Assembly: GCF_020171785.1 (NCBI RefSeq)
Contig: NZ_JAIVAE010000002.1
Coordinates: 558,001 to 622,000, forward strand
Origin: Guptibacillus hwajinpoensis
Lineage (GTDB): Bacteria; Bacillota; Bacilli; Bacillales; Guptibacillaceae
DNA: 64,000 nt
Direction: 5' to 3'
The stretch's first letter is position 1, and each line of letters begins with the position of its first letter. Below, piece by piece: positions 1 through 64,000 of the stretch. The notes under the pieces were generated by a model. That model was not told the DNA's origin, did not search any database, and saw only the letters and a program-made list of their open reading frames with translations. Both the position numbers and the translations under genes were made by a program.

Positions 1-301
1 TTTCAATCGCTGTGATCGGTTGACCAGCTGTTACTTTACCAATGACAGGAACATTCACCGTGTGCTGACGTGGGATGTCGATCGCTTCATCAAGGCCCAA
101 CACTTCAATGGCTCTTGGCTTTGTTGGGTCTCTTCTGATATAACCTTTTTTCTCGAGTCTGGCAAGGTGGCCATGGACAGTTGAGCTTGAAGCAAGTCCA
201 ACGGCTTCGCCGATTTCTCTAACAGACGGTGGATAACCTTTTTGTTTTACTTCGACTTTAATAAAGTCCAGAATGTCCTGCTGACGCTTTGATAGTTTCA
301 T
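1..301 (-). CDS. lexA: LexA repressor (SOS regulator), 3' end outside window
   Basis: About 100 codons are visible, from the ATG at 301-299 down to the window edge; the self-cleaving peptidase half lies outside. The N-terminus begins [11 protein letters not shown] and continues with a winged-helix DNA-binding region (YPPSVREIG ... SSSTVHGHL, about residues 24-45), as in Firmicute LexA/DinR. LexA represses DNA-damage genes and is inactivated by RecA-stimulated autocleavage. It is divergent from yneA, and LexA-box-like sequences lie between the two genes, matching the autoregulated lexA-yneA arrangement of B. subtilis. Confidence 0.96.
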
Positions 302-347
302 ATTTCTGGCACCTCGTTCCAATCTATCTATTTGTTACTAGTATACC

Positions 348-438
348 AGAATTTTTGTTCGCATACAAACATAAGTTCGAAGTTACTAGTTGACACGAAC
401 AGGGGTTCTGATTATACTAAAAACAGAACAAATATTCG
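348..438. promoter_or_regulatory. Cluster of LexA (SOS/DinR) boxes between lexA and yneA
   Basis: The Bacillus SOS box is CGAAC-N4-GTTCG. Four matches are visible: 348-361 (AGAAT-N4-GTTCG, 8/10), 366-379 (CAAAC-N4-GTTCG, 9/10), 396-409 (CGAAC-N4-GTTCT, 9/10) and 425-438 (AGAAC-N4-ATTCG, 8/10). They span the divergent promoter region, so LexA should repress both its own gene and yneA-yneB. Confidence 0.85.
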
Positions 439-455
439 TATATGGGGTGATTGGG

Positions 456-776
456 ATGAGAAAGCAAGCTGGGGGCTTGTCTGGAATTGATTTTCTTGTC
501 ATTATATCTTTTGTAGCTGTGTTAATTATTGTGTTCGTATCTTTGCGAGCAGCAGCAGCTGAGGAGTATGATCGGTATACAACGATTCAACTGGAGCACG
601 GGGATACGGTTTTAGAAATTGCTGATGAATATCGTTCCGCACATGAATTGTCTGATCAGAAATTTGTTAGCTGGGTTGAAGACGCTAATCGCATAGATGC
701 TAATCGAATTAAAGCAGGAGATACTCTCATCATCCCTGTTGAAGCGAATGCTACCGCACTTGGGGGTACAGATTAA
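456..776 (+). CDS. yneA: SOS-induced cell division suppressor YneA (TM + LysM)
   Basis: 106 aa. The start chosen is ATG 456, which follows a GGGGTGATTGGG ribosome site; an upstream extension in the same frame would run through the LexA boxes. One membrane segment (about residues 13-32, FLVIISFVAVLIIVFVSL) is followed by a LysM domain (about 40-90, ending IKAGDTLIIPV). In B. subtilis YneA is secreted and delays septum formation during DNA damage. Its position next to lexA, the SOS boxes upstream and its length (105 aa in B. subtilis) support the call. Confidence 0.93.
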   Translation: MRKQAGGLSGIDFLVIISFVAVLIIVFVSLRAAAAEEYDRYTTIQLEHGDTVLEIADEYRSAHELSDQKFVSWVEDANRIDANRIKAGDTLIIPVEANATALGGTD

Positions 777-1430
<654 letters not shown>

Positions 1431-1496
1431 ACTTGTCTATGGTAAAAAGATGCGTTAGCATAGAACGTACAAGTTGCAGTAAAGGAGCTTTTTTAC

Positions 1497-1733
1497 ATGC
1501 TTTCTCAAGATAAAATTCAACGAATTAACGAGCTATCTCGTAAATCAAAAGAGTCATCTTTAACAGATGCTGAGAAAAAAGAACAAAAAGATCTTCGTCA
1601 GGAATACCTGGCAAGCCTTCGTTCTTCTTTTAGTAACCAGCTTCACTCTATCAAAGTTGTGGATGAAGAAGGCACAGACGTAACGCCTCAAAAATTAAAA
1701 GAAAGCAAGAAAAATCGCGGCTTTCTTCAGTAA
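1497..1733 (+). CDS. ynzC: YnzC, DUF896 small SOS-operon protein
   Basis: 78 aa, preceded by AAAGGAGC. The sequence begins MLSQDKIQRINELSRKSK and has the DUF896 signature KKEQKDLRQEYL at about residues 27-38. It is third in the lexA-yneA-yneB-ynzC order. The B. subtilis protein is a small two-helix protein of unknown biochemical role. Confidence 0.92.
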   Translation: MLSQDKIQRINELSRKSKESSLTDAEKKEQKDLRQEYLASLRSSFSNQLHSIKVVDEEGTDVTPQKLKESKKNRGFLQ

Positions 1734-1737
1734 AAAA

Positions 1738-1775
1738 TAGCCTAATTTTGCATTTAGCAAAATTAGGCTATTTTT
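1738..1775 (+). terminator. Rho-independent terminator after ynzC
   Basis: A 14-bp perfect stem (TAGCCTAATTTTGC / GCAAAATTAGGCTA) with a 5-nt loop is followed by a T run. Confidence 0.9.
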
Positions 1776-1855
1776 ATGGTTGCAATTTTTCAAATATTCG
1801 TTATACTGTACTATAACAAGATGTACTAATACAAAAAACGGAGAGGGCGGATAAG

Positions 1856-2140
1856 ATGTTTATTGTAACTGATTCTGCAGCGGAGTTTTACAAAAATGAA
1901 ATGGAACTTACTCATGGTGATTGCCTAAGATTGTTTGTGCGTTATGCAGGAAGCGGAGACAGCGGTGGTTTTTCCCTTGGAGTCATGTCTGACCGGCCTT
2001 CATATGATGATTATAAGCAAGAAGTTGGAGGCGTTACTTACTTTGTTCGACCGGATGATCAGTGGTTTGTTGATCGAATGAAACTAGATTATGATGAAAG
2101 CAACGGTGGCGTTCTTTGTGACCTGCCGAGTATGGCATAG
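1856..2140 (+). CDS. HesB/IscA-like (YneR-type) family protein, paralog of the gene at 21664-21954
   Basis: 94 aa, with GGAGAGGGCGG upstream. It belongs to the HesB/YneR-like family: an N-terminal ITD-like start (MFIVTDSAAEFYKNEM), a basic aromatic strand CLRLFVRYAG (about 23-32), a GFSLGV turn (about 38-43) and VTYFVRPDDQWF (about 61-72). The A-type scaffold C-terminal CxC is absent: only Cys at about 23 and 88 are present. Classical IscA iron-sulfur chemistry is therefore unlikely, as for B. subtilis YneR. It occupies the position of tkt in the B. subtilis order (between ynzC and sirA). Role unknown. Confidence 0.75.
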   Translation: MFIVTDSAAEFYKNEMELTHGDCLRLFVRYAGSGDSGGFSLGVMSDRPSYDDYKQEVGGVTYFVRPDDQWFVDRMKLDYDESNGGVLCDLPSMA

Positions 2141-2147
2141 CAGTCAA

Positions 2148-2190
2148 GGGCCTGTACTATAACATCTATGTTATAGTACAGGTCCTTTTT
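2148..2190 (+). terminator. Rho-independent terminator after YneR-like gene
   Basis: A long stem GGCCTGTACTATAACAT / ATGTTATAGTACAGGTCC is followed by TTTTT. Confidence 0.88.
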
Positions 2191-2193
2191 AAA

Positions 2194-2202
2194 TTCGACA
2201 AA
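2194..2202 (-). promoter_or_regulatory. Perfect Spo0A box (0A box) upstream of sirA
   Basis: TTCGACAAA at 2194-2202 is the reverse complement of TTTGTCGAA, the 0A-box consensus. A candidate -10 (TATACT, 2254-2259) lies downstream with no good -35, as in Spo0A-activated promoters. In B. subtilis sirA is Spo0A~P-controlled, which supports the assignment. Confidence 0.65.
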
Positions 2203-2299
2203 ACTAGTGATGTGACGCTCCAAGTATAGACAATCCTTTTAGAGAAGATGCAGTATACTATTTTTTATATGATTTGTTCTCTGATAAGGGGGAAGTGGT

Positions 2300-2743
2300 A
2301 TGAGGCATTATGAAATGTATTTTGTTAAACAACACATCGCCGCTCAATATGCTGGTAAAGAACATCTTTTGTATCACCTTTTCCTTGAAAGAAAGCGAGC
2401 AATCCAGGTGGATGAGAAAGACCTTCTCGATAAGCAGGTTTCCTTTATTACTGAGCCCATTGCAGAAGAGGAGCTGAATACTTATCTTGTCAGCGAACTA
2501 GGGGCGTTCCGGACGTATGAATACAAAAACGAAGGGCACCGGTTAAGTATAAATCAATCAAAAAGCGATGCTTCTTTGTTTGTAAGAAAAGAGAAAGTGA
2601 ATGTTTATGCGACTGGTGGTACTGAAGTTGAAACAGTCTTTTTTGAGGTGATTCGAAAATTAACTCCTTCATTCTTCGCGATCGACTTCCAATCAGGTCG
2701 ATATGGATGGCTTAACCCGATCAAACAGCAGAAACTAGTTTAA
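2300..2743 (+). CDS. sirA: SirA, sporulation inhibitor of DNA replication (YneE)
   Basis: 147 aa; ATG 2300 follows AAGGGGGAAG. It matches SirA family length and landmarks: an N-terminal RHYEMYFVKQHIAAQYAGKE segment, and the conserved C-terminal ETVFFEVIRKLTPSFFAIDF block followed by SGRYGWLNP. SirA binds DnaA domain I and blocks new replication rounds in cells committed to sporulation. It lies immediately upstream of yneF as in B. subtilis, and a perfect 0A box sits about 100 bp upstream. Confidence 0.92.
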   Translation: MRHYEMYFVKQHIAAQYAGKEHLLYHLFLERKRAIQVDEKDLLDKQVSFITEPIAEEELNTYLVSELGAFRTYEYKNEGHRLSINQSKSDASLFVRKEKVNVYATGGTEVETVFFEVIRKLTPSFFAIDFQSGRYGWLNPIKQQKLV

Positions 2744-2835
2744 ACAAACTCCTACTATTTTAGTAGACGTTATTGTATAATCATTACGGGTTGTAGTACA
2801 CTATTGGAAGAGAAAGAATAAGGAGGAAATCTAGA

Positions 2836-3063
2836 ATGTGGTGGATGTACACGCTTGTGGGCGTGCTAGCGTTGATTGCTGGAGTAGCACTTGGCTTTTT
2901 TATTGCCCGCAAATATATGATGGACTATTTAAAGAAGAATCCCCCTATTAATGAAAACATGCTTCGTGTAATGATGATGCAAATGGGGCAGAAACCTTCT
3001 CAGAAGAAGATTAATCAGATGATGAAGGCTATGAATAGTCAAATGACGAACAACGATAAATAG
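2836..3063 (+). CDS. yneF: YneF, UPF0154 membrane protein
   Basis: 75 aa, with AAGGAGGAAAT upstream. One N-terminal membrane helix (about residues 5-25, ending [19 protein letters not shown]) precedes a hydrophilic tail with the family motif [26 protein letters not shown]0154 proteins are short, membrane-anchored and conserved in Firmicutes; function unknown. Synteny with sirA supports the name. Confidence 0.92.
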
Positions 3064-3070
3064 CGTAATG

Positions 3071-3095
3071 GCACTCTGTTAGCAGAGTGCTTTTT
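3071..3095 (+). terminator. Terminator after yneF
   Basis: GCACTCTG / CAGAGTGC stem with a 4-nt loop, followed by TTTTT. Confidence 0.85.
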
Positions 3096-3176
3096 GTATG
3101 GAGTAATTTTGGTTGACGGGTCTAATTGGTGTGATGGTATGATAGATTAGACTATAAAAAATCAGGAAGTGTTTAC

Positions 3177-4070
3177 ATGACAATGAAAAAGTTAGTAGTA
3201 GCAACTGGACTCTCGTTTACGCTTTTAGCCGGATGTCAGGCTGGAGATGAAGAGCAAACGTCTAACGAGCCGCAGAATCAAGTGGAGAACGGTGGACAAT
3301 CGAATAACGATTCCACCAATGATTCTGGAAAATCCGAAGAAAATCAAACGAAAGATCATCAAGAAAACGATAGCCAGAATGACAATGAAGAGAGCAATAA
3401 AGAGCAGGATCAAAAAGATGACGATAAAGAGGGTGCTGCAGCTTATCCAACGATGGCTGAAACAGTCGAGAAAAATGGTGATAATTTAACGGTCACGAAT
3501 CCAGACAGCATTTATGTCGTGGCTAATAAAGAACGTAATCTGCCTTCTGACTTTGTTCCAAAAAATCTTGTGGAACCAGACGTGTCTACATATGCCCCTG
3601 AAGGTGATCCGAAGCGTTTGATGGTAGAAGAAGCTGCCAGAGCGCTTGAAAAAATGTTTAAAGGGGCAAAAGAAGATGGCTATGAGTTAAAAGCTGTTTC
3701 AGGTTATCGCTCCTATGAGCGCCAGGAAGCTATTTTTGCTTATAATGCTGAGCAACGTGGAGAAGAAGTAGCGAACCAGGTAAGTGCGCAGGCGGGACAG
3801 AGTGAACATCAGACGGGCTTAACAATGGATATTAGCACACCTTCCCTTGGAAGCTCTCTTACTGAAGAGTTTGGTAACACACCAGAAGGGAAGTGGGTAG
3901 CGGAGCATGCGCATGAATATGGATTCGTTGTTCGTTACTTAAAAGGGAAAGAGGATATTACCGGATATCAATATGAGCCATGGCACGTTCGCTATGTCGG
4001 GAAAGAAGCGGCTGCTGATGTTCACGAGGCTGGCGTTACGCTTGAAGAATTTTTCACTGAAGAAAAATAG
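3177..4070 (+). CDS. VanY-family D-Ala-D-Ala carboxypeptidase lipoprotein
   Basis: 297 aa. A lipoprotein signal peptide ends in the lipobox LLAGC (Cys at about 20), followed by a long acidic Asn/Asp/Glu/Gln-rich linker (about 21-90). The C-terminal half is a VanY (peptidase M15B) domain: SGYRSYERQ (about 178), zinc-ligand segment SEHQTGLTMDI (about 210) and EPWHVRYVG (about 266). It should trim the terminal D-Ala of peptidoglycan stem peptides at the outer membrane face. The two possible ATGs are 6 nt apart; the first has better ribosome-site spacing (AGGAAG). The acidic linker suits a salt- or alkali-adapted surface protein. Confidence 0.9.
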   Translation: MTMKKLVVATGLSFTLLAGCQAGDEEQTSNEPQNQVENGGQSNNDSTNDSGKSEENQTKDHQENDSQNDNEESNKEQDQKDDDKEGAAAYPTMAETVEKNGDNLTVTNPDSIYVVANKERNLPSDFVPKNLVEPDVSTYAPEGDPKRLMVEEAARALEKMFKGAKEDGYELKAVSGYRSYERQEAIFAYNAEQRGEEVANQVSAQAGQSEHQTGLTMDISTPSLGSSLTEEFGNTPEGKWVAEHAHEYGFVVRYLKGKEDITGYQYEPWHVRYVGKEAAADVHEAGVTLEEFFTEEK

Positions 4071-4175
4071 TTATGGAATGTTCATAGTTTGAATAAGATA
4101 AATCGTTTACAATAAAGGTTGAAAAGGTAACCACATGCACATGATAAGATCATGCATTAGACAGGGAGTAATTCA

Positions 4176-4886
4176 ATGGCAGATTTGAACTTGTTTTTAG
4201 CGTTCGGTGCCGGCTTTTTATCATTTATCTCACCGTGTGTACTACCGCTTTACCCGGCGTTCATTTCTTACATCACAGGGGTTTCTGTAGATGATCTGAA
4301 AGAAGAACGTGGTATGATGCAAAAGAGAGCCATATTCCATACGATTTTCTTCCTAATTGGGTTTTCGATTATTTTCCTAGTGTTAGGAATGTCAACGTCC
4401 CTTGTTGGAAATTTGTTTATTCAGTACAAAGAGCTTCTACGTCAAGTGGGTGCCATTCTAATTGTGGTGTTTGGACTTGTTGTTGTTGGTTTTTGGACTC
4501 CGAACTTTTTAATGAAAGACCGTCGCTTAAAAATCCGCAACCGCCCATCTGGTTTTATTGGTTCTGCTTTAATTGGAATGGGGTTTGCGGCAGGCTGGAC
4601 GCCTTGTACAGGCCCGATTTTGGCAGCTGTTATTGCTCTCGGTGTTTCTAATCCTGGAGCTGGACTTCTGTACATGGTAGCCTATACGCTTGGCTTTTCC
4701 GTGCCATTTTTCATTTTGTCCTTTTTTATCGGCAAAATGCAATGGATTAAGAGAAATAGCCGATTGATTATGAAGACTGGCGGGTATTTAATGATTGTCA
4801 TGGGCGTTTTGCTTTACTTTAACTTTATGACGATGTTTACATCATTCCTTGTAAATAACCTCTTTGGTGGCTTTCAAGGATTCTAA
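4176..4886 (+). CDS. ccdA: CcdA, thiol-disulfide transfer membrane protein
   Basis: 236 aa polytopic membrane protein of the CcdA/DsbD-beta family. The paired redox cysteines lie in SPCVLPLYP (Cys about 21) and GWTPCTGPI (Cys about 144). About six hydrophobic segments are visible. CcdA carries reducing equivalents across the membrane for cytochrome c maturation and, in Bacillus, for StoA-dependent spore cortex synthesis. It lies 20 bp upstream of an MrpB-like gene, then ccdC. Confidence 0.95.
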
Positions 4887-4906
4887 TTAAGAAAGGATGC
4901 GTTGGT

Positions 4907-5362
4907 TTGAAAGGAACAAATGACCTTATACTTAAAACGACGACAACTATTATCGTCTTTATTATTCTAGGATTTTCGATTTACTTATTTTTCGCAGGTC
5001 ATAATGCACCGGGCGGGGGCTTTATTGGAGGTCTTATGACTGCTGGAGCATTGGTTCTTCTGTATATCTCATATGGGTTTAAAACCATGAAGAGAGTAAT
5101 ACGGATTGACTTTAAAAACTTTATTCCGATCGGTTTATTGATCGCTGTTCTTACGGGAGTAGGTTCGTTCATTTTTGGTCAACCCTTCCTAAGTCAAACA
5201 GATGCTTATTTTGAGTTACCGATTCTCGGACATTCTCACCTTGCGACCGCAATGTTATTTGATCTTGGCGTTTATTTCACTGTTGTTGGGGTAACAATGA
5301 CGATTATTTTAAGTATTGCAGCTGATGAAGGTGAAGAGGAGCTTTCCAAATTAAATGGGTAG
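4907..5362 (+). CDS. Stand-alone MnhB/MrpB-like antiporter subunit
   Basis: 151 aa, TTG start after GAAAGGATG. It matches MrpB (MnhB) of the Mrp Na+/H+ antiporter: NDLILKTTTTIIVFIILGFS helix, the hallmark AGHNAPGGGFIGGL loop (about residues 30-43), and later helices ending in a short acidic tail. Four membrane segments are expected. MrpB normally functions in a six- or seven-gene mrp operon, but here it sits alone between ccdA and ccdC with no mrpA or mrpC-G nearby. It may be a second subunit copy assembling with a complex encoded elsewhere, or it may have a separate role. Confidence 0.82.
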   Translation: MKGTNDLILKTTTTIIVFIILGFSIYLFFAGHNAPGGGFIGGLMTAGALVLLYISYGFKTMKRVIRIDFKNFIPIGLLIAVLTGVGSFIFGQPFLSQTDAYFELPILGHSHLATAMLFDLGVYFTVVGVTMTIILSIAADEGEEELSKLNG

Positions 5363-5366
5363 GGAA

Positions 5367-5396
5367 GAAAGAACGGCGGAATGCCGTTCTTTTTTT
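5367..5396 (+). terminator. Terminator after MrpB-like gene
   Basis: AAAGAACGGC / GCCGTTCTTT stem with a GGAAT loop and a T7 tract. It separates ccdA-mrpB-like from ccdC. Confidence 0.88.
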
Positions 5397-5472
5397 CGTG
5401 AGCTTGTATTTTTAGTCTCTTCCACATACAATGGAAATGATGGGTAGTACGGTATAGGTGAGGGATGAGTAT

Positions 5473-5961
5473 ATGCTGATTTTAAGTACAGTTGTAGGAG
5501 CGATGATGGCTCTTGCGATGGTAGTGATCAGGTTGAAAGCTTCAAAAAAACCTGCAACGATAAGGAAAATTATACTTCCGCCGTTTTTTATGGCGACCGG
5601 GTTTTTTATGTTTGTTGTTCCGGATGCGAGGGTTCCGTGGTACGAAGCAATTGAAGCGCTATCAGTAGGTGCAGCGTTTTCGCTGTTGTTAATTCGTACG
5701 TCGAAGTTTGAAATTAAAGATAATCAGATCTATTTAACTCGTTCAAAGGCATTTGCGTTTATTCTGATTGGATTACTTTTAGTACGGATTATTTTCAAAC
5801 TAATCATTGGAGAGTCTATACCCGTTCTTCAGACGAGCTCGCTTTTCTTTGTGTTGGCATTTGGAATGATTGTACCGTGGCGAATCTCGATGTACTATCA
5901 GTTTAAGAAAACAGAGCGAAGTAGAGCACATGGAACAACACTTCATCAAACATTGCTATAA
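5473..5961 (+). CDS. ccdC: CcdC (YneJ) membrane protein
   Basis: 162 aa from ATG 5473, which has AGGG at a spacing of 8. A GTG 15 nt upstream is in frame but overlaps that ribosome site. Multiple membrane helices with CcdC landmarks are visible: VVGAMMALAMVVIRLKASKKP near the N-terminus, KIILPPFFMATGF (about 35-47) and LAFGMIVPWRISM (about 137-149). In B. subtilis yneJ/ccdC lies downstream of ccdA, separated by yneI (CheY-like), which is absent here. Function unclear; not essential for cytochrome c maturation in B. subtilis. Confidence 0.87.
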   Translation: MLILSTVVGAMMALAMVVIRLKASKKPATIRKIILPPFFMATGFFMFVVPDARVPWYEAIEALSVGAAFSLLLIRTSKFEIKDNQIYLTRSKAFAFILIGLLLVRIIFKLIIGESIPVLQTSSLFFVLAFGMIVPWRISMYYQFKKTERSRAHGTTLHQTLL

Positions 5962-5996
5962 AAAACTCGTTTAGCTTAAGCTAAACGAGTTTTTTA
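5961..5996. terminator. Bidirectional terminator between ccdC and yneK
   Basis: Perfect 15-bp-class palindrome (AAAACTCGTTTAGC / GCTAAACGAGTTTT) between convergent genes, with A and T tracts on either side. It overlaps the yneK stop. Confidence 0.9.
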
Positions 5997-6428
5997 TTGA
6001 AGCAAATGATGATAAGGGGTCATATCGATTCGCTTTTCATTCAGTTTTTTTACGAGCCATTTGTGATCTCGTTTCGGAGTCGCGATAATATACCCCCGAA
6101 TGATTAAATCTTGAGACATGTTTTTTGCTTTTTCTCTTAGTGCCAGCTCGCCTATTGTTCCTGCAATTTTATACTTCGCAATATCTCGAAACAATTCAGG
6201 TACGGGCGAGACCAATTCATCTAAAAGTTTCTTTTGATCGCTACTCCACATATGCTTCGTCTGTTCAATATAGTGTTCTTGCCAGTCGAGAATAGACTTG
6301 CCATCTTCTTTAGGAAGGCGTTTTAAAAACTTCCGGAACATAAAGAATCCACCGATTGCGATCAATGAAATTAAGATTACAGTCCATCCGACGATAAACC
6401 ACTGGAACCATCCTGCCAACGCACTCAC
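5994..6428 (-). CDS. yneK: YneK, DUF2621 membrane protein
   Basis: 144 aa. The N-terminal membrane segment (about residues 10-32) is followed by a cytosolic helical domain with LPKEDGKSILDWQ and a C-terminus reading RGYIIATPKRDHKWL. This matches the DUF2621/YneK family in length and position (after ccdC, as in B. subtilis). Function unknown; B. subtilis family members are sporulation-associated. Confidence 0.87.
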   Translation of the reverse strand: MSALAGWFQWFIVGWTVILISLIAIGGFFMFRKFLKRLPKEDGKSILDWQEHYIEQTKHMWSSDQKKLLDELVSPVPELFRDIAKYKIAGTIGELALREKAKNMSQDLIIRGYIIATPKRDHKWLVKKLNEKRIDMTPYHHLLQ

Positions 6429-6506
6429 CTCATGGCATCATAATGTAATTGGTTGAATACGGTCACATTATACGCCGAAAGCGCTTTTTAATCAAGAGGT
6501 AGCGGG

Positions 6507-6887
6507 TTATGTTGAAACAGTAGAAGATGATGTTGGAGTAAAGTTCACGACCTCCAGAACAAATGGTGTATTGACTAATATACTAGCTAAAGCTGGAATA
6601 TCAAATTCGAGTTGACCAACGCCTGTAGCGCCTGGTGTGTAAGTGGACAGCTCTTCCATTTGGAGGACGCCATTCACATAAACATTGAAATAACTATTAT
6701 CTGTGCTAAGAGAGGGGAGGGTAGTAACGGCCGCGCCGGTATCATCAAAAAAATCAGCTGCATCGATCGTAAGAGTAGTTGGACCTACAAGTAAGCCCGT
6801 AGTGTTATAGAAAAAACGTTGAACAGTTGGAGTAGTTGTGATGGTAGAAGAGACGTCCACTACAATTTTCATAATTTGTAATGCCAT
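6507..6887 (-). CDS. DUF4183 protein (putative spore surface/exosporium protein)
   Basis: 126 aa from ATG 6887, which has a strong GGAGGTGAAT site; a longer reading upstream has no such site. It has a Thr/Ser/Val-rich N-terminus with no signal peptide, then the DUF4183 signature NSYFNVYVNGVLQ at about residues 78-90. The C-terminus is a beta-strand-like LVNTPFVLEVVNF followed by a Ser/Thr-rich tail. DUF4183 proteins are common in spore-formers and sit near spore-coat genes. Here a divergent DUF4183 gene follows, in the interval where B. subtilis has the coat gene cotM. A sigma-K-like CATA-N3-TA sequence (minus strand, 6925-6917) precedes it, but without a well-spaced -35. Confidence 0.75.
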   Translation of the reverse strand: MALQIMKIVVDVSSTITTTPTVQRFFYNTTGLLVGPTTLTIDAADFFDDTGAAVTTLPSLSTDNSYFNVYVNGVLQMEELSTYTPGATGVGQLEFDIPALASILVNTPFVLEVVNFTPTSSSTVST

Positions 6888-7033
6888 ACGATTCACCTCC
6901 ATAAGTTTACTAATCATATGATATGTAAACGGATAGAAAGCGAATGAGTATATTCGCATAGAATAACAAAAAATGGGATCGTAACAACGCACATTTTTAT
7001 GAGTGTTTAATTCTAGGGAAGGTGAGGGGGTTA

Positions 7034-7381
7034 ATGACAAAAAAATATTGTGGTTTGAATGATTTATCACTCCCAGAGGTGTCATATCCCGAAGTGACAT
7101 CACACGTGATTCGAAAGAAACTTCCTAAGAAAGTGATAGTGCATGAATATTTTGCATTTGCGAAAGAAGGGCAACGTATTTACACCGATCAAAATGCAGT
7201 AGAAGGATATCCGAAACAGCGAATTCTTAATCCGTGTGATGTATCTTATATTAATTTATTTATTAATGGGGTGCTACAGCCAGAATTAAATTACAGAATA
7301 AATGAAGGGGTCTTGGTTCTTCTTACAGAGGATGTTCCGATTTGTGGAGCAACAATCATTTTGCAAATGCTCGAATTGTAA
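7034..7381 (+). CDS. DUF4183 protein, divergent partner
   Basis: 115 aa from ATG 7034, placed just after GGTGAGGGGG; a GTG 12 nt upstream is in frame but overlaps the ribosome site. The DUF4183 core is clear in the C-terminal half: PCDVSYINLFINGVLQPELNY, then GVLVLLTEDVPICGATIIL. It lacks the Thr-rich N-terminus of the neighbour. Its stop codon ends one base before the 3' CCA of the opposite-strand tRNA-Sec gene. A CATA-N3-TA element at 6957-6965 may be a sigma-K -10. Role at the spore surface is inferred from the family. Confidence 0.75.
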   Translation: MTKKYCGLNDLSLPEVSYPEVTSHVIRKKLPKKVIVHEYFAFAKEGQRIYTDQNAVEGYPKQRILNPCDVSYINLFINGVLQPELNYRINEGVLVLLTEDVPICGATIILQMLEL

Positions 7382-7382
7382 T

Positions 7383-7479
7383 TGGCGGGACTGTGTGGGA
7401 ATCGAACCCACCGAAGACGGCACGCGCCTCCCAAGCGGTTTTGAAGACCGTGGCACTCACCAGACGTACAACCAGCCCC
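7383..7479 (-). tRNA. selC: Selenocysteine tRNA (anticodon UCA)
   Basis: 97 nt including the encoded CCA. The anticodon loop CTTCAAA sits in a CGGT/ACCG stem, with UCA at 7444-7442. The T arm is GTGGG-TTCGATT-CCCAC, the D region holds GGTGAG, and a long variable arm is built from GGGAGGC and GCCGTCTTC with one bulge. The acceptor is GGGGCTG / CAGTCCC with discriminator G; the eighth pair expected in bacterial tRNA-Sec is G-A here. selB, selA and selD nearby support the identity. It decodes UGA as Sec when bound by SelB. Confidence 0.93.
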
Positions 7480-7973
7480 GTAATATAATGTACTTTTAAT
7501 ATAATAACTGAATGAATAGAAATATTCAACGCAAGTGCTCAAATTGATTATTTCAGAAAAATAAATAGTAAACTTTTAAGTAAAGTTTTACTTTAAAGAA
7601 ATTGCGTAGTTCCTCTTAGCGGAAAGTTGTCGAATAAAGTCTGATTGCAATATTAGTATTTCGTTCTTTTGTTAAAATCGACAAAAATCGTTTTGTTTTA
7701 TGAAATTCGAGTTTTCGACAAATTAACCAATAGAACAGTTTTCTATAACGAACTGATACAGTTTATTGAGTGGTACAGATCATAAATGAAGATATAACAG
7801 TTGTGGCTGTGGATAGCTGTGAATAACTTTTTCTTCATACAGGATTGAATAAATATACAGGAGTGCATAAAGAAAATGTTACTATTTTCTTAAACACAAT
7901 GGTTTAAATTTGCATCCTGTACCTACATTTATTACTGTTAATAGAAGATGACAGGTGATAGGCAGGTGTTAGC
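7480..7973. promoter_or_regulatory. AT-rich 494-bp intergenic region upstream of selB and selC
   Basis: No gene is seen here. It must hold the tRNA-Sec promoter (reading left) and the selB promoter. A candidate selB promoter is TTGCAT (7910-7915), 17 nt, TACTGT (7933-7938). Three Spo0A-box-like sequences occur: TTGTCGAA at 7627-7634, TCGACAAA near 7678, and a perfect TTCGACAAA at 7714-7722. Two DnaA-box-like 9-mers (TGTGGATAG at 7808-7816, TGTGAATAA at 7818-7826) each differ from consensus by one base. None is proven functional. Confidence 0.45.
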
Positions 7974-9854
7974 ATGAACTATTATACGATTGGTCTAGCG
8001 GGGCACATTGACCATGGAAAAACGACATTAACAGGCGCATTAACAGGCGTTGACACAGATCGGTTGAAAGAAGAGAAGGAACGCAACATTTCCATTGAAC
8101 CAGGATTCGCTCCGTTTCAACTATCTGATGATATGAAAGTGTCAATCATTGATGTTCCGGGTCATGAACGATTTATCCGCCAAATGATTGCTGGGGTTGC
8201 TGGGATTGATCTAGTTGTTCCGGTTGTCGCGGCTGATGAAGGAGTGATGCCACAAACGCGAGAACATCTTGAGATTTTATCGCTTCTAGGTATACAGAGG
8301 TCGATTATTGCAATCACAAAAGCGGATATGGTGGAGGAAGACCTGCTTTCTCTCGTGCAGGAAGATATTCTTGAATACATAAAAGGAACCGGGTTTGAGG
8401 GATCAAAGATTCATATCGTTGATGGCAAAAGTGGAAGAGGCGTTGCTGAGCTTAAGGAAAGCCTTCACTCTTTTCTTATCAACACACCTTCAAGAAATAA
8501 AGCTGGAGCACTGAGATTACCAATTGATCAAGTGTTTACTTTACAAGGCCACGGCACGATTGCACGAGGAACGATTTTTGATGGAGAGCTAAAAGAAGGA
8601 GAACTTGTTACACTTCTTCCTGATCGCTTAGAAGCGCGAGTAAGACAAATACAAACGCACAGTACAAAAGTGGAGCAAGCTTTTGCGGGCGAACGAGTTG
8701 CGGTAAACCTGACAGGGCCAGATCGACATCAGATGGTTCGGGGACAAGTCATTGTTAATTCCAATTACTATCCTGTTACGTCGACCATTGATCTTTCATT
8801 TACGAAAGCTCTTACGATGTCTCATGACTTGAAACAGCGAGCTGAAGTAACGATACACATTGGAACGGCGGAGGTAAGAGGAACGATCGTCTTTTTCGAT
8901 CGCAATACGCTTGAGGCTGGGAATCGAGAAGAACTCTTCTGCCAGATTCGACTTCATGAACCTATTACCGCTAAAAAAGGGGATCGCGTTATCGTAAGAC
9001 GTCCTTCACCGGTTGAAACAGTTGGTGGCGGCAGTATTCTTAATGTGGCAGGAGAGAAATATAAATTTGGCGCTGAAACAATCGCGAAATTTGAACAAAT
9101 GTTGAAAGGGACACCAGCTGAACAGCTTGAGCAAATTCTTGAAGTGGAGCAAATGTTATCAAAAGAACAAGTGATGCAGCAAATTGGGTTAAATGAGGAA
9201 GCGTTCCGCCAGCTTGAGGATAACGATCACCTTGTCTTTATTGACGGTGGTGTGACTTCACAAAATGTTTTTACACGAGTGGTTGAAGCGATTCATAAAA
9301 ATTTGCAAGCGGCACATGAACGATATCCTATGCGAAAAGGTCCACAGAAAGCGGAAGTGGTGCAGGAGTTAAAGAAAACTTATCCTAAAAAAGTAATAGA
9401 TGCCGTCTTGAGCAATCAGCTTCAGGAAGAACTTCAGCAAAAAGGGCCTTATCTTTCCATGCGCACTTTCCACCCATCGCTGCCGCCCGCATGGAAAACG
9501 CGTATGACAAATGTGTTAAAGCAATTAGAGGAGCAAGGAGTTAACGTCTCGCCAGTCGATCGTTTAATTGATGAGGAGCAAATTCCAGATCCATATAAGA
9601 CGGAGTTTAAGAACTATATGTTGGAAGAAGAGATTGCGCTTAAATTAACAGACGAGCTTTATGTGCATGTTGAAAATTGGAAGCAAACCATTGCATCTTT
9701 AAAAGCGGAAACCGGGCAATCCTTTACGTTACAGGAGGCGAAAGATGTTCTTAATGTAAGTCGAAAGTATCTAGTGCCGATCCTAGAGAAGCTTGATAAC
9801 GAAGGATATACCGTAAGAAAAGATCAGGAGAGAGTTTGGAGAGTAGAGAAATAG
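7974..9854 (+). CDS. selB: SelB, selenocysteine-specific elongation factor
   Basis: 626 aa. The N-terminal GTPase has G1 GHIDHGKTTL (about 10-19), G2 region EKERNISIEPGFA, G3 DVPGHE (about 60-65) and the SelB-type G4 TKAD (about 113). EF-Tu-like beta-barrel domains follow, then a C-terminal array of winged helices (about 370-626) for binding the mRNA SECIS hairpin. SelB delivers Sec-tRNA-Sec to UGA codons. It starts after GGTGATAGGCAGGTG and is 24 nt upstream of an ABC-transporter lipoprotein gene, suggesting one operon. Confidence 0.96.
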   Translation: MNYYTIGLAGHIDHGKTTLTGALTGVDTDRLKEEKERNISIEPGFAPFQLSDDMKVSIIDVPGHERFIRQMIAGVAGIDLVVPVVAADEGVMPQTREHLEILSLLGIQRSIIAITKADMVEEDLLSLVQEDILEYIKGTGFEGSKIHIVDGKSGRGVAELKESLHSFLINTPSRNKAGALRLPIDQVFTLQGHGTIARGTIFDGELKEGELVTLLPDRLEARVRQIQTHSTKVEQAFAGERVAVNLTGPDRHQMVRGQVIVNSNYYPVTSTIDLSFTKALTMSHDLKQRAEVTIHIGTAEVRGTIVFFDRNTLEAGNREELFCQIRLHEPITAKKGDRVIVRRPSPVETVGGGSILNVAGEKYKFGAETIAKFEQMLKGTPAEQLEQILEVEQMLSKEQVMQQIGLNEEAFRQLEDNDHLVFIDGGVTSQNVFTRVVEAIHKNLQAAHERYPMRKGPQKAEVVQELKKTYPKKVIDAVLSNQLQEELQQKGPYLSMRTFHPSLPPAWKTRMTNVLKQLEEQGVNVSPVDRLIDEEQIPDPYKTEFKNYMLEEEIALKLTDELYVHVENWKQTIASLKAETGQSFTLQEAKDVLNVSRKYLVPILEKLDNEGYTVRKDQERVWRVEK

Positions 9855-9878
9855 ATTAAAACTGAGGAGTGGAGAAAT

Positions 9879-10781
9879 ATGAAAAAAGCAATTCTTTTTA
9901 TAATGGTGCTTATGCTCGGTATTCTTGCGGCATGTAGCTCGAATGAGAACGAAAATACTTCAAAAGATACTAGTGAAAAAGAAGAAGGGGCCTTTACGAT
10001 TGGTGTCATCCCAGTTCAAACGGAAGGTGAAATTGAAGAAGCAATGACGAAGCTTCAAGGTGAGCTTTCAGAAAAACTTGATCGTGATGTTGAAATTACA
10101 ACGTTTCCTGACTATAACGGTGTTGTGGAAGCGATGAACTATGATCAAATTGATATGGCTTATTTTGGTCCGCTTACGTATGTCATTGCGCACGAGAAAA
10201 GTGGCGCAAAAGCTATTGTGACTCAGTTGATTGACGGTGAGCCTTTCTACCATTCTTACATCATTACGAATACAGAAAATGAGTGGGAGACGCTTGAAGA
10301 ATACCTTGAAAATAGTGAGGAAAGAAGCTTTGCATTTGGCGATCCTAATTCAACATCAGGTTCATTAATTCCTTCAATAGAGCTCCAAGATCGCGATGTC
10401 TTTGAAGATCAGGATACAAATGATTTTGCTTCTGTTGCCTATACTGGCTCGCACGATGCAACAGCTTTATCTGTTCAAAATAAACAGGTTGATGCAGGCG
10501 CAATTGATAGCGCGATTTATAATCAGTTGCTCGAATCGGGAAAAATTGATGGAGACAAACTTAAAGTGATCTGGGAATCTGAAAAGCTTTTCCAATACCC
10601 ATGGGCTGTTTCTAAAGGAACGGATGAAGAGACGATCGATCAGCTTCAGAATGCATTTCTAGCTATTGAAGATGAAACGATTTTAAATGCATTTGGGGCA
10701 TCAGGATTTACGAAAGCAAGTAATGAAGATTATGAGAGCATAAGAAGCGCTGCTGATAAGCAAGGGCTGTTAACGAAGTAG
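9879..10781 (+). CDS. PhnD-family ABC transporter substrate-binding lipoprotein, possibly for a selenium oxyanion
   Basis: 300 aa. The lipobox ILAACS places Cys at about residue 19. The mature part is a PhnD-like type 2 periplasmic-binding fold: FTIGVIPVQ at about 39-47, DMAYFGPLTYV at about 93-103, and GDPNSTSGSLIPS at about 154-166. Family members bind phosphonate, phosphite or other oxyanions, and one PhnD subfamily is annotated as putative selenate binding because of selenium gene neighbours. Lying in an apparent operon directly behind selB, this is probably a selenium-compound transporter, but the ligand cannot be read from sequence. Confidence 0.85.
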   Translation: MKKAILFIMVLMLGILAACSSNENENTSKDTSEKEEGAFTIGVIPVQTEGEIEEAMTKLQGELSEKLDRDVEITTFPDYNGVVEAMNYDQIDMAYFGPLTYVIAHEKSGAKAIVTQLIDGEPFYHSYIITNTENEWETLEEYLENSEERSFAFGDPNSTSGSLIPSIELQDRDVFEDQDTNDFASVAYTGSHDATALSVQNKQVDAGAIDSAIYNQLLESGKIDGDKLKVIWESEKLFQYPWAVSKGTDEETIDQLQNAFLAIEDETILNAFGASGFTKASNEDYESIRSAADKQGLLTK

Positions 10782-10782
10782 A

Positions 10783-11535
10783 ATGGCCTGGTTTAAATGG
10801 AGGCACCTTATTCTGTTTTTTTCGGTAGTTGGATTAATGGTATGGAGCATAGGTGTTACGGAGTTTGATGTAAGGAAGTTTAGTCAATTTAACAATATGA
10901 TCGATTTCCTGTCGAATTGGTTTCCGTTAAATATATCGGTGCTTCCAACCATGTTAAAAGCAAGTCTTGTTACACTAGGGATGGCATTTCTTGGGAGCTT
11001 TGTGGGTTTACTCCTTGCGTTACCCATTAGCTTACTTGCTGCTAAAAATACGGCAGGCCCATTTTATGGGTCTGCGCGTGTTGGTTTAAGTTTCGTTCGG
11101 TCGATTCCAGAAATCGTATTAGGGTTAATGTTTCTTACGATTGTTGGACCTGGACCATTTGCGGCAACGATTGCGATTATTGTCCACAATGCGAGTGTTC
11201 TCTCTAAATTAATTGCAGAATTAATTGAAGCGGCTGATAAAGGCCCTCAGGAGGCCATGAAGGCAGTTGGAGCAAGACCGCTAACAGGTGCGTTATTTTC
11301 AGTCTTTCCTCAAATTTGGCCGAACGTTCTGTCGCATTATTTTTATCGATTTGAAGTGGCGATTCGAACTTCGTTAATGCTCGGTTTGGTTGGCGGGGGA
11401 GGAATTGGACAGCAGCTGTTTGTTCATTTCAAAACATTCCAATACTCGACCGTTGCGGTTGATGTGATGCTAATTATGATCATTGTCATTGTCGTTGATT
11501 TTCTCGGAAGTAGGGTGAGGCAATATGTCATGTAA
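10783..11535 (+). CDS. PhnE-family ABC transporter permease
   Basis: 250 aa, beginning 1 nt after the preceding stop. It has about five or six membrane segments, with the binding-protein-dependent permease loop EAADKGPQEAMKAVGARPLTG at about residues 145-165. This pairs the PhnD-like lipoprotein with the downstream ATPase. The ribosome site is weak, suggesting translational coupling. The transporter substrate is inferred only from the selenium context. Confidence 0.87.
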   Translation: MAWFKWRHLILFFSVVGLMVWSIGVTEFDVRKFSQFNNMIDFLSNWFPLNISVLPTMLKASLVTLGMAFLGSFVGLLLALPISLLAAKNTAGPFYGSARVGLSFVRSIPEIVLGLMFLTIVGPGPFAATIAIIVHNASVLSKLIAELIEAADKGPQEAMKAVGARPLTGALFSVFPQIWPNVLSHYFYRFEVAIRTSLMLGLVGGGGIGQQLFVHFKTFQYSTVAVDVMLIMIIVIVVDFLGSRVRQYVM

Positions 11536-12280
11536 CGAAGCGTTGTTAACGGTTGAGAATGCATCCGTGCGCTATCAAAATGCTGAATCTTATGCGTTAG
11601 ATCATGTTTCTCTCACTTTTCAAAGAGGCGAATTTGTTTGTATATTAGGAAAAACGGGCGCAGGTAAGTCAACGTTCATTCGGACGTTAAATGGCCTGCA
11701 ATCTTTAACGGAAGGCGAGATTGTTTATAATAGTCGTTCTTTCCAAACCCTTGATCGAGAAGGGTTAAGAAGACAAAGGCGAAGTATGGGGATGATTTTT
11801 CAGCATCATCAGTTGATTCCTCGTTTAACAGTTTTGCAAAACGTCTACACGGGTTTATTCGGTTCTCGATCAACCATTCGCAATCTGGCTGGTTTATTTA
11901 ATGAAAGTGAAAAAAAACTTGCGAGAGACGTTATCGAACAAGTTGAACTATTGCCTCATTTAAATAAGCGGGTCGATTTATTGAGTGGAGGGCAAAGGCA
12001 ACGTGTTGGTATTGCCCGGGCACTTGCTCAATCGCCTGATATTTTTCTTGGAGATGAACCTGTCGCAAGTCTTGATCCAGGTACAGCTAATCGCATTTTT
12101 CAACTCATTCACCGTTTGCATGAGGAGCGGAACTTATTAACGATTATTAACGTTCATGATGTCAAACTAGCGAAAAGATATGCGTCTAGAATTGTGGCAT
12201 TAAAAGAAGGTCGCGTTGTATTTGATGACCGACCAGAAGCGCTTACTGAGGAGATAGAAGATATGCTATATGAACTATAA
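11525..12280 (+). CDS. PhnC-family ABC transporter ATP-binding protein
   Basis: 251 aa, overlapping the permease gene by 11 bp. Walker A GKTGAGKST (about 42-50), Q-loop IFQHHQL, signature LSGGQRQRVGIARAL (about 155-169), Walker B DIFLGDEPVASLDP and H-loop NVHDV are all present. It powers the PhnD/PhnE-like importer encoded upstream. The operon selB-phnD-like-phnE-like-phnC-like ends at a strong terminator. Confidence 0.9.
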   Translation: MSCNEALLTVENASVRYQNAESYALDHVSLTFQRGEFVCILGKTGAGKSTFIRTLNGLQSLTEGEIVYNSRSFQTLDREGLRRQRRSMGMIFQHHQLIPRLTVLQNVYTGLFGSRSTIRNLAGLFNESEKKLARDVIEQVELLPHLNKRVDLLSGGQRQRVGIARALAQSPDIFLGDEPVASLDPGTANRIFQLIHRLHEERNLLTIINVHDVKLAKRYASRIVALKEGRVVFDDRPEALTEEIEDMLYEL

Positions 12281-12317
12281 AAAAGGAAGTTGGGGAATCC
12301 CCAACTTCCTTTTTTTA
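12281..12317. terminator. Bidirectional terminator between the transporter operon and selD
   Basis: AAAGGAAGTTGGGG / CCCCAACTTCCTTT stem with a short loop and T7, located between convergent genes. Confidence 0.92.
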
Positions 12318-13364
12318 TTTGCTTGCGGTGATCGCAAATGCATCTTTGTCATTCACGTGACCGACAATGTAAGCTGATTTCCCTTTAGCATTCATCCGTG
12401 ATACATATTCATTCGCTTCATGCTCAGGCATGCTAATTAATAGGCCACCAGAAGTTACCGCATCACATAAAATGAATTGCTCAAGTTCTGTGAGGTTTTC
12501 GTATCTGACAGAATCAGCAATCCAGCGGTGATTTGCTTTTGATCCACCAGGGATATAACCTTGCTCCGCTAGCTCAACGGTGCCAGGTAAGATAGGCACG
12601 TTGTTATAGTCGATTTGAATGCTAACGTTGCTTCCGGTTGCCATTTCAAAAGCATGACCGAGTAAACCGAAGCCGGTGACATCTGTTACAGCATGAGGTG
12701 ATAGACCTGATAGTTCTTCAGCTGCGGTTTTATTTAACTCAGCCATCGTTTCTGATACGCGCTGAAGCTGTTCAGTGGTTAACTTTTCAGGTTTAATGGC
12801 AGTTGTTTGTATGCCAACGCCAATAGGTTTTGTTAACACGATCGCGTCTCCCGACTTAGCGCCAACGTTCATCAGAATTTTATCTGGATGAACGAGACCT
12901 GTCACTGATAAACCAAACTTTGGCTCCTGATCATCAATAGAGTGTCCGCCAGCAGTAACAGCCCCTGCTTCATCAACTTTATCAGCAGCGCCTTTCAAAA
13001 TTTCTGCAAGAATGGAAGGGTTCAAAGATTTGATCGGAAAACCGACTATGTTAAGAACGGTTTTCGGAACTCCACCCATTGCATAGACATCGCTTAATGA
13101 ATTGGCCGCTGCAATTTGACCAAACATATATGGATCATCAACGATAGGTGTAAAGAAGTCTACCGTTTGAATCATGGCGAGTTCATCAGTTAGGCGGTAC
13201 ACGCCTGCATCATCGGAGGTTTCCACACCGACAAGTAAATTTGGATCTTTTTTCTTATTAGGTAATTGACGCAAAACTTGCGTCAGGTCCTCAGGACCGA
13301 TTTTGCATCCTCAACCACCTTTTGTCGATAGGGATGTTAAACGGATGTTTTCTTCATTTGACAT
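12315..13364 (-). CDS. selD: SelD, selenophosphate synthetase, with in-frame UGA (selenocysteine 18)
   Basis: 349 residues when the TGA at 13313-13311 is read as Sec. Translation from ATG 13364 (GGAGGTGGTCAT upstream) gives 17 residues ending STKGG, then U18, then GCKIGPEDL. This aligns with the active-site GxCGCK loop of SelD, where position 17/18 is Cys or Sec and the following Lys is catalytic. Later motifs are VGVETSDDAGVYRL and FGLLGHAFEM. SelD makes selenophosphate from selenide and ATP for Sec-tRNA synthesis. Reading only from a start after the TGA would delete the catalytic loop. A SECIS-like hairpin follows the TGA. Confidence 0.95.
13267..13285 (-). promoter_or_regulatory. Bacterial SECIS-like hairpin in selD mRNA
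   Basis: On the coding strand an 8-bp perfect stem (TGACGCAA / TTGCGTCA) closes a GTT loop; the loop begins 33 nt after the UGA. A smaller GGTCC-TGA-GGACC hairpin (13286-13298) lies between. The distance and the G at the first loop position agree with published descriptions of bacterial SECIS elements. Confidence 0.75.
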
Positions 13365-13459
13365 ATGACCACCTCCTAACATGAGTATAAATCTTTTCTT
13401 CGTATTTTTGAAATGATATAGTATGTACAACTTGAAATTCATTAGAGGAGGTAGCTTAT

Positions 13460-13705
13460 ATGAAGTATCATGTAACGATCGAATTCTGCATGCAGTGAAA
13501 CTATGCTCCAAAAGCCGCGAGTTTCGCGGAAGCACTATTTAACCATTTCAGACAGGAAATTAGTTCGCTAGAAATGATACCTGGTTCTGGTGGTGTGTTT
13601 GAAGTGAAGGTAAATGATCTGCAGATGCATTCAAAAAAAGATTCAGGTCAATACCCGGAAGTGGAATCATTTATTAAGAAAATGGAAAGCAGAACGTTCG
13701 AGTAA
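13460..13705 (+). CDS. SelW-like (Rdx family) selenoprotein with CxxU redox motif
   Basis: 81 residues when TGA 13496-13498 is read as Sec13. ATG 13460 follows GAGGAGG. The protein begins KYHVTIEFCMQUNYAPKAA, the thioredoxin-like beta-strand plus CxxU loop of the SelW/SelT/SelH (Rdx) family. Its second half has GSGGVFEVKVND (about 46-57), then HSKKDSGQYPEVESF, both family hallmarks. Rdx proteins are small thiol/selenol oxidoreductases. It is divergent from selD and upstream of selA. A conventional caller stops at the UGA and misses it; the frame stays open for 68 codons after it. Confidence 0.93.
13515..13529 (+). promoter_or_regulatory. SECIS-like hairpin in the SelW-like mRNA
   Basis: CCGCGA-GTT-TCGCGG: a perfect 6-bp GC-rich stem with a GTT loop starting 22 nt after the UGA. 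The same apical loop occurs in the selD hairpin. Confidence 0.8.
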
Positions 13706-13728
13706 GGCACCCCGTTCAGGGTGTCTTT
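13706..13728 (+). terminator. Weak terminator after the SelW-like gene
   Basis: GGCACCC / GGGTGTC stem (one G-U pair) and an interrupted T tract, 25 bp before selA, so readthrough into selA is plausible. Confidence 0.55.
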
Positions 13729-13752
13729 CGTTTCGATATAGGAGTTGAGAGT

Positions 13753-15144
13753 TTGAAATTACTTAGAGAACTACCCCCGATTCATCAAATTCAAGAAACG
13801 ATGGTGAAAGATAACATAGGGAACGACCTCCCTCAGAAGCTTCTCAAACAAATGGTCCAACAGGAAGTGGACGATCTTCGTGCCTCTTTACTAAATGAAA
13901 CGTATAGCGGGGATGCTCAAGATCGCCATGGTTTTCAGGTTGAAATTATAGCAAGCGTGCAAGAAAAATTAACGCGAAATACTTTTAATTTAGTGCCGGT
14001 TATTAATGCAACCGGTGTCGTTCTACATACGAATCTTGGGAGAGCGAGATTAAGCGATGCTGCAATAGATCATATGATTGAAGTAGCCAAAAGTTACTCC
14101 ACCCTCGAATATAACCTCGCAGAAGGAAGGCGAGGCTCTCGACACACCATTGTTGAAGAAGCGGTTTGCAAGGCAACAGGGGCAGAAGCAGCGATGATCG
14201 TTAATAACAATGCTGCAGCTGTTTTCATGATTTTGAGTGGCCTTGCTAAAGAAAAGGAAGTGGTTGTATCACGAGGCGAACTCGTTGAAATTGGCGGATC
14301 ATTTCGGGTTTCTTCAATAATGGAAGAGAGCGGGGCGCGCTTGAAGGAAGTAGGCACCACGAATAAAACGCATCCTGCTGACTACGAACAAGCTGTGAAT
14401 GATGAAACAGCGATGATAATGAAAGTGCATCGTAGTAATTTTGCGATTGTTGGTTTTACGGCAGAAGTAGAGCGTGAGCAATTAGCATCCATTGCAAATG
14501 AGCAACAGATTATTTTTTATGAGGATTTAGGCAGTGGCGCATTATATGATTATCGTAAAGATGGTATTGGAGAAGAGCCAACTGTTCAGGAAACGCTTGC
14601 CGCTGGTGCAGACTTAGTATCCTTTAGTGGTGATAAGCTCCTTGGTGGCCCGCAGGCAGGTATTATTGCTGGTAAGAAAGAACTTGTGGATCGGTTGAAG
14701 AAACATCAACTAGCACGTGTATTACGCGTAGATAAGTTTACCCTTGCTGCTCTTGAGGCAACCTTACTCGAGCATTTGTATGAAGAAGCAAACAATATCC
14801 CTGCGATTAGAGATATTACGGTATCGCCAGAAGAAGTGCGAAAGCGTGCAATTCATTTCAAAGAAAGACTTGAAACGAAGTGTTCGCATTATCAAATTGA
14901 TGTGGAAGCGGGTGTTTCCCAAGTTGGTGGCGGGACCATGCCTGCGGTTGAATTGCCAACATCTGTTGTTGCCATTCGAACAGGCCGTTTCAGTGTGAAT
15001 GATCTCGAAGAAAAGCTTCGAAGGCGTCATCGCCCAATCATTACCCGTATTAAGGATGAAAAAATCCTCATTGACCTTAGAACTGTAACGACAGAAGAGG
15101 AAGAAGTGCTTTTAAGTGAATTGATGAACATAAGCAACGAATAA
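13753..15144 (+). CDS. selA: SelA, L-seryl-tRNA(Sec) selenium transferase
   Basis: 463 aa, TTG start with GGAG at a spacing of 8. This PLP enzyme converts seryl-tRNA-Sec to selenocysteyl-tRNA-Sec using selenophosphate. Visible landmarks: N-terminal LLRELPPIHQI, the glycine-rich LHTNLGRARLS (about 97-107), EYNLAEGRRGSRH (about 121-133), and the PLP-lysine motif SFSGDKLLGGPQAG (about 293-306). The C-terminal segment has RTGRFSVNDLEEKLR. Full family length. It follows the SelW-like gene and ends at a terminator shared with sspP. Confidence 0.96.
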   Translation: MKLLRELPPIHQIQETMVKDNIGNDLPQKLLKQMVQQEVDDLRASLLNETYSGDAQDRHGFQVEIIASVQEKLTRNTFNLVPVINATGVVLHTNLGRARLSDAAIDHMIEVAKSYSTLEYNLAEGRRGSRHTIVEEAVCKATGAEAAMIVNNNAAAVFMILSGLAKEKEVVVSRGELVEIGGSFRVSSIMEESGARLKEVGTTNKTHPADYEQAVNDETAMIMKVHRSNFAIVGFTAEVEREQLASIANEQQIIFYEDLGSGALYDYRKDGIGEEPTVQETLAAGADLVSFSGDKLLGGPQAGIIAGKKELVDRLKKHQLARVLRVDKFTLAALEATLLEHLYEEANNIPAIRDITVSPEEVRKRAIHFKERLETKCSHYQIDVEAGVSQVGGGTMPAVELPTSVVAIRTGRFSVNDLEEKLRRRHRPIITRIKDEKILIDLRTVTTEEEEVLLSELMNISNE

Positions 15145-15167
15145 AAGGCGGCCGTTTGGCCGCCTTT
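15144..15167. terminator. Terminator between selA and sspP
   Basis: AAAGGCGGCC / GGCCGCCTTT stem with a GTTT loop, between convergent genes. Confidence 0.85.
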
Positions 15168-15177
15168 GTCTTTGGGT

Positions 15178-15315
15178 TTAGAATCCTTCACCATTTTTTT
15201 GTCGCGTATGGTTTCTGTTTTTTACTTTATGAGAACCCTTCATGGGTTCAGGCTGACCAGTGTGGCCTTTAGGAGCGTTTTTACGAATATCTTTAAACGT
15301 ATTACTTTCAGTCAT
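15178..15315 (-). CDS. sspP: SspP, small acid-soluble spore protein P
   Basis: 45 aa; ATG 15315 after AAGGAGGGATT. The sequence has [16 protein letters not shown] (about residues 13-28) and [12 protein letters not shown] (about 30-41), both diagnostic of SspP (formerly CotL). It is a minor spore-core protein made in the forespore, and a sigma-G promoter lies upstream. In B. subtilis sspO and sspP form one operon; here a plus-strand gene at 15431-15688 sits between them. Confidence 0.92.
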
Positions 15316-15335
15316 AATAATCCCTCCTTACTCCT

Positions 15336-15365
15336 TAGTATGGACAGGTTGATGGCTCTTATTCT
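15336..15365 (-). promoter_or_regulatory. Sigma-G-type promoter of sspP
   Basis: On the minus strand the -35 is AGAATA (consensus TGAATA, one mismatch), spacing 17, and the -10 is CATACTA, a perfect sigma-G/F match, about 20 bp before the sspP start. Confidence 0.65.
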
Positions 15366-15430
15366 GATCGAATAGGACGTCGTTACATGGTTACACTATG
15401 GTGAAAGCAATAGTAAAGGAGGTTAAATGA

Positions 15431-15688
15431 ATGCCATATAATAAAGACAAGCAACAATCCTTTCAGGCGGCTCAACAGGGATATGAACAGGCAGTTGATG
15501 CTAAAAAAGAAATTGTTGTAAGTAGCAGTGGGTATGGAAAAGATTTAAAACACCTTCAGCAAGAGGTTGGTGAGGCGAAACAGCAGATCGAAAGCGCGTT
15601 AGTAAACGCATCTGAACATCAGCGCACGCAGTTGCTACAGTTTCAACAGGATCTGCAGTCCATTGAAGCAGAAATGAACAACGAGTGA
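15431..15688 (+). CDS. Small helical protein, function unknown
   Basis: 85 aa; the start is ATG 15431 with AGGAGG at a spacing of 8. It is Gln/Glu/Lys-rich and almost entirely predicted helical (QSFQAAQQGYEQAVDAKKE, then KHLQQEVGEAKQQIESAL). The pattern ASEHQRTQLLQFQQDLQ near the C-terminus resembles the end of the YtzC-like DUF2524 protein encoded at 52297-52566, so a distant relationship is possible. It lies between sspP and sspO, with its own terminator. No function assigned. Confidence 0.7.
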   Translation: MPYNKDKQQSFQAAQQGYEQAVDAKKEIVVSSSGYGKDLKHLQQEVGEAKQQIESALVNASEHQRTQLLQFQQDLQSIEAEMNNE

Positions 15689-15694
15689 CATTAA

Positions 15695-15724
15695 AAAACC
15701 CGTCATCCAATTGTGACGGGTTTT
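15695..15724. terminator. Bidirectional terminator after the 85-aa gene
   Basis: AAAACCCGTCA / TGACGGGTTTT stem; it lies between convergent genes (the other is sspO). Confidence 0.87.
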
Positions 15725-15728
15725 GCTT

Positions 15729-15878
15729 CTATTGGCGTTTTTTTGTCTTTTTATTATATTGTTTCTGTTCTGCAGTCATATGCTCATGCGCATACTCATT
15801 ATCATAGCCAGCACCGTTTCCCTGTGCGCCAGCATCATTCATACCTGGACGAACACCATTTGCTTTGCGTTTTCCCAA
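15729..15878 (-). CDS. sspO: SspO, small acid-soluble spore protein O
   Basis: 49 aa, TTG start at 15878 after GAGGGAGGTGATAAC. The protein begins GKRKANGVRPGMNDA, contains AQGNGAGYDNEY (about residues 18-29), and ends in a basic KKTKKRQ tail. This matches SspO (formerly CotK), a minor core SASP. It is divergent from citB, as in B. subtilis. Confidence 0.92.
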   Translation of the reverse strand: MGKRKANGVRPGMNDAGAQGNGAGYDNEYAHEHMTAEQKQYNKKTKKRQ

Positions 15879-15931
15879 TGTTATCACCTCCCTCGTTCTA
15901 ACATGTCCTGAACAGGGGGAATTATGTGGTG

Positions 15932-15971
15932 ATAAGCTAGACTTATCAATAGCAATAACAATCTTGTTATT
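15932..15971. promoter_or_regulatory. CcpC-type operators upstream of citB
   Basis: 15932-15946 is ATAA-N7-TTAT inside a longer dyad GATAAG-N5-CTTATC; this is the CcpC recognition pattern known from B. subtilis citB. A second perfect dyad AATAACAA-TC-TTGTTATT lies at 15954-15971. They should mediate citrate-responsive control of aconitase. Confidence 0.65.
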
Positions 15972-16068
15972 TACTTATGTTTAGAAATTTACTAAACTGG
16001 ATAAAGGGAAGTTGAAAACGTTTTTTCGACATCCGCTTTGTTATGCAATTTGGAGGAGGGAACTACAT

Positions 16069-18780
16069 ATGGCAAATCATGAACTTTATAATTCCAAAGC
16101 AACATTCGATGCCAATGGTAAATCATATTCCTTCTATCGTCTTCAGGCGCTAGAAGAAGCAGGCATCGCTAAGGTAAGCAAGCTCCCTTATACGATCAAA
16201 ATCTTGCTCGAATCCGTATTACGTCAGTATGACGGTAAAGTCATTAAAGAAGAGCACATCGAAAACCTCGCTAAATGGGGAACTAGCGAGCAAAACAAAG
16301 ATATTGACGTACCATTTAAACCTTCACGCGTTATTCTTCAAGATTTTACAGGCGTGCCTGCTGTTGTTGACCTTGCGTCACTTCGTAAAGCAATGGCTGA
16401 TATCGGTGGAGACCCTGACAAAATCAATCCTGAAATCCCAGTTGATCTTGTTATTGACCACTCGGTACAGGTTGATAAATATGCATCTGAGGATGCACTT
16501 GAATTTAATATGAATAAAGAATTTGAACGTAACCTTGAGCGTTATAAGTTCCTTAAATGGGCTCAAGATGCATTTGATAACTATCGCGCCGTTCCACCAG
16601 CGACTGGAATCGTTCACCAAGTAAACTTGGAGTACGTTGCAAACGTTGTTCAAGAAAATACTGTTGATGGCGAGAATGTTGCCTATCCAGATACATTATT
16701 CGGAACTGACTCTCATACAACCATGATCAACGGTCTTGGTGTTCTAGGGTGGGGTGTAGGTGGTATTGAAGCTGAAGCTGGAATGCTTGGTCAGCCTTCT
16801 TACTTCCCGGTTCCTGAAGTAATCGGTGTGAAGCTTACTGGAGAACTTCCAAGCGGAACAACCGCAACGGATCTCGCTCTTAAAGTAACTCAGCTTCTTC
16901 GCGAGAAAAAAGTAGTAGGGAAATTTGTTGAGTTCTTCGGACCAGGGCTATCAGGCATGCCGCTTGCTGACCGTGCAACAATTTCCAATATGGCACCAGA
17001 ACAAGGTTCTACATGTAGCTTTTTCCCAGTTGATGAAGAAGCGCTTGAATACATGCGCCTAACTGGTCGCTCTGAAGAGCACATTAACCTTGTGCGTGAA
17101 TACTCCATCGCTAACGGATTATTCTACACACCAGAATCAGAAGATCCTGAATTCTCAAGCGTAGTTGAACTTGATCTTGGAACTGTAGAGCCAAGTCTTG
17201 CTGGTCCTAAGCGTCCACAAGATCTAATTCTTCTTTCTGATATGAAGAAAGAGTTCAATAAAGCAGTTGTTGCCCCACAAGGTAACCAGGGTCTAGGTAT
17301 GGATAAGAAAGAATTCGACAAGGAAGCTGTTGTTAAATTTAACGACGGAAAAGAAGTAACGATGAAAACAGGTGCAGTTGCGATCGCAGCGATTACAAGC
17401 TGTACAAATACTTCCAACCCTTCCGTTATGCTTGGTGCGGCTCTTCTTGCGAAGAAAGCTGTTGAAAAAGGATTAAAAGTTCCTGAATACGTGAAAACTA
17501 GCCTTGCTCCAGGATCAAAAGTTGTAACAGACTACCTTGATAAGTCTGGACTTATGCCTTACCTTAGAGACCTTGGTTTCCACCTAGTTGGTTATGGCTG
17601 TACAACTTGTATTGGTAACTCTGGTCCACTTAAAGAAGAGATTGAAGATGCGATTGCGAAGAGCGATCTTACGGTGACTTCTGTACTTTCAGGTAACCGT
17701 AACTTTGAAGGACGTATCCACCCACTAGTAAAAGCAAACTATCTTGCTTCACCACCGCTTGTCGTTGCTTATGCTCTTGCTGGCACAGTAGACTTTGATC
17801 TTCATTCAGATTCATTCGGTAAAGACAAAGACGGTAACGATATATTCTTGAAAGATCTATGGCCATCAGCAGAAGAAATCAAGCAAGCCGTTGCTGAAAC
17901 AGTAACACCAGAAATGTTTAAGCGTCAGTACAAAACCGTATTCGACGAAAACAAACGCTGGAACGAACTAAGCACGAGTGAAGGAGATCTTTATAACTGG
18001 GACGATGAGTCTACTTATATTCAGAACCCTCCATTCTTCGAGAATCTTTCTAAAGATCCTGAAGATATTCACGAACTTAAAGACCTTAGAGCGATCGCGA
18101 AGTTTGGCGATTCCGTTACTACGGACCACATTTCACCAGCTGGTGCGATTGCTAAAGATATGCCTGCAGGACAATATCTACAAAACAACGGCGTTCGTCC
18201 AATTGACTTTAACTCTTACGGATCACGTCGTGGTAACCACGAAGTTATGATGCGCGGTACGTTTGGTAACATTCGTATTCGTAACGAAGTAGCTCCAGGC
18301 ACTGAAGGCGGCTGGACAACATTCTGGAACACGGATGAAGTTATGCCGATTTATGATGCAGCAATGAAATACAAAGAAGAAGGTACAGGTCTAGTTGTTC
18401 TTGCTGGTAAAGACTACGGCATGGGAAGCTCACGTGACTGGGCTGCTAAAGGAACAAACCTTCTTGGAATTAAAACAGTTATTGCAGAAAGCTACGAGAG
18501 AATTCACCGTAGTAACCTTGTTCTAATGGGTGTGCTTCCACTTCAATTTAGAGATGGTGAATCTGCAGATACGTATAACCTCACTGGTAAAGAAACATTT
18601 GCCGTTGAAATCACGGAAAATGTGAAGCCACGTGATGAGATTAACGTAACGGCAACCTCTCCAGAAGGCGAAACGCAAACATTTAAAGTACTTGCTCGTT
18701 TTGATAGTGAAGTTGAAATTGACTACTATCGCCACGGCGGTATTCTTCAAATGGTTCTTCGCGATAAAATCGCAAATTAA
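16069..18780 (+). CDS. citB: Aconitate hydratase (aconitase)
   Basis: 903 aa from ATG 16069, after TGGAGGAGGGAACTAC; an in-frame ATG 57 nt upstream lacks a good site. It is an AcnA/IRP-type aconitase with [4Fe-4S] cysteines in [14 protein letters not shown] (about 442) and [12 protein letters not shown] (about 508-519). The active-site segments [19 protein letters not shown] and the swivel-domain [15 protein letters not shown] are also visible. It catalyses citrate to isocitrate in the TCA cycle; in Bacillus the apo-form also binds RNA. CcpC-type dyads precede it. Confidence 0.98.
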
Positions 18781-18786
18781 CTTAGG

Positions 18787-18814
18787 AAGGATGGCAAATG
18801 CCATCCTTTTTTTA
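18787..18814 (+). terminator. Terminator after citB
   Basis: AAGGATGGC / GCCATCCTT stem with an AAAT loop and T7. Confidence 0.9.
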
Positions 18815-18939
18815 TTTATTACGACATTGTAAATACGAAAAATTCATTATAATAAACGAAAAAATCGGATTTTTGTAATAAGTTTCAGTAAATCGGGAAT
18901 AATGGTTTTAAAACCTGTTGAAGAGGAAAGGAGACTAAT

Positions 18940-19068
18940 ATGAGAAAGTCTAAGAAGGTTTCATTTAAAGAATTAGTGATGCAAAATAAATTGGAAATAA
19001 TGAGTGATAAGAAAGCGATTGACCGGATCGAAGATAAATTTGAACAAAAACATGCAAAAAATTTGTAA
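18940..19068 (+). CDS. FbpB-like small basic protein
   Basis: 42 aa with AAAGGAG upstream of ATG 18940. The sequence MRKSKKVSFKELVMQNK followed by DKKAIDRIEDKFEQKH matches the Fur-regulated basic protein B family. In B. subtilis FbpB assists the Fur-regulated sRNA FsrA. No clear Fur box is seen immediately upstream, so regulation by iron is not supported by sequence here. Many Bacilli carry several members. Confidence 0.7.
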   Translation: MRKSKKVSFKELVMQNKLEIMSDKKAIDRIEDKFEQKHAKNL

Positions 19069-19125
19069 ACGGGTAGATATTTCTCCTCTAGTTGCACAGC
19101 CTATAGCGTAAAGGAGGAGATTCAT

Positions 19126-19269
19126 TTGAGTAATCCAAAAAAGTTCCCTAAATCATTTAAACCTAATCACCTCGCTTCTGTGAATCCTGAAGCAGAGGGG
19201 AACAAAGGAAAACAGATGCAAACAAAAGGAAACGCTGAACCGGACTACGCCCCTCCAAAAGGGAAATAG
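19126..19269 (+). CDS. sspN: SspN, small acid-soluble spore protein N
   Basis: 47 aa, TTG start after AAAGGAGGAG. The motifs SFKPNHLASVNPEA (about residues 10-23) and GNKGKQMQTKGN (about 25-36) match SspN. It is a minor forespore SASP. In B. subtilis sspN is paired with tlp; here tlp is 1.3 kb downstream behind two other genes. No good sigma-G promoter could be picked. Confidence 0.85.
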   Translation: MSNPKKFPKSFKPNHLASVNPEAEGNKGKQMQTKGNAEPDYAPPKGK

Positions 19270-19278
19270 GCTGATGAC

Positions 19279-19310
19279 AACCAGAAAGGAGCTCTCTTTC
19301 TGGTTTATTT
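19279..19310 (+). terminator. Terminator after sspN
   Basis: AACCAGAAAG / CTTTCTGGTT stem, followed by TTATTT (imperfect T tract). Confidence 0.65.
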
Positions 19311-19406
19311 CAATTTTAACAACTTCTTTTCATTTCATGTAAAGTCGTCCTAAAGGAAAGAAAGGTCGCGAAAGCTTAGGAGACAAACGTTTTCGGGGGG
19401 AACAAT

Positions 19407-19931
19407 ATGACAATTACAGCAAGAATTGAACCAATCACAGCTAGGGGTAGTGAAGCAGAGCGAAATGAAGATCTTCTTGTGAAAGAACTTGAAATAAAAA
19501 TGCAGCAAATGGGTTATCTCGTTCCATATCGAGAAGAGTTAAATTGGGATCGGACCATTGCAAGTCTCGAGCTAGGTGAAGCACAAACTCTTCATCAACT
19601 GAAAAAAGCAGCGGCCAAAAACGATCGGGTCCTTCTCATCTATGCACGTTTATTTAAAGGGACCATTTTTCAACACCTTATTCTTCATCCTAACCAGTCA
19701 GGTATCTATCTTCCCTTTCGATTTGAAGAACCATTTGTGCTACAAGTAGAGGGTAGAAAAATATGGATTGGCTCTTCTGTAAGGCTTCTTGAGGAATTAT
19801 CTTGGCTTCAAATTAGCTTTGATCAAGGAAATCATTCGGAAAGTGTGAAAGAATACTGGCAGAATTTAATCGAGATTTCTAAAAAAAGCGTAACGTACAT
19901 GAGCCCGATTATTTTTGAAGAAGCCATTTAG
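19407..19931 (+). CDS. Conserved-looking protein of unknown function
   Basis: 174 aa, ATG 19407 after GGGGGGAAC. No family recognised. It is soluble, with no signal or membrane segment: an N-terminal helical part (EAERNEDLLVKELEIKMQQ) and a beta-rich middle (DRVLLIYARLFKGTIFQHLIL, about residues 72-92, then SGIYLPFRFEEPFVL). The C-terminal half includes WLQISFD and a helical end. Base composition matches its neighbours. It lies between sspN and a gene resembling cyclodeaminases. Confidence 0.6.
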   Translation: MTITARIEPITARGSEAERNEDLLVKELEIKMQQMGYLVPYREELNWDRTIASLELGEAQTLHQLKKAAAKNDRVLLIYARLFKGTIFQHLILHPNQSGIYLPFRFEEPFVLQVEGRKIWIGSSVRLLEELSWLQISFDQGNHSESVKEYWQNLIEISKKSVTYMSPIIFEEAI

Positions 19932-19977
19932 AAGATTTTAGTAGAAGAAGAAAGGGTATGGGTCTATAGGAGAGGTG

Positions 19978-20472
19978 ATGGAAGTGGATCATAAAGAAGA
20001 GTTAGGTAGCGACATTTACCGTATGCTTGAAGCATCTGGGCCACCTTATGGTTGTGGTACTGCATCAATTGTAGGTGGTTTTGCAGCGAGGCTTGCGGTC
20101 ATGAGTCTTACAATTTCTGATATCGAGCACGACCTACATGATGTCCCAGGATCTTTTTTCCTTATGTGTGATGAAGATGACCGCGAATTTCAATCATTCC
20201 TAGAGGAAGGTGGAAACCATTCCCCTAATGATGTGCCAATTCGATTATTAGAATGCACCTACCGACTTCTCGTTGAATTATCTTCTTATGAAGAACAAAT
20301 CCAAGAGAATGTGGCAGTCGATTATCGTATGGGCATTCGTATGTTGAAACAAGTGTTCACGGCAGCTGAGAACATACTTCTTAATAATGGCTGTTCCGCC
20401 GATGTTCGAAAAGAGATGTTATATTATGAAGGAAAACTAGAAGGGATTTTACCTAAAAGTCTCCAATCATAA
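19978..20472 (+). CDS. Small helical protein resembling the FTCD_C/cyclodeaminase fold
   Basis: About 164 aa; starts at 19975 (GTG), 19978 (ATG) and 19984 (GTG) are all possible after AGGAGAGG. The segment SGPPYGCGTASIVGGFAARLAVMSL at about residues 16-40 is reminiscent of the glycine-rich substrate loop of cyclodeaminase/cyclohydrolase proteins (SPTPGGGS...A..GA.GAAL). The rest is helical and acidic, as in that four-helix family. The usual PGGGS is degenerate (PPYGCGT), so catalytic activity is doubtful. Assignment is tentative. Confidence 0.5.
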   Translation: MEVDHKEELGSDIYRMLEASGPPYGCGTASIVGGFAARLAVMSLTISDIEHDLHDVPGSFFLMCDEDDREFQSFLEEGGNHSPNDVPIRLLECTYRLLVELSSYEEQIQENVAVDYRMGIRMLKQVFTAAENILLNNGCSADVRKEMLYYEGKLEGILPKSLQS

Positions 20473-20473
20473 G

Positions 20474-20504
20474 CGAATATCTCATGGATTAGTAAGCCAT
20501 AATA
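20474..20504 (+). promoter_or_regulatory. Sigma-G-type promoter of tlp
   Basis: -35 CGAATA (20474-20479; consensus TGAATA, one mismatch), spacing 18, -10 CATAATA (20498-20504, perfect). It lies about 50 bp before the tlp start. Confidence 0.65.
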
Positions 20505-20551
20505 AGCTCGTAATACCTTGTCATATCACTTTTAAACAAGGAGGGCTTACT

Positions 20552-20761
20552 TTGAAATCAAATCCAGATGATCGTCGAGACAACGCAGAGAAACTAAAGA
20601 ACATGGTACAAGATACGATTGAGAACATTCACGATGCAGAAGCATCTTTAGAATTTACGGATAGCGATACACAAAAAAAGGCGATAAAAGAAAAAAATCA
20701 GCGTAGAAAACAAAGTATTGAGTCAATGCGCAATGAAATCAAAGATGAATCGAAACAATAA
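20552..20761 (+). CDS. tlp: Tlp, thioredoxin-like small acid-soluble spore protein
   Basis: 69 aa, TTG start after AAGGAGGGC. The motifs NPDDRRDNAEKLKNMVQDT (about residues 4-22) and KEKNQRRKQSIESMRNEIKDE (about 45-65) are typical of Tlp, a minor forespore SASP named for a weak thioredoxin resemblance. A sigma-G promoter lies upstream and a strong terminator downstream. Upstream of yneP as in B. subtilis. Confidence 0.93.
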   Translation: MKSNPDDRRDNAEKLKNMVQDTIENIHDAEASLEFTDSDTQKKAIKEKNQRRKQSIESMRNEIKDESKQ

Positions 20762-20767
20762 GTGAGA

Positions 20768-20803
20768 GAAGGACTGAATGACTTAGAGTCATTCAGTCCT
20801 TCT
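20768..20803 (+). terminator. Terminator after tlp
   Basis: AAGGACTGAATGACT / AGTCATTCAGTCCTT 15-bp stem with a 3-nt loop. Confidence 0.88.
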
Positions 20804-20874
20804 TATTCATGCTTCATGAGTGGTTTATGCTAAAATAAGAGTGACACCACGTTGAAGTTAGGAGAGGAAATACG

Positions 20875-21315
20875 ATGTACATAGCAACTAAGTCAATAGA
20901 TGTTCGATACGCAGAAACCGATCAAATGGGGGTTGTTTATCATGCCAACTATCTTATTTGGTTTGAACTTGGCAGAACAGCTTTAATAAATGATTTAGGA
21001 TTCAGGTACGCTGATATGGAAAAAGAGGGGATTCTATCTCCGGTCATGGATATAAAAGCAAGCTACAAACGTCCAGTTCGATATGGAGATGAAGTCATCG
21101 TCAAAACCTGGGTGGATTCTTATGATGGTCTACGCGTTAATTATGGGTATGAAGTAATCAATGGAGACGGTGATATTTGCGTGACGGGTGAATCCATGCA
21201 TACGTGTGTGAAGCGAGACACGTTCCGTCCTGTATCGATTCGAAGAAAGTTTCCGGAATGGCATCAGGCGTATGAGAATGCTAAAAAACAGACTGCTTCT
21301 ACTGGAGTTGAATAA
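20875..21315 (+). CDS. yneP: YneP, 4HBT-family acyl-CoA thioesterase
   Basis: 146 aa hotdog-fold thioesterase of the YbgC/4-hydroxybenzoyl-CoA type. The signature VRYAETDQMGVVYHANYLIW at about residues 10-29 contains the conserved Asp and catalytic-loop residues. It should hydrolyse short acyl-CoA esters; the natural substrate is unknown. It overlaps yneQ by one base (TAATG), indicating coupled translation. Confidence 0.9.
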   Translation: MYIATKSIDVRYAETDQMGVVYHANYLIWFELGRTALINDLGFRYADMEKEGILSPVMDIKASYKRPVRYGDEVIVKTWVDSYDGLRVNYGYEVINGDGDICVTGESMHTCVKRDTFRPVSIRRKFPEWHQAYENAKKQTASTGVE

Positions 21316-21626
21316 TGGCTTTTGGTTTGTCGAAGGGTGAGCTTGCAGAATGGAAAGCAAAGGTTAGAAGGGGAGAAATCGCTTTATTAACTCATTTTTG
21401 GTATGATCCTCGTTTTCCGCAATTTCATTCAGTTACTAAAGCGGGATGCAGTGATAAAGAAAAGCTTGCAAAATGGGGCCAACAGTATGGTTTAAAGCGA
21501 GAATGGATGCACGAACGGGAAATGTTCCCGCATTTTGACTTGCTTGGAGACGACCAAATTCGGATTCTTGAACAAGAAGGTTTATGTTCTCACATTCAGC
21601 GATTTCGACTAAAAAAGATCTATTAA
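21315..21626 (+). CDS. yneQ: YneQ, conserved protein of unknown function
   Basis: 103 aa, its ATG overlapping the yneP stop. It begins AFGLSKGELAEWKAKVRRGE and contains LLTHFWYDPRFPQFHSVTKAGC (about residues 24-45) and the helical KLAKWGQQYGL. Name is by length, sequence features and position after yneP. No domain of known function is recognised; no membrane segment. Confidence 0.85.
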   Translation: MAFGLSKGELAEWKAKVRRGEIALLTHFWYDPRFPQFHSVTKAGCSDKEKLAKWGQQYGLKREWMHEREMFPHFDLLGDDQIRILEQEGLCSHIQRFRLKKIY

Positions 21627-21660
21627 AAAAACGCGAAAGCGAGAAGCTTTCGCGTTTTTT
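21625..21660. terminator. Bidirectional terminator between yneQ and yneR
   Basis: AAAAAACGCGAAAGC / GCTTTCGCGTTTTTT, between convergent genes. Confidence 0.92.
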
Positions 21661-21663
21661 ACA

Positions 21664-21954
21664 TCAATTTCCGTGCACAAACTGAATTTCTTCTTTATTT
21701 CGACTGAATTTAACAGTGAAATCTTGATTCTCAAAGAACCAGATGTCTTTTTGTTCTACAAAAAAGGTAATGCCTTCTTCTTCAAGCATAAGAGCAGGCT
21801 CAGTTGGCTCTTCGACAGTCATGCCAAGTGAGAATCCATCTTGTACAGTACTGCATCCACCTACGCGTACAAAAAAGCGGAGATGATCCCCTTTTTCAAG
21901 ATCCATTTCTCTTTTAAACCAGTTCATAGCCGGTTTTGTAATTGTCATTTTCAA
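21664..21954 (-). CDS. yneR: YneR, HesB/IscA-like protein
   Basis: 96 aa, TTG start at 21954, 9 nt after GGAGG; an ATG six bases further in is an alternative. Family features: MTITKPAMNWFKREMDLEKG, then HLRFFVRVGGCSTVQDGFSLG (about 25-45), and ITFFVEQKDIWFF (about 63-75). Only one Cys (about 35) is present and the C-terminal CxC is missing, so standard iron-sulfur scaffolding is unlikely. Synteny with yneP-yneQ makes this the true YneR; the gene at 1856-2140 is a paralog. Confidence 0.87.
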   Translation of the reverse strand: MKMTITKPAMNWFKREMDLEKGDHLRFFVRVGGCSTVQDGFSLGMTVEEPTEPALMLEEEGITFFVEQKDIWFFENQDFTVKFSRNKEEIQFVHGN

Positions 21955-22148
21955 GTGTCATTTCCTCCTTTGCCGAACGGCTCTACTCGTACTATTATAA
22001 AGAAGTAACGGGAACTTGCAAAAAGAAAAAGGTTATGGAACGAAAAAATGTCAATAAATCCATATCTTGAATGAAAGCATTTCGTATTTTGCGTTAATTC
22101 TTCATACAATAAGGGTATAAAAAGAATTGTAATGAGGAGGTTTTTTAA

Positions 22149-23075
22149 ATGAAAAAACAGAGAGTATGGCTGTTTTTATTCCTCATTCTTGCTGGAGGTA
22201 TTTTATTAAGTGTTAAACCAATAATGGAATACCGCAGTCAGCGTTTGAATGAAATAAAGCAAGCAGCATCCATGATGGTGATGAGTGAAGCACCAAATGA
22301 AACTGTCATTTCATCAATAGCAAATAAAAATGATCAAGCTAAAACGGATATAGAACCAGAAGTGACTGCTACCAAAGAAGAACAAAAGCCTGAGAAAGTT
22401 GAAACAGCAGTAACTGATCCAGATATTCGAATTGTAGGACTCGGTGATTCTCTCACTAAAGGTAGCGGGGATTCCACAGATCAAGGATACATCGGAAGGC
22501 TTGCAGCGAATCTTGAGCGTGATACGGATACATCGATATTAGTTGAAAATTACGCGGTTCATGGTAGACAAACTCCTAAATTATATAAAATGTTAGTAGA
22601 AAATAATGCGAAATCTTCGCTTGCAGAAGCTGATTTGATCGTCATGAGCATTGGTGGAAATGATTTAATGAAAGTTGTGAAAGAACATTTTCTAGACTTA
22701 CAGATCGATGTTTTCCAGCGTGAACAAACAAGCTATGTTGAACGACTTGATGCGATTATGAAACGTCTTCGAAGCATCAATTCTGATGCACCGATTTTGT
22801 TTATTGGCCTATATAATCCATTATTAGAGAATTTTCAATCGGTGACAGAAATTGATCAAATTGTCCAAAGGTGGAATGGCGCAAGTCAAGACACCGTAGA
22901 GAAGGATAATCGTACGACATTTGTACCGATCTATGAATTGTTTAGCTCAGTTGATGAGAATTTATTTTTTGAAGATGGATTTCATCCGAACGATCAAGGA
23001 TATGAACTCATTGCGAGACAAATTCAATATCGATTGAAGCAAGACGCTATTGTCGAAGAAATCCCTTTTGAATAG
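22149..23075 (+). CDS. Membrane-anchored GDSL/SGNH hydrolase (first of tandem pair)
   Basis: 308 aa; ATG after GAGGAGG. An N-terminal anchor (about residues 5-25) and an extracellular linker of about 70 residues rich in Glu/Lys/Thr precede an SGNH hydrolase domain. Block I is GLGDSLTKG (nucleophile Ser at about 102), block III is SIGGNDLM (about 176) and block V is FHPNDQGY (about 282, catalytic Asp/His). Lipase/esterase-type activity on the cell surface is expected. Similar in layout to B. subtilis YpmR. It is followed 62 bp later by a paralog. Confidence 0.88.
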   Translation: MKKQRVWLFLFLILAGGILLSVKPIMEYRSQRLNEIKQAASMMVMSEAPNETVISSIANKNDQAKTDIEPEVTATKEEQKPEKVETAVTDPDIRIVGLGDSLTKGSGDSTDQGYIGRLAANLERDTDTSILVENYAVHGRQTPKLYKMLVENNAKSSLAEADLIVMSIGGNDLMKVVKEHFLDLQIDVFQREQTSYVERLDAIMKRLRSINSDAPILFIGLYNPLLENFQSVTEIDQIVQRWNGASQDTVEKDNRTTFVPIYELFSSVDENLFFEDGFHPNDQGYELIARQIQYRLKQDAIVEEIPFE

Positions 23076-23137
23076 CACATGTACGAGATAAGCTCCTTTT
23101 GATAGAATAGTAGTAACAATGGATAGAGAAAAGGAAA

Positions 23138-23968
23138 ATGACAATGAAGCGATGGATGAAATGGTTGTTGATCACCCTGATTCTTTTAATTTTTAGTGGG
23201 GCAGGGACGTTCACCTATTTTTATTTCTACACGGATTCACACTCTGAACAAACGAATTCACTCCCACTTAGTGATAAAATACAGGAAGCGTTTCAAGAGG
23301 AACCGGATCTTGACGAGCCAAAAGAAATTCGAATTATAGGACTTGGAGACTCTTTAACAAAAGGAGTTGGAGACCAGGCAAAAGAAGGATACATTGGCTA
23401 TGTAAGTGATAAGTATTTTGAAAAGGATCAAGATGCAACTGTCACGCTAAATAATTATGCCATTACAGGAAGTGAAACAGAGGATCTATTAAAACGGCTT
23501 GAACAAGAATCTGTACGTAATGGGGTTCAAAAGGCTGATTATATCTTTTTAACGATCGGTGGAAATGATCTTTTCGGTGTTGTGAAAAATCACTTTATGA
23601 ATTTGGATCAGCAGTTTTTCACTCTTCAAAAGAAAATCTACCTAGAAAACCTGACGACTATTTTAGCTACTATACGTAACCTTAATCCCGATGCGCCAAT
23701 TTATTTTACGGGTTTATTCAATCCCTTTTCGAAAGCATTTGGGGATATTCCTGAAATGAATGAAATTGTGGATGATTGGAATCAAGTAAGTCGCTCAACG
23801 GTTTCAGATACAACTGATGCAACGTTTGTACCTGTTGCTGATTTGTTTCTTGAAAGTGAGGAGAACTTACTTTATGAAGATGCTTTCCATCCTAATGATG
23901 AGGGTTATCATTTGATGGGAGATCGAATCGTATCGTATTTAAAAGAAAATAACGTAGCAAATCGATAA
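23138..23968 (+). CDS. Membrane-anchored GDSL/SGNH hydrolase (second of tandem pair)
   Basis: 276 aa. An N-terminal membrane segment (about residues 8-28) is followed by a shorter linker than its neighbour. The SGNH blocks are GLGDSLTKG (about 68-76), TIGGNDLFG (about 142-150) and FHPNDEGYH (about 250). Clear homology with the preceding gene, sharing (E)IRI.GLGDSLTKG.GD and the N.YA..G segment, points to tandem duplication. It is 16 bp upstream of a uracil-DNA-glycosylase-like gene. Substrate unknown. Confidence 0.88.
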   Translation: MTMKRWMKWLLITLILLIFSGAGTFTYFYFYTDSHSEQTNSLPLSDKIQEAFQEEPDLDEPKEIRIIGLGDSLTKGVGDQAKEGYIGYVSDKYFEKDQDATVTLNNYAITGSETEDLLKRLEQESVRNGVQKADYIFLTIGGNDLFGVVKNHFMNLDQQFFTLQKKIYLENLTTILATIRNLNPDAPIYFTGLFNPFSKAFGDIPEMNEIVDDWNQVSRSTVSDTTDATFVPVADLFLESEENLLYEDAFHPNDEGYHLMGDRIVSYLKENNVANR

Positions 23969-23984
23969 AGGCAGGGAATGGTTT

Positions 23985-24638
23985 ATGGATACACCAGAAA
24001 AATTTGAACGGCAATATCAAGCACTTGCAAAAAATTACGAAGTGCCAGAAGTCATCTCATCGAAAACAAAGCTTGTTTTTATATTAGAATCTCCACACGT
24101 AGCGGAAGTGAAAAACGGCGTACCCGTTGCTGGTCCTTCAGGTGCAACGATGTCAAAGAAGCTTTTTGGGCCGGAGTATGCAAAGCCTCTTGGACTATTA
24201 TTGAAAAAGCACCGAGAAGAAGAGTTGGAAAGACCTTCTCTTGATGTAGTCGGTTTGCTAAATGTGTGTAATATACCAATGCAAGGTAAACCTTATGCAT
24301 CTGAAGATCTAGAAAGCAACCGTGAGTTACTAGATTGTCTGGGTACAATTCGAACATCTGCAAAGAAAACGCCTTTTAAAGATGAAGCGTTAATTAAGGT
24401 GAATGAACTTCTTTTAACAAAATTCAAAAACCGTTTGATGGAACTGATCGATCGAGAACTGACGCTCGTCCCCTGTGGACGATTTGCTCAAAAGTATTTT
24501 GAACTCGCAAATGTATCGAGTGATAAATGGACGATCGTGCAGGACGTTCCTCATCCTAGCTATAATTCTTGGAGTCGTGAGCGTTATCAGGAGCCTGTCA
24601 ATAGGGTAGTTGATGCGTTTAATTGTCATAAAATATAA
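23985..24638 (+). CDS. Uracil-DNA glycosylase-like superfamily protein
   Basis: 217 aa soluble protein. Two segments resemble the UDG fold. One is FILESPHVAEVKNGVPVAGP followed by SG (about residues 28-49), like the family-4/5 motif GEAPG..ED..G.PFVG..G. The other is a C-terminal VPHPSYNSW (about 186-194), like the HPS loop of UDGs. Between them are a hydrophobic strand DVVGLLNVCNIP and LTLVPCGRFAQKYF. The catalytic Asp or Asn position is changed, so DNA glycosylase activity is not certain. It may be one of the UDG-like proteins of unknown role. Confidence 0.6.
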   Translation: MDTPEKFERQYQALAKNYEVPEVISSKTKLVFILESPHVAEVKNGVPVAGPSGATMSKKLFGPEYAKPLGLLLKKHREEELERPSLDVVGLLNVCNIPMQGKPYASEDLESNRELLDCLGTIRTSAKKTPFKDEALIKVNELLLTKFKNRLMELIDRELTLVPCGRFAQKYFELANVSSDKWTIVQDVPHPSYNSWSRERYQEPVNRVVDAFNCHKI

Positions 24639-24658
24639 GCATGTTTATTGATTAGATC

Positions 24659-24692
24659 GAAAAGCCCCATTGGAATTCCAATGGGGCTTTTT
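24659..24692 (+). terminator. Terminator after the UDG-like gene
   Basis: AAAGCCCCATTGGAA / TTCCAATGGGGCTTT perfect palindromic stem plus T tract. Confidence 0.92.
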
Positions 24693-24773
24693 CTATGAAG
24701 TAAGAGAGCGCATAGAGCGAATGCATAAATATTGGCTCCGTTGTAATATAAATGTAATGAAAGGAGGGTTGAC

Positions 24774-24914
24774 ATGATGAAGAAATGGGCAGCATTACTT
24801 CTCGTCTCATTGGTATTCATGAGTGGATATGCGATCACCCCTCATCATTCGTCTGACATGATTCAAGCATCATCATATGTTGTTCAAGATGAAGATCTAC
24901 CTTATTGTCATTAA
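24774..24914 (+). CDS. Exported 46-aa peptide with PapR-like C-terminus (candidate signalling prepeptide)
   Basis: 46 aa from ATG 24774 (45 from ATG 24777), after AAAGGAGGG. It has a Lys-Lys start and hydrophobic signal sequence (WAALLLVSLVFMSGYA, about residues 5-20), then a short polar part ending QDEDLPYCH. B. cereus PapR has 48 residues with the same layout and ends in a pheromone containing DLPFE; here the end reads DLPY. A PlcR-like regulator is encoded 190 bp away, convergently. Pheromone function is inference. A CTATG-N13-CATAG inverted repeat (24693-24715) precedes it. Confidence 0.65.
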   Translation: MMKKWAALLLVSLVFMSGYAITPHHSSDMIQASSYVVQDEDLPYCH

Positions 24915-25006
24915 TTAATGAAAAGGGTCTGTCGTGTGTCTGCACCTTTCCAATTTATATTAAACCGAATGAATAGTCCATGATCTTTATGAAAGGAGGA
25001 CATGCT

Positions 25007-25102
25007 ATGGAAGAACTCACATTGTTTATTACGGCAGGACTTTTCTTCGTGTCTCTCTTTAATTTCATCGTTATCTTGATTGAAAAGACAAAGCATAAAT
25101 AA
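25007..25102 (+). CDS. 31-aa hydrophobic membrane peptide (holin-like toxin type)
   Basis: Strong AAAGGAGGA site 7 nt before ATG 25007. The peptide is MEELTLFITAGLFFVSLFNF plus IVILIEKTKHK: one membrane helix with a basic tail. Size and layout resemble the putative holin-like toxins of type I toxin-antitoxin pairs in Firmicutes. No antisense RNA could be identified. It lies between the exported peptide gene and the regulator, and its stop is 1 bp from the regulator's stop on the opposite strand. Confidence 0.55.
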   Translation: MEELTLFITAGLFFVSLFNFIVILIEKTKHK

Positions 25103-25103
25103 G

Positions 25104-25991
25104 CTACGCATTTTGAATCATTCCGATTTTCTTTGCATAATGATCGACATGTTCTTTAAAAACCTGGTTTTGATCAAGTTCAAAAATGGTGGAGGCTGTC
25201 GCGAGATATTCATAGGCTAACTCTTGCTTTCCGAGTAGATAGTGAAGCTTGCCACACTGATAGCTAAGTTCGCCAAAAAGATAGAGGCGCTGTTTCTCGC
25301 GACAAAGTAGAAATCCCTCTCGTGCAATGGACAGAGCTTTCTCGTAGTTTCGGCAAGTGGATAGAGCTTTGGAATAATTATAATAGAGACGGATTTCAAT
25401 CGTTTCATCATTAATAATGGGGAAAAAGCGAACATGATAGAGCGCTTTATGAAATAACGGTAGCGCGCGTTCCCAATCTTTTTCCTCACTATACAAGATC
25501 GCCATGCTAATGAGTAGTTCGATTTCACGTTCAGAGTAATTCTTGGAAGTAGTCGTCGTAAGGCGTAGGGCTTCATCTAAAAGCTGAAGGGCAGAGTGGG
25601 GGTCTCGTTCTAAATAATAGGTGCAAATTGCTTTGTGCCACAGATAGAATTGTTTATTCTTTACTGTTCGAAATAGCGGGTTTGCTTCTTCTGCTTCAAG
25701 AATTTCAGCAACTTCACGATATTCGCGCCGTTTAATGTGTTTCCTAACCTGTCGAATGACTTCATTCACATAATCAAGGCGAGGTGTCTCTTTCATATGA
25801 AAAAAATAATTAATATCAACGCCAAGTCGTGATGCCAACTGGTAAAGGAGCTCTGCGGAAGGTGATACATCATTGTTTTCAATCTGGCTTATTAACGCTT
25901 GTGTACAGATGCCTTCTGATAAATCGGACTGTGATAGTCCAAGGTACAATCGAAGTTCGCGCAACGCATATCCGAGTGTATCCTTACGCAC
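25104..25991 (-). CDS. PlcR-like RNPP regulator: XRE-type HTH plus TPR repeats
   Basis: 295 aa from GTG 25991, which has an AGGGGG site; an upstream ATG at 26045 lacks one. N-terminal HTH about residues 6-60: LGYALRELRLYLGLSQSDLS, then QALISQIENNDVSPS. The rest (about 75-290) is helical with TPR-like repeats, such as WERALPLFHKALYHV and YEKALSIAREGFLLC, ending ATASTIFELDQNQVFKEH. Length and repeat layout match PlcR/NprR regulators, whose TPRs bind imported secreted peptides. The PapR-like peptide gene 190 bp away supports this. Target genes are unknown; no canonical PlcR boxes were found. Confidence 0.8.
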   Translation of the reverse strand: MRKDTLGYALRELRLYLGLSQSDLSEGICTQALISQIENNDVSPSAELLYQLASRLGVDINYFFHMKETPRLDYVNEVIRQVRKHIKRREYREVAEILEAEEANPLFRTVKNKQFYLWHKAICTYYLERDPHSALQLLDEALRLTTTTSKNYSEREIELLISMAILYSEEKDWERALPLFHKALYHVRFFPIINDETIEIRLYYNYSKALSTCRNYEKALSIAREGFLLCREKQRLYLFGELSYQCGKLHYLLGKQELAYEYLATASTIFELDQNQVFKEHVDHYAKKIGMIQNA

Positions 25992-26172
25992 CTGCAATCC
26001 CCCTTTTTTTGACCTCATTGTATCACGATTCTCTTTCAAATACATATTTTTCTAAATTAAGAATCAATAATATTATTATGTGAACCAGTATGTGTGAAGG
26101 AATTTTTAACTTGGTCGAGAACCTCTTTATTATAAGGCGAAGTTAGCTGTATAAAGATGAAGAGGAGGAGAA

Positions 26173-26949
26173 ATGTTGTCTTATTTACCATCATTTGAAT
26201 TAACCAATCAAGTCGTTGTGGTGACAGGTGCAGGAAAAGGAATTGGGAGAGCACTTGCGATAGGAGCGGCAGAAGCAGGGGCTGATGTTGTGGTTCTGGC
26301 AAGAACAGAAGTGGATATTCAAGAAACAGCTGGGCTTGTCCGGGAGGTTGGTCGAAAGGCTTATCCCATTCGAGCTGACATAACGAAAGAGATCGAACTC
26401 ACAGAAGCTGTTCAACAAATTGAAAAAGAAGCAGGAAAGATTAATGTGTTAATTAATAACGCAGGAATGAATATTCGCTCAAAAGCGAGCGATGTTTCGG
26501 AAGTGGAGTGGACGCAAATTTTCCAAACAAACTTGCAGGGTGCTTTTTTTATGTCGCAAAAGTGTGCAGAAGTAATGAAAGAAGGTGGAGGAGGAAAGAT
26601 TATTAATATCTCTTCTGTTGCAGGACACGTTGCGTTAAGAACAGGTGTCGCATATGCAGCATCTAAAGCAGGTATGATTCAGATGACAAAAAACCTCGCA
26701 CTAGAATGGGCTGAGAATGGTATTACAGTGAATGCAATTGGGCCGTGGTATTTTCAGACACCACTTACAGAAAAGTTACTGCAAGATGAGCAGTATTTAG
26801 CAGATATTCTAAATCGAACTCCAATGAAACGAGTAGGTGAACTAAAAGATTTAGTTGGAGCAGCCGTATTCTTATCTTCTGAGGCATCAAATTACATAAC
26901 GGGTCAAACGCTGTTTGTAGACGGTGGCATGACGAGCTATGGATTTTAG
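26173..26949 (+). CDS. Short-chain dehydrogenase/reductase (gluconate 5-dehydrogenase-like)
   Basis: 258 aa, ATG after GAGGAGGAGAA. NAD(P) motif TGAGKGIG (about 19-26), NNAG (about 96-99), and catalytic Ser in NISSVAG with YAASK (about 161-165). The C-terminus reads GQTLFVDGGM, the classical SDR end. Resembles gluconate 5-dehydrogenase/3-oxoacyl reductase types; the substrate cannot be set from sequence. Divergent from the PlcR-like regulator, with 181 bp between starts, so it is a possible regulated target. Confidence 0.87.
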   Translation: MLSYLPSFELTNQVVVVTGAGKGIGRALAIGAAEAGADVVVLARTEVDIQETAGLVREVGRKAYPIRADITKEIELTEAVQQIEKEAGKINVLINNAGMNIRSKASDVSEVEWTQIFQTNLQGAFFMSQKCAEVMKEGGGGKIINISSVAGHVALRTGVAYAASKAGMIQMTKNLALEWAENGITVNAIGPWYFQTPLTEKLLQDEQYLADILNRTPMKRVGELKDLVGAAVFLSSEASNYITGQTLFVDGGMTSYGF

Positions 26950-26950
26950 A

Positions 26951-26982
26951 AAAAACCGTTACTCAGCTGAGTAACGGTTTTC
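26951..26982. terminator. Bidirectional terminator after SDR
   Basis: AAAACCGTTACTCAG / CTGAGTAACGGTTTT perfect palindrome between convergent genes. Confidence 0.9.
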
Positions 26983-26984
26983 CA

Positions 26985-27530
26985 TTAGTCGACTAAATCA
27001 GCTGAAAAGCTAGGTGCTGTAAGGCCGGCATCTTCGTAAACGGTAGCCATTTTTTCTTCAAAAGAAGCGAATTGTGCATCACTTTCTTCATAAGTTGCTT
27101 CAGGCTCGTCAGAAAGATTAGCGGCACGTGTTTCATAAGATTTAGCAAGATCCTCTAATGCAGCTTCTATGTCGCTTTTGTAAGTGTCTAGCTCAGTTGG
27201 GACTTCGACAGCACGAACATCTTCAGCAACTGTTTTAGCAGCTGCTTCAGCATCAGCTTTCATTGTAGCAAGCTCTTCATCAGACGGCTTTTCTTCCGCC
27301 ACTTTAGCGGCTTCAAAAGCGTAGATAGGGCTATCACTCTTGTTAACTGTTTGAATTAAATTCATTTGAAAGTCGAGAAGATCACTTTTTACATCTGTTT
27401 CACTAGCATCACTTGTTTCTTCTGTGCTTCCTGAATTATTCGTAGCGCCGCCTTCGTTTGCTTCATTGTTGCTACAAGCAGCTACAAAAACGAAAACAAG
27501 CAGCATTACTAGCGGTAAAAATCGTTTCAT
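26985..27530 (-). CDS. Lipoprotein of unknown function
   Basis: 181 aa with lipobox FVAACS (Cys about 19) and an Asn/Ser/Thr/Glu-rich linker. A strongly acidic helical domain follows (about 45-175), rich in Ala/Glu/Lys with repeats such as DAEAAAKTVAEDVRAVEVP and EAALEDLAKSYETRAA. No enzymatic motif is visible. Surface-exposed after lipid anchoring; role unknown. Monocistronic, ending at the terminator shared with the SDR. Confidence 0.8.
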   Translation of the reverse strand: MKRFLPLVMLLVFVFVAACSNNEANEGGATNNSGSTEETSDASETDVKSDLLDFQMNLIQTVNKSDSPIYAFEAAKVAEEKPSDEELATMKADAEAAAKTVAEDVRAVEVPTELDTYKSDIEAALEDLAKSYETRAANLSDEPEATYEESDAQFASFEEKMATVYEDAGLTAPSFSADLVD

Positions 27531-27723
27531 TCAAAACCCTCCTAATTTTTAGAAAATTCCCTTTCGAATACAAATTTTAGTGTATTCTTTGCTGTTTGTA
27601 AACTAAAAAAAGATAAACCTGGCATAAAATGTAATAAGTAAAACTATTCTGAAAAATACAGGTTAAGGTAAGCTGTCGAATATGTTATTGTGAAGAGGGA
27701 AAAAAATGGCTAGAGGAGTGGGC

Positions 27724-28548
27724 ATGATGATTTTAGTAAACAACGATTTAATGACAAGAGATCAGGCAACAATAGATATTGAAGATCGAGGGTACCAATT
27801 TGGTGACGGCGTTTATGAAGTCGTACGAATTTACAATGGTGTTTTTTTCGAATTGGATGCACACCTTGATCGATTAGAAAGAAGCGCAGGTGAGATTAAA
27901 ATTGTTTTACCATTTACTCAAGAAAAATTAAAAGCCAATTTAAACAAGCTCATTCAGCAACATCCTGTGCAAAGTGGGCATGTTTACATGCAGGTGACTA
28001 GGGGTGTTGCTCCGAGAAATCATCCGTTTCCAGATAAGACAGAACCTGTCTTTGTAGCCTATACAAAAGAATACGAGAAAGAGCCATCACGCTCACCAGG
28101 ACGAGCTGTTTTCACAGAAGATATCCGCTGGTTAAGGTGTGACATTAAAAGCTTGAATTTACTCGGGAATGTACTTGGAAAACAGTTTGCAAACGAACTG
28201 AATGTCGATGAAGCAATTTTTCATCGAGGGGAATGGGTAACAGAAGGAAGTTCTACGAATGTATTTATCGTAAAAAACAACGTACTTTATACGCACCCTG
28301 CCAACCATTTTATTCTCGATGGAATTACGAGAAAAGTTATTCTATCTGATGCGTATGAACTGGGAATACAAGTAGAGGAAGAAGCGTTTACAAAGCAGGA
28401 TCTACTTAATAGTGATGAGGTGTTTATCTCAAGTACAACGCAAGAAGTAAGACCGATAGTAGAAGTGAACGGTCAATCGATTGGAAGTGGAAAAGAAGGC
28501 GAGATAACTTTATCTCTCCATGCGAAATTCACTAGTCGCTTAAGGTGA
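27724..28548 (+). CDS. dat: D-amino-acid transaminase
   Basis: 274 aa from ATG 27724 (ATG 27727 equally possible), after AGAGGAGTGGGC; an earlier in-frame ATG at 27706 lies upstream of that site. Fold-type IV PLP aminotransferase: GYQFGDGVYEVVRIYNG (about 25-41), PLP-Lys in CDIKSLNLL (about 143-151), EWVTEGSSTNVFIV (about 176-189). It makes D-glutamate/D-alanine for the cell wall. TGTCGAA at 27674-27680 is a Spo0A-box core upstream of the start. Confidence 0.9.
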   Translation: MMILVNNDLMTRDQATIDIEDRGYQFGDGVYEVVRIYNGVFFELDAHLDRLERSAGEIKIVLPFTQEKLKANLNKLIQQHPVQSGHVYMQVTRGVAPRNHPFPDKTEPVFVAYTKEYEKEPSRSPGRAVFTEDIRWLRCDIKSLNLLGNVLGKQFANELNVDEAIFHRGEWVTEGSSTNVFIVKNNVLYTHPANHFILDGITRKVILSDAYELGIQVEEEAFTKQDLLNSDEVFISSTTQEVRPIVEVNGQSIGSGKEGEITLSLHAKFTSRLR

Positions 28549-28654
28549 ACAATTGGTTTAAACAAAAATCTTTTTATTTTGTTTAGTTGAATTTTGCACG
28601 AAACAGTGGTACTGTTAACTTTGGCTATATGTGAATGAAGAGTTGCTTGTTCCG

Positions 28655-28687
28655 AGCGTTTTCCAACATTAGGAAAATGCTTTTTTT
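28655..28687 (+). terminator. Intrinsic terminator in the dat-cshA gap (possible cshA leader attenuator)
   Basis: AGCGTTTTCC / GGAAAATGCT stem (one G-U pair), 7-nt loop and T7. It lies 107 bp after dat but only 75 bp before cshA. A promoter-like TTGAAT-N17-TACTGT upstream would place it inside the cshA 5' leader. Confidence 0.75.
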
Positions 28688-28761
28688 GAACATTATCAGG
28701 AGATTATTCTCCCGTCTATAGCATTTAATGCATTTTAAAAGTAAAAAGGAGTTTTTAAAAG

Positions 28762-30246
28762 TTGAAAAAATTTCAAGATCTAGGTTTAAGTAATACACTG
28801 CTAGACGCAGTTAATCAAATGGGATTCGAAGAAACAACACCAATTCAAGCAGGAACAATTCCTCTAGCGCTTGAAGGCAACGACGTTATCGGTCAGGCTC
28901 AAACTGGTACTGGTAAAACAGCTGCTTTTGGTATCCCAATGATTGAAAAGATCGATACTTCTCTATCTCATGTACAAGGAATCATTCTTGCGCCAACACG
29001 TGAGCTTGCTGTACAGGTTGCAGAAGAATTGAACCGTATTGGTCAAGCAAAAGGCGTGCGTGCCCTTCCTATATATGGTGGACAAAGCATCGTTCACCAA
29101 ATCAAAGCACTTAAAAAGAGACCTCAGCTCGTTGTAGCGACGCCAGGCCGTCTTATTGATCATATGGAACGTAAAACGATTCGTCTTTCAGAAGTTTCAT
29201 TTGTTGTTCTTGACGAAGCAGACGAAATGCTTAACATGGGCTTCATTGAAGATATCGAAAAGATTCTTAAAGGTGTTCCTGAAAAGCGTCAAACGCTTCT
29301 ATTCTCAGCAACAATGCCAAAACGTATCGCAATTCTTGCAGAGAAATTCATGAGCAACCCTGAAACAGTTAGAACGAAATCAAAAGAAATGACTGTTCCA
29401 TCAATCGAACAGCATTACTATGAAGTTCGTGATTCTAAGAAATTCGATATTCTTTGCCGCCTTCTTGATACTCAGTCTCCTGAGCTTGCGATTGTATTCG
29501 CAAGAACTAAAAAGCGCGTAGACGAAGTATCTGAAGGGCTTAAGAAGCGCGGATATATGGCTGAAGGAATTCACGGTGACCTTCCACAAGGGAAGCGTGA
29601 TCAAGTTATTAAACAATTTAAAGACAGCACAATTGATATCATGGTAGCAACAGACGTTGCTGCACGTGGTCTAGATATTAGTGGTGTAACGCACGTTTAT
29701 AACTTTGACATTCCTCAAGATCCTGAAAGCTACGTACACAGAATCGGTCGTACTGGCCGTGCAGGTAAGTCAGGTCTTGCTTCAACGTTTATTACTCCAC
29801 GTGAGTACGATCACCTTAAAGTGATTGAGAAAATTACGAAGAAGTCTATGCAAAAACGTACGATTCCTAGCTTTGCTGAAGCGATGGAAGGCCAGCAGCA
29901 AATGGCGATTCAACAGCTACAAAGCACAATTGAAGAACAGGATCATTCAGGATACCGCTCATCTGCTGAACAGCTTCTTGACGATCATGATTCTGTAACG
30001 CTTCTTTCTGCAGCACTTAAGTTGCTTACAAAAGAACCGGATACAACTCCAGTTAAAATTACTGAGATCGCACCACTTCGTGCGAAAAAAGCTCATGGCC
30101 GTGGCGGCAGCGGCGGCAACCGCAACCGTAACCGCAGCAATGATCGCGGAGGCCGTAAAGGTGGAAGCGGTGGCGGATATCGCGGAGACCGCAACAGCGG
30201 AGGCGCTAGCAAGCGTCGTAAGTTTAACGACAAAGGAAATAAATAA
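28762..30246 (+). CDS. cshA: CshA, DEAD-box ATP-dependent RNA helicase
   Basis: 494 aa, TTG start after AAAAAGGAG. All DEAD-box motifs are present: Q motif [21 protein letters not shown], Ia PTRELA, II DEAD (about 152), III SATMP, and [15 protein letters not shown] (about 328-340). The C-terminus is Gly/Arg/Asn-rich (from about 440: [20 protein letters not shown]), an RNA-binding tail. In Bacillus CshA acts with the degradosome and in cold-shock ribosome assembly. Codon use is rich in highly expressed codons. Confidence 0.93.
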
Positions 30247-30259
30247 GACATGCCAAACA

Positions 30260-30285
30260 GTCGGGAGAAATCCCGGCTTTTTTTA
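30260..30285 (+). terminator. Terminator after cshA
   Basis: GTCGGGA / TCCCGGC stem with a GAAA tetraloop and T7. Confidence 0.88.
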
Positions 30286-30437
30286 TTTGTCATGATCAAT
30301 AAGTGTGAAAAACCCAATCCAATTTATTTCTGTTTTCATTAATAATAAGAGAGAATATTTTTAGACAATGCTGGGAAAATGTCTCTGAAAGCGTTATTCT
30401 TAGAGAGACACTATTTACGGAAAGGCAGCGGGATATT

Positions 30438-33400
30438 ATGAAGCATGATTACCAGTCACAGACGAAAGTAAAAGAAGACGTCCTGCTAGAACGTCTTGCT
30501 CTCATTCAAACAGAGTTAGCGCCTGCACAAGCATCGAAAATGAAGCAATTAAGCGATAAATTGATGAGCGGTGAACAGCACTTTCTTTTCTCTGGGCATT
30601 TTTCTGCAGGAAAGTCATCATTAATTAATGCGTTATTTGAAACCAATTTACTGCCATCAAGTCCTATTCCTGCAAGTGCGAATACGGTTCGGATCAGGTC
30701 TGGACAATCAGGTGCTTCTGTTCATTTTATCAATGGCAAAAAAATGATTTTTAAAGCGCCATATGATATCGATCAAGTAAAAGGTTACTGCCTGAATGGA
30801 GAAGAAGTAGAGCGCGTGGAGTTGTCTGCGCCATCTACAATTGAAAAAGACGTTATTTTCATTGATACTCCTGGAATCGACTCAACTGACGAAGCTCATA
30901 GGCTTTCGACCGAGTCATCCATGTATTTAGCTGATGTTGTTTTCTATGTGATGGACTATAATCATGTTCAATCGGAAGTAAACTATCAGTTTATTCGCGA
31001 ATTATATCGTCAAAATAAGAAAATCATCCTAATTGTGAACCAAATTGACAAACATAACGAGGCTGAGATTTCATTTAAATCCTTCAAGAAATCAGTTGTG
31101 GAGTCTTTTGAGACGTGGGGGATGTCACTCGAATCGTTTTTCTTTATCTCTTTACGTGATCAAAATCATCCTCAAAACCAATTTCATCAGTTGAAAACCT
31201 ACATCGAAGGTCTTTCCAAGAAAACCCCCGAAGATAAAGTTAAGCGAGTTTACGATGCGGCGATCGAACTTATTGAAAACACTGATACGGTTGATGAGGA
31301 TAATGAGGTGATCCAAGCTTATGAGGAGATGGAAACCAAACTCTCTTTTTCAAAGGAGCGCATCAAGCTGATTGAAGAGGAGTTTCAATCTGAAGCTTCC
31401 ACGATCCAGAAAAGCGCGATTCTAATGCCTTATGAAGTAAGAGAGGCAGGGCGTGCCTATCTAGAGTCTTTACAATCTGGATTTAAGGTAGGGCTAATTT
31501 TTCGTGACAAAAAAACACAGCAGGAACGTTCGAACCGATACAAGGCATTTGTAACAGGTTTAGAGGAACAAGTGAAGTCACAACTTGAATGGCATTTTAA
31601 GGAGCTACTTCAGGAGCTAAAATCGACTGCAGCCTTAACGAAAGTCGACCCTCCAGTTTTAGATGATTCATTCGACATCGATTTCACTGTTATTCAAGAA
31701 GAAGCAAAAAAGGGGAACGGTGCAACGGGTGAAGCTGTACTTCATTATACAGAAAATATCGCGCATAGCATGAAGACTCAAATCAAGCAGCAAGCAGAAA
31801 AACGAAAGAATTTGCTCATTGATCAGGTGAATGTAGAGCATAACCAAATCGCAATGGATGTCCAAAAAGCTTTTGAAACTCAAGTTGGAGAAAAAGATTC
31901 CGAAGTGTTCTTAGCAAAGATGGAATTGGTGAGTGAGAAAGCTAACGGACTATGGGCGATCCTTGAGGGAAATCGTGATGAAGAAGCTAGACGCATAGCG
32001 AACAGTGAAGATCGACAAGAGGACCCTCAGCAGGTCATTATTGTGGAGTCCGTCGAAAAATCTAACAATGATATTCACAGCGAAAATGAGGACTCTTTAG
32101 TAGAAGAAGTTGTTAAAAAGCATGATGATGATCTTCCTACTTCTGAAACGACGGTACAGGCGCTTCAAAATATCGCGACTGAACTAACCGATCTTCCAGG
32201 TTTCGATCATACGAAACAAAATTTAATAAAAAAAGCGAGTAAACTTGCGGATCAATCATACACAGTTGCGTTGTTTGGTGCATTTAGTGCTGGTAAATCA
32301 TCTTTCGCCAATGCTTTGATAGGTGAGACGATCTTACCTTCTTCGCCGAATCCAACCACGGCAACCCTTAACCGCATTTGTCCTGTTACAACGGAGCACG
32401 CACATAAAACAGCAATGATTCATTACAAGACGGAAGAGGAGCTTCTTGAAGACTTAAATCATTCTCTTTCTTATTTTGGAGAACAGGCTTATTCGCTTCA
32501 AGACAGTTTGCAAATTATATCAGCTGGTAAGCTGTTCAAGCGAGAGTCGGCCGAAACAAAACCTCACGCATTATTTTTACGTGCAGTCGTTAAGGGAAAA
32601 GAGGAGCTTTCGTACCTCGGGATGGACCGAGAAGTAACGTTAACAGAATACGAAGATATGGTTGTAAACGAATCAAAAGCAGCTTTTATTGCTTCCATTT
32701 CTTTATACTACGATTGTCCTCTAACGAGAGAAGGTATTACGCTTGTGGACACGCCTGGTGCGGATTCGATCAATGCTCGACATACGGGCGTCGCTTTTCA
32801 ATATATGAAAGCCGCTGACGCAATTCTGTATGTGACCTATTACAATCACGCCTTTTCAAAAGCAGATCGCGAATTCTTAATTCAGCTCGGGCGGGTGAAA
32901 GATGTATTTGAGATGGATAAGATGTTCTTTCTTCTAAATGCTTCTGATCTTGCAGAAAATGATGGGGAACTTCGCATTGTACTCAATCACGTGAAAAAAC
33001 AGCTGCAGCAGTATGGGATTCGCTATCCATCCCTCTATCCGGTTTCAAGCCTTGCGGGAATGCTTCAATCACAATCGGTAAGTGAGGAAGATGAAGCGTT
33101 TCTTGCAAAGTTACCAAAACAGATCAGAACTAAAGGTGGACTTGCTTCTTTTGAAGAACGTTTTTATCGCTTTATCCGAACAGATCTATCGAAACTGGCC
33201 GTTGAAGCTAGCCTAAGTGAAATAACCCGGATCAGAGAAGAACTCGCCCATTGGATCGAACATTTTGAATTGAATGCCAATGAAAAAGAAGAGCAGCTGC
33301 AGCGCCTGTACCTTCAAAGTGATAAGGCGGTTGAAGAAGTGGAGCAATATGCTATTTCAAACTCCTTACAACAAATTGAACAGGAGTTAACGGAACTTGT

Positions 33401-34052
33401 ACACTACGTGCCGCAACGCCTTTTCTACCGTTTTAATGACTTCTTTAAGGAAGCATTTAACCCTTCTATCATTCAAAACCGTGATGGACTAAATGCTGCT
33501 TCGCGTTCACTTCTAGAAGATATTGAACAAGATCTTCTTCAAGAGTTGAGAGCGGCGTCACTCCGGATCGATCGGTTTATTAAGCGAGAGCTTCAAAAGA
33601 ATGAGAAAGACATGCAGATGACAATTCGTAACCACTTAACAGATTTCCGCTATGTGTCTAACGAATCAAGGGACATGGCGACACCTGCATTTACAGCTTC
33701 ACTCTCAACCTGGATCAGCAGTGAAACGCTTGTAAAGTTAGCGCGCAGTTCTTTTAAATCTTCAAAGCAATTTTTTGAACAAAATGGTAGAGATAGCTTA
33801 CACGATGTGCTGAAAAAGGAATTTCAACAGCCTGTTAGTGACTATATAGCTAAGGAACAACAGGTGATTATGTCAATGGCGACAAATTTTTATGAAGAAA
33901 ACCTTGATGTAATGAAGCGCGAACTCCTAAACGAAATAAAGGAGTATATTGAAACGAGAACAACCATGTTAAATAGTCATTTATCAAAAGCTTTCTTACA
34001 AACGAAACAGTCAAATGTAGCAAGAATTCAAACGAACTTATTGGGGGAATAG
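30438..34052 (+). CDS. dynA: DynA, double dynamin-like GTPase (YpbR)
   Basis: 1204 aa containing two dynamin-type GTPase modules in one chain, as in B. subtilis DynA (1193 aa). P-loop 1 is GHFSAGKSSLINAL (about 52-65) with DTPG in FIDTPGIDS. P-loop 2 is GAFSAGKSSFANAL (about 614-627) with LVDTPGADS. Each is followed by long helical stalk segments. DynA tethers and fuses membranes and helps cells withstand membrane damage and phage lysis. The MST-type gene begins 3 bp downstream, so the two are cotranscribed. Confidence 0.95.
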   Translation: MKHDYQSQTKVKEDVLLERLALIQTELAPAQASKMKQLSDKLMSGEQHFLFSGHFSAGKSSLINALFETNLLPSSPIPASANTVRIRSGQSGASVHFINGKKMIFKAPYDIDQVKGYCLNGEEVERVELSAPSTIEKDVIFIDTPGIDSTDEAHRLSTESSMYLADVVFYVMDYNHVQSEVNYQFIRELYRQNKKIILIVNQIDKHNEAEISFKSFKKSVVESFETWGMSLESFFFISLRDQNHPQNQFHQLKTYIEGLSKKTPEDKVKRVYDAAIELIENTDTVDEDNEVIQAYEEMETKLSFSKERIKLIEEEFQSEASTIQKSAILMPYEVREAGRAYLESLQSGFKVGLIFRDKKTQQERSNRYKAFVTGLEEQVKSQLEWHFKELLQELKSTAALTKVDPPVLDDSFDIDFTVIQEEAKKGNGATGEAVLHYTENIAHSMKTQIKQQAEKRKNLLIDQVNVEHNQIAMDVQKAFETQVGEKDSEVFLAKMELVSEKANGLWAILEGNRDEEARRIANSEDRQEDPQQVIIVESVEKSNNDIHSENEDSLVEEVVKKHDDDLPTSETTVQALQNIATELTDLPGFDHTKQNLIKKASKLADQSYTVALFGAFSAGKSSFANALIGETILPSSPNPTTATLNRICPVTTEHAHKTAMIHYKTEEELLEDLNHSLSYFGEQAYSLQDSLQIISAGKLFKRESAETKPHALFLRAVVKGKEELSYLGMDREVTLTEYEDMVVNESKAAFIASISLYYDCPLTREGITLVDTPGADSINARHTGVAFQYMKAADAILYVTYYNHAFSKADREFLIQLGRVKDVFEMDKMFFLLNASDLAENDGELRIVLNHVKKQLQQYGIRYPSLYPVSSLAGMLQSQSVSEEDEAFLAKLPKQIRTKGGLASFEERFYRFIRTDLSKLAVEASLSEITRIREELAHWIEHFELNANEKEEQLQRLYLQSDKAVEEVEQYAISNSLQQIEQELTELVHYVPQRLFYRFNDFFKEAFNPSIIQNRDGLNAASRSLLEDIEQDLLQELRAASLRIDRFIKRELQKNEKDMQMTIRNHLTDFRYVSNESRDMATPAFTASLSTWISSETLVKLARSSFKSSKQFFEQNGRDSLHDVLKKEFQQPVSDYIAKEQQVIMSMATNFYEENLDVMKRELLNEIKEYIETRTTMLNSHLSKAFLQTKQSNVARIQTNLLGE

Positions 34053-34055
34053 GCG

Positions 34056-34871
34056 ATGAAAAATCTTGTTTCTGTTGAATGGCTCGCACATCATTTATAC
34101 GATGAACATCTTGTGGTTGTTGATTGTCAGTTTGAATTAGGCAAGCCTGAAAGTGGCTATGCTGCTTATGTAGAAGGTCATATCCCTGGGGCTTTATATG
34201 CAGATCTTGAAAAGGATTTATCGGGTGAAGTGGGAGAGCACGGTGGGAGACACCCTTTACCAGATCAAGAACAGCTTCAGGAGCTCGTTGAAAGGTTAGG
34301 CATCCAGCAGGATTCAAAAGTGATTGTATATGACCATGAATATGGGGCGATGGCTGCAAGATTATGGTTTTTACTTGGTTTTGCTGGTCATAAGGAGCGA
34401 GCTGTACTTGATGGAGGACTGAAAGCCTGGAGAGGGGAGGGGCATAAGCTTGAGACGAAGGTTCCGGAAATTAGCCGATCTGAATATCCAATTAGCCTTG
34501 ATAAATCAATGATTGTTTCGATGAACGATGTGAAGCAGGCGCAACAAGAAGGGCGAATGATTATTGATTCTCGTGCTCCAGAGCGTTTTAATGGAGACAA
34601 AGAGCCGATTGATCAAAAAGCGGGACATATCCCTGGGGCAATCAACTATTTTTGGAAAGATAACTTGAACGAAGATCAAAAATGGAAAGACCCTGAAGAG
34701 AGAGTAGGGATAAACGAGCATGGACAGGAGCCAATTGTTTACTGTGGGTCCGGGGTAACAGCTTGTGTGAATTTGCTCGCTCTACAAGAAGCGGGGGTTC
34801 ATGCGAAGCTTTACCCAGGTAGCTATAGTGATTGGGTGTCTTATCAAAACAATCCAATTGATTCAAACTAA
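34056..34871 (+). CDS. 3-mercaptopyruvate/thiosulfate sulfurtransferase (tandem rhodanese domains)
   Basis: 271 aa with two rhodanese domains: N-terminal inactive copy (VVVDCQFELGKPESGYAAYVEGHIPGA) and C-terminal active copy with IVYCGSGVTACVN (Cys about 230). The CGSGVTA loop is typical of mercaptopyruvate sulfurtransferases; thiosulfate enzymes usually have CRKGVTA. It transfers sulfane sulfur from 3-mercaptopyruvate to acceptors. The start ATG follows GGGGGAATAGGCG and the gene overlaps no other. A link to selenium or sulfur metabolism here is not supported. Confidence 0.88.
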   Translation: MKNLVSVEWLAHHLYDEHLVVVDCQFELGKPESGYAAYVEGHIPGALYADLEKDLSGEVGEHGGRHPLPDQEQLQELVERLGIQQDSKVIVYDHEYGAMAARLWFLLGFAGHKERAVLDGGLKAWRGEGHKLETKVPEISRSEYPISLDKSMIVSMNDVKQAQQEGRMIIDSRAPERFNGDKEPIDQKAGHIPGAINYFWKDNLNEDQKWKDPEERVGINEHGQEPIVYCGSGVTACVNLLALQEAGVHAKLYPGSYSDWVSYQNNPIDSN

Positions 34872-34874
34872 ATG

Positions 34875-34912
34875 AAAGCCAGCCCGAAACACATGTCGGG
34901 CTGGCTTTTTTC
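34875..34912 (+). terminator. Terminator after sulfurtransferase
   Basis: AGCCAGCCCGA / TCGGGCTGGCT 11-bp stem with an 8-nt loop and T6; it ends 18 bp before the convergent patA. Confidence 0.9.
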
Positions 34913-34929
34913 TGTGCACTTATATGGTC

Positions 34930-36084
34930 TTAAAGAGTAGAAAGAAAACGTTCTAGTCGATCCATTCCTTCTTTTAACACATCGAGATTATATGCGAAGG
35001 AAATTCGAACATATCCTTCTCCGAACGTGGAAAAAGCGCTCCCTGGCACCACCGCAACATTACCTTCTTTTGCGAGTTTCATGGCGAAATCAAAAGAGGT
35101 TAAGCCAAATTGTTTAATAGAAGGAAGGATATAGAATGCACCGTCAGGCTTGATTGGTGATAGCCCCATTCCAACTAATCGATCAAATACATAGTTCATT
35201 CTTTTCGAGTATTCCGTTCTCATTTCGATAGGATCATCAAGTCCGTTATCCAACGCTTCGAGAGCAGCATACTGAGACACAGAAGAAGCGCAGGAAACAT
35301 TATATTGGTGCACTTTCAAAATGTGTTTTGCGAGCGCTTCTGGTGCGAATAAAAAGCCGATTCGCCATCCTGTCATTGCGTGTGACTTGGAAAGTCCGTT
35401 GATAACAATTGTCTTTTCTCGCATACTAGCAAATTGAGCGATGGAAGCGTGATCGCCTGAAAAGGTTAGTTCTGAATAAATTTCGTCAGAGAGAACGAAA
35501 ATGTTTTTATCTTCCAATAGAGCCGCAAGATCCTCAAGTTCAGCTGCAGACATAGCGACGCCTGTTGGGTTGGATGGTGATGGAAGAATGATGCATTTTG
35601 TTCGTTCTGTCAGCGCTGATTCAACTAGTGAGCGTGACAACTTAAAGCCATTTTCCGTCGTATCAACGTGAACAGGAACAGCGCCACATAGCGTAATGAT
35701 TGGTTCGTATCCGGGATATACTGGTCCAGGTAATATAACCTCATCGCCTTCAGTAAGAAGAGTACGAAGTGTTACATCAATTGCCTGGCTAGCGCCTGAA
35801 GTAGTAATGACCTCTGTTTCTGGCTTATATGTTAGGTTGTACTTTGTTTTTAGAAAATGGGATGCTGCTTTACGGAGTTCAAGTATGCCAGCATTGTGTG
35901 TATACGTCGTCTTATTTTGATCAATGGCCATTTGAGCCGCTTCTTTAATGTGAACGGGCGTTTCAAAATCTGGCTGACCGATTGTTAACGAAATCATGTT
36001 TTCATAATCTGCCACCATATTAAAAAAAGTACGGATACCTGAAATTTCAATGTTGTTTACTCGAGGGTTTAATAAATGTTCCAT
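34930..36084 (-). CDS. patA: PatA, N-acetyl-L,L-diaminopimelate aminotransferase
   Basis: 384 aa, fold-type I PLP aminotransferase, closely matching B. subtilis PatA: MEHLLNPRVNNIEISGIR start, SLTIGQPDF (about 32-40), PSPSNPTGV (about 167-175), PLP-Lys motif INGLSKSHAMTGWRIGF (about 228-244), and GEGYVRISFA near the C-terminus. It acts in the lysine/diaminopimelate pathway (acetyl branch). The neighbouring DnaA-like box region is upstream of its promoter. Confidence 0.92.
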   Translation of the reverse strand: MEHLLNPRVNNIEISGIRTFFNMVADYENMISLTIGQPDFETPVHIKEAAQMAIDQNKTTYTHNAGILELRKAASHFLKTKYNLTYKPETEVITTSGASQAIDVTLRTLLTEGDEVILPGPVYPGYEPIITLCGAVPVHVDTTENGFKLSRSLVESALTERTKCIILPSPSNPTGVAMSAAELEDLAALLEDKNIFVLSDEIYSELTFSGDHASIAQFASMREKTIVINGLSKSHAMTGWRIGFLFAPEALAKHILKVHQYNVSCASSVSQYAALEALDNGLDDPIEMRTEYSKRMNYVFDRLVGMGLSPIKPDGAFYILPSIKQFGLTSFDFAMKLAKEGNVAVVPGSAFSTFGEGYVRISFAYNLDVLKEGMDRLERFLSTL

Positions 36085-36432
36085 AGGGCTGTCTTCCTTT
36101 CCGTCTCAACTTCTCATAAACATCATTGTAGCATAATTTTTAAGCTATCGTCGAAATGAAGTTCTTTTGCGGATAAGTTCCAAAATGGATTAAGAATGCA
36201 GGTGTTGATAACTCGGCTAAGTACTGGTAGTATTGGTTTTCTGAGACTTATCAACAGGAGAAACTATATACCCACACCCGGTATTTTCGTTTTGCGCGGG
36301 GGTATGATAGGGGGATATAGGTTACCCACAAAATTCTGTGGATAACCAATATTCAGATAATTTAGGGCAGATCACCAAATTCTTTCATGATACACAAAAG
36401 ACCAGATTCCAGTTTAGTGGAATCTGGTCTTT
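36085..36432. promoter_or_regulatory. 348-bp gap with four DnaA-box-like sequences
   Basis: No gene found. It contains TGTTGATAA (36203-36211), TTATCAACA (36248-36256), TTACCCACA (36322-36330) and TGTGGATAA (36337-36345). The last is a perfect reverse-complement of the TTATCCACA DnaA box, and the others differ by one base. The last two face each other as an inverted repeat separated by 6 bp. The right end also holds a terminator for the PucR gene. DnaA binding is inference. Confidence 0.45.
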
Positions 36433-36435
36433 TTA
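36397..36435 (-). terminator. Terminator after the PucR-family gene
   Basis: AAAAGACCAGATTCCA / TGGAATCTGGTCTTTT stem, 16 bp, read leftward. Confidence 0.85.
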
Positions 36436-37887
36436 GTTTGATGACAAAATACTGTCTGTCAAATAAGCCAGTAAAGCGAATTGAACGTGGATGCGCTGTT
36501 CATAAGAGTAAATATCAATTCCCATTAGTTTTTCTAATTGTTTAATTCGATAATTTAGCGTATGCCTGTGTATGAATAGTTTCTCCGCTGTGCGATTAAT
36601 GACGAGGTTATTTTCCAAAAAAGCTTCAAGCGTTCTCATTAGTTGAGATTGGTGTTTCTGATCATACGAGACAATTGGTGATAAAAGAGGTTCATAATAA
36701 ACCGTAAGATCCTCTCCATTTTCTTTTAAGCGAATGAATACCTGGTAAGCTCCTAAGGATTTAAATTGAATGAGAGATTCTTTTCGATACCGGGCAAAAT
36801 GATGAGCAACTAACGCTTCTTTAAGAGCAGATTCAAGCTCCCGAATCCCTGCAGCTTTGCTCACACCTGCCGTAGATAAAGACGACTTTTGCTCGTCTAT
36901 AAAAGGTTCAAAATCACCGCATAAAAGAACGACTACGTGATCCATTTTCCTTTTGATTAAGCCTTTTGTTCTTGTTGAAATCAACGTTTGCTGACACTGC
37001 AGTTCGAGTTCAGATAAGTTGGAGGAAGAAAGAACAGCTACGCAGTTAAGGCCGGTTAAATCATAGCCCATTTCTTTGCTTTTTTTGAGAATCGTTTTCT
37101 CATCTTCATATGAATGCGAAAAGAGGATATCAAGAAAATCCGCTTCCATTTGTGAGCGTGTATCTTCAATTATTCGTAACTTAAGAAATTCAATCGCAAA
37201 GATATTCGCTGCTTGTTTAAGCGCAAGCTGATCAAGTGACGTGAGAGGAGTCCGTTTTTGAATGAAGATTGTTCCGATCGTTTGCCCTTCTGTCACAATC
37301 GGATAAGCGTGTTCGATTGGATATTGTCGGTTAGTTATATATGACCCTGCTAAAAGAGCTTGATTTGATTTATAGAGAGATACATTGCAGTGAAGTAATT
37401 TTGAAAGCGCATCTGTTAACGATGAAAAGCCGGTATTTTTAATGACGAGAGCTGTTAATTCATCTTGAATGCGCTGTGCTTGCGTGAGCATACTAAGCTG
37501 CTTATTAACAAGTTGTTCGAGTATACTTCTAGTAACTGTAGAAAAATTCATCGTTCTTGGAATTTCAAGGAGCGGTAGCCCCGTTCGATTTGCGGCTTCT
37601 ATCATCGCTAATGGCACAACATCCAAATAAAACCCCGTATGGATTGCGACCGCGGAAAGCTGCCGGTTTGAAAGTGCATGAATAAGCATGGAGTAAGAGT
37701 CGGATTTTTCATGCCAACCATATGCCGTAGTAATTAAGAATTCACCTTCATGAAGACGTGTGACGTCCTCCATAACTTCCACAATCGTTAACCACTTAAT
37801 ATCGCGATCGATTCCTTGTTTTCCAGCAATTAATTTGATTTCCCTCATTTCGGATAGTTGTAACGCCTCTCTAACGGATAGTCCCAT
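36433..37887 (-). CDS. PucR-family transcriptional regulator
   Basis: 484 aa from ATG 37887, after TTGGGGGAC; the in-frame reading continues upstream to 38040 but would overlap the divergent aminotransferase gene. An N-terminal PucR domain begins MGLSVREALQLSEM, a GGDEF-like middle follows, and a C-terminal PucR-type HTH is visible (LFIHRHTLNYRIKQLEKLMG, about 450-469). The family activates nitrogen and amino-acid catabolic genes. Its start is 136 bp from the lysine-related operon on the other strand, so it probably regulates that operon. Confidence 0.88.
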   Translation of the reverse strand: MGLSVREALQLSEMREIKLIAGKQGIDRDIKWLTIVEVMEDVTRLHEGEFLITTAYGWHEKSDSYSMLIHALSNRQLSAVAIHTGFYLDVVPLAMIEAANRTGLPLLEIPRTMNFSTVTRSILEQLVNKQLSMLTQAQRIQDELTALVIKNTGFSSLTDALSKLLHCNVSLYKSNQALLAGSYITNRQYPIEHAYPIVTEGQTIGTIFIQKRTPLTSLDQLALKQAANIFAIEFLKLRIIEDTRSQMEADFLDILFSHSYEDEKTILKKSKEMGYDLTGLNCVAVLSSSNLSELELQCQQTLISTRTKGLIKRKMDHVVVLLCGDFEPFIDEQKSSLSTAGVSKAAGIRELESALKEALVAHHFARYRKESLIQFKSLGAYQVFIRLKENGEDLTVYYEPLLSPIVSYDQKHQSQLMRTLEAFLENNLVINRTAEKLFIHRHTLNYRIKQLEKLMGIDIYSYEQRIHVQFALLAYLTDSILSSN

Positions 37888-38022
37888 CGTGTGTCCCCCA
37901 ATCCTCTTATCCAAATCGTACAACAAAGTCTGAATTTTTTGTAGATGGTGTGGAATAGAATTTTCTTGCCATCCCACATAGGCTAGAGATATAGACAAAA
38001 AAAGTGAGGTGACCAATCCGAA

Positions 38023-39393
38023 ATGACGAAAAGAACCCACTTAATCAAACCTTTGCTTGGGATGGATTATGCTGTTATTTCTCACGGAAAAGGAATTTAT
38101 TTATACGATGAACAAGGTCATGCTTTTATTGATGGATGCTCAGGGGCTGTCACTGCGAACATCGGGCATGCCGTTCCAGAAATTAAAGAAGCGATGCTCG
38201 CGCAAGCAGATCAGGTATCATTTGTGTATCGTTCCCAGTTTACAAGCACTTCAGCTGAGCAACTCGCAGAACGTCTTTGTCAATCTGCACCGGGTGACCT
38301 TGACTGGGTGTTTTTTGTGAACAGTGGATCTGAAGCGATGGAAACGGCTTTAAAAATAGCTGTGCAGTACTGGCAGGAACTTGGTCGACCAACGAAGAAC
38401 AAAGTCATATCACGGTGGATGAGCTACCATGGAATTACAATGGGAGCTCTATCGATGTCAGGTCATGTGATTCGTAGAAGTCGTTTTAATGCGATGCTTG
38501 AACACTATCCAGCGCTATCGCCTCCTTATTGTTACCGATGCTCTTTTCATGATCATTGCCCAAATTGTTCGAAGCAATATGCGTTTGAATTTGAACAAAC
38601 CATTCAACGGCTCGGTGCTGAAACAATCGCAGCCTTTGTTTGTGAACCTGTGATTGGTGCAGCTGGAGGAGCTGTGGTACCACCGGATCGTTATTTTCAA
38701 GAAATGAAAGCCGTTTGTGAACGCTATGACATCCTCTTTATCGCGGATGAAGTTATGACAGGTATCGGTCGAACAGGGAAGATGTATGCGATGGAACACT
38801 GGGGAATTGCCCCGGATATTTTAGCGCTCGGTAAAGGAATGAGTGCCGGATACACACCGATGGCAGCTACGCTAGTATCGGATCGAATCATTCAAGTCAT
38901 TGAACGGGGATCAAAGGTGGTCTTAAGCGGGCATACGTTTAGTGCAAACCCATTATCATCAGCTATTTGTCTTGCTGTTCTCGACTATATTGATAAAAAC
39001 GATGTTGTTCAAAATGCTTCCAAAAGTGGGGCCATTCTTATAAAAGGATTAAAAGAGTTACAAGCACAATATCCCATTATCGGAGATGTGAGAGGGCTCG
39101 GTTTACTAACGGCCATTGAATTTGTTCAAGATCAAGTGACAAAAGAGCCGTTTTCGCTTCAACATGAAGTAACAAATCGTTTTATTCGGAAATGTTATGA
39201 AGCTGGTCTTCTAGTATATACAGCTGCAGGTGGCCTTAACGGAATGGCTGGTGACGCTGTCATTGTGGCGCCTCCGCTTGTGATTAAAGAACATGAAGTT
39301 CAGCTACTCTTATCCAAGCTGAACGTAGGGTTGATTGAATTGGAGAAGGAACTTGAAGCAGAAGGACTCTACCAAAAACGCTCGATAAGCTGA
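38023..39393 (+). CDS. Class III aminotransferase (YodT-like)
   Basis: 456 aa, PLP enzyme of the omega/acetylornithine type. Landmarks: GKGIYLYDEQGHAFIDG (about 22-38), NSGSEAMETALK, DEVMTGIGRTGKMY (about 246-259), and PLP-Lys in LGKGMSAGYTPM (about 270-281). Preceded by GTGAGGTGACC. First gene of a run with CoA-transferase subunits, an M20 deacylase, AblB and kamA. This corresponds to yodT of the B. subtilis kamA-yodP-yodQ-yodR-yodS-yodT cluster, though in different order. The true substrate is unknown. Confidence 0.85.
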   Translation: MTKRTHLIKPLLGMDYAVISHGKGIYLYDEQGHAFIDGCSGAVTANIGHAVPEIKEAMLAQADQVSFVYRSQFTSTSAEQLAERLCQSAPGDLDWVFFVNSGSEAMETALKIAVQYWQELGRPTKNKVISRWMSYHGITMGALSMSGHVIRRSRFNAMLEHYPALSPPYCYRCSFHDHCPNCSKQYAFEFEQTIQRLGAETIAAFVCEPVIGAAGGAVVPPDRYFQEMKAVCERYDILFIADEVMTGIGRTGKMYAMEHWGIAPDILALGKGMSAGYTPMAATLVSDRIIQVIERGSKVVLSGHTFSANPLSSAICLAVLDYIDKNDVVQNASKSGAILIKGLKELQAQYPIIGDVRGLGLLTAIEFVQDQVTKEPFSLQHEVTNRFIRKCYEAGLLVYTAAGGLNGMAGDAVIVAPPLVIKEHEVQLLLSKLNVGLIELEKELEAEGLYQKRSIS

Positions 39394-39412
39394 TGATCGG
39401 AGGAAACTCACT

Positions 39413-40105
39413 ATGCGAAGTAAGACATGCGACTTGTCAGAACTAGATATTTTGAAAGATAACATGACCATCATGTGCGGTGGTTTTGGGGGAGTCGGTT
39501 CACCGCCATCGCTTATTGAATGGATACTAGATTCCGGCATTAAAAACATTACCCTCATTTGTAACGATGCTGGATTCCCTTGGATAGGACCGGGAAAGCT
39601 TGTAACGGAAAAAAGGGTTTCAACACTCATTGCCTCACATATTGGATCTAATCCTGAAGCGGGGAAACAAATGCATCGAGGAGAGCTCAATGTTCAATTT
39701 TACCCCCAGGGTACGCTAGCGGAGAAAATTCGTGCAGGTGGGATGGGACTTGGTGGGATATTAGTTGATGTAGGGCTTGGAACATCTGTTGAAGAGGGTA
39801 AAGAAAAGGCGGTTGTCCAGGGAAAGGAATATATGATTGAACCTGCTTTAACGGCCGATCTATCGATTGTGGCCTGTAAGCAAGCTGATTTATATGGAAA
39901 CCTGCTTTATGATCAAAGTGCGCGGAATACGAATCCGCTTGTGGCACAGGCTGGGGATCTAACGATAGCGGAAGCGGCTGAAATCGTCCAAATAGGTGAG
40001 CTTGATCCTGAACAAATTGTAACGCAAGGTGTTTTCGTTGATCACGTGATCAAAAGCAAAGGGGTTGATTGGAAATGGGTATGGGAGCTGAAACGAGAAG
40101 GTTGA
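39413..40105 (+). CDS. CoA-transferase subunit A (YodS-like)
   Basis: 230 aa. CoA-transferase family I alpha subunit with the glycine-rich loop MCGGFGGVGSPPSLIEW (about 22-38) and NPEAGKQMHRGELNVQFYPQGTLAEKI (about 82-108). Starts 19 bp after the aminotransferase, and overlaps subunit B, so the subunits are translationally coupled. It transfers CoA to an organic acid; in context possibly one formed from lysine or beta-lysine degradation. Matches the yodS partner of yodR in B. subtilis. Confidence 0.85.
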   Translation: MRSKTCDLSELDILKDNMTIMCGGFGGVGSPPSLIEWILDSGIKNITLICNDAGFPWIGPGKLVTEKRVSTLIASHIGSNPEAGKQMHRGELNVQFYPQGTLAEKIRAGGMGLGGILVDVGLGTSVEEGKEKAVVQGKEYMIEPALTADLSIVACKQADLYGNLLYDQSARNTNPLVAQAGDLTIAEAAEIVQIGELDPEQIVTQGVFVDHVIKSKGVDWKWVWELKREG

Positions 40106-40737
40106 TCGCAGAAAGAGCTGCACGAGAAGTAACGTATGGCATGATGGTTAACCTTGGGATCGGTATTCCTACGCTAGTAGCCGACTATATTCCAGCTTCC
40201 CTGGACGTTATGCTTCATACGGAGAACGGTATTCTAGGCATGGGAGGTAGCCCGGAGGCTGGTCATGAGGACGGGAACCTTTCAAACGCGGGAGGTTACC
40301 CAGTTACCATTCAACCCGGTGCTTCTTTTTTTGATAGTGCAGAAGCATTTGGAATGGTGAGAAGAGGTTATCTCGATTTAACGATTCTCGGTGCTCTAGA
40401 GGTAAGTGGCAAAGGAGACATTGCTAATTGGATTGTTCCGGGAAAAAGGGTTCCGGGTATGGGTGGAGCGATTGATCTTGCCCAAAAAGCTAAGAAAGTG
40501 ATTGTTTTAATGAGCCATACAACAAAGGAAGGTTATCCTAAAATTGTACAAGAATGTTCATTACCTTTAACGGTTAAAGAGGGCGCTGATATGATTATGA
40601 CTGAGCGAGCAGTGATGAAGGTGGAAGAGGGTAACCTTTATTTGTTAGAAGTGATGCCAGGCTACTCCGTGGCTGATGTGTTAAACGCTACAGAAGCGCG
40701 CGTAAATGTTGATCATGTAAGGGGGCAGACGTATTGA
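40075..40737 (+). CDS. CoA-transferase subunit B (YodR-like)
   Basis: About 220 aa. The start is uncertain among TTG 40069, ATG 40075 and ATG 40081; 40075 has the best spacing from AGGGG. The beta subunit carries the catalytic Glu motif TENGILGMG (about 50-58), with GIGIPTLVADYIP and GVDMI-like ends. It overlaps subunit A by about 31 bp, as is common for these pairs. Its stop overlaps the next TTG start, so the block continues without a break. Confidence 0.85.
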   Translation: MGMGAETRRLIAERAAREVTYGMMVNLGIGIPTLVADYIPASLDVMLHTENGILGMGGSPEAGHEDGNLSNAGGYPVTIQPGASFFDSAEAFGMVRRGYLDLTILGALEVSGKGDIANWIVPGKRVPGMGGAIDLAQKAKKVIVLMSHTTKEGYPKIVQECSLPLTVKEGADMIMTERAVMKVEEGNLYLLEVMPGYSVADVLNATEARVNVDHVRGQTY

Positions 40738-41984
40738 AGAGTAAAATCAAAAGATGGATGGACGATCATCAAAACAGCGGCATAAACCTGCTTCAACGAT
40801 TTGTGCAGTGTGATAGTGTACAGGGGAATGAAGCTGAAGTGCAGCGCCTTGTGGAAGCTGAACTCGAACAATTAGAAATGAAAGTCGATCGCTTCTTTCC
40901 AGGGCCTGAGACGATCAATCATCCTGCCTTTTGTGCAAACCGTACTGATTTTTCGCAAAGTCCTAATATCATCGGCGTCTGGAGGGGCAGTGGTGGTGGT
41001 CGATCTCTCATATTAAATGGCCACATTGACGTAGTACCACCGGGGAATAGGAGTGATTGGGAAGAGGATCCCTATAGTGGATTAGTGAAGGATGGTCGAC
41101 TTTTTGGTAGAGGTGCCACGGATATGAAAGGCGGAAATACATCTATGCTCCTTGCCTTAAAATGCATTAAGGAATTAGGAATTGTATTAAAAGGCGATGT
41201 TATTTTTGAAAGCGTTGTCGAAGAAGAAAGTGGTGGCACAGGTACGCTTGCGGCAATTGAACGCGGGTATCAAGCGGATGCCGCGCTTATTCCCGAGCCT
41301 ACTAAAATGAAAATTTTTCCGAAACAACAAGGGTCAATGTGGTTTCGCTTAAACGTAACCGGTCGAGGCGCGCACGGGGGAACACGGTATGAAGGGGTTT
41401 CAGCGATTGAGAAAACGATGTTAGTCCTTACAGCAATCCAAGAGCTTGAGCAAAAGCGAAATGCCGCGATTACGGACCCCCTTTATCAAAATATCCCAAT
41501 CCCCGTACCGATTAATATCGGAAAAATTTCTGGTGGGGACTGGCCATCTTCAGTGCCTGATCATGTAGTTGTTGAAGGGAGAATGGGGGTTGTTCCTGGT
41601 GAAGAGTTAGATCATGCAAAAGAAGAAATGACGCGTGCGTTAAAGGAAGTGAACGACGCATGGTTAGCGGAAAACCCAGTTGGAATCGAATGGTTTGGAG
41701 CGAGATGGCTTCCTGGTGAAGTAGCTGAAGATCATCCACTCGTGACAATTATTCGTCAGAGATACAAGGAAATAACGGGAGAAGAAGTCGTTGTTGAAGC
41801 GTCTCCGTGGGGGACGGATGGAGGCTTGTTACAAGAAGTAGGAAAGACGCCTTCTATTGTGTTTGGTCCTGGCGAGACGGCTGTTGCTCATTTTCCTAAT
41901 GAATACATCGAAGTTGAAAAAATGATGCTAGCGGCAGAACTTTATGTTCATATCATAATGGAATGGTGCGGATTTAACAATTAA
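40734..41984 (+). CDS. M20-family deacylase (YodQ-like)
   Basis: 416 aa, TTG start overlapping the preceding stop. M20/ArgE metallopeptidase motifs: LNGHIDVVPPG (zinc His, about 96-106), GRGATDMKGG (about 124-133), VVEEESGGTG (catalytic Glu, about 163-172), and RGAHGGTRYEGVSA (lid domain). It probably deacylates an N-acyl amino acid in the same pathway as AblB and the aminotransferase. Corresponds to yodQ in B. subtilis. Confidence 0.86.
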   Translation: MKSKIKRWMDDHQNSGINLLQRFVQCDSVQGNEAEVQRLVEAELEQLEMKVDRFFPGPETINHPAFCANRTDFSQSPNIIGVWRGSGGGRSLILNGHIDVVPPGNRSDWEEDPYSGLVKDGRLFGRGATDMKGGNTSMLLALKCIKELGIVLKGDVIFESVVEEESGGTGTLAAIERGYQADAALIPEPTKMKIFPKQQGSMWFRLNVTGRGAHGGTRYEGVSAIEKTMLVLTAIQELEQKRNAAITDPLYQNIPIPVPINIGKISGGDWPSSVPDHVVVEGRMGVVPGEELDHAKEEMTRALKEVNDAWLAENPVGIEWFGARWLPGEVAEDHPLVTIIRQRYKEITGEEVVVEASPWGTDGGLLQEVGKTPSIVFGPGETAVAHFPNEYIEVEKMMLAAELYVHIIMEWCGFNN

Positions 41985-42010
41985 GAGCGGCGGCGCTCTT
42001 TTTTCTTTTT
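41983..42010 (+). terminator. Terminator after the YodQ-like gene
   Basis: AAGAGCG / CGCTCTT stem with a GCGG loop, followed by T6, between yodQ-like and ablB. Confidence 0.75.
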
Positions 42011-42069
42011 TAAAGGAGTTCCTTCTAAGAAAGAAGAAATATTGTTTAGGAAGTGGGGAGGGAATTAAG

Positions 42070-42924
42070 GTGAATCAAAAACAATTAGAAGCAGTGGAGC
42101 AAGTGTATTGTGACGGGGATTATACGTTTACGTGTACGCTTGATCGCTTTAATGAGCGAATTCGTGTGGATCATTATGATGGTAACCTTCGTTCCATAGT
42201 CGCTCACATTCAGAGTATTTTTACAAATGAGTATACAAAATGCATTGTGAAAGCAAAAGGTGAACACGTTCCGTTCTTTCTTTCTGAATGCTACACGTAT
42301 GAAGGCGTCATTCAATCCTATTATTCAGGGAGTGATGCTCATTTAATGACGTTATATAACGGAGCCTGGCGTCGAAATAGCGAAACGTGGTTGGAAGAGG
42401 ATCAGCTACTAGTTGCAGTTCGTCAGAAGCAAGTCTCTCCACTTAAGGAAAAGCCTCTTATACGAAAAGGGAAGGAAGCGGATGCAGAGAAACTTGCAGC
42501 TCTCTATCAAGCAGTATTTGCCGTTTATCCAACTCCGATGGATAACCCAAACTATATTAAGAAAGTAATGAGAAGTGATACGATTTTCTTTCTGATTGAA
42601 GAGAGTGACCGGATTGTGAGTGCTGCTTCAGCGGAAGTGAACCGCACGTATAAAAACGCGGAAATGACAGATTGCGCCACGCTCCCAGAGTACAGAAAAG
42701 GAGGTACGATGCGCCATTTAATTATGGCGTTGGAACAAGAACTCCTTCGAGAAAATATTTATTACGCATACTCAATTGCGAGAAGCCGATCGTTTGGCAT
42801 GAACGCTGTTTTACATCAACTTGATTATCAGTACGGAGGAAGGCTTGTCAATAATGTGAAAATTTTTCAAGATTGGGAGAATATGAACCTTTGGAGTAAG
42901 CTTCTTATTAAAAGTGCTGAATAA
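42070..42924 (+). CDS. ablB: AblB, beta-lysine N6-acetyltransferase (GNAT)
   Basis: 284 aa, GTG start after GTGGGGAGGG. An N-terminal domain precedes a GNAT domain with LIRKGKEADAEKLAALYQAVF (about 134-154) and the acetyl-CoA loop TLPEYRKGGTMRHLI (about 207-221). B. subtilis YodP and archaeal AblB acetylate beta-lysine made by KamA to N-epsilon-acetyl-beta-lysine, a compatible solute. kamA lies two genes downstream. Confidence 0.88.
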   Translation: MNQKQLEAVEQVYCDGDYTFTCTLDRFNERIRVDHYDGNLRSIVAHIQSIFTNEYTKCIVKAKGEHVPFFLSECYTYEGVIQSYYSGSDAHLMTLYNGAWRRNSETWLEEDQLLVAVRQKQVSPLKEKPLIRKGKEADAEKLAALYQAVFAVYPTPMDNPNYIKKVMRSDTIFFLIEESDRIVSAASAEVNRTYKNAEMTDCATLPEYRKGGTMRHLIMALEQELLRENIYYAYSIARSRSFGMNAVLHQLDYQYGGRLVNNVKIFQDWENMNLWSKLLIKSAE

Positions 42925-42966
42925 TGGGCACTAAGAGATGGATTTCTGGCATAAAGGAGGACGTCT

Positions 42967-44340
42967 ATGAGGAAAACGTTAACTGAAGGCATGTTTGAAG
43001 CCATTTTAGAAAGTATTGATGAGGGCATTCACGTTGTAGATAATCAAGGCGTTACGATTTACTACAATGAAATTGCAGCAAAACACGATGGATTACTTGT
43101 AGAAGATGTGTTAGGAAAGCATTATTTAGAAGCGTTTCCTTCTCTTTCGAAAGAAACGAGTACGCTTTCACACGTTCTTATGACGAGAAAAGCGATTTTT
43201 AATAAAGATCAAACGTATCGTAACGTGAAAGGGAAACTTATCTCAACTATAAATACGACGTTGCCTATTGTCGTTAAAGGTCATCTAGAAGGTGCTGTAG
43301 AAATTGCTCGTGACATTTCTCGTATTAAAACGTTATCGGATAAAGTAATGGAGTTACAATCAAAAATGAACAAGAAAACAGCGAAAGAATTTGATGATGG
43401 AACAAGTTATACGTTTGATCATATTCGAACAAATGACCCAGTGTTTATGCAAGTGAAGGAGCGGGCAATGAAAGCTTCAGCGCTAAACTCTCCTATTCTT
43501 GTTTATGGTGAAACAGGTACTGGAAAGGAGCTAATTGTGCAGTCCATTCACAATGCTTCAAAACGACCAGGACCATTTATCGCCCAAAACTGTGCAGCCT
43601 TACCCGCATCGATTCTCGAGTCAATTCTTTTTGGAACGGCAAAAGGAAGCTTTACTGGTGCGGAGGAAAGAGAGGGTTTATTTGAGCTTGCGAATGGCGG
43701 AACGCTTTTTCTAGATGAAATCAATTCGATGCCAATTGATGTTCAAGCAAAGCTACTTCGCGTATTAGAAGATGGGGTGATCCGACGAGTAGGCGCAGGC
43801 AAAACAAGAAAAGTGGATGTGCGAATCATTGCAGCGATCAATGAAGAACCGGAATTAGCCCTTGAAGACAAGCGTTTACGTGTTGATTTGTTTTATCGTC
43901 TAAATGTGATTTACCTCCGAATACCTCCACTTCGTGAACGACGTGGAGACATTCCTGATTTAATTGCCCATTTTATCGAAAAGTATAATAAAAAGTTCCA
44001 GAAGCACATTGTTACCATTGATGAGAAAGCAGAATTCCGATTGCTTCATCGAAATTGGCAGGGAAACGTTCGAGAGCTAGAGCATGTGATTCAATCAGCG
44101 ATGAATTTCGCAGAAGGCGACATGTTAGTTGAAACGGACTTTCCAATGTTACTTTCAGAGCCAATGCAAGAAATAGTGCAGTCTCTCCCGGAGATCTTAC
44201 TTAAGACAGAAGGAGATCTTATCCAGCAAGCGATGAAAAATTGTCTTGGTAATGTGAAAAAAGCAGCAGAGCAGCTCGGCATTCCTAGACAAACGCTCCA
44301 ATATAAACTTTCCAAACATCAAAGTCAGAGTGCCGAATAA
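42967..44340 (+). CDS. PAS-containing sigma54-dependent transcriptional activator
   Basis: 457 aa, AAAGGAGGACG upstream. An N-terminal PAS sensory domain (about 8-105: EGIHVVDNQGVTIYYNEIAA) precedes an AAA+ domain (about 155-380). The latter has Walker A GETGTGKE, the sigma54-contact loop GSFTGA (variant of GAFTGA), and Walker B LFLDEI. A Fis-type HTH ends the protein (NVKKAAEQLGIPRQTLQYKL). It probably drives the sigma54 promoter directly upstream of kamA, 80 bp after its stop. Confidence 0.92.
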   Translation: MRKTLTEGMFEAILESIDEGIHVVDNQGVTIYYNEIAAKHDGLLVEDVLGKHYLEAFPSLSKETSTLSHVLMTRKAIFNKDQTYRNVKGKLISTINTTLPIVVKGHLEGAVEIARDISRIKTLSDKVMELQSKMNKKTAKEFDDGTSYTFDHIRTNDPVFMQVKERAMKASALNSPILVYGETGTGKELIVQSIHNASKRPGPFIAQNCAALPASILESILFGTAKGSFTGAEEREGLFELANGGTLFLDEINSMPIDVQAKLLRVLEDGVIRRVGAGKTRKVDVRIIAAINEEPELALEDKRLRVDLFYRLNVIYLRIPPLRERRGDIPDLIAHFIEKYNKKFQKHIVTIDEKAEFRLLHRNWQGNVRELEHVIQSAMNFAEGDMLVETDFPMLLSEPMQEIVQSLPEILLKTEGDLIQQAMKNCLGNVKKAAEQLGIPRQTLQYKLSKHQSQSAE

Positions 44341-44361
44341 TGAGCACCTCTGACTTTTTTT
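44322..44361 (+). terminator. Terminator overlapping the 3' end of the activator gene
   Basis: AGTCAGAG-TGC / GCAC-CTCTGACT stem with a bulge and T7. It insulates the activator gene from the sigma54 promoter. Confidence 0.8.
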
Positions 44362-44419
44362 ATTGCACGTTACTCTCCTCATGCGAGGTTCTCTGCTTTC
44401 TTGAAAGAAATAATGGAGC

Positions 44420-44435
44420 TGGCACGTTACTTGCA
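44420..44435 (+). promoter_or_regulatory. Sigma54 (-24/-12) promoter of kamA
   Basis: TGGCAC-N5-TTGCA is an exact match to the sigma54 consensus, with the required GG-GC spacing of 10 nt. It lies 38 bp before the kamA start and just downstream of the sigma54-dependent activator gene. Confidence 0.9.
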
Positions 44436-44472
44436 TAGTATAAAAGTAGATTACATGAAGGGGGAATGTAAG

Positions 44473-45876
44473 ATGCTAATGCAACTTTATAAGCCTGGTC
44501 GTCATTGGAAAGACATTGAACTGTGGAAGGATGTAACCGAAGATCAATGGAATGATTGGATATGGCAGCTTACGAATACGATTCGAACGCTAGATGATTT
44601 AAAGAAAGTCGTTAATTTGACACCGGACGAAGAAGAGGGTGTCAAGATTGCGACAAAAACCATTCCATTAAACATAACACCTTACTATGCTTCATTAATG
44701 AATCCTGACGATCCTCGTTGCCCGGTACGCATGCAGTCAGTGCCAATTTCTCAAGAGATGTATAAAACAAGGTATGACCTTGAAGACCCTCTTCATGAAG
44801 ATGAAGATTCGCCTGTTCCAGGGTTAACGCATCGTTACCCGGACCGCGTTCTTTTTCTAGTAACAAATCAGTGTTCTATGTACTGCCGTTATTGTACGAG
44901 AAGGCGCTTTTCTGGGCAAATTGGAATGGGTGTTCCAAAAAAACAGCTGGATGAAGCGATTCAGTACATTTCCAATACGCCTGAAGTGAGGGATGTTCTC
45001 ATTTCTGGTGGAGATGGATTATTGATAAATGATAAAATTCTTGAATACGTTTTGAAAAATTTACGAGCAATTCCACACGTTGAAATTATTCGAATCGGAA
45101 CGAGAGCGCCTGTCGTCTTTCCGCAGCGGATAACGGAAGATTTATGTAATATTCTTAAAAAGTATCATCCTGTTTGGTTAAATACCCACTTTAATACAAG
45201 TATTGAAATTACCGAGGAATCCAAAAAAGCATGTGAAATGCTGGCAAATGCGGGTGTTCCAGTCGGAAATCAAGCAGTTATTCTTGCGGGTATTAATGAT
45301 AGCGTCTCTATCATGAAGAAGCTGATGCATGATCTCGTGAAAATAAGAGTAAGGCCTTACTACATTTATCAATGTGATTTATCAGAAGGAATCGGTCATT
45401 TTCGCGCTCCAGTTTCCAAGGGTTTGGAAATTATTGAAGGATTGCGAGGACATACGTCAGGTTATGCCGTTCCTACCTTTGTCGTAGATGCACCTGGTGG
45501 GGGTGGGAAGATCGCTCTACAGCCGAATTACATGATTTCCCAAAGTGCAGATAAAGTTATTTTACGAAACTTTGAGGGAGTTATTACCTCTTATCCAGAG
45601 CCAGAAAATTATACCCCAGGCACAGCCGATACGTATTTTAATCAAGTTTATGAAATGAAGAAAAAACCAGCAATTGGGATCCATTCCTTGATGACGGATG
45701 AACGATTTAATCTTGTTCCAGAGGGGATCCAGCGGTTTGATCGCAGGTCGAAGTACGAACAAGATGCGGCGCACAGCTCATTAAAAGATAAACGTGATAA
45801 GCGAGATTTAATGAAGGAAAAGAAATTTAATGCTGAGCAACAGAAGTACAGTGAGAAAGGAGAAGAAAGCGTATGA
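44473..45876 (+). CDS. kamA: KamA, lysine 2,3-aminomutase
   Basis: 467 aa from ATG 44473, with AGGGGG at a spacing of 8; longer in-frame readings overlap the sigma54 promoter. Radical-SAM cluster motif CSMYCRYCTRRR (about 134-145), PLP-binding and the family end (RYEQDAA...). Converts L-lysine to L-beta-lysine. Overlaps the yokU-like gene by 4 bp. With AblB it would form the acetyl-beta-lysine pathway; with the CoA-transferase cluster it could serve degradation. Confidence 0.95.
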   Translation: MLMQLYKPGRHWKDIELWKDVTEDQWNDWIWQLTNTIRTLDDLKKVVNLTPDEEEGVKIATKTIPLNITPYYASLMNPDDPRCPVRMQSVPISQEMYKTRYDLEDPLHEDEDSPVPGLTHRYPDRVLFLVTNQCSMYCRYCTRRRFSGQIGMGVPKKQLDEAIQYISNTPEVRDVLISGGDGLLINDKILEYVLKNLRAIPHVEIIRIGTRAPVVFPQRITEDLCNILKKYHPVWLNTHFNTSIEITEESKKACEMLANAGVPVGNQAVILAGINDSVSIMKKLMHDLVKIRVRPYYIYQCDLSEGIGHFRAPVSKGLEIIEGLRGHTSGYAVPTFVVDAPGGGGKIALQPNYMISQSADKVILRNFEGVITSYPEPENYTPGTADTYFNQVYEMKKKPAIGIHSLMTDERFNLVPEGIQRFDRRSKYEQDAAHSSLKDKRDKRDLMKEKKFNAEQQKYSEKGEESV

Positions 45877-46160
45877 TCTGCAATTGGTGCGAGCAACAGG
45901 GCGCATTTGAAACGCTTGATAAAGGGTATTGGGAGCTCCCAGACGGATCTAGAGCTGTAGAAATAAGTGATTTGCCGTCGATTCAATGTAGTGACTGTGG
46001 GATGTGTTACCAAACAGACGAATTAGTTGGTGATGTGGAGGAACAGCTTATGCTAATTGATACGTCGAAATTACCTACTTCTTTTTCGTACAAAGAATTA
46101 ATGAGTCAGGAGAGACTTTTAAAGAAAAACTATTTTGACATTAATCGTTATCCGCTTTAA
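45873..46160 (+). CDS. yokU: YokU-like zinc-ribbon protein
   Basis: 95 aa, overlapping the kamA stop by 4 bp. It has two CxxC-type pairs: CNWC at the N-terminus and CSDCGMC at about 45-51, a zinc ribbon like that of YgiT/MqsA. In B. subtilis yokU is next to kamA. Its role is unknown; the coupling suggests a function connected to KamA. Confidence 0.85.
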   Translation: MICNWCEQQGAFETLDKGYWELPDGSRAVEISDLPSIQCSDCGMCYQTDELVGDVEEQLMLIDTSKLPTSFSYKELMSQERLLKKNYFDINRYPL

Positions 46161-46285
46161 AAAGGACTTTCAAAGACAAAAATATGGATTAAAAAAAGTT
46201 ATATCGGAATATTCTGAAAAATATTGATATTTTGACGATTCCCTCGTATAATAGAAAAAAGAGCTTCAGAGGGGGGAGAGCTAGC

Positions 46286-46543
46286 ATGAACAATCATAAT
46301 AAGTCGTATAAAGACAATATGAAACAACGTGCTATGAAAAAGAAACAAGAACAGGAAACGTTTGAGTTGGAATTGTACGCCCAATTAATCCTTGATGAAG
46401 CCGTGTTTACTTTCCAGGAAGAACGTTACCAGCAAACCATTGATCAAGCTCTAGACCGACGAGACGAGAAGGCATTTGAAGAAGCGTCAAAGCAGTATGT
46501 TGCGTTTCTCCGTTCTTACAAGCAGGAGCTTCATTTCGACTGA
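46286..46543 (+). CDS. IDEAL-domain small protein (YozD-like)
   Basis: 85 aa from ATG 46286, after GGGGGGAGAGC. A basic N-terminal part precedes an IDEAL domain (about 33-72): LELYAQLILDEAVFTFQEERY, then a helical stretch. IDEAL proteins are small Bacillaceae proteins of unknown function. No membrane segment. Confidence 0.78.
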   Translation: MNNHNKSYKDNMKQRAMKKKQEQETFELELYAQLILDEAVFTFQEERYQQTIDQALDRRDEKAFEEASKQYVAFLRSYKQELHFD

Positions 46544-46603
46544 ATAGAATAAGACCTAACTGACACAAACTAGAGAAGAATTACTTTCTAAAGGAGTGTC
46601 ACG

Positions 46604-46726
46604 ATGGGCAGACAGAAAAAAGGCAATCCAAATGCACAACGTAATAATAATGCAAAACAGCAAAAAGCGAAACAAATGCCATCTTATGCAGAGATGGAAG
46701 CAGAAAAGCTAAAAAATCCGCAGTAA
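46604..46726 (+). CDS. 40-aa basic Asn/Gln-rich protein (candidate spore protein)
   Basis: ATG 46604 after AAAGGAGTGTC. Sequence is MGRQKKGNPNAQRNNNAKQQ, followed by KAKQMPSYAEMEAEKLKNPQ. Composition and size are like minor SASPs, but no family is recognised. A sigma-G-like -35 TGAATA (46541-46546) and -10 CAAACTA (46566-46572) lie upstream with 19-nt spacing, supporting forespore expression. Confidence 0.6.
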   Translation: MGRQKKGNPNAQRNNNAKQQKAKQMPSYAEMEAEKLKNPQ

Positions 46727-46732
46727 AGAAAA

Positions 46733-46761
46733 AACCTCCAATTCATTTTGGAGGTCTTTTC
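46733..46761 (+). terminator. Terminator after the 40-aa gene
   Basis: ACCTCCA / TGGAGGT stem plus flanking T tracts. Confidence 0.7.
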
Positions 46762-46845
46762 TTTTGCGCTCAAAACGTATTTTCTGAATCTATGTTACCA
46801 TTACAAAAGAAAATAGGTTTTTTGAGCGAAGGGAAGATCAGAAAC

Positions 46846-47724
46846 ATGGGAAGACTAATCTTAATTGATGGGTTTAATTTATTAAGTAGGGGGTATTTTG
46901 CTACCGCATATGGGAAGTCAGAAGAGCAGCTTTCAAAAACCTCTGAAGGACTTTTCACAAATGCTTTAAGAGTGAAGCTACAAAAAATAATGTCTCTTAT
47001 AAATGATTATGAACCAACTCATTTTGTTGTCACATGGGACGTCAAACGAAATGAAGTAAAGCGTAAAGCGCTATATGAAGACTATAAAGGTACAAGAGAT
47101 GATCTACCAGCTCCTCTGATTCAGCAATATGAAACAGCAGTGAATTTGTTTCATGCAACAGGAATTCCCCAGATGAGTGTAGAAGGATTTGAAGCGGATG
47201 ATGTTATCGGCACACTTTCAGAAAAGTGGACAAAAGAGGGGCTTGGCGATTGTTACATCTACAGTAACGATAAGGACTTGCTTCAGCTTTTAAATCCTGC
47301 CGTTTCACAAATCATCGCGGTTCGAAAAGAAGGCGATCTGGTATATACAGAAGATCATTTTAAAACGGAGTATGGCATTAATCCTGGTCAGTGGATTGAT
47401 GTGAAAGCTCTCTTAGGTGATAAGAGTGATAATATCCCTGGTGTTGCAGGTGTAGGGGACAAAGCAGCGTTACCACTGATTCAGCAATATGGATCGGTTC
47501 AAGGTGTGTATGAAAGTATTGGTGTATTAGACAGCAAGTTTAATCGCTATCGAAAAAAGCTGAGTGAGGGTGAGGAATTGGCGAAATTAAGTTTAGAGCT
47601 CGTTACAATTGAGCGCGCGATTCCCGAACTTGATCTTTATTCTTTTGCGGAGTGCAAGTTAGATCTTGATATGAACCAAATAAAATCCGAGTTCGATAAG
47701 TTAGGGTTACGCATCCGTATGTAA
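46846..47724 (+). CDS. ypcP: YpcP, 5'-3' exonuclease (FEN-like)
   Basis: 292 aa from ATG 46846; a longer in-frame reading to 46792 lacks a site. A PIN/5'-3' exonuclease domain: LILIDGFNLLSRG (about 4-16), EGFEADDVIGTLS (metal Asp cluster, about 111-123), SNDKDLLQL, and the HhH LLGDKSDNIPGVAGVGDKAA (about 190-209). Resembles the N-terminal nuclease of DNA polymerase I; in B. subtilis YpcP removes RNA primers. It sits near RNase H-like genes as in B. subtilis. Confidence 0.92.
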   Translation: MGRLILIDGFNLLSRGYFATAYGKSEEQLSKTSEGLFTNALRVKLQKIMSLINDYEPTHFVVTWDVKRNEVKRKALYEDYKGTRDDLPAPLIQQYETAVNLFHATGIPQMSVEGFEADDVIGTLSEKWTKEGLGDCYIYSNDKDLLQLLNPAVSQIIAVRKEGDLVYTEDHFKTEYGINPGQWIDVKALLGDKSDNIPGVAGVGDKAALPLIQQYGSVQGVYESIGVLDSKFNRYRKKLSEGEELAKLSLELVTIERAIPELDLYSFAECKLDLDMNQIKSEFDKLGLRIRM

Positions 47725-47744
47725 AGAAAAAGAACATAAAAAAC

Positions 47745-47774
47745 AGCGCCTTTGCATGTAAAGGCGCTCGTTTT
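47745..47774. terminator. Terminator between ypcP and ypdQ
   Basis: AGCGCCTTT / AAAGGCGCT stem with a short loop and T tract, between convergent genes. Confidence 0.82.
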
Positions 47775-47788
47775 ATTCGGTTAAAGGA

Positions 47789-48181
47789 TTATTGTTCATT
47801 TTGTTGAATGGCTTTTCGAGCAAGTTCGTCCGCCATTTTATTTTTAGAACTAGGAATCCACTTAATAAAACAGAGATCAAACTGATCTACTAATTCAAGG
47901 CATCGACTTAAATAGGGTAGATAAACTTTATTTTTGACGTACCTTCTATCTACAGCGCTGCTGACGAGCTGTGAGTCTGTTCGAATGGATAGTGTACGGT
48001 ACTGATTTTCTTTGCAGATGGAGAGCGCGTGAATTAACGCTTCAAATTCTGCTTCATGGTTTGAGAGCATGCCAAGTGGAAGAGCGGATTTAATGACGCT
48101 ACCTTCAGCTTTAATAAAAACACCGGCACCGGAAGGGCCTGGATTACCTGCGCTTGCTCCGTCTACGTAGACTTCAATCAT
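47789..48181 (-). CDS. ypdQ: YpdQ, RNase H-like protein
   Basis: 130 aa RNase HI fold: VDGASAGNPGPSGAG (first acidic Asp, about 5-20), HEAEFEALIHAL (Glu, about 42-53), RTDSQLVSSAV (Asp, about 67-77), NKMADELARKA (about 114-124). All four catalytic acids seem present. In B. subtilis YpdQ is 132 aa, lies near ypcP, and lacks clear RNase HI activity. Confidence 0.87.
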   Translation of the reverse strand: MIEVYVDGASAGNPGPSGAGVFIKAEGSVIKSALPLGMLSNHEAEFEALIHALSICKENQYRTLSIRTDSQLVSSAVDRRYVKNKVYLPYLSRCLELVDQFDLCFIKWIPSSKNKMADELARKAIQQNEQ

Positions 48182-48307
48182 ATGGTGCTCCTCTCTGTGG
48201 ACTGGTCTTGCTGTATTTTATCATAATCATGTTCGTAGAGAGAAGACATACATTTAAGATAAAAGGAGAAAGCTGTATAGAAGGGACTGTGTGTAGGAGT
48301 GAAAAGT

Positions 48308-48484
48308 ATGAAGAAAAAAGAAGTGATGATGGAAGTTGGATTAATCCTTGATACATATTGTCAGGATTGCTTATTAAAACGAGTCAACCAGCATGATTAC
48401 GGTAAGTGTCACGCCCAGCGTTTTTGCATTACCGAATGCACGGTTGGAGATGAATTAAAACAATTAGGCAAACATTTGACATAA
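48308..48484 (+). CDS. Small zinc-finger-like protein (YpeQ-like)
   Basis: 58 aa from ATG 48308, with AGGAG at a spacing of 8; a GTG 9 nt upstream overlaps the site. Six Cys with paired spacing: CQDC (about 16-19), then C...FCITEC (about 31-41), likely a zinc-binding fold. It lies 9 bp before the ypeP-like gene as in B. subtilis ypeQ-ypeP. Confidence 0.75.
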   Translation: MKKKEVMMEVGLILDTYCQDCLLKRVNQHDYGKCHAQRFCITECTVGDELKQLGKHLT

Positions 48485-48493
48485 GGAGGACCA

Positions 48494-49159
48494 ATGATGG
48501 ATGTAATTGTAAAATGGAAATACAAAACACCTCGAGGTATTTCTTCCTGGATGACGTCTGATGAAATGCCATTTAACGAAGCCATGCTTATGGCACGAGA
48601 TATTACAAAAACGGGTCGATCCATCGACCTTTACTTTTTAGATAATCGAGGAACAAAATGGTCAGTGAAAGAATTGGAAACCTACATGACCAAAAAGCAG
48701 GAACGTCCTGCTTCGATTGAGATTATTTTTGATGGTAGCTTTGATAAGCAAACAAAGAAGGCTGGATGTGGAGCGGTAATCTATTATCATGAGGGAAGGC
48801 AGCGAAAGCGAATACGGATAAATAAAGCGCTTGATTATCTTGAAAACAATAATGAAGCAGAGTATGCTGCTCTTTGGTTAGGTCTTCAAGAAATTAAAAC
48901 CATTGATGTGGAAGATACAGAGATCATGATCAAGGGTGATTCTCAAGTCGTCATCAATCAGCTTGCAGGTGAGTGGGCTGTTTATGAACCACTGTTTACG
49001 AGATGGATGGATCGAATTGAAGATACGCTCCAACAACTTAGACTGCAGCCTGTGTACAAGCATATTTCTCGCGATGAAAATAAAGAATCTCATCGCTTAG
49101 CGAGGCAAGCGTTGAATGGAACAGAAATTAGTAGCACGATTGAGCTGGATAACGAATAA
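48494..49159 (+). CDS. ypeP: YpeP-like RNase H-fold protein
   Basis: 221 aa, GAGGACC upstream. An N-terminal basic domain (about 1-70) of unknown role precedes an RNase H domain: IEIIFDGSFDKQ (Asp, about 77-88), NNEAEYAALWLGL (Glu, about 118-130), IKGDSQVVINQLAG (Asp, about 141-154), and NKESHRLARQAL. In B. subtilis YpeP is such an RNase H-like protein of unconfirmed activity. It ends in a terminator overlapping its stop. Confidence 0.87.
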   Translation: MMDVIVKWKYKTPRGISSWMTSDEMPFNEAMLMARDITKTGRSIDLYFLDNRGTKWSVKELETYMTKKQERPASIEIIFDGSFDKQTKKAGCGAVIYYHEGRQRKRIRINKALDYLENNNEAEYAALWLGLQEIKTIDVEDTEIMIKGDSQVVINQLAGEWAVYEPLFTRWMDRIEDTLQQLRLQPVYKHISRDENKESHRLARQALNGTEISSTIELDNE

Positions 49160-49191
49160 GAGAAGCAGCAATTAGGCTGCTTCTCTTATTC
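49154..49191. terminator. Bidirectional terminator after ypeP
   Basis: GAATAAGAGAAGCAGC / GCTGCTTCTCTTATTC stem between convergent genes; it includes both stop regions. Confidence 0.85.
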
Positions 49192-49434
49192 GTTCGCTTC
49201 TCTTAGTTGAGTTTCGCATTTTTCAATTAATTCACTTGAGAATTCATAAAATTGTTCATTAGTACCGGATTTGTGTGAAAGTGCCTGCTGAAATTGCTCT
49301 TTGGCCTGGTTAATCGCGTCTTGAGCAGCTTTCAATTGATTCCCATTCATACTTTTTGTAGCCTGGCCAACGAGATGCTGTGCTGATTTAATGGACATTT
49401 CAATTTGTTGTAAATCAGAATATGGTTCTGACAT
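49186..49434 (-). CDS. Small DUF2564-like protein
   Basis: 82 aa. Two predicted helices: DLQQIEMSIKSAQHLVGQAT (about 7-26) and NQLKAAQDAINQAKEQFQQA (about 32-51), then a third ending ELIEKCETQLREANE. Length and helix pattern match the small DUF2564 family of Bacillaceae. No motif indicates a function. Confidence 0.65.
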   Translation of the reverse strand: MSEPYSDLQQIEMSIKSAQHLVGQATKSMNGNQLKAAQDAINQAKEQFQQALSHKSGTNEQFYEFSSELIEKCETQLREANE

Positions 49435-49506
49435 GTCATCCCACCTTTATCAATCATTCAAGCATAGTATAGCCACAACTAATGGGAATTAACCGAAAAA
49501 AGACGC

Positions 49507-49540
49507 AAAAAAAGGAACTGATGTAGGCATCAGTTCCTTT
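49507..49540 (-). terminator. Terminator of the csp gene
   Basis: AAAGGAACTGATG / CATCAGTTCCTTT stem with T7 read leftward. Confidence 0.87.
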
Positions 49541-49551
49541 GAGGTTTATAA

Positions 49552-49752
49552 TTAAAGTTTGTTAACGTTAGCAGCTTGAGGTCCGCGGTTTCCTTCAACG
49601 ATTTCGAAAGAAACTTCTTGGCCTTCTTCTAGTGTTTTGAAACCTTCGTCATTGATTGCTGAGAAGTGTACGAATACATCGTCAGCTCCTTCGATTTCGA
49701 TGAAACCGAATCCTTTTTCTGCATTAAACCATTTTACTTTACCGTTTTGCAT
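49552..49752 (-). CDS. Cold-shock protein, CspA family
   Basis: 66 aa from ATG 49752, with TAGGAGGAAC upstream; a longer in-frame reading runs into the 5' leader and is not real. RNP1 KGFGFIEI and RNP2 VFVHFSAI are present, and the C-terminus ends [11 protein letters not shown]. It binds single-stranded RNA/DNA as a chaperone. About 280 bp upstream contain a leader and promoter region typical for csp genes; no clear ydaO- or T-box-type element was seen. Confidence 0.95.
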
Positions 49753-50035
49753 GTTTGTTCCTCCTAAAAGCTTAGCACAATCCTTGTGCACTTTAAATTT
49801 CAACCATTCATCGGATGTTGAAGAAGAGATATTCGATGTGTACGAGAAGTGCACAAAAAATCGAATTCAAATTCTCAATCAAATATCCTATGTGATAAAT
49901 GGTTAATTTAACTATAACGTCTCACTATAAAAATGTCAACACCACCTAGAGAATAGCACATAATCCTTAACGTAGAGAATAAAGTTGGGTAAGATGGAAA
50001 ATGGAGTGATGTAATTTAATTTATGGAGGGGTTTT

Positions 50036-51724
50036 ATGAAACCGGGACTAACATATAAGAGTGATATCGAAATTGCACAAGAATCGAAAATGACGCGAAT
50101 TAAATCGATCGCTGCACAATTAGGGTTACATGAAGATGAATGGGAGCCCTATGGTCATTATAAAGCGAAAATTTCTTTGAATTCGATGAAACGTTTGAAT
50201 TCACATCCTTCTGGTAAAGTTGTGCTTGTTACTGCAATCAATCCGACCCCTGCAGGAGAAGGGAAGAGTACGGTAACAGTCGGTCTTGCTCAAGCATTAA
50301 ATCGAATCGGTGAAAAAGCCATTGCGGCAATGAGAGAACCTTCACTAGGTCCAAGCATGGGTATTAAAGGCGGTGCAGCTGGGGGAGGTTATTCTCAAGT
50401 TATGCCGATGGAAGACATAAATCTCCATTTTACAGGAGATCTACATGCCATAACGTCTGCTCACAATGCTCTTTCTGCCCTTATTGATAACCACATTCAT
50501 CAAGGAAATGAAGTCGGATTTGATACTAGACGCGTGACGTGGAAGCGAGTTGTGGATCTAAACGACCGGGCATTGCGAAACGTTATTGTTGGTTTAGGCG
50601 GTCCAACGCAAGGAGTACCCCGTGAAGATGGGTTTGATATCACTGTAGCGTCAGAGATCATGGCCATTCTTTGTCTAGCATTTGACTTATCAGATTTGAA
50701 GAAACGGATTGCCTCCATTGTGATCGGATATCGCTCAACAAAAGAGCCGATTACAGCTGGCGACTTAGGTGTAGAAGGGGCAATTACACTTCTATTAAAA
50801 GATGCCATGAACCCGAATCTCGTTCAGACGTTAGAAAATACACCTGCGCTCATTCATGGAGGCCCATTCGCAAACATTGCTCATGGGTGCAATAGCGTCG
50901 TTGCAACGAAAATGGCTCAAAAGCTTTCTGATTATGTGATCACAGAAGCTGGTTTTGGGGCTGATTTGGGCGCTGAGAAGTTCTTCGATATTAAAACGAG
51001 AGCAGGAGAAATTGAACCAGCGGCAACCGTTATCGTTGCCACAATTCGTGCTCTTAAAATGCACGGCGGCGTAGCGAAAGATCAGCTTAAAAAAGAAGAT
51101 GTTGGTGCCTTACAAGCAGGGCTCGTTAATCTTGAGCATCATGTATCTTCCGTTAAAAAATTTGGCGTTCCTTTTGTAGTGGCGATTAACAAGTTTATCA
51201 CTGATACCGAACTTGAAGTAAATGCATTGCTTCAATGGTGTAAGGAAAAGGACATACCAGTGGCTTTAACAGACGTATGGGCAAATGGTGGAGAAGGTGG
51301 CGTAGAACTTGCTAACACGTTATTAAACGAAATGGAACAAAATGAGAACCATTTCAAACCTCTCTATGACCTTGAAAGCACCATTGAAGAAAAGTTGGAA
51401 AAAATCGCAACAGAAATTTATGGAGCTGAAGGCGTCGATTTATCCGCTAAAGCAAAAAAGCAAATGCAAGAATTTGAGGAAAATGGGTGGGGGCATCTGC
51501 CAATTTGTATGGCAAAAACACAGTATTCACTTTCGGACGATCCTTCACTACTTGGACGGCCATCTGGCTTTCGAATAACGATCCGTGAATTTCGCCCTTC
51601 CATTGGAGCCGGATTTATCGTAGCATTAACCGGTAACGTGATGACCATGCCAGGATTACCTAAAAAACCAGCAGCTCTTAATATGGATGTTTCAGAAGAT
51701 GGAACCGCAATTGGGCTTTTCTAG
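50036..51724 (+). CDS. fhs: Formate-tetrahydrofolate ligase
   Basis: 562 aa, ATG after ATGGAGGGG. P-loop [18 protein letters not shown] (about 72-89); signature [21 protein letters not shown] (about 102-122), and a C-terminal [16 protein letters not shown]. It makes 10-formyl-tetrahydrofolate from formate, ATP and THF. Full length for the family. The downstream thioesterase starts 17 bp later. Confidence 0.96.
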
Positions 51725-51740
51725 AAAGTGTGGCTAAAAA

Positions 51741-52259
51741 ATGACGAATACTGCTTTATCAAAGAAATTAATACGTGATTCTAGAACGACAAAATCAAGC
51801 TTTGTATTACCCTCAGACACGAATACACACGGAACACTATTTGGTGGTAAACTAATGTCTTACATAGATGACATTGCGGCGATTTCAGCGTCAAAACACG
51901 CTAGATCCGCTGTTGTCACTGCATCAGCGGACTCCATTGATTTTCTAAGCCCGATTCGTGAAGGAGAAGTCGTTAGCTTAGAAGCCTATGTAAGCTGGAC
52001 GCATAATACATCAATGGAAGTGTTTGTGAAAATCTTTGCGGAAAATGTGATTTCGAGTAAAAAGAAAGTATGTGCTACGTCCTTTTTAACGTTTGTGGCG
52101 CTAGATGAAGAAAGCGTTCCGGCAAGGGTGCCAGAAGCCATTCCTGAAACGGAAGAAGAGAAGTTCGTGCACGATGGTGGTTTTGAACGTATGAAAGCGA
52201 GAAAGGCTAGAAGGAAACATTCACAGACGTTAGCAAGTGAATTTGGCGTTTTTTCTTAA
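51741..52259 (+). CDS. Acyl-CoA thioesterase (YkhA-like hotdog)
   Basis: 172 aa. Hotdog domain with NTHGTLFGGKLMSYIDDIAA (about 28-47), the acyl-CoA thioester hydrolase loop and catalytic Asp. It resembles B. subtilis YkhA. It probably controls acyl-CoA pools; substrate length not predictable. In a likely operon with fhs. Confidence 0.88.
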   Translation: MTNTALSKKLIRDSRTTKSSFVLPSDTNTHGTLFGGKLMSYIDDIAAISASKHARSAVVTASADSIDFLSPIREGEVVSLEAYVSWTHNTSMEVFVKIFAENVISSKKKVCATSFLTFVALDEESVPARVPEAIPETEEEKFVHDGGFERMKARKARRKHSQTLASEFGVFS

Positions 52260-52270
52260 CCTTCTCCCAC

Positions 52271-52298
52271 AAAAAAAGATCTGCTGATAGCAGATCTC
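52271..52298 (-). terminator. Terminator of the YtzC-like gene
   Basis: AGATCTGCTGATAGCAGATCT palindromic stem, with an A7 on the left that reads as T7 on the minus strand. Confidence 0.82.
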
Positions 52299-52566
52299 AC
52301 GTTTCAAATCCAAGAATGAAGTTATTCTGTCGATCCTGAATTTGCTGTTGCGCTCTGTGAAGCGCGTCTCGCTGTTCAGGATTTGCACTGTGAATCATTT
52401 TATCAAGTTCAATAGACATACGTTCAAGCAATTGTTGCGTTTCTGTATAACCCGTATCGTTGACCGCTGATTGCTGCTTTGTAGCTAGTTGGAGCTGCTC
52501 ATCAGCATATTCAGTTAGCTCATGAGCGTTTTTTAACATTTCTTCTACTTTACGGTATGTGGACAT
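52297..52566 (-). CDS. YtzC-like DUF2524 protein
   Basis: 89 aa from ATG 52566, with GGAGAGG upstream; a longer in-frame reading has no good site. Features of DUF2524: helix EMLKNAHELTEYADEQLQLA, YTETQQLLERMSIELDKM, and the end NPEQRDALHRAQQQIQDRQN. Function unknown. Confidence 0.78.
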   Translation of the reverse strand: MSTYRKVEEMLKNAHELTEYADEQLQLATKQQSAVNDTGYTETQQLLERMSIELDKMIHSANPEQRDALHRAQQQIQDRQNNFILGFET

Positions 52567-52697
52567 GAAGAACCTCTCCTTTTGTATGGATACATGATTA
52601 GTATTGACAGGAAAGATACTTTTATGAGAACAAAGGGGAAAATAACAGAAGTGAAAGTGATATACTAAGATGAGAAACAAGAAAGGCGTGAATCAAG

Positions 52698-53558
52698 TTG
52701 GCAAGTGAATTACATGCAGGAGAAATGACGACGTTACGTGTCGCACGTATGCAAGAATACGGTTATTTTTTAACAAATGGATATGAAGATGTCATGCTTC
52801 ATAAAAAAGAAGCTAAAAACCACTACGAAGAAGATGATGAAGTAGAGGTATTTCTATATCACGATCATCAAGGAAGACTTTCAGCCACTGAAACAGTTCC
52901 GCTCGTAACAATGGATTCCTTTTCGATTCTAAAGGTTGTAGAAGTGAAGCGAAGCCTCGGTGTATTTGTGGATATTGGCATTCAAAAAGACATGCTTTTA
53001 TCAAAAGATGACTTACCTTATGACTGGGCTACCTGGCCTGCTATTGGTGATGAGCTCTATTGTGGACTAAAGCTTGATAAAAAGCAGCGTCTTTTTGCTG
53101 ATTTGAGTAAATTTGAAGAAATCCAGGAACTTTCGGTTGCAGCACCAGCAGATAGTAAAAATGCTGAAGTTGAAGGATTAGTTTTCCGCTTCCTTGATGA
53201 TGGCGTTTCAATTCTAACAAGTGAAGGGTATCTTGCTTATTTGCATAAAGATGAGATGAAAGAACAAGTAAGACTAGGTCAGCGTCTTACAATGAGAATT
53301 ACATTTGTAAGGGAAGACGGTCGTGTGAACGTATCAACAAGACCTCTTGTAAAAGAAGCAAGACTTGAGGACTCAGATCGCCTTGTTGCCTATATGGAGA
53401 AGCACGGCAATCAAATGCCTTTTACTGATAAAAGTGATCCAGAAGCGATTAAGAATGAATTTAACATAAGTAAAGCTGCTTTTAAGCGTGCAATGGGGAA
53501 ATTGATCAAAGAAAAGAAGGTTGAACAACAAGAGGGAGTCACCATTTTAAAATCCTAA
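52698..53558 (+). CDS. cvfB: CvfB (YitL), S1-domain RNA-binding protein
   Basis: 286 aa, TTG start after GAAAGGCG. It has consecutive S1-like domains: MTTLRVARMQEYGYFLTNG (about 10-28), the second VEVKRSLGVFVDIGIQKDMLL, and a third with FRFLDDGVSIL. The C-terminal winged helix is FNISKAAFKRAMGKLIKE (about 255-272). Homologs (CvfB) affect virulence regulation in Staphylococcus; in Bacillus (YitL) they are RNA-binding. Confidence 0.92.
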   Translation: MASELHAGEMTTLRVARMQEYGYFLTNGYEDVMLHKKEAKNHYEEDDEVEVFLYHDHQGRLSATETVPLVTMDSFSILKVVEVKRSLGVFVDIGIQKDMLLSKDDLPYDWATWPAIGDELYCGLKLDKKQRLFADLSKFEEIQELSVAAPADSKNAEVEGLVFRFLDDGVSILTSEGYLAYLHKDEMKEQVRLGQRLTMRITFVREDGRVNVSTRPLVKEARLEDSDRLVAYMEKHGNQMPFTDKSDPEAIKNEFNISKAAFKRAMGKLIKEKKVEQQEGVTILKS

Positions 53559-53635
53559 TATGTCATCTTTTTCTTCGTGTAACTGGAGCTTACGGGCTAA
53601 TACTATACCTAAGCTCCTAGAAAGGGGGCAAGTCA

Positions 53636-53893
53636 TTGGATATTACTGACTATGACAAAGCTCTATATTACACGCATCATTGTGCATGCATTGATCTTAG
53701 CGTTTTGATGATGAAAACAGAAGATGACATCCTTTCGAAGCGAATTGAACAATTTGTTTATGCCTTTATACGTGAAACTGAATTTATGAAGGTAAAGGAA
53801 GCACGGGATACGCTACTTTCCTACATTGATTACGTATATCGGATGGAACCTGACCTTAGTGAAATGGCCGCTATAAATCAGACTTTAGACTGA
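53636..53893 (+). CDS. 85-aa protein of unknown function
   Basis: TTG start after AAAGGGGG. Mostly helical: LYYTHHCACIDLSVLMMKTE, then RIEQFVYAFIRETEFMKV and TLLSYIDYVYRMEPDLS. Two close Cys (CAC, about 17-19) could bind metal. No family recognised. It lies between cvfB and the GH15 gene, with a terminator. Confidence 0.6.
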   Translation: MDITDYDKALYYTHHCACIDLSVLMMKTEDDILSKRIEQFVYAFIRETEFMKVKEARDTLLSYIDYVYRMEPDLSEMAAINQTLD

Positions 53894-53920
53894 CCTCAAG
53901 CATATGGGGTCGGTTTTTTT
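53892..53920 (+). terminator. Terminator after the 85-aa gene
   Basis: GACCTCA / TGGGGTC stem (one G-U), 6-nt loop, followed by CGG and T7. Confidence 0.75.
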
Positions 53921-53940
53921 ATTGTTAAAAAGGTTTAAAA

Positions 53941-53959
53941 TTGTCGAAAAGGGTATAAT
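53941..53959 (+). promoter_or_regulatory. Spo0A box and -10 of the GH15 gene promoter
   Basis: TTGTCGAAA at 53941-53949 is a Spo0A box, placed where the -35 should be; TATAAT at 53954-53959 is a perfect -10. This arrangement fits a Spo0A-activated promoter, though box-to-10 spacing is short, so repression is the alternative. Confidence 0.5.
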
Positions 53960-53990
53960 TGTAGTAAAAAATAAGGAGCAGGTGAGAAAT

Positions 53991-55001
53991 ATGAATCAAC
54001 AGCAGCTGCACAGTGTACTTGAAAGTATGCGACTACCCAACGGAGCTTATGTTGCAAGTACATCGGATGATTACGACTACGTATGGATCAGAGATGTATG
54101 CTATGCGGTTATGCCATATTTAAATTCGAAATGTTCACGATATGAAAAAGCGTACCATGCTTTACTTACACTCCTTAGAAAATATGAGTGGAAGCTTGAT
54201 ATTCATACGGAACAAAAGCCGCATTATTTACATGAATACATTCATGCACGTTATACAAGAAATTTAGAAGAAATTCCCGTCGAATGGGGCCATGCGCAAA
54301 ATGATGCAGTTGGGATTATGTTATTCGGAATCGGTCAAGGAATTCAAAATGGTAAGCCGATGTTAAGAGACAAAGTAGACCAGCGTATCGTTCAAAAACT
54401 TGTAGAGTATCTAGAGTGTCTCGAATACTGGAAAAGCCCTGATAATGGCATGTGGGAAGAAAATGTAGAATTACATGCGTCAAGCATTGGAGCCTGTGTA
54501 GCGGGACTAAAAGCCGTTAAAACTCTCGTTAACGTCCCGTCATATATGATTGAGGAAGGTGAAAAAGCTTTAGATAAACTTTTACCTTGTGAAAGTGAAA
54601 CGAAAGAAACGGATTTAGCTCTTTTATCATTAATTTATCCTTTAAATGTTGTATCAAGAGAACAAGCGATCCAAATTGTGGACCGGGTCACAGAGCGGCT
54701 TGAGCGAGAAAGAGGCATTATAAGGTATGAAAATGATGTGTATTATAACGAAGGTAGCGAAGCAGAATGGTGTTTTGGATTCCCGTGGTTAGGCCTTTGC
54801 TATGAGCAGCTAGGAGAACTTGATAAAATGAGTGAATACTGGTCGAAGACGATGAGTATAACACCTGAAAGTGGAAAGATTCCTGAACTTTATATTGGTG
54901 GTACGAATATTCCAAATAAAAACACACCGTTAGCTTGGTCTATTTCCATGGCTTATCAACTTCAATTACGGATGAATGAAATGCAAGAGAATGTATCTTA
55001 A
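53991..55001 (+). CDS. GH15-like glycosidase (glucoamylase family)
   Basis: 336 aa from ATG 53991, after AAGGAGCAGGTG; a longer in-frame reading crosses the promoter. A GH15 domain: DDYDYVWIRDVCYAVMPYL (about 23-41), GMWEENVELHASSIGAC (Glu, about 163-179) and EGSEAEWCFGFPWLGLC (about 252-268). The family hydrolyses alpha-glucans from the non-reducing end. It lacks a signal peptide, so the substrate is internal, probably glycogen made by the adjacent glg operon. Confidence 0.82.
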   Translation: MNQQQLHSVLESMRLPNGAYVASTSDDYDYVWIRDVCYAVMPYLNSKCSRYEKAYHALLTLLRKYEWKLDIHTEQKPHYLHEYIHARYTRNLEEIPVEWGHAQNDAVGIMLFGIGQGIQNGKPMLRDKVDQRIVQKLVEYLECLEYWKSPDNGMWEENVELHASSIGACVAGLKAVKTLVNVPSYMIEEGEKALDKLLPCESETKETDLALLSLIYPLNVVSREQAIQIVDRVTERLERERGIIRYENDVYYNEGSEAEWCFGFPWLGLCYEQLGELDKMSEYWSKTMSITPESGKIPELYIGGTNIPNKNTPLAWSISMAYQLQLRMNEMQENVS

Positions 55002-55021
55002 GGTTTTTATTTATAAATGTG

Positions 55022-55053
55022 AAAGGTTGCGCTGCGATGCGCAACCTTTTTTT
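55022..55053 (+). terminator. Terminator after the GH15 gene
   Basis: AAAGGTTGCGC / GCGCAACCTTT 11-bp stem with a TGCGAT loop and T7. Confidence 0.92.
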
Positions 55054-55083
55054 ATTGCAATTCATGAAAAAATATTCCCTTAT

Positions 55084-55151
55084 TTGTCGAAAAATACATG
55101 TATTTTTCGACAATAAATTTTTTAAGAGGAAACCTAAAGGTACGTGTCGAA
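55084..55151. promoter_or_regulatory. 30-bp perfect palindrome with two Spo0A boxes plus a third box upstream of glgB
   Basis: 55084-55113 is a perfect 15+15 palindrome (half-site TTGTCGAAAAATACA). Each arm is a 0A box (TTTGTCGAA at 55083-55091, TTCGACAAT at 55106-55114). A third core, TGTCGAA, at 55145-55151 lies inside an inverted repeat CCTAAAG (55133-55139)/CTTTAGG (55153-55159). The glgB start is 67 bp further on. Confidence 0.65.
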
Positions 55152-55217
55152 TCTTTAGGATGTAGAGGATAAGTATCGTGGAATCCCTCTATTTATCAAT
55201 GAGAGCGAGGTGTCACA

Positions 55218-57125
55218 ATGACTGTATCTATGCCGACAGAGTATGATCGGTATCTATTTCATCAGGGAAATTTATTTCAGGCTTATCGTTCAATGGGCGC
55301 CCATTTAAGGGAAGAAGATGGACGGTTTGGAGTCAGGTTTACAGTCTGGGCTCCTCATGCTGTAGCAGTAGCTGTAACAGGGAATTTTAATCAATGGGAT
55401 ACCACGTCGCATCGTATGGAAAAAGTGGAAGAGTCAGGACTATGGTCGTTATTTGTAGAACATTTATCAGAAAATGAGCTCTACAAATATGCTGTCGAAA
55501 CAACTGCAGGGGAGACGCTTATGAAGTCTGATCCTTATGCTTTCTATTCGGAACTGAAACCGAAGACGGCTTCCATCGTAAAAAAAGTTGATCATTTTGA
55601 CTGGCATGATGCGAAGTGGATGGCGAAACGAAAGAAAACTGCCCCATATGATGGGCCGCTATCCATTTATGAAGTTCATCCTGGTTCCTGGCGAAGGAAA
55701 GAAGATGGTTCCTATTATTCCTATAAGGATCTGATGCATGAATTGATTCCTTATGTGAAGGAACATGGGTATACGCACATTGAACTAATGCCGGTAATGG
55801 AGCATCCATTTGATCGCTCATGGGGGTATCAAATTACAGGGTACTTTTCAGTCACAAGTCGGTTTGGTGAGCCTGATGATTTAAAAGCGTTTATCGATAA
55901 ATGTCATCAGGAAGATATTGGCGTGATTCTTGATTGGGTGCCTGCTCATTTTTGTAAGGACGCTCACGGCCTCGGTCAATTTGACGGCGGACCGGTATTT
56001 GAACCGTCTGATCCGGCTCGAGCGGAACGACATAATTGGGGAACGTATAATTTCGATTATAGTAAACCTGAAGTGGTCAGTTTTCTTATCTCGAATGCTG
56101 TCTTCTGGTTTGACTATTACCATATTGATGGGTTAAGGGTCGATGCAGTTTCACAGATGCTTCTTTATCACCATGATCATGAAAGCGGTGGCGTGGAAGG
56201 AGAGAATTCTGCAGCCAAGGAATTTATTCAGAAATTAAATCGAACAATCTTTGAACAATTTCCAAATGCTTTAATGATGGCAGAAGAGTCGACGGATTAT
56301 CCGTTAGTAAGCGCACCTATTCATGAAGGTGGCCTCGGTTTCAATTATAAATGGAACATGGGATGGATGAATGATGTTCTAAAGTACATGGAGCTCCACA
56401 TGGATGATCGTAAACACCATCATAACTTGTTAACGTTCTCTTTTTTCTACGCTTTTTCAGAAAACTATTTGTTGCCGCTTTCGCATGATGAAGTGGTACA
56501 TGGGAAAAAGTCATTACTAAATAAGATGCCAGGTGATTATTGGCAAAAATTTGCCAATCTTCGAACGCTTTATGGGTACATGATGGCTCATCCCGGAAAA
56601 AAACTCCTCTTTATGGGAGGAGAATTTGGTCAATTCGTTGAATGGAAAGATTTATCGGAGCTTGACTGGTTGCTTTTTGATTATGATATGCATAGGAAAA
56701 TGAACGCTTATGTAAAAGAGCTTAATCATTTTTATCTTGATTCAAGGGCAATGTGGCGCATTGATCATGAGTCTGAAGGATTTGAATGGATTGATGCGAA
56801 CGATAACACCCAGTCTGTCCTCACCTTTATGAGAAAAGGCAAAGCAAAAGGAGATTGCGATATCGCGATTATTAATTTTTCTCCTAATGTGTACTATGAT
56901 TATCGGATTGGCGTTCCATCTACTGGAACGTATATTGAAATGTTTAATAGCGATCAAGAAAAGTACGGTGGGTCAGGTCAGTTAAACGCAGACGAATTGC
57001 AAAGCGAAAAAACGCCCTATCACAATCAACCTTATAGCCTGATGCTTAAAGTACCACCGCTTGGAATTGTTGTTCTCGGCAAAAAAAATAAAAGCAACCT
57101 TGAAAGGAGAAATCGCTATGTCTAA
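55218..57125 (+). CDS. glgB: GlgB, 1,4-alpha-glucan branching enzyme
   Basis: 635 aa; start ATG 55218 after GAGCGAGGTGTC. An N-terminal CBM48 (about 20-110: [21 protein letters not shown]) precedes a GH13 domain. Nucleophile region is [11 protein letters not shown] (about 306-316), acid/base AEESTDYP (about 355-362), and [12 protein letters not shown] (about 418-429). It adds alpha-1,6 branches to glycogen. First gene of glgBCDA, overlapping glgC's upstream ribosome site by its 3' end. Confidence 0.96.
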
Positions 57126-58257
57126 AAAACGTTGTGTCGCCATGCTACTCGCAGGAGGTCAGGGGACAAGATTAGGAAAATTAACGACTCGTCTTGCGAA
57201 GCCTGCCGTTCCGTTCGGAGGTAAATATCGCATTATTGATTTCACACTTAGTAATTGTAGCAATTCTGGTATTGATACGGTTGGCGTTCTCACCCAATAT
57301 CAGCCGTACATACTCAATTCATATATCGGAATTGGAAGTTCATGGGATCTGGACCGGAAAAATGGAGGCGTTTCCGTCCTTCCCCCTTATATGGGCCAAA
57401 AGGGCGGCGAGTGGTACCGTGGCACAGCGAATGCGATTTACCAGAACATGTACTACATCAAGCAATACGACCCAGAATATGTTCTTGTTATTTCAGGGGA
57501 CCACATTTATAAAATGGATTACTCTGAGATGCTTGATTATCATGAGCAACGTGATGCGGATGCAACAATTGCGGTTCTTGAAGTGCCATGGAATGAAGCA
57601 AGTCGCTTCGGTATTATGAATACGGATGACGAAGATCGGATTGTTGAGTTTCAAGAGAAACCAGATGAACCGAAAACAAATTTAGCATCGATGGGCATTT
57701 ATATTTTTAATTGGAAAACGCTTGAAAAGTATCTAACAGAAGATGAGCAAAATCCTGGATCTTCCAATGACTTCGGTAAAGATATCATTCCGGCCATGAT
57801 TGAAGACGAAAAGAACGTATTTGCCTACTCATTTAATGGATACTGGAAGGATGTTGGAACGTTACAAAGCTTGTGGGAAGCAAACATGGATCTTCTCGAT
57901 GATGACCCAGCCTTGATTCTTAATGATCCTGCCTGGAAAATCTATTCGGTGAATCCAAATCAACCACCACAATATATCGCTCCTCAAGCGAAAGTGACAC
58001 GTTCACTAGTAAATGAAGGGTGTGTTGTCTATGGAGACGTTTATCGATCGGTTCTTTTCTACGGCGTGCACGTTGGACTTGGAAGTACGATTCGAAATTC
58101 AATCATTATGCCAAATGTAAAAATTGGAGCAAATGTAACGATCGAAAACGCGATTGTAGAAAGTGGCACTGTAGTAGAAGATGGTATGTCATTAGGATCA
58201 AGTGATGGTTCCATTTCTTTAATCGCTGATGGCGAAATCGTCTCGGTACCAAAATAG
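57118..58257 (+). CDS. glgC: GlgC, glucose-1-phosphate adenylyltransferase
   Basis: 379 aa from ATG 57118, which has AAAGGAGAAA upstream and overlaps the glgB stop by 8 bp; an earlier in-frame ATG has no site. Nucleotidyltransferase motif [11 protein letters not shown] (about 10-20), [25 protein letters not shown], then a left-handed beta-helix repeat. It makes ADP-glucose, the committed step. Pairs with GlgD as in Bacillus. Confidence 0.96.
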
Positions 58258-58274
58258 AGTAGGGGGATTAAACG

Positions 58275-59381
58275 ATGAAAAAAGTAGTAGGAGTTATTAA
58301 CCTCGTAGATGAAAAAAACACATTAAGTGAGTTAACCAATCATCGGAGCTTTGCCTCTGTTCCATTTGCAGGGCGGTATCGATTGATCGATTTCTCTTTA
58401 TCAAACTTAACAAATGCAGGTGTTAACACGGTAGCCGTTTTTACTCGTGAAAAATACCGTTCCTTATTTGACCATTTAGGTTCCGGCCGAGAATGGGATC
58501 TCGATCGTCATCAGGGAGGGCTTTTCTTCCAGCCCCCTGCAGATGAAGAACGCAAAAATTCTGGTGACATCCACTCATTTTATGAGAACCTTTCCTTTTT
58601 TAAGAGAAGCCTTTCTCATTATGTTCTTGTAACGAACGGGCAGCTTGTCTGGAATGTAGATTTCGATCAAATCATTGACGAACATGAGGCGGAGAATGCT
58701 GATATAACGGTTGTATACAAACCTTGCGACGACCCTTATACGAGTGGCAGTCATTATAACGTGTTATATACGAATGATGATGAACGGGTAGATCGGTTAA
58801 ATTTAGGTGTTGAACCATTGCCTGGAGATAACGTATTCCTGAACACCTTCTTGATGAAATCATCTCTCCTTATTTCTCTTGTTGAAGATAGCATTGAGAG
58901 CGGGAAACATGAGAGCATTAATGAAGCAATTGCTGCAAATTTAGATCGTTACCATGTACACGCCCATCATTTTGGTGGATACGTTACCTTCATCGATAGT
59001 GTTGAGAGCTACTATCGGTATAGTATGGAAATGCTTGATCCAAATGTGACGCAGGAATTATTTTATAACACGGGTCCTATTTATACGAAAGTTAAGCACG
59101 AATCTCCTGCGAAGTATTTAGAAAGCTCCAGCGTGTCGAACTCTTTGATTGCAAACGGGTGTACGATTTCAGGGACGGTAGAAAATAGCATTTTGTTTAG
59201 AGGAATTAGAGTTGGAAAAGGTGCAGTTATTAAAAACAGTATCATTATGCAAAAGTGTGAAATTGGTGAGGGTGCAGTGATTGAGAATGTGATTCTGGAT
59301 AAAGACGTTTCCGTATCACCAAACGAGAAGGTCATTTCAGAAGACCAACCACGCGTTATCGCAAAATCGACTGTCATTTAG
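58275..59381 (+). CDS. glgD: GlgD, glycogen biosynthesis regulatory subunit of ADP-glucose pyrophosphorylase
   Basis: 368 aa, homologous to GlgC (FAGRYRLIDFSLSNLTNAG, about 34-52; beta-helix C-terminus). The catalytic nucleotide-binding GG.G.RL is replaced (GVINLVDEKNTLSEL), which is the usual distinction of the GlgD subunit. In Gram-positives GlgC and GlgD form the active complex. Begins 17 bp after glgC. Confidence 0.94.
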   Translation: MKKVVGVINLVDEKNTLSELTNHRSFASVPFAGRYRLIDFSLSNLTNAGVNTVAVFTREKYRSLFDHLGSGREWDLDRHQGGLFFQPPADEERKNSGDIHSFYENLSFFKRSLSHYVLVTNGQLVWNVDFDQIIDEHEAENADITVVYKPCDDPYTSGSHYNVLYTNDDERVDRLNLGVEPLPGDNVFLNTFLMKSSLLISLVEDSIESGKHESINEAIAANLDRYHVHAHHFGGYVTFIDSVESYYRYSMEMLDPNVTQELFYNTGPIYTKVKHESPAKYLESSSVSNSLIANGCTISGTVENSILFRGIRVGKGAVIKNSIIMQKCEIGEGAVIENVILDKDVSVSPNEKVISEDQPRVIAKSTVI

Positions 59382-59396
59382 TAGGGGGAACTTGTA

Positions 59397-60827
59397 ATGA
59401 ACGTACTATTTGCCGCATCTGAAGGTCATCCATTTATTAAAACGGGTGGTCTTGGTGATGTGATCGGTGCTCTTCCAAAAGCACTTCAAAAACAGGGAGC
59501 GAACGTTTCTGTTATCTTACCTAAATATCAAGATATGAATGAGACGTTTAAAAGTCAGCTTGAATTAAAAGAGACGATTACCGTTTCAGTTGGCTGGCGT
59601 GATAAATATTGTGGCATTGAAATGCTTAAGTATGACGGCATCACCTATTATTTCGTCGACAATGAGTATTATTTTAAGCGAAGTGGTAGCTATGGATACT
59701 TTGATGACGGTGAGCGCTTTTCATTTTTTTGTAAAGCCGTCTTAGAAGCGATCCCCTATCTTGAAGATCAGCCAGACATTCTCCATTGCCACGATTGGCA
59801 AACTGGGATGATTCCTGTACTAAAGAAAGCCCATTATAGAAACCACCCTTACTATGAGGGAATTAAGGTCGTTTATACCATTCACAATTTGCGTTATCAG
59901 GGAATTTTTCCGAAGTCCATATTGCATGATTTGCTAGATTTAAGTGAACTTCATTTTAATAATGAAGGAGTAGAGTTTCATGGTAATGTAAGCTTCATGA
60001 AAGGCGGACTACTTTATGCAGATTACATTACAACCGTAAGTCCATCGTATGCCGATGAAATTAAGCAGCCGTATTTCGGTGAATACTTGGATGGCGTTAT
60101 GAGAAAAAGAGAAAATGAATTTACTGGAATTATTAACGGAATTGATACGGACCTTTATGATCCAGCCAGTGATTCGGCTCTTGCTTATACGTATCACGCC
60201 TCACACTTACTAAAAGAAAAAAACAAAACCGATCTTCAAAAGAATCTCGGTCTACAAATAGGAGAAGGCATTCCAGTTATTGCCCTCATTACTCGACTTG
60301 TCGAACAAAAGGGAATTGATCTGTTCTTCAGAGTCTTGCCAGAAATAATGGAGCAAAAAGTCCAGGTAGTTGTACTTGGAACAGGTGATGAGCATTACGA
60401 GCATATGCTTCGAGAAGCACAAGCACGCTATCCTGGTAGATTTTCAGCAAACATTTATTTTGATGATGGTTTTGCGCGCCAGCTATATGCTGCATCTGAT
60501 TTGTTCTTAATGCCTTCCCAATTTGAGCCATGTGGCATTAGTCAGCTGATCGCGTTACGATATGGTAGTCTTCCCATTGTACGAGAAACTGGTGGCTTAA
60601 AAGATACTGTCCAACCTTATAACAAGTTTACAGGGGAGGGGCATGGATTTAGTTTTGCGAACTATAATGCGCACGAAATGTTAGATACAATCCGTCTTGC
60701 TCTGGATCTCTATCATCATGATGACATCACGTGGAAAAAACTCGTTGTAAGAGCGATGCGTCTTAACTATTCGTGGGAAGCTTCATCAGTGAAATACTTA
60801 AATTTGTACCAAAACCTATTAAAGTAA
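59397..60827 (+). CDS. glgA: GlgA, glycogen synthase (ADP-glucose)
   Basis: 476 aa, GT5 family: ADP-glucose-binding KTGGLGDVIGALPKAL (about 16-31), YTIHNLRYQGIFP (about 160-172), NGIDTDLYDP, and C-terminal FEPCGISQLIALRYGSLPIVRETGGL (about 377-402, includes catalytic Glu). It extends alpha-1,4-glucan. Followed by a terminator; glgP, fifth gene of the B. subtilis operon, is absent from this position. Confidence 0.96.
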   Translation: MNVLFAASEGHPFIKTGGLGDVIGALPKALQKQGANVSVILPKYQDMNETFKSQLELKETITVSVGWRDKYCGIEMLKYDGITYYFVDNEYYFKRSGSYGYFDDGERFSFFCKAVLEAIPYLEDQPDILHCHDWQTGMIPVLKKAHYRNHPYYEGIKVVYTIHNLRYQGIFPKSILHDLLDLSELHFNNEGVEFHGNVSFMKGGLLYADYITTVSPSYADEIKQPYFGEYLDGVMRKRENEFTGIINGIDTDLYDPASDSALAYTYHASHLLKEKNKTDLQKNLGLQIGEGIPVIALITRLVEQKGIDLFFRVLPEIMEQKVQVVVLGTGDEHYEHMLREAQARYPGRFSANIYFDDGFARQLYAASDLFLMPSQFEPCGISQLIALRYGSLPIVRETGGLKDTVQPYNKFTGEGHGFSFANYNAHEMLDTIRLALDLYHHDDITWKKLVVRAMRLNYSWEASSVKYLNLYQNLLK

Positions 60828-60847
60828 TTTCAATTTTTACCGATAAG

Positions 60848-60877
60848 AAAAGCAGAGGGGAAACTCTCTGCTTTTTT
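60848..60877 (+). terminator. Terminator of the glg operon
   Basis: AAAAGCAGAG / CTCTGCTTTT stem and T6. Confidence 0.88.
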
Positions 60878-60918
60878 CGTTAAAAATGCTACAAATTTAA
60901 GATAGGAGAAAACGACTG

Positions 60919-61953
60919 ATGATATCATGTACAAAGTGCCAAACGATACCAACCATTCATTCTGCTGGTTATATAGAAATTTTCACTACCGTTCCTCAGC
61001 TTAATCAAAGTTTACATGACCTCATGGGCCGAAAGCAGCTAGATCATCCGCTAGTCATTCCTTTTGTTGGTCAAGAAGCTTTAGCGGATGTTTGCCGATT
61101 GATCGCTTCGAATTTTAATCAGGCAGCAGTTGACATGTTTTATTGCTCAACATACTCAGAGAATGAAAGGGCGAAAAGTCAACCACTCTCATTCTCGCAA
61201 TTTTATTCAAGAGTCCAGCACCCTGATTACATAGAAATAATGAAACACTCCCTTTTTACAAGTCATATGCAGCCAATTATCACGCTTGCTGATCAGAGTA
61301 TTACAGGATATGAATTTTTAATGCGGCCGACGAGTGAAGACTTTCTTTTTTATCCGAACGAATTATTTGAAATGGCAAGACAATCTGGTTTACAGTCATT
61401 TCTTGATAGTGCCGCTAGAATTGCTTCACTTAAAGTAAGCGCCTCTCATCTAGAAAATGGGATGAAGCGATTTATTAACTTCTTACCATCTTCCATTTAT
61501 GATCCTGCTCACTGTCTTCGAACGACGTTTCAAGCTGTGAATGCTTTCAAAATTGATCCGAATGACCTTGTGTTTGAAGTAGTAGAAACGGAAAAAATTA
61601 ATGAAATTGCTCATTTGAAGAAGATTTTTAAAACCTATCAACAAGAGGGAATGAAGATGGCACTCGACGATGTTGGGGCGGGTTTTGCAACAAGAGAAAT
61701 ATTATTAGAATTAAAACCGGATTATGCAAAGATTGATCGAAGTTTGATTTCCCACAGTGACCAGGACCCTGTTAAACAGAAGTATTTAATTGAAATGGTC
61801 TCGTTATCAAAAGAGCAAGGCATTACATTGCTCGCTGAGGGGATTGAACGAAAAGAAGAAGTTGATTTTTGTAGGGAAATAGGAATCCCGCTTGGTCAGG
61901 GCTATTATTTTGGACGTCCTGCAAAGGAACCTGTTACAGCTCTACAAGTATAA
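60919..61953 (+). CDS. EAL-domain protein (c-di-GMP phosphodiesterase-like)
   Basis: 344 aa. An N-terminal region of about 100 aa starts with CTKC (a CxxC at residues 4-7). The EAL domain begins GYEFLMRP (EFL in place of EAL, about 131-138), with the metal residues N in INFLPSS, E in VFEVVETE, LDDVGAGFATRE, KIDRS, AEGIE, and GQGYYFGRP. All key residues remain, so activity is plausible, but YkuI-type non-hydrolysing c-di-GMP binders are alternatives. Confidence 0.84.
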   Translation: MISCTKCQTIPTIHSAGYIEIFTTVPQLNQSLHDLMGRKQLDHPLVIPFVGQEALADVCRLIASNFNQAAVDMFYCSTYSENERAKSQPLSFSQFYSRVQHPDYIEIMKHSLFTSHMQPIITLADQSITGYEFLMRPTSEDFLFYPNELFEMARQSGLQSFLDSAARIASLKVSASHLENGMKRFINFLPSSIYDPAHCLRTTFQAVNAFKIDPNDLVFEVVETEKINEIAHLKKIFKTYQQEGMKMALDDVGAGFATREILLELKPDYAKIDRSLISHSDQDPVKQKYLIEMVSLSKEQGITLLAEGIERKEEVDFCREIGIPLGQGYYFGRPAKEPVTALQV

Positions 61954-62021
61954 GTGGAGAGACATGACTAAATTCGAGTGAGTGACGCTTATGGTCAAGA
62001 GTTTCATAACTTCTCATACTA

Positions 62022-62056
62022 TTAAGAAAAAGAAGGGGGCTCCCTTCTTTTTCTTA
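62022..62056 (+). terminator. Terminator after the EAL gene
   Basis: AAGAAAAAGAAGGG / CCCTTCTTTTTCTT stem of 14 bp. Confidence 0.75.
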
Positions 62057-62115
62057 TGGAAATTTAGACTGAAAACCGATATGCTTACGACAGATTATAA
62101 AATTGAGGTGACGGA

Positions 62116-63219
62116 ATGTTAACGTTTTATCAACGCTATGCACGTACAGCTTTTGATATTGCACTTATCGTATTAACCGTATTTCTAATCATGTTAGTAT
62201 CTAGTTTTTTATTTGATATTGCAGCACCCATAATCGTAGGGTATGTTATCTTTTTAATCATTGAACCTTTCGCACGGTTTCTACATCGAAAAGGAATTGG
62301 GAAGACAGCCGCAACGACCATTTCCACGCTTTTGTTTGTTCTGGTTGTTTTAAGTGTTGTCTTTCTAGCTGGAGCTATCTTTGTTCTTCAGTTACAAAAT
62401 CTAATCGGCTTAATTCCAGGATATGTTGCGAAGTTTCAAGATCAGATTATGAATTATATTGAATGGGGACAGCTTCAGATAAATGCTCTTCCACCTGACG
62501 TACTTGAAAAGGCTCAGGACTTTTCATTAACTCTTGTCGAAAAGGCTTCCTTTATGCTTACTGCATTCTTAAATAGTGTGTTTGCCTTCGTAACGTCAAT
62601 CCCCACACTGGTCATTAATTTTATTGTCGGAATCGTACTTGCTTATTTTTTAAGTATCGAAATTGAAATGTGGAAACGAATTGCAGTAAAACGCACGCCG
62701 AATACGTTTAAGATCGCGTACTACTTCTTAAAGGAGAATGTATTAAGCGGTATTGGAGCGTACTTAAAGGCACAGTTAAAGCTCATAACCATTACGTTTG
62801 TTCTCGTTCTCTGTGGATTATGGATCTTGCGAGTAGATAATGCGTTTACTCTTGCTCTATTATCAGCGTTTTTTGATTTATTACCGCTTCTCGGTGTTTC
62901 GGCCATTTTTATACCGTGGGCTATTTATCTCTTTGCAGTAGGCCAAACATCTCTTGCAGTATCGCTTTTAATTTTGCTTGGGGTTGTCATGCTTGTAAGA
63001 CAGATTATGGAGCCGAAAATCACGGGGGATTCTCTTGGTGTGTCAGCCTTTACAATTTTATCCTTTATGATTATTTCACTCTCATTATTTGGGATTTCAG
63101 GAGTTATTATTTCACCGATTTTACTCATATTGATCAAAGCTCTTTATGATCATGGGTATTTAAGTAAGTGGATTCATCTTCCTAGTGAGGAATTTTCAAA
63201 TCCACAGGATAGACGGTAG
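62116..63219 (+). CDS. YtvI-like AI-2E/UPF0118-family membrane protein
   Basis: 367 aa with about eight membrane segments. It resembles the sporulation integral membrane protein YtvI within the UPF0118 (AI-2E transporter) family: FDLLPLLGVSAIFIPWAIYL (about 253-272), and PKITGDSLGVSAFTIL. Some relatives export autoinducer-2 or act as permeases. Substrate is not predictable. Confidence 0.82.
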   Translation: MLTFYQRYARTAFDIALIVLTVFLIMLVSSFLFDIAAPIIVGYVIFLIIEPFARFLHRKGIGKTAATTISTLLFVLVVLSVVFLAGAIFVLQLQNLIGLIPGYVAKFQDQIMNYIEWGQLQINALPPDVLEKAQDFSLTLVEKASFMLTAFLNSVFAFVTSIPTLVINFIVGIVLAYFLSIEIEMWKRIAVKRTPNTFKIAYYFLKENVLSGIGAYLKAQLKLITITFVLVLCGLWILRVDNAFTLALLSAFFDLLPLLGVSAIFIPWAIYLFAVGQTSLAVSLLILLGVVMLVRQIMEPKITGDSLGVSAFTILSFMIISLSLFGISGVIISPILLILIKALYDHGYLSKWIHLPSEEFSNPQDRR

Positions 63220-63234
63220 GAAGGAAGAACGAAT

Positions 63235-63828
63235 GTGAAACGAACGGGAAGTTTAATTATCGTAACGATTATCATTAGTGTTGTGATTGGCTTAATTTTA
63301 AAGCAGTCACCGGATTCTTTTTCTCAGCCATTAAAAAAATCCGAAGTACCAGAGGAGTATATTGATCTCTACCGTGAAGCAGGAGATGAATATGATGTGC
63401 AATGGGAGCTTCTCGCAGCTGTCCATCGTGTTGAAACAAAATTCTCCACGATGTCGACATTAGAAAGTCCAAAAGGGGCAATTGGCCATTATCAATTTAT
63501 GCCTTTAACCTGGATTGGTTGGAGTTATGGCGGCAGCCGTCTTGGTGAACTTGATAAGGGTGATTTAGTGGATATTACGGATTTAGAGCTTATTCAAAAA
63601 CACGGTGGATATGGAAAAGATGGAAACGGTGATGGAAAAGCGGATCCTTATAATCTTAAAGATGCTGCTTATACAGCAGCAAGCTACCTTTCAGCGAATG
63701 GAGCTAGTGAGGGAAGACTGGAAAGTGCGCTGTTTGCTTACAACCAAAGCGATGAGTACGTCGAAGAAGTGCTATCATTCTATAATGAATATAAAGAAAA
63801 CGCGACAGTTGTGAAATTAGATCCTTGA
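63235..63828 (+). CDS. Lytic transglycosylase-like wall hydrolase
   Basis: 197 aa, GTG start after GGAAGGAAG. N-terminal membrane anchor (about 6-22). Transglycosylase SLT/CwlT-type domain: WELLAAVHRVETKFSTM (catalytic Glu, about 57-73), GAIGHYQFMPLTWIG (about 80-94), and ADPYNLKDAAYTAASYL (about 137-153). It would cleave peptidoglycan glycan strands. 15 bp after the YtvI-like gene, so cotranscribed. Confidence 0.86.
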   Translation: MKRTGSLIIVTIIISVVIGLILKQSPDSFSQPLKKSEVPEEYIDLYREAGDEYDVQWELLAAVHRVETKFSTMSTLESPKGAIGHYQFMPLTWIGWSYGGSRLGELDKGDLVDITDLELIQKHGGYGKDGNGDGKADPYNLKDAAYTAASYLSANGASEGRLESALFAYNQSDEYVEEVLSFYNEYKENATVVKLDP

Positions 63829-63890
63829 TTCAATGTAATGGTACAGTGCTTTCACATATGATAAAATCACGATTAGAAGGGGGCGATTGC

Positions 63891-64000
63891 GTGAAGATTG
63901 TTTCAATCGAACCGACTCCAAGTCCAAATTCGATGAAAATTAATTTAAGTGAAGCGTTACCAGCTGGAGACACGAGGCAGTATAAACTTGAGACTGATCT
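63891..64000 (+). CDS. Start of a CvfC/YpgR-like protein (NfuA-N domain), truncated by window edge
   Basis: GTG 63891 after AGGGGGCGA. The first 36 codons read KIVSIEPTPSPNSMKINLSE, then LPAGDTRQYKLETD, the N-terminal signature of the scaffold-Nfu N-terminal domain found in conserved virulence factor C (B. subtilis YpgR). The stop lies outside the window. Confidence 0.75.
   Translation, partial: MKIVSIEPTPSPNSMKINLSEALPAGDTRQYKLETD

Follow-up and report, generated by a model that had tools for sequence, protein, structure and literature searches.

Introduction

Bacterial SelW-like selenoproteins with a CxxU motif are listed in excerpts of PMC2398784, PMC9312934 and a 2026 review (PMC13188914), and a table in an excerpt of PMC5029168 gives 35 and 35 for the entry 'Selenoprotein W like'. 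In the accessible sections of PMC1794560, SelW-like proteins stand among the bacterial selenoproteins, three selenoproteins are counted for the Bacillales, and Sec-using organisms are described as having very few or no Cys homologues of the SelW-like proteins. The portions of two further reports at hand concern epsilonproteobacteria, in which SelW genes were wholly missed in annotation and SECIS structures were found around their UGA (PMC4607533), and Campylobacter jejuni, for which translation of SelW past the UGA has been confirmed by proteomics (PMC11955535). Given that SelW-like selenoproteins are already published to this extent and that C. jejuni SelW is confirmed past its UGA, the selW gene analyzed here belongs to a known family.

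The window, which is the whole stretch of DNA analyzed, comprises 64,000 nt of Guptibacillus hwajinpoensis. A preliminary description of its sequence had proposed an unannotated SelW-like selenoprotein gene hidden by an in-frame UGA. Here we compare this locus with its relatives in the same family, order and phylum and with the systems described above.

Results

The selW frame and its genomic neighborhood

The proposed frame was an ATG followed by a TGA at codon 13 inside a CxxU motif and by 68 further codons, with a strong ribosome site upstream, and direct reading of the window agreed with it base for base. selW begins at ATG 13460-13462 and reaches a TAA at 13703-13705 after 68 sense codons past the TGA (13496-13498), and the AGGAGG ahead of the start is the ribosome site that had been claimed (Table 1). 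The read-through product reads MKYHVTIEFCMQ-U-NYAPKAASF..., in which the motif is C10-M-Q-U13. The frame is far beyond chance, both by its match to the Rdx family (3.2e-20) and by the TGA found at this site in 96/96 copies. It was also correct that standard gene calling passes over the gene: the standard-code ORF list (at least 80 aa) has no entry in the selW frame. selW readily escapes notice, since it contains a codon that is usually read as a stop and here most likely specifies selenocysteine. The term "unannotated" held for the one annotated relative inspected, Cytobacillus spongiae NZ_CP089998, whose gene table, from a collection stated to be incomplete, has no gene at the selW homologue, unlike the nearby selD and selA, which are both annotated.

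Table 1. Coordinates of selW, its sequence elements and the Sec machinery genes in the window.
Feature	Position	Strand	Evidence or remark
selC, tRNA-Sec, anticodon tca	7383..7479	-	
selB, Sec-specific elongation factor	7974..9854	+	TIGR00475 3.4e-107
selD, selenide water dikinase, in-frame UGA at codon 18	12315..13364	-	TIGR00476 2.1e-125; U18
selD bSECIS-like hairpin UGACGCA-AGUUU-UGCGUCA, loop as in selW	13267..13285	-	GU loop in distinct selD sequences
selD UGA, predicted Sec codon	13311..13313	-	TGA in 83/83 selD genes located in the fetched loci
Ribosome-binding site AGGAGG, 8 nt 5' of the selW ATG	13446..13451	+	Direct reading of the sequence
selW, 81-aa SelW-like (Rdx) selenoprotein (predicted), CMQU motif	13460..13705	+	ATG to TAA
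In-frame UGA, codon 13, predicted selenocysteine	13496..13498	+	TGA in 96/96 copies and 127/127 Rdx genomes of the order sample
Putative bSECIS apical hairpin CCGCG-AGUUU-CGCGG	13515..13529	+	Compensatory synonymous pairs; synonymous-site constraint
Hairpin that overlaps the selW stop and extends past it toward selA	13704..13727	+	-13.8 kcal/mol, z -4.38
selA, L-seryl-tRNA(Sec) selenium transferase, listed with a TTG start	13753..15144	+	TIGR00474 2e-169

Besides selW, the window contains the four Sec machinery genes selC, selB, selD (on the minus strand) and selA, all of them thus in the same genome as selW, and a phosphonate-type ABC transporter. The transporter, which is PhnD/E/C-like and occupies 9879-12280 inside the Sec gene cluster, keeps this position within the genus and also in certain other loci, among them L022, L038 and L052. 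Its binding protein scored 185.7 against TIGR04553 (putative selenate transport), below the cut-off of 250, and selenium uptake is a possible function. Elsewhere in the window, an Rfam cspA thermoregulator match of 85.9 bits lies at 49509-49904 on the minus strand.

Family assignment and predicted fold of SelW

A profile search of the Sec-translated product, the check put forward in the preliminary description, placed it in the Pfam Rdx family (PF10262) with 72.6 bits against a cut-off of 22.6 and with profile positions 1-72 of 74 covered; TIGR02174 (CXXU_selWTH) was likewise over its cut-off, at 3.8e-18. At E <= 0.001 the genome had no Rdx match other than selW, which contains one TGA. The best match by sequence among solved structures was 3dex (1.1e-11). 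In an alignment of 28 sequences, positions 10 and 13 were invariant, the motif was placed after the first strand, and the part of the protein past the UGA was conserved among relatives. The predicted model, which drew on 28 aligned sequences, had a mean pLDDT of 87.6, with a strand at 3-10 that ends at Cys10 and a helix at 16-29, the first one, preceded by a turn holding Sec13. The first 21 PDB matches of the model were SelW-family chains (TM by query 0.78-0.90, E 1.5e-8 to 9.7e-7), which points to a predicted thioredoxin-like SelW fold. From the placement of Cys10 and Sec13 in this predicted fold, together with family knowledge, SelW is most likely a small thiol/selenol oxidoreductase.

Conservation of the UGA and association with selA

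The UGA was present in every genome of the organism's own family that was searched by profile: each of 15/15 genomes had one Rdx match, and each match had one TGA. We drew an even sample of 299 genomes from the order, and 127 of these matched Rdx, each listed match containing exactly one TGA (127/127). selA scored over the cut-off in 139 of the 299, and these 139 included all 127 Rdx genomes and 12 genomes without Rdx. There was no Rdx match in the 160 order genomes counted as lacking selA over the cut-off, 65 of which still show weaker matches to the selA model. At the level of individual loci, the site codon was TGA in 96/96 copies from 95 fetched loci, representing 88 distinct sequences (87 over a different span), since the loci overlap and at least 8 of L003-L015 are identical to one of L016-L026. 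The window's own locus (L001) aside, the best matches in these loci were 52-94% identical to the protein encoded here. The relatives search kept the best 80 of 199 and hence leans toward close ones; the family, order and phylum profile searches are free of that bias. None of the close relatives had lost Cys/Sec at the site, which the preliminary description had named as evidence that would count against it, and every copy examined among them carried the UGA.

Of 398 genomes drawn from the phylum, 31 matched Rdx. One TGA was found in 28 of the 31 matches, three of these 28 coming from the organism's own order, and the loci examined beside the window's own had TGA at the CxxU site in 27/27. As for the other three matches, L107 has Cys at the site, L121 had no assignment, and the third did not cover the site. 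Several loci had features of their own. Sediminibacillus massiliensis (L040) carries a pair of selW genes separated by about 1.3 kb (3663-3863 and 5001-5237), both with UGA. In other parts of the phylum, the TGA-containing Rdx matches of L115, L119, L120 and L122-L125 lie inside longer open frames of 271-680 aa, which are possibly fusions or merely long open frames. A record titled Pseudomonas sp. ISL-84 (L065) contains a Bacillaceae-type selW-selA-acnA region and is possibly a mislabelled or contaminated assembly.

selA was downstream of selW in 95/95 of the overlapping loci. The gap between them was about 150 nt or less in 53/95 and about 150 nt or more in 42/95, exceeding 400 nt in 38, and in one annotated relative it holds an Hsp20 gene on the opposite strand. 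In the order sample, the match starts of selA and selW were at most 3.5 kb apart in 121/127 genomes; in the remaining 6 the two genes were 4.8, 5.8 or 90 kb apart or on different contigs. Together, these data show that in this order SelW accompanies the Sec machinery: it was never in Cys form and never without selA in the sample, and was nearly always near selA. The always-Sec pattern extends to this order the remark on scarce Cys homologues in the accessible text of PMC1794560. We found no description of a selW-selA tie in Bacillales in a partial survey of the literature confined to sources outside subscription journals. A reading in which SelW serves the Sec pathway, by handling or reducing selenium for SelD/SelA or by signaling selenium status, rather than being just a redox protein, seems unlikely to us, and the 12 of 139 selA genomes that have no SelW count against it.

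A covarying hairpin downstream of the UGA

A downstream hairpin had been claimed in support of translation, and this part of the preliminary description stood in so far as hairpins are present; which one was meant had been left unspecified, and there are two. One, at 13515-13529, begins 16 nt past the UGA within the coding sequence and is supported by covariation, and the other, at 13704-13727, overlaps the stop and was not listed by the terminator scan. Past the UGA, codon choice is restricted among the 88 distinct selW sequences: codon +8, a Ser for which six codons are possible, was AGT in 88/88, and the Ala codons +6, +7 and +10 each used two of four codons. This synonymous constraint is attributable to the first hairpin. 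Pair 6.3-10.3 was CG in 65 and TA in 22 of 87 distinct sequences with no mixed pairs, and pair 7.3-9.3 was GC in 69, AT in 17 and GT in 1; changes at both pairs fall at third codon positions and are silent. Pair 7.2-10.1 was broken in one of the 87, and the loop was AGUUU in 85/87. By eye, no such hairpin was seen at that place in L107, the only Cys form observed.

At neither of the two varying pairs was the observed pairing attained in any of 10000 shuffles, in which relatedness was ignored. Minimum changes on a selA tree of 81 rows, a quick tree with long-branch warnings, were at least 8 at pair 6.3-10.3 and at least 3 at 7.3-9.3. Counting independent pairs on well-supported branches gave 4 for one base pair (all concordant, 0 discordant) and 1 for the other, which is below significance alone. 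In the 28-sequence alignment, 99.3% of hairpin cells were paired vs 90.6% in shuffles, there were 19 double-change cells vs 6.6 in shuffles, and sliding the hairpin partner by 1-3 columns brought pairing down to 20.7-60.0%. Two of the five covariation measures were not above shuffles, namely the number of double-change pairs (reached by 448/500) and pair types (reached by 500/500).

When stretches of 51-66 nt surrounding the UGA were folded by minimum energy, the structures were of unexceptional stability (z -0.66 to -1.26) and favored another stem that includes the UGA. This rival stem was 99.0% paired in relatives with zero double changes; it may thus represent a second conformation or result from codon conservation. 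Taken by itself, the 25-nt hairpin folded as proposed (z -1.87, 9/200 shuffles equally stable), and a 48-nt stretch starting at the UGA also folded into it whereas the 51-66 nt stretches did not, so that the result of energy folding varies with where the stretch begins and ends. The competing stems were told apart by covariation but not by energy folding. The hairpin at 13515-13529 looks like a bacterial SECIS element.

Other predicted selenoprotein genes in the genome

selD appears to share this arrangement. With standard decoding, selD appears in the ORF list only from a TTG at 13274. The loop that follows its UGA by 35 nt has GU in 66/66 distinct sequences, the four base pairs beneath it are all standard in 66/66, and the pair closing the GU loop was A-U in 52, G-C in 10 and non-standard in 4 of them. 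Among the 14 PF00578 matches of the genome, two peroxiredoxin-family frames have an in-frame TGA, each followed by a GU-loop hairpin. These selenoprotein candidates are a peroxiredoxin whose UGA lies in FTFV-U-P (L141, G000:C2:900-2300) and a SelL-related redox protein whose UGA lies in HLG-U-PVC (L142, G000:C10:72900-74100); their nearest models, PrxU and SelL-related, both scored under the NCBIfam cut-offs. A single SelB with one preferred loop probably acts on selW, selD and both peroxiredoxin-family genes.

The genome's predicted selenoprotein gene set thus numbers at least four (selW, selD and the two peroxiredoxin-family frames). A selenouridine synthase match was over its cut-off, and the four formate dehydrogenase alpha matches in the genome had no in-frame stop. 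Across the order sample, 234 of 299 genomes matched the formate dehydrogenase alpha model, 178 over the cut-off, with TGA in rows G300, G167 and G075 among the matches listed. The Sec-coded selD, the two peroxiredoxin-family TGA frames and the selenouridine synthase match argue against a Sec machinery that is there for SelW alone, and we rejected this reading.

Discussion

We put a probability of about 0.96 on the reading that 13460-13705 is a functional selW encoding an 81-residue Rdx selenoprotein, with Sec inserted at residue 13 via SelB and the hairpin. The SelW-like selenoprotein of the preliminary description is thus borne out by the Rdx match, the Sec machinery, the conservation of the UGA and the covarying hairpin, with Sec itself predicted. 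In the mechanism we propose, Sec would be made by SelA on the selC product using selenophosphate from SelD, SelB carrying Sec-tRNA(Sec) would bind the hairpin just 3' of the selW UGA, and selenocysteine would be inserted at residue 13 in place of termination. From these data we infer that the cell inserts Sec, that SelB binds the hairpin and that SelW is redox-active.

The codon admits other explanations. TGA is one base from a Cys codon, and Cys occupies the site in the three solved homologues with alignments shown, as would be expected if a TGC or TGT of a SelW-like gene had mutated, or been misread, to give a pseudogene or sequencing error. This was rejected: the UGA is conserved across independent assemblies (15/15 family genomes, 127/127 Rdx genomes of the order sample, 96/96 copies), and moreover the downstream protein is conserved and the hairpin covaries, leaving the explanation a negligible chance. 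Equally little credit goes to reading of the UGA as Trp or Cys by a near-cognate or reassigned tRNA, independently of the Sec machinery. Readthrough alone would yield the same frame, but selA, selB, selC and selD all lie beside selW, Rdx is confined to selA genomes in the order sample, and homologues carry Cys at this redox site.

Somewhat more can be said for a UGA that is mainly a regulated stop, with selW as a selenium-sensing leader in which selA expression is set either by what happens at the UGA or by SelB sitting on the hairpin. In E. coli, selAB is controlled by SelB through a SECIS-like element, a precedent to which the constant downstream position of selA, its usual proximity in the order sample and the stable hairpin between selW and selA in this window could be added. 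A leader of this kind would nevertheless have to act over gaps of about 150 nt or more in 42/95 loci, past an opposite-strand Hsp20 gene in one relative, and at 4.8-90 kb or from another contig in 6/127 order genomes, and would have no need of the conserved protein past the UGA. The variable gap and the Hsp20 insertion make a leader or attenuator role very improbable as the main function.

Together, the selenoprotein reading is well supported: selW is a genuine gene, though an unexceptional one, whose small product is predicted to contain selenium. It supplies a gene that standard calling skips, and the selW genes of this order are recognizable by the combination of Rdx, UGA and covarying hairpin. 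To our knowledge, what bacterial SelW does in the cell is an open question. It could conveniently be studied in Bacillus relatives whose selW sits next to selA and selD, and the strict association of selW with selA can itself be put to the test.

Comparison with known systems

Mouse SelW (2npb) and MIEN1/C17orf37 (2ljk) belong to the same family as the selW product, with weaker structural matches (TM by query 0.70 and 0.67), and are distant in sequence (phmmer 0.0047 and 0.0052). The solved Rdx proteins 3dex, 2fa8, 2obk, 2p0g, 2oka and 2ojl share its family and its fold, which is predicted here; the solved Rdx structural matches are 25-37% identical to it, and 3dex, 2oka and 2p0g, for which alignments were shown, carry Cys where selW has the Sec codon. 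Like C. jejuni SelW, as given in the accessible parts of PMC11955535, the product has 80-81 aa and one in-frame UGA and was first missed by annotation. Translation past the UGA is backed there by Ribo-seq and proteomics, whereas Sec is predicted here. The two also differ in phylum, and the selW product scores 72.1 against NF041051 (SelTWH_Campy equivalog), under the cut-off of 88, and is therefore not filed under that equivalog. With the published bacterial SelW-like selenoproteins (PF10262 Rdx), as far as the available excerpts describe them, selW shares the family, Sec in CxxU and the in-frame UGA, and there is no essential difference; particular to the present locus are its place between selD and selA and the presence of Sec in every sampled order genome that has SelW.
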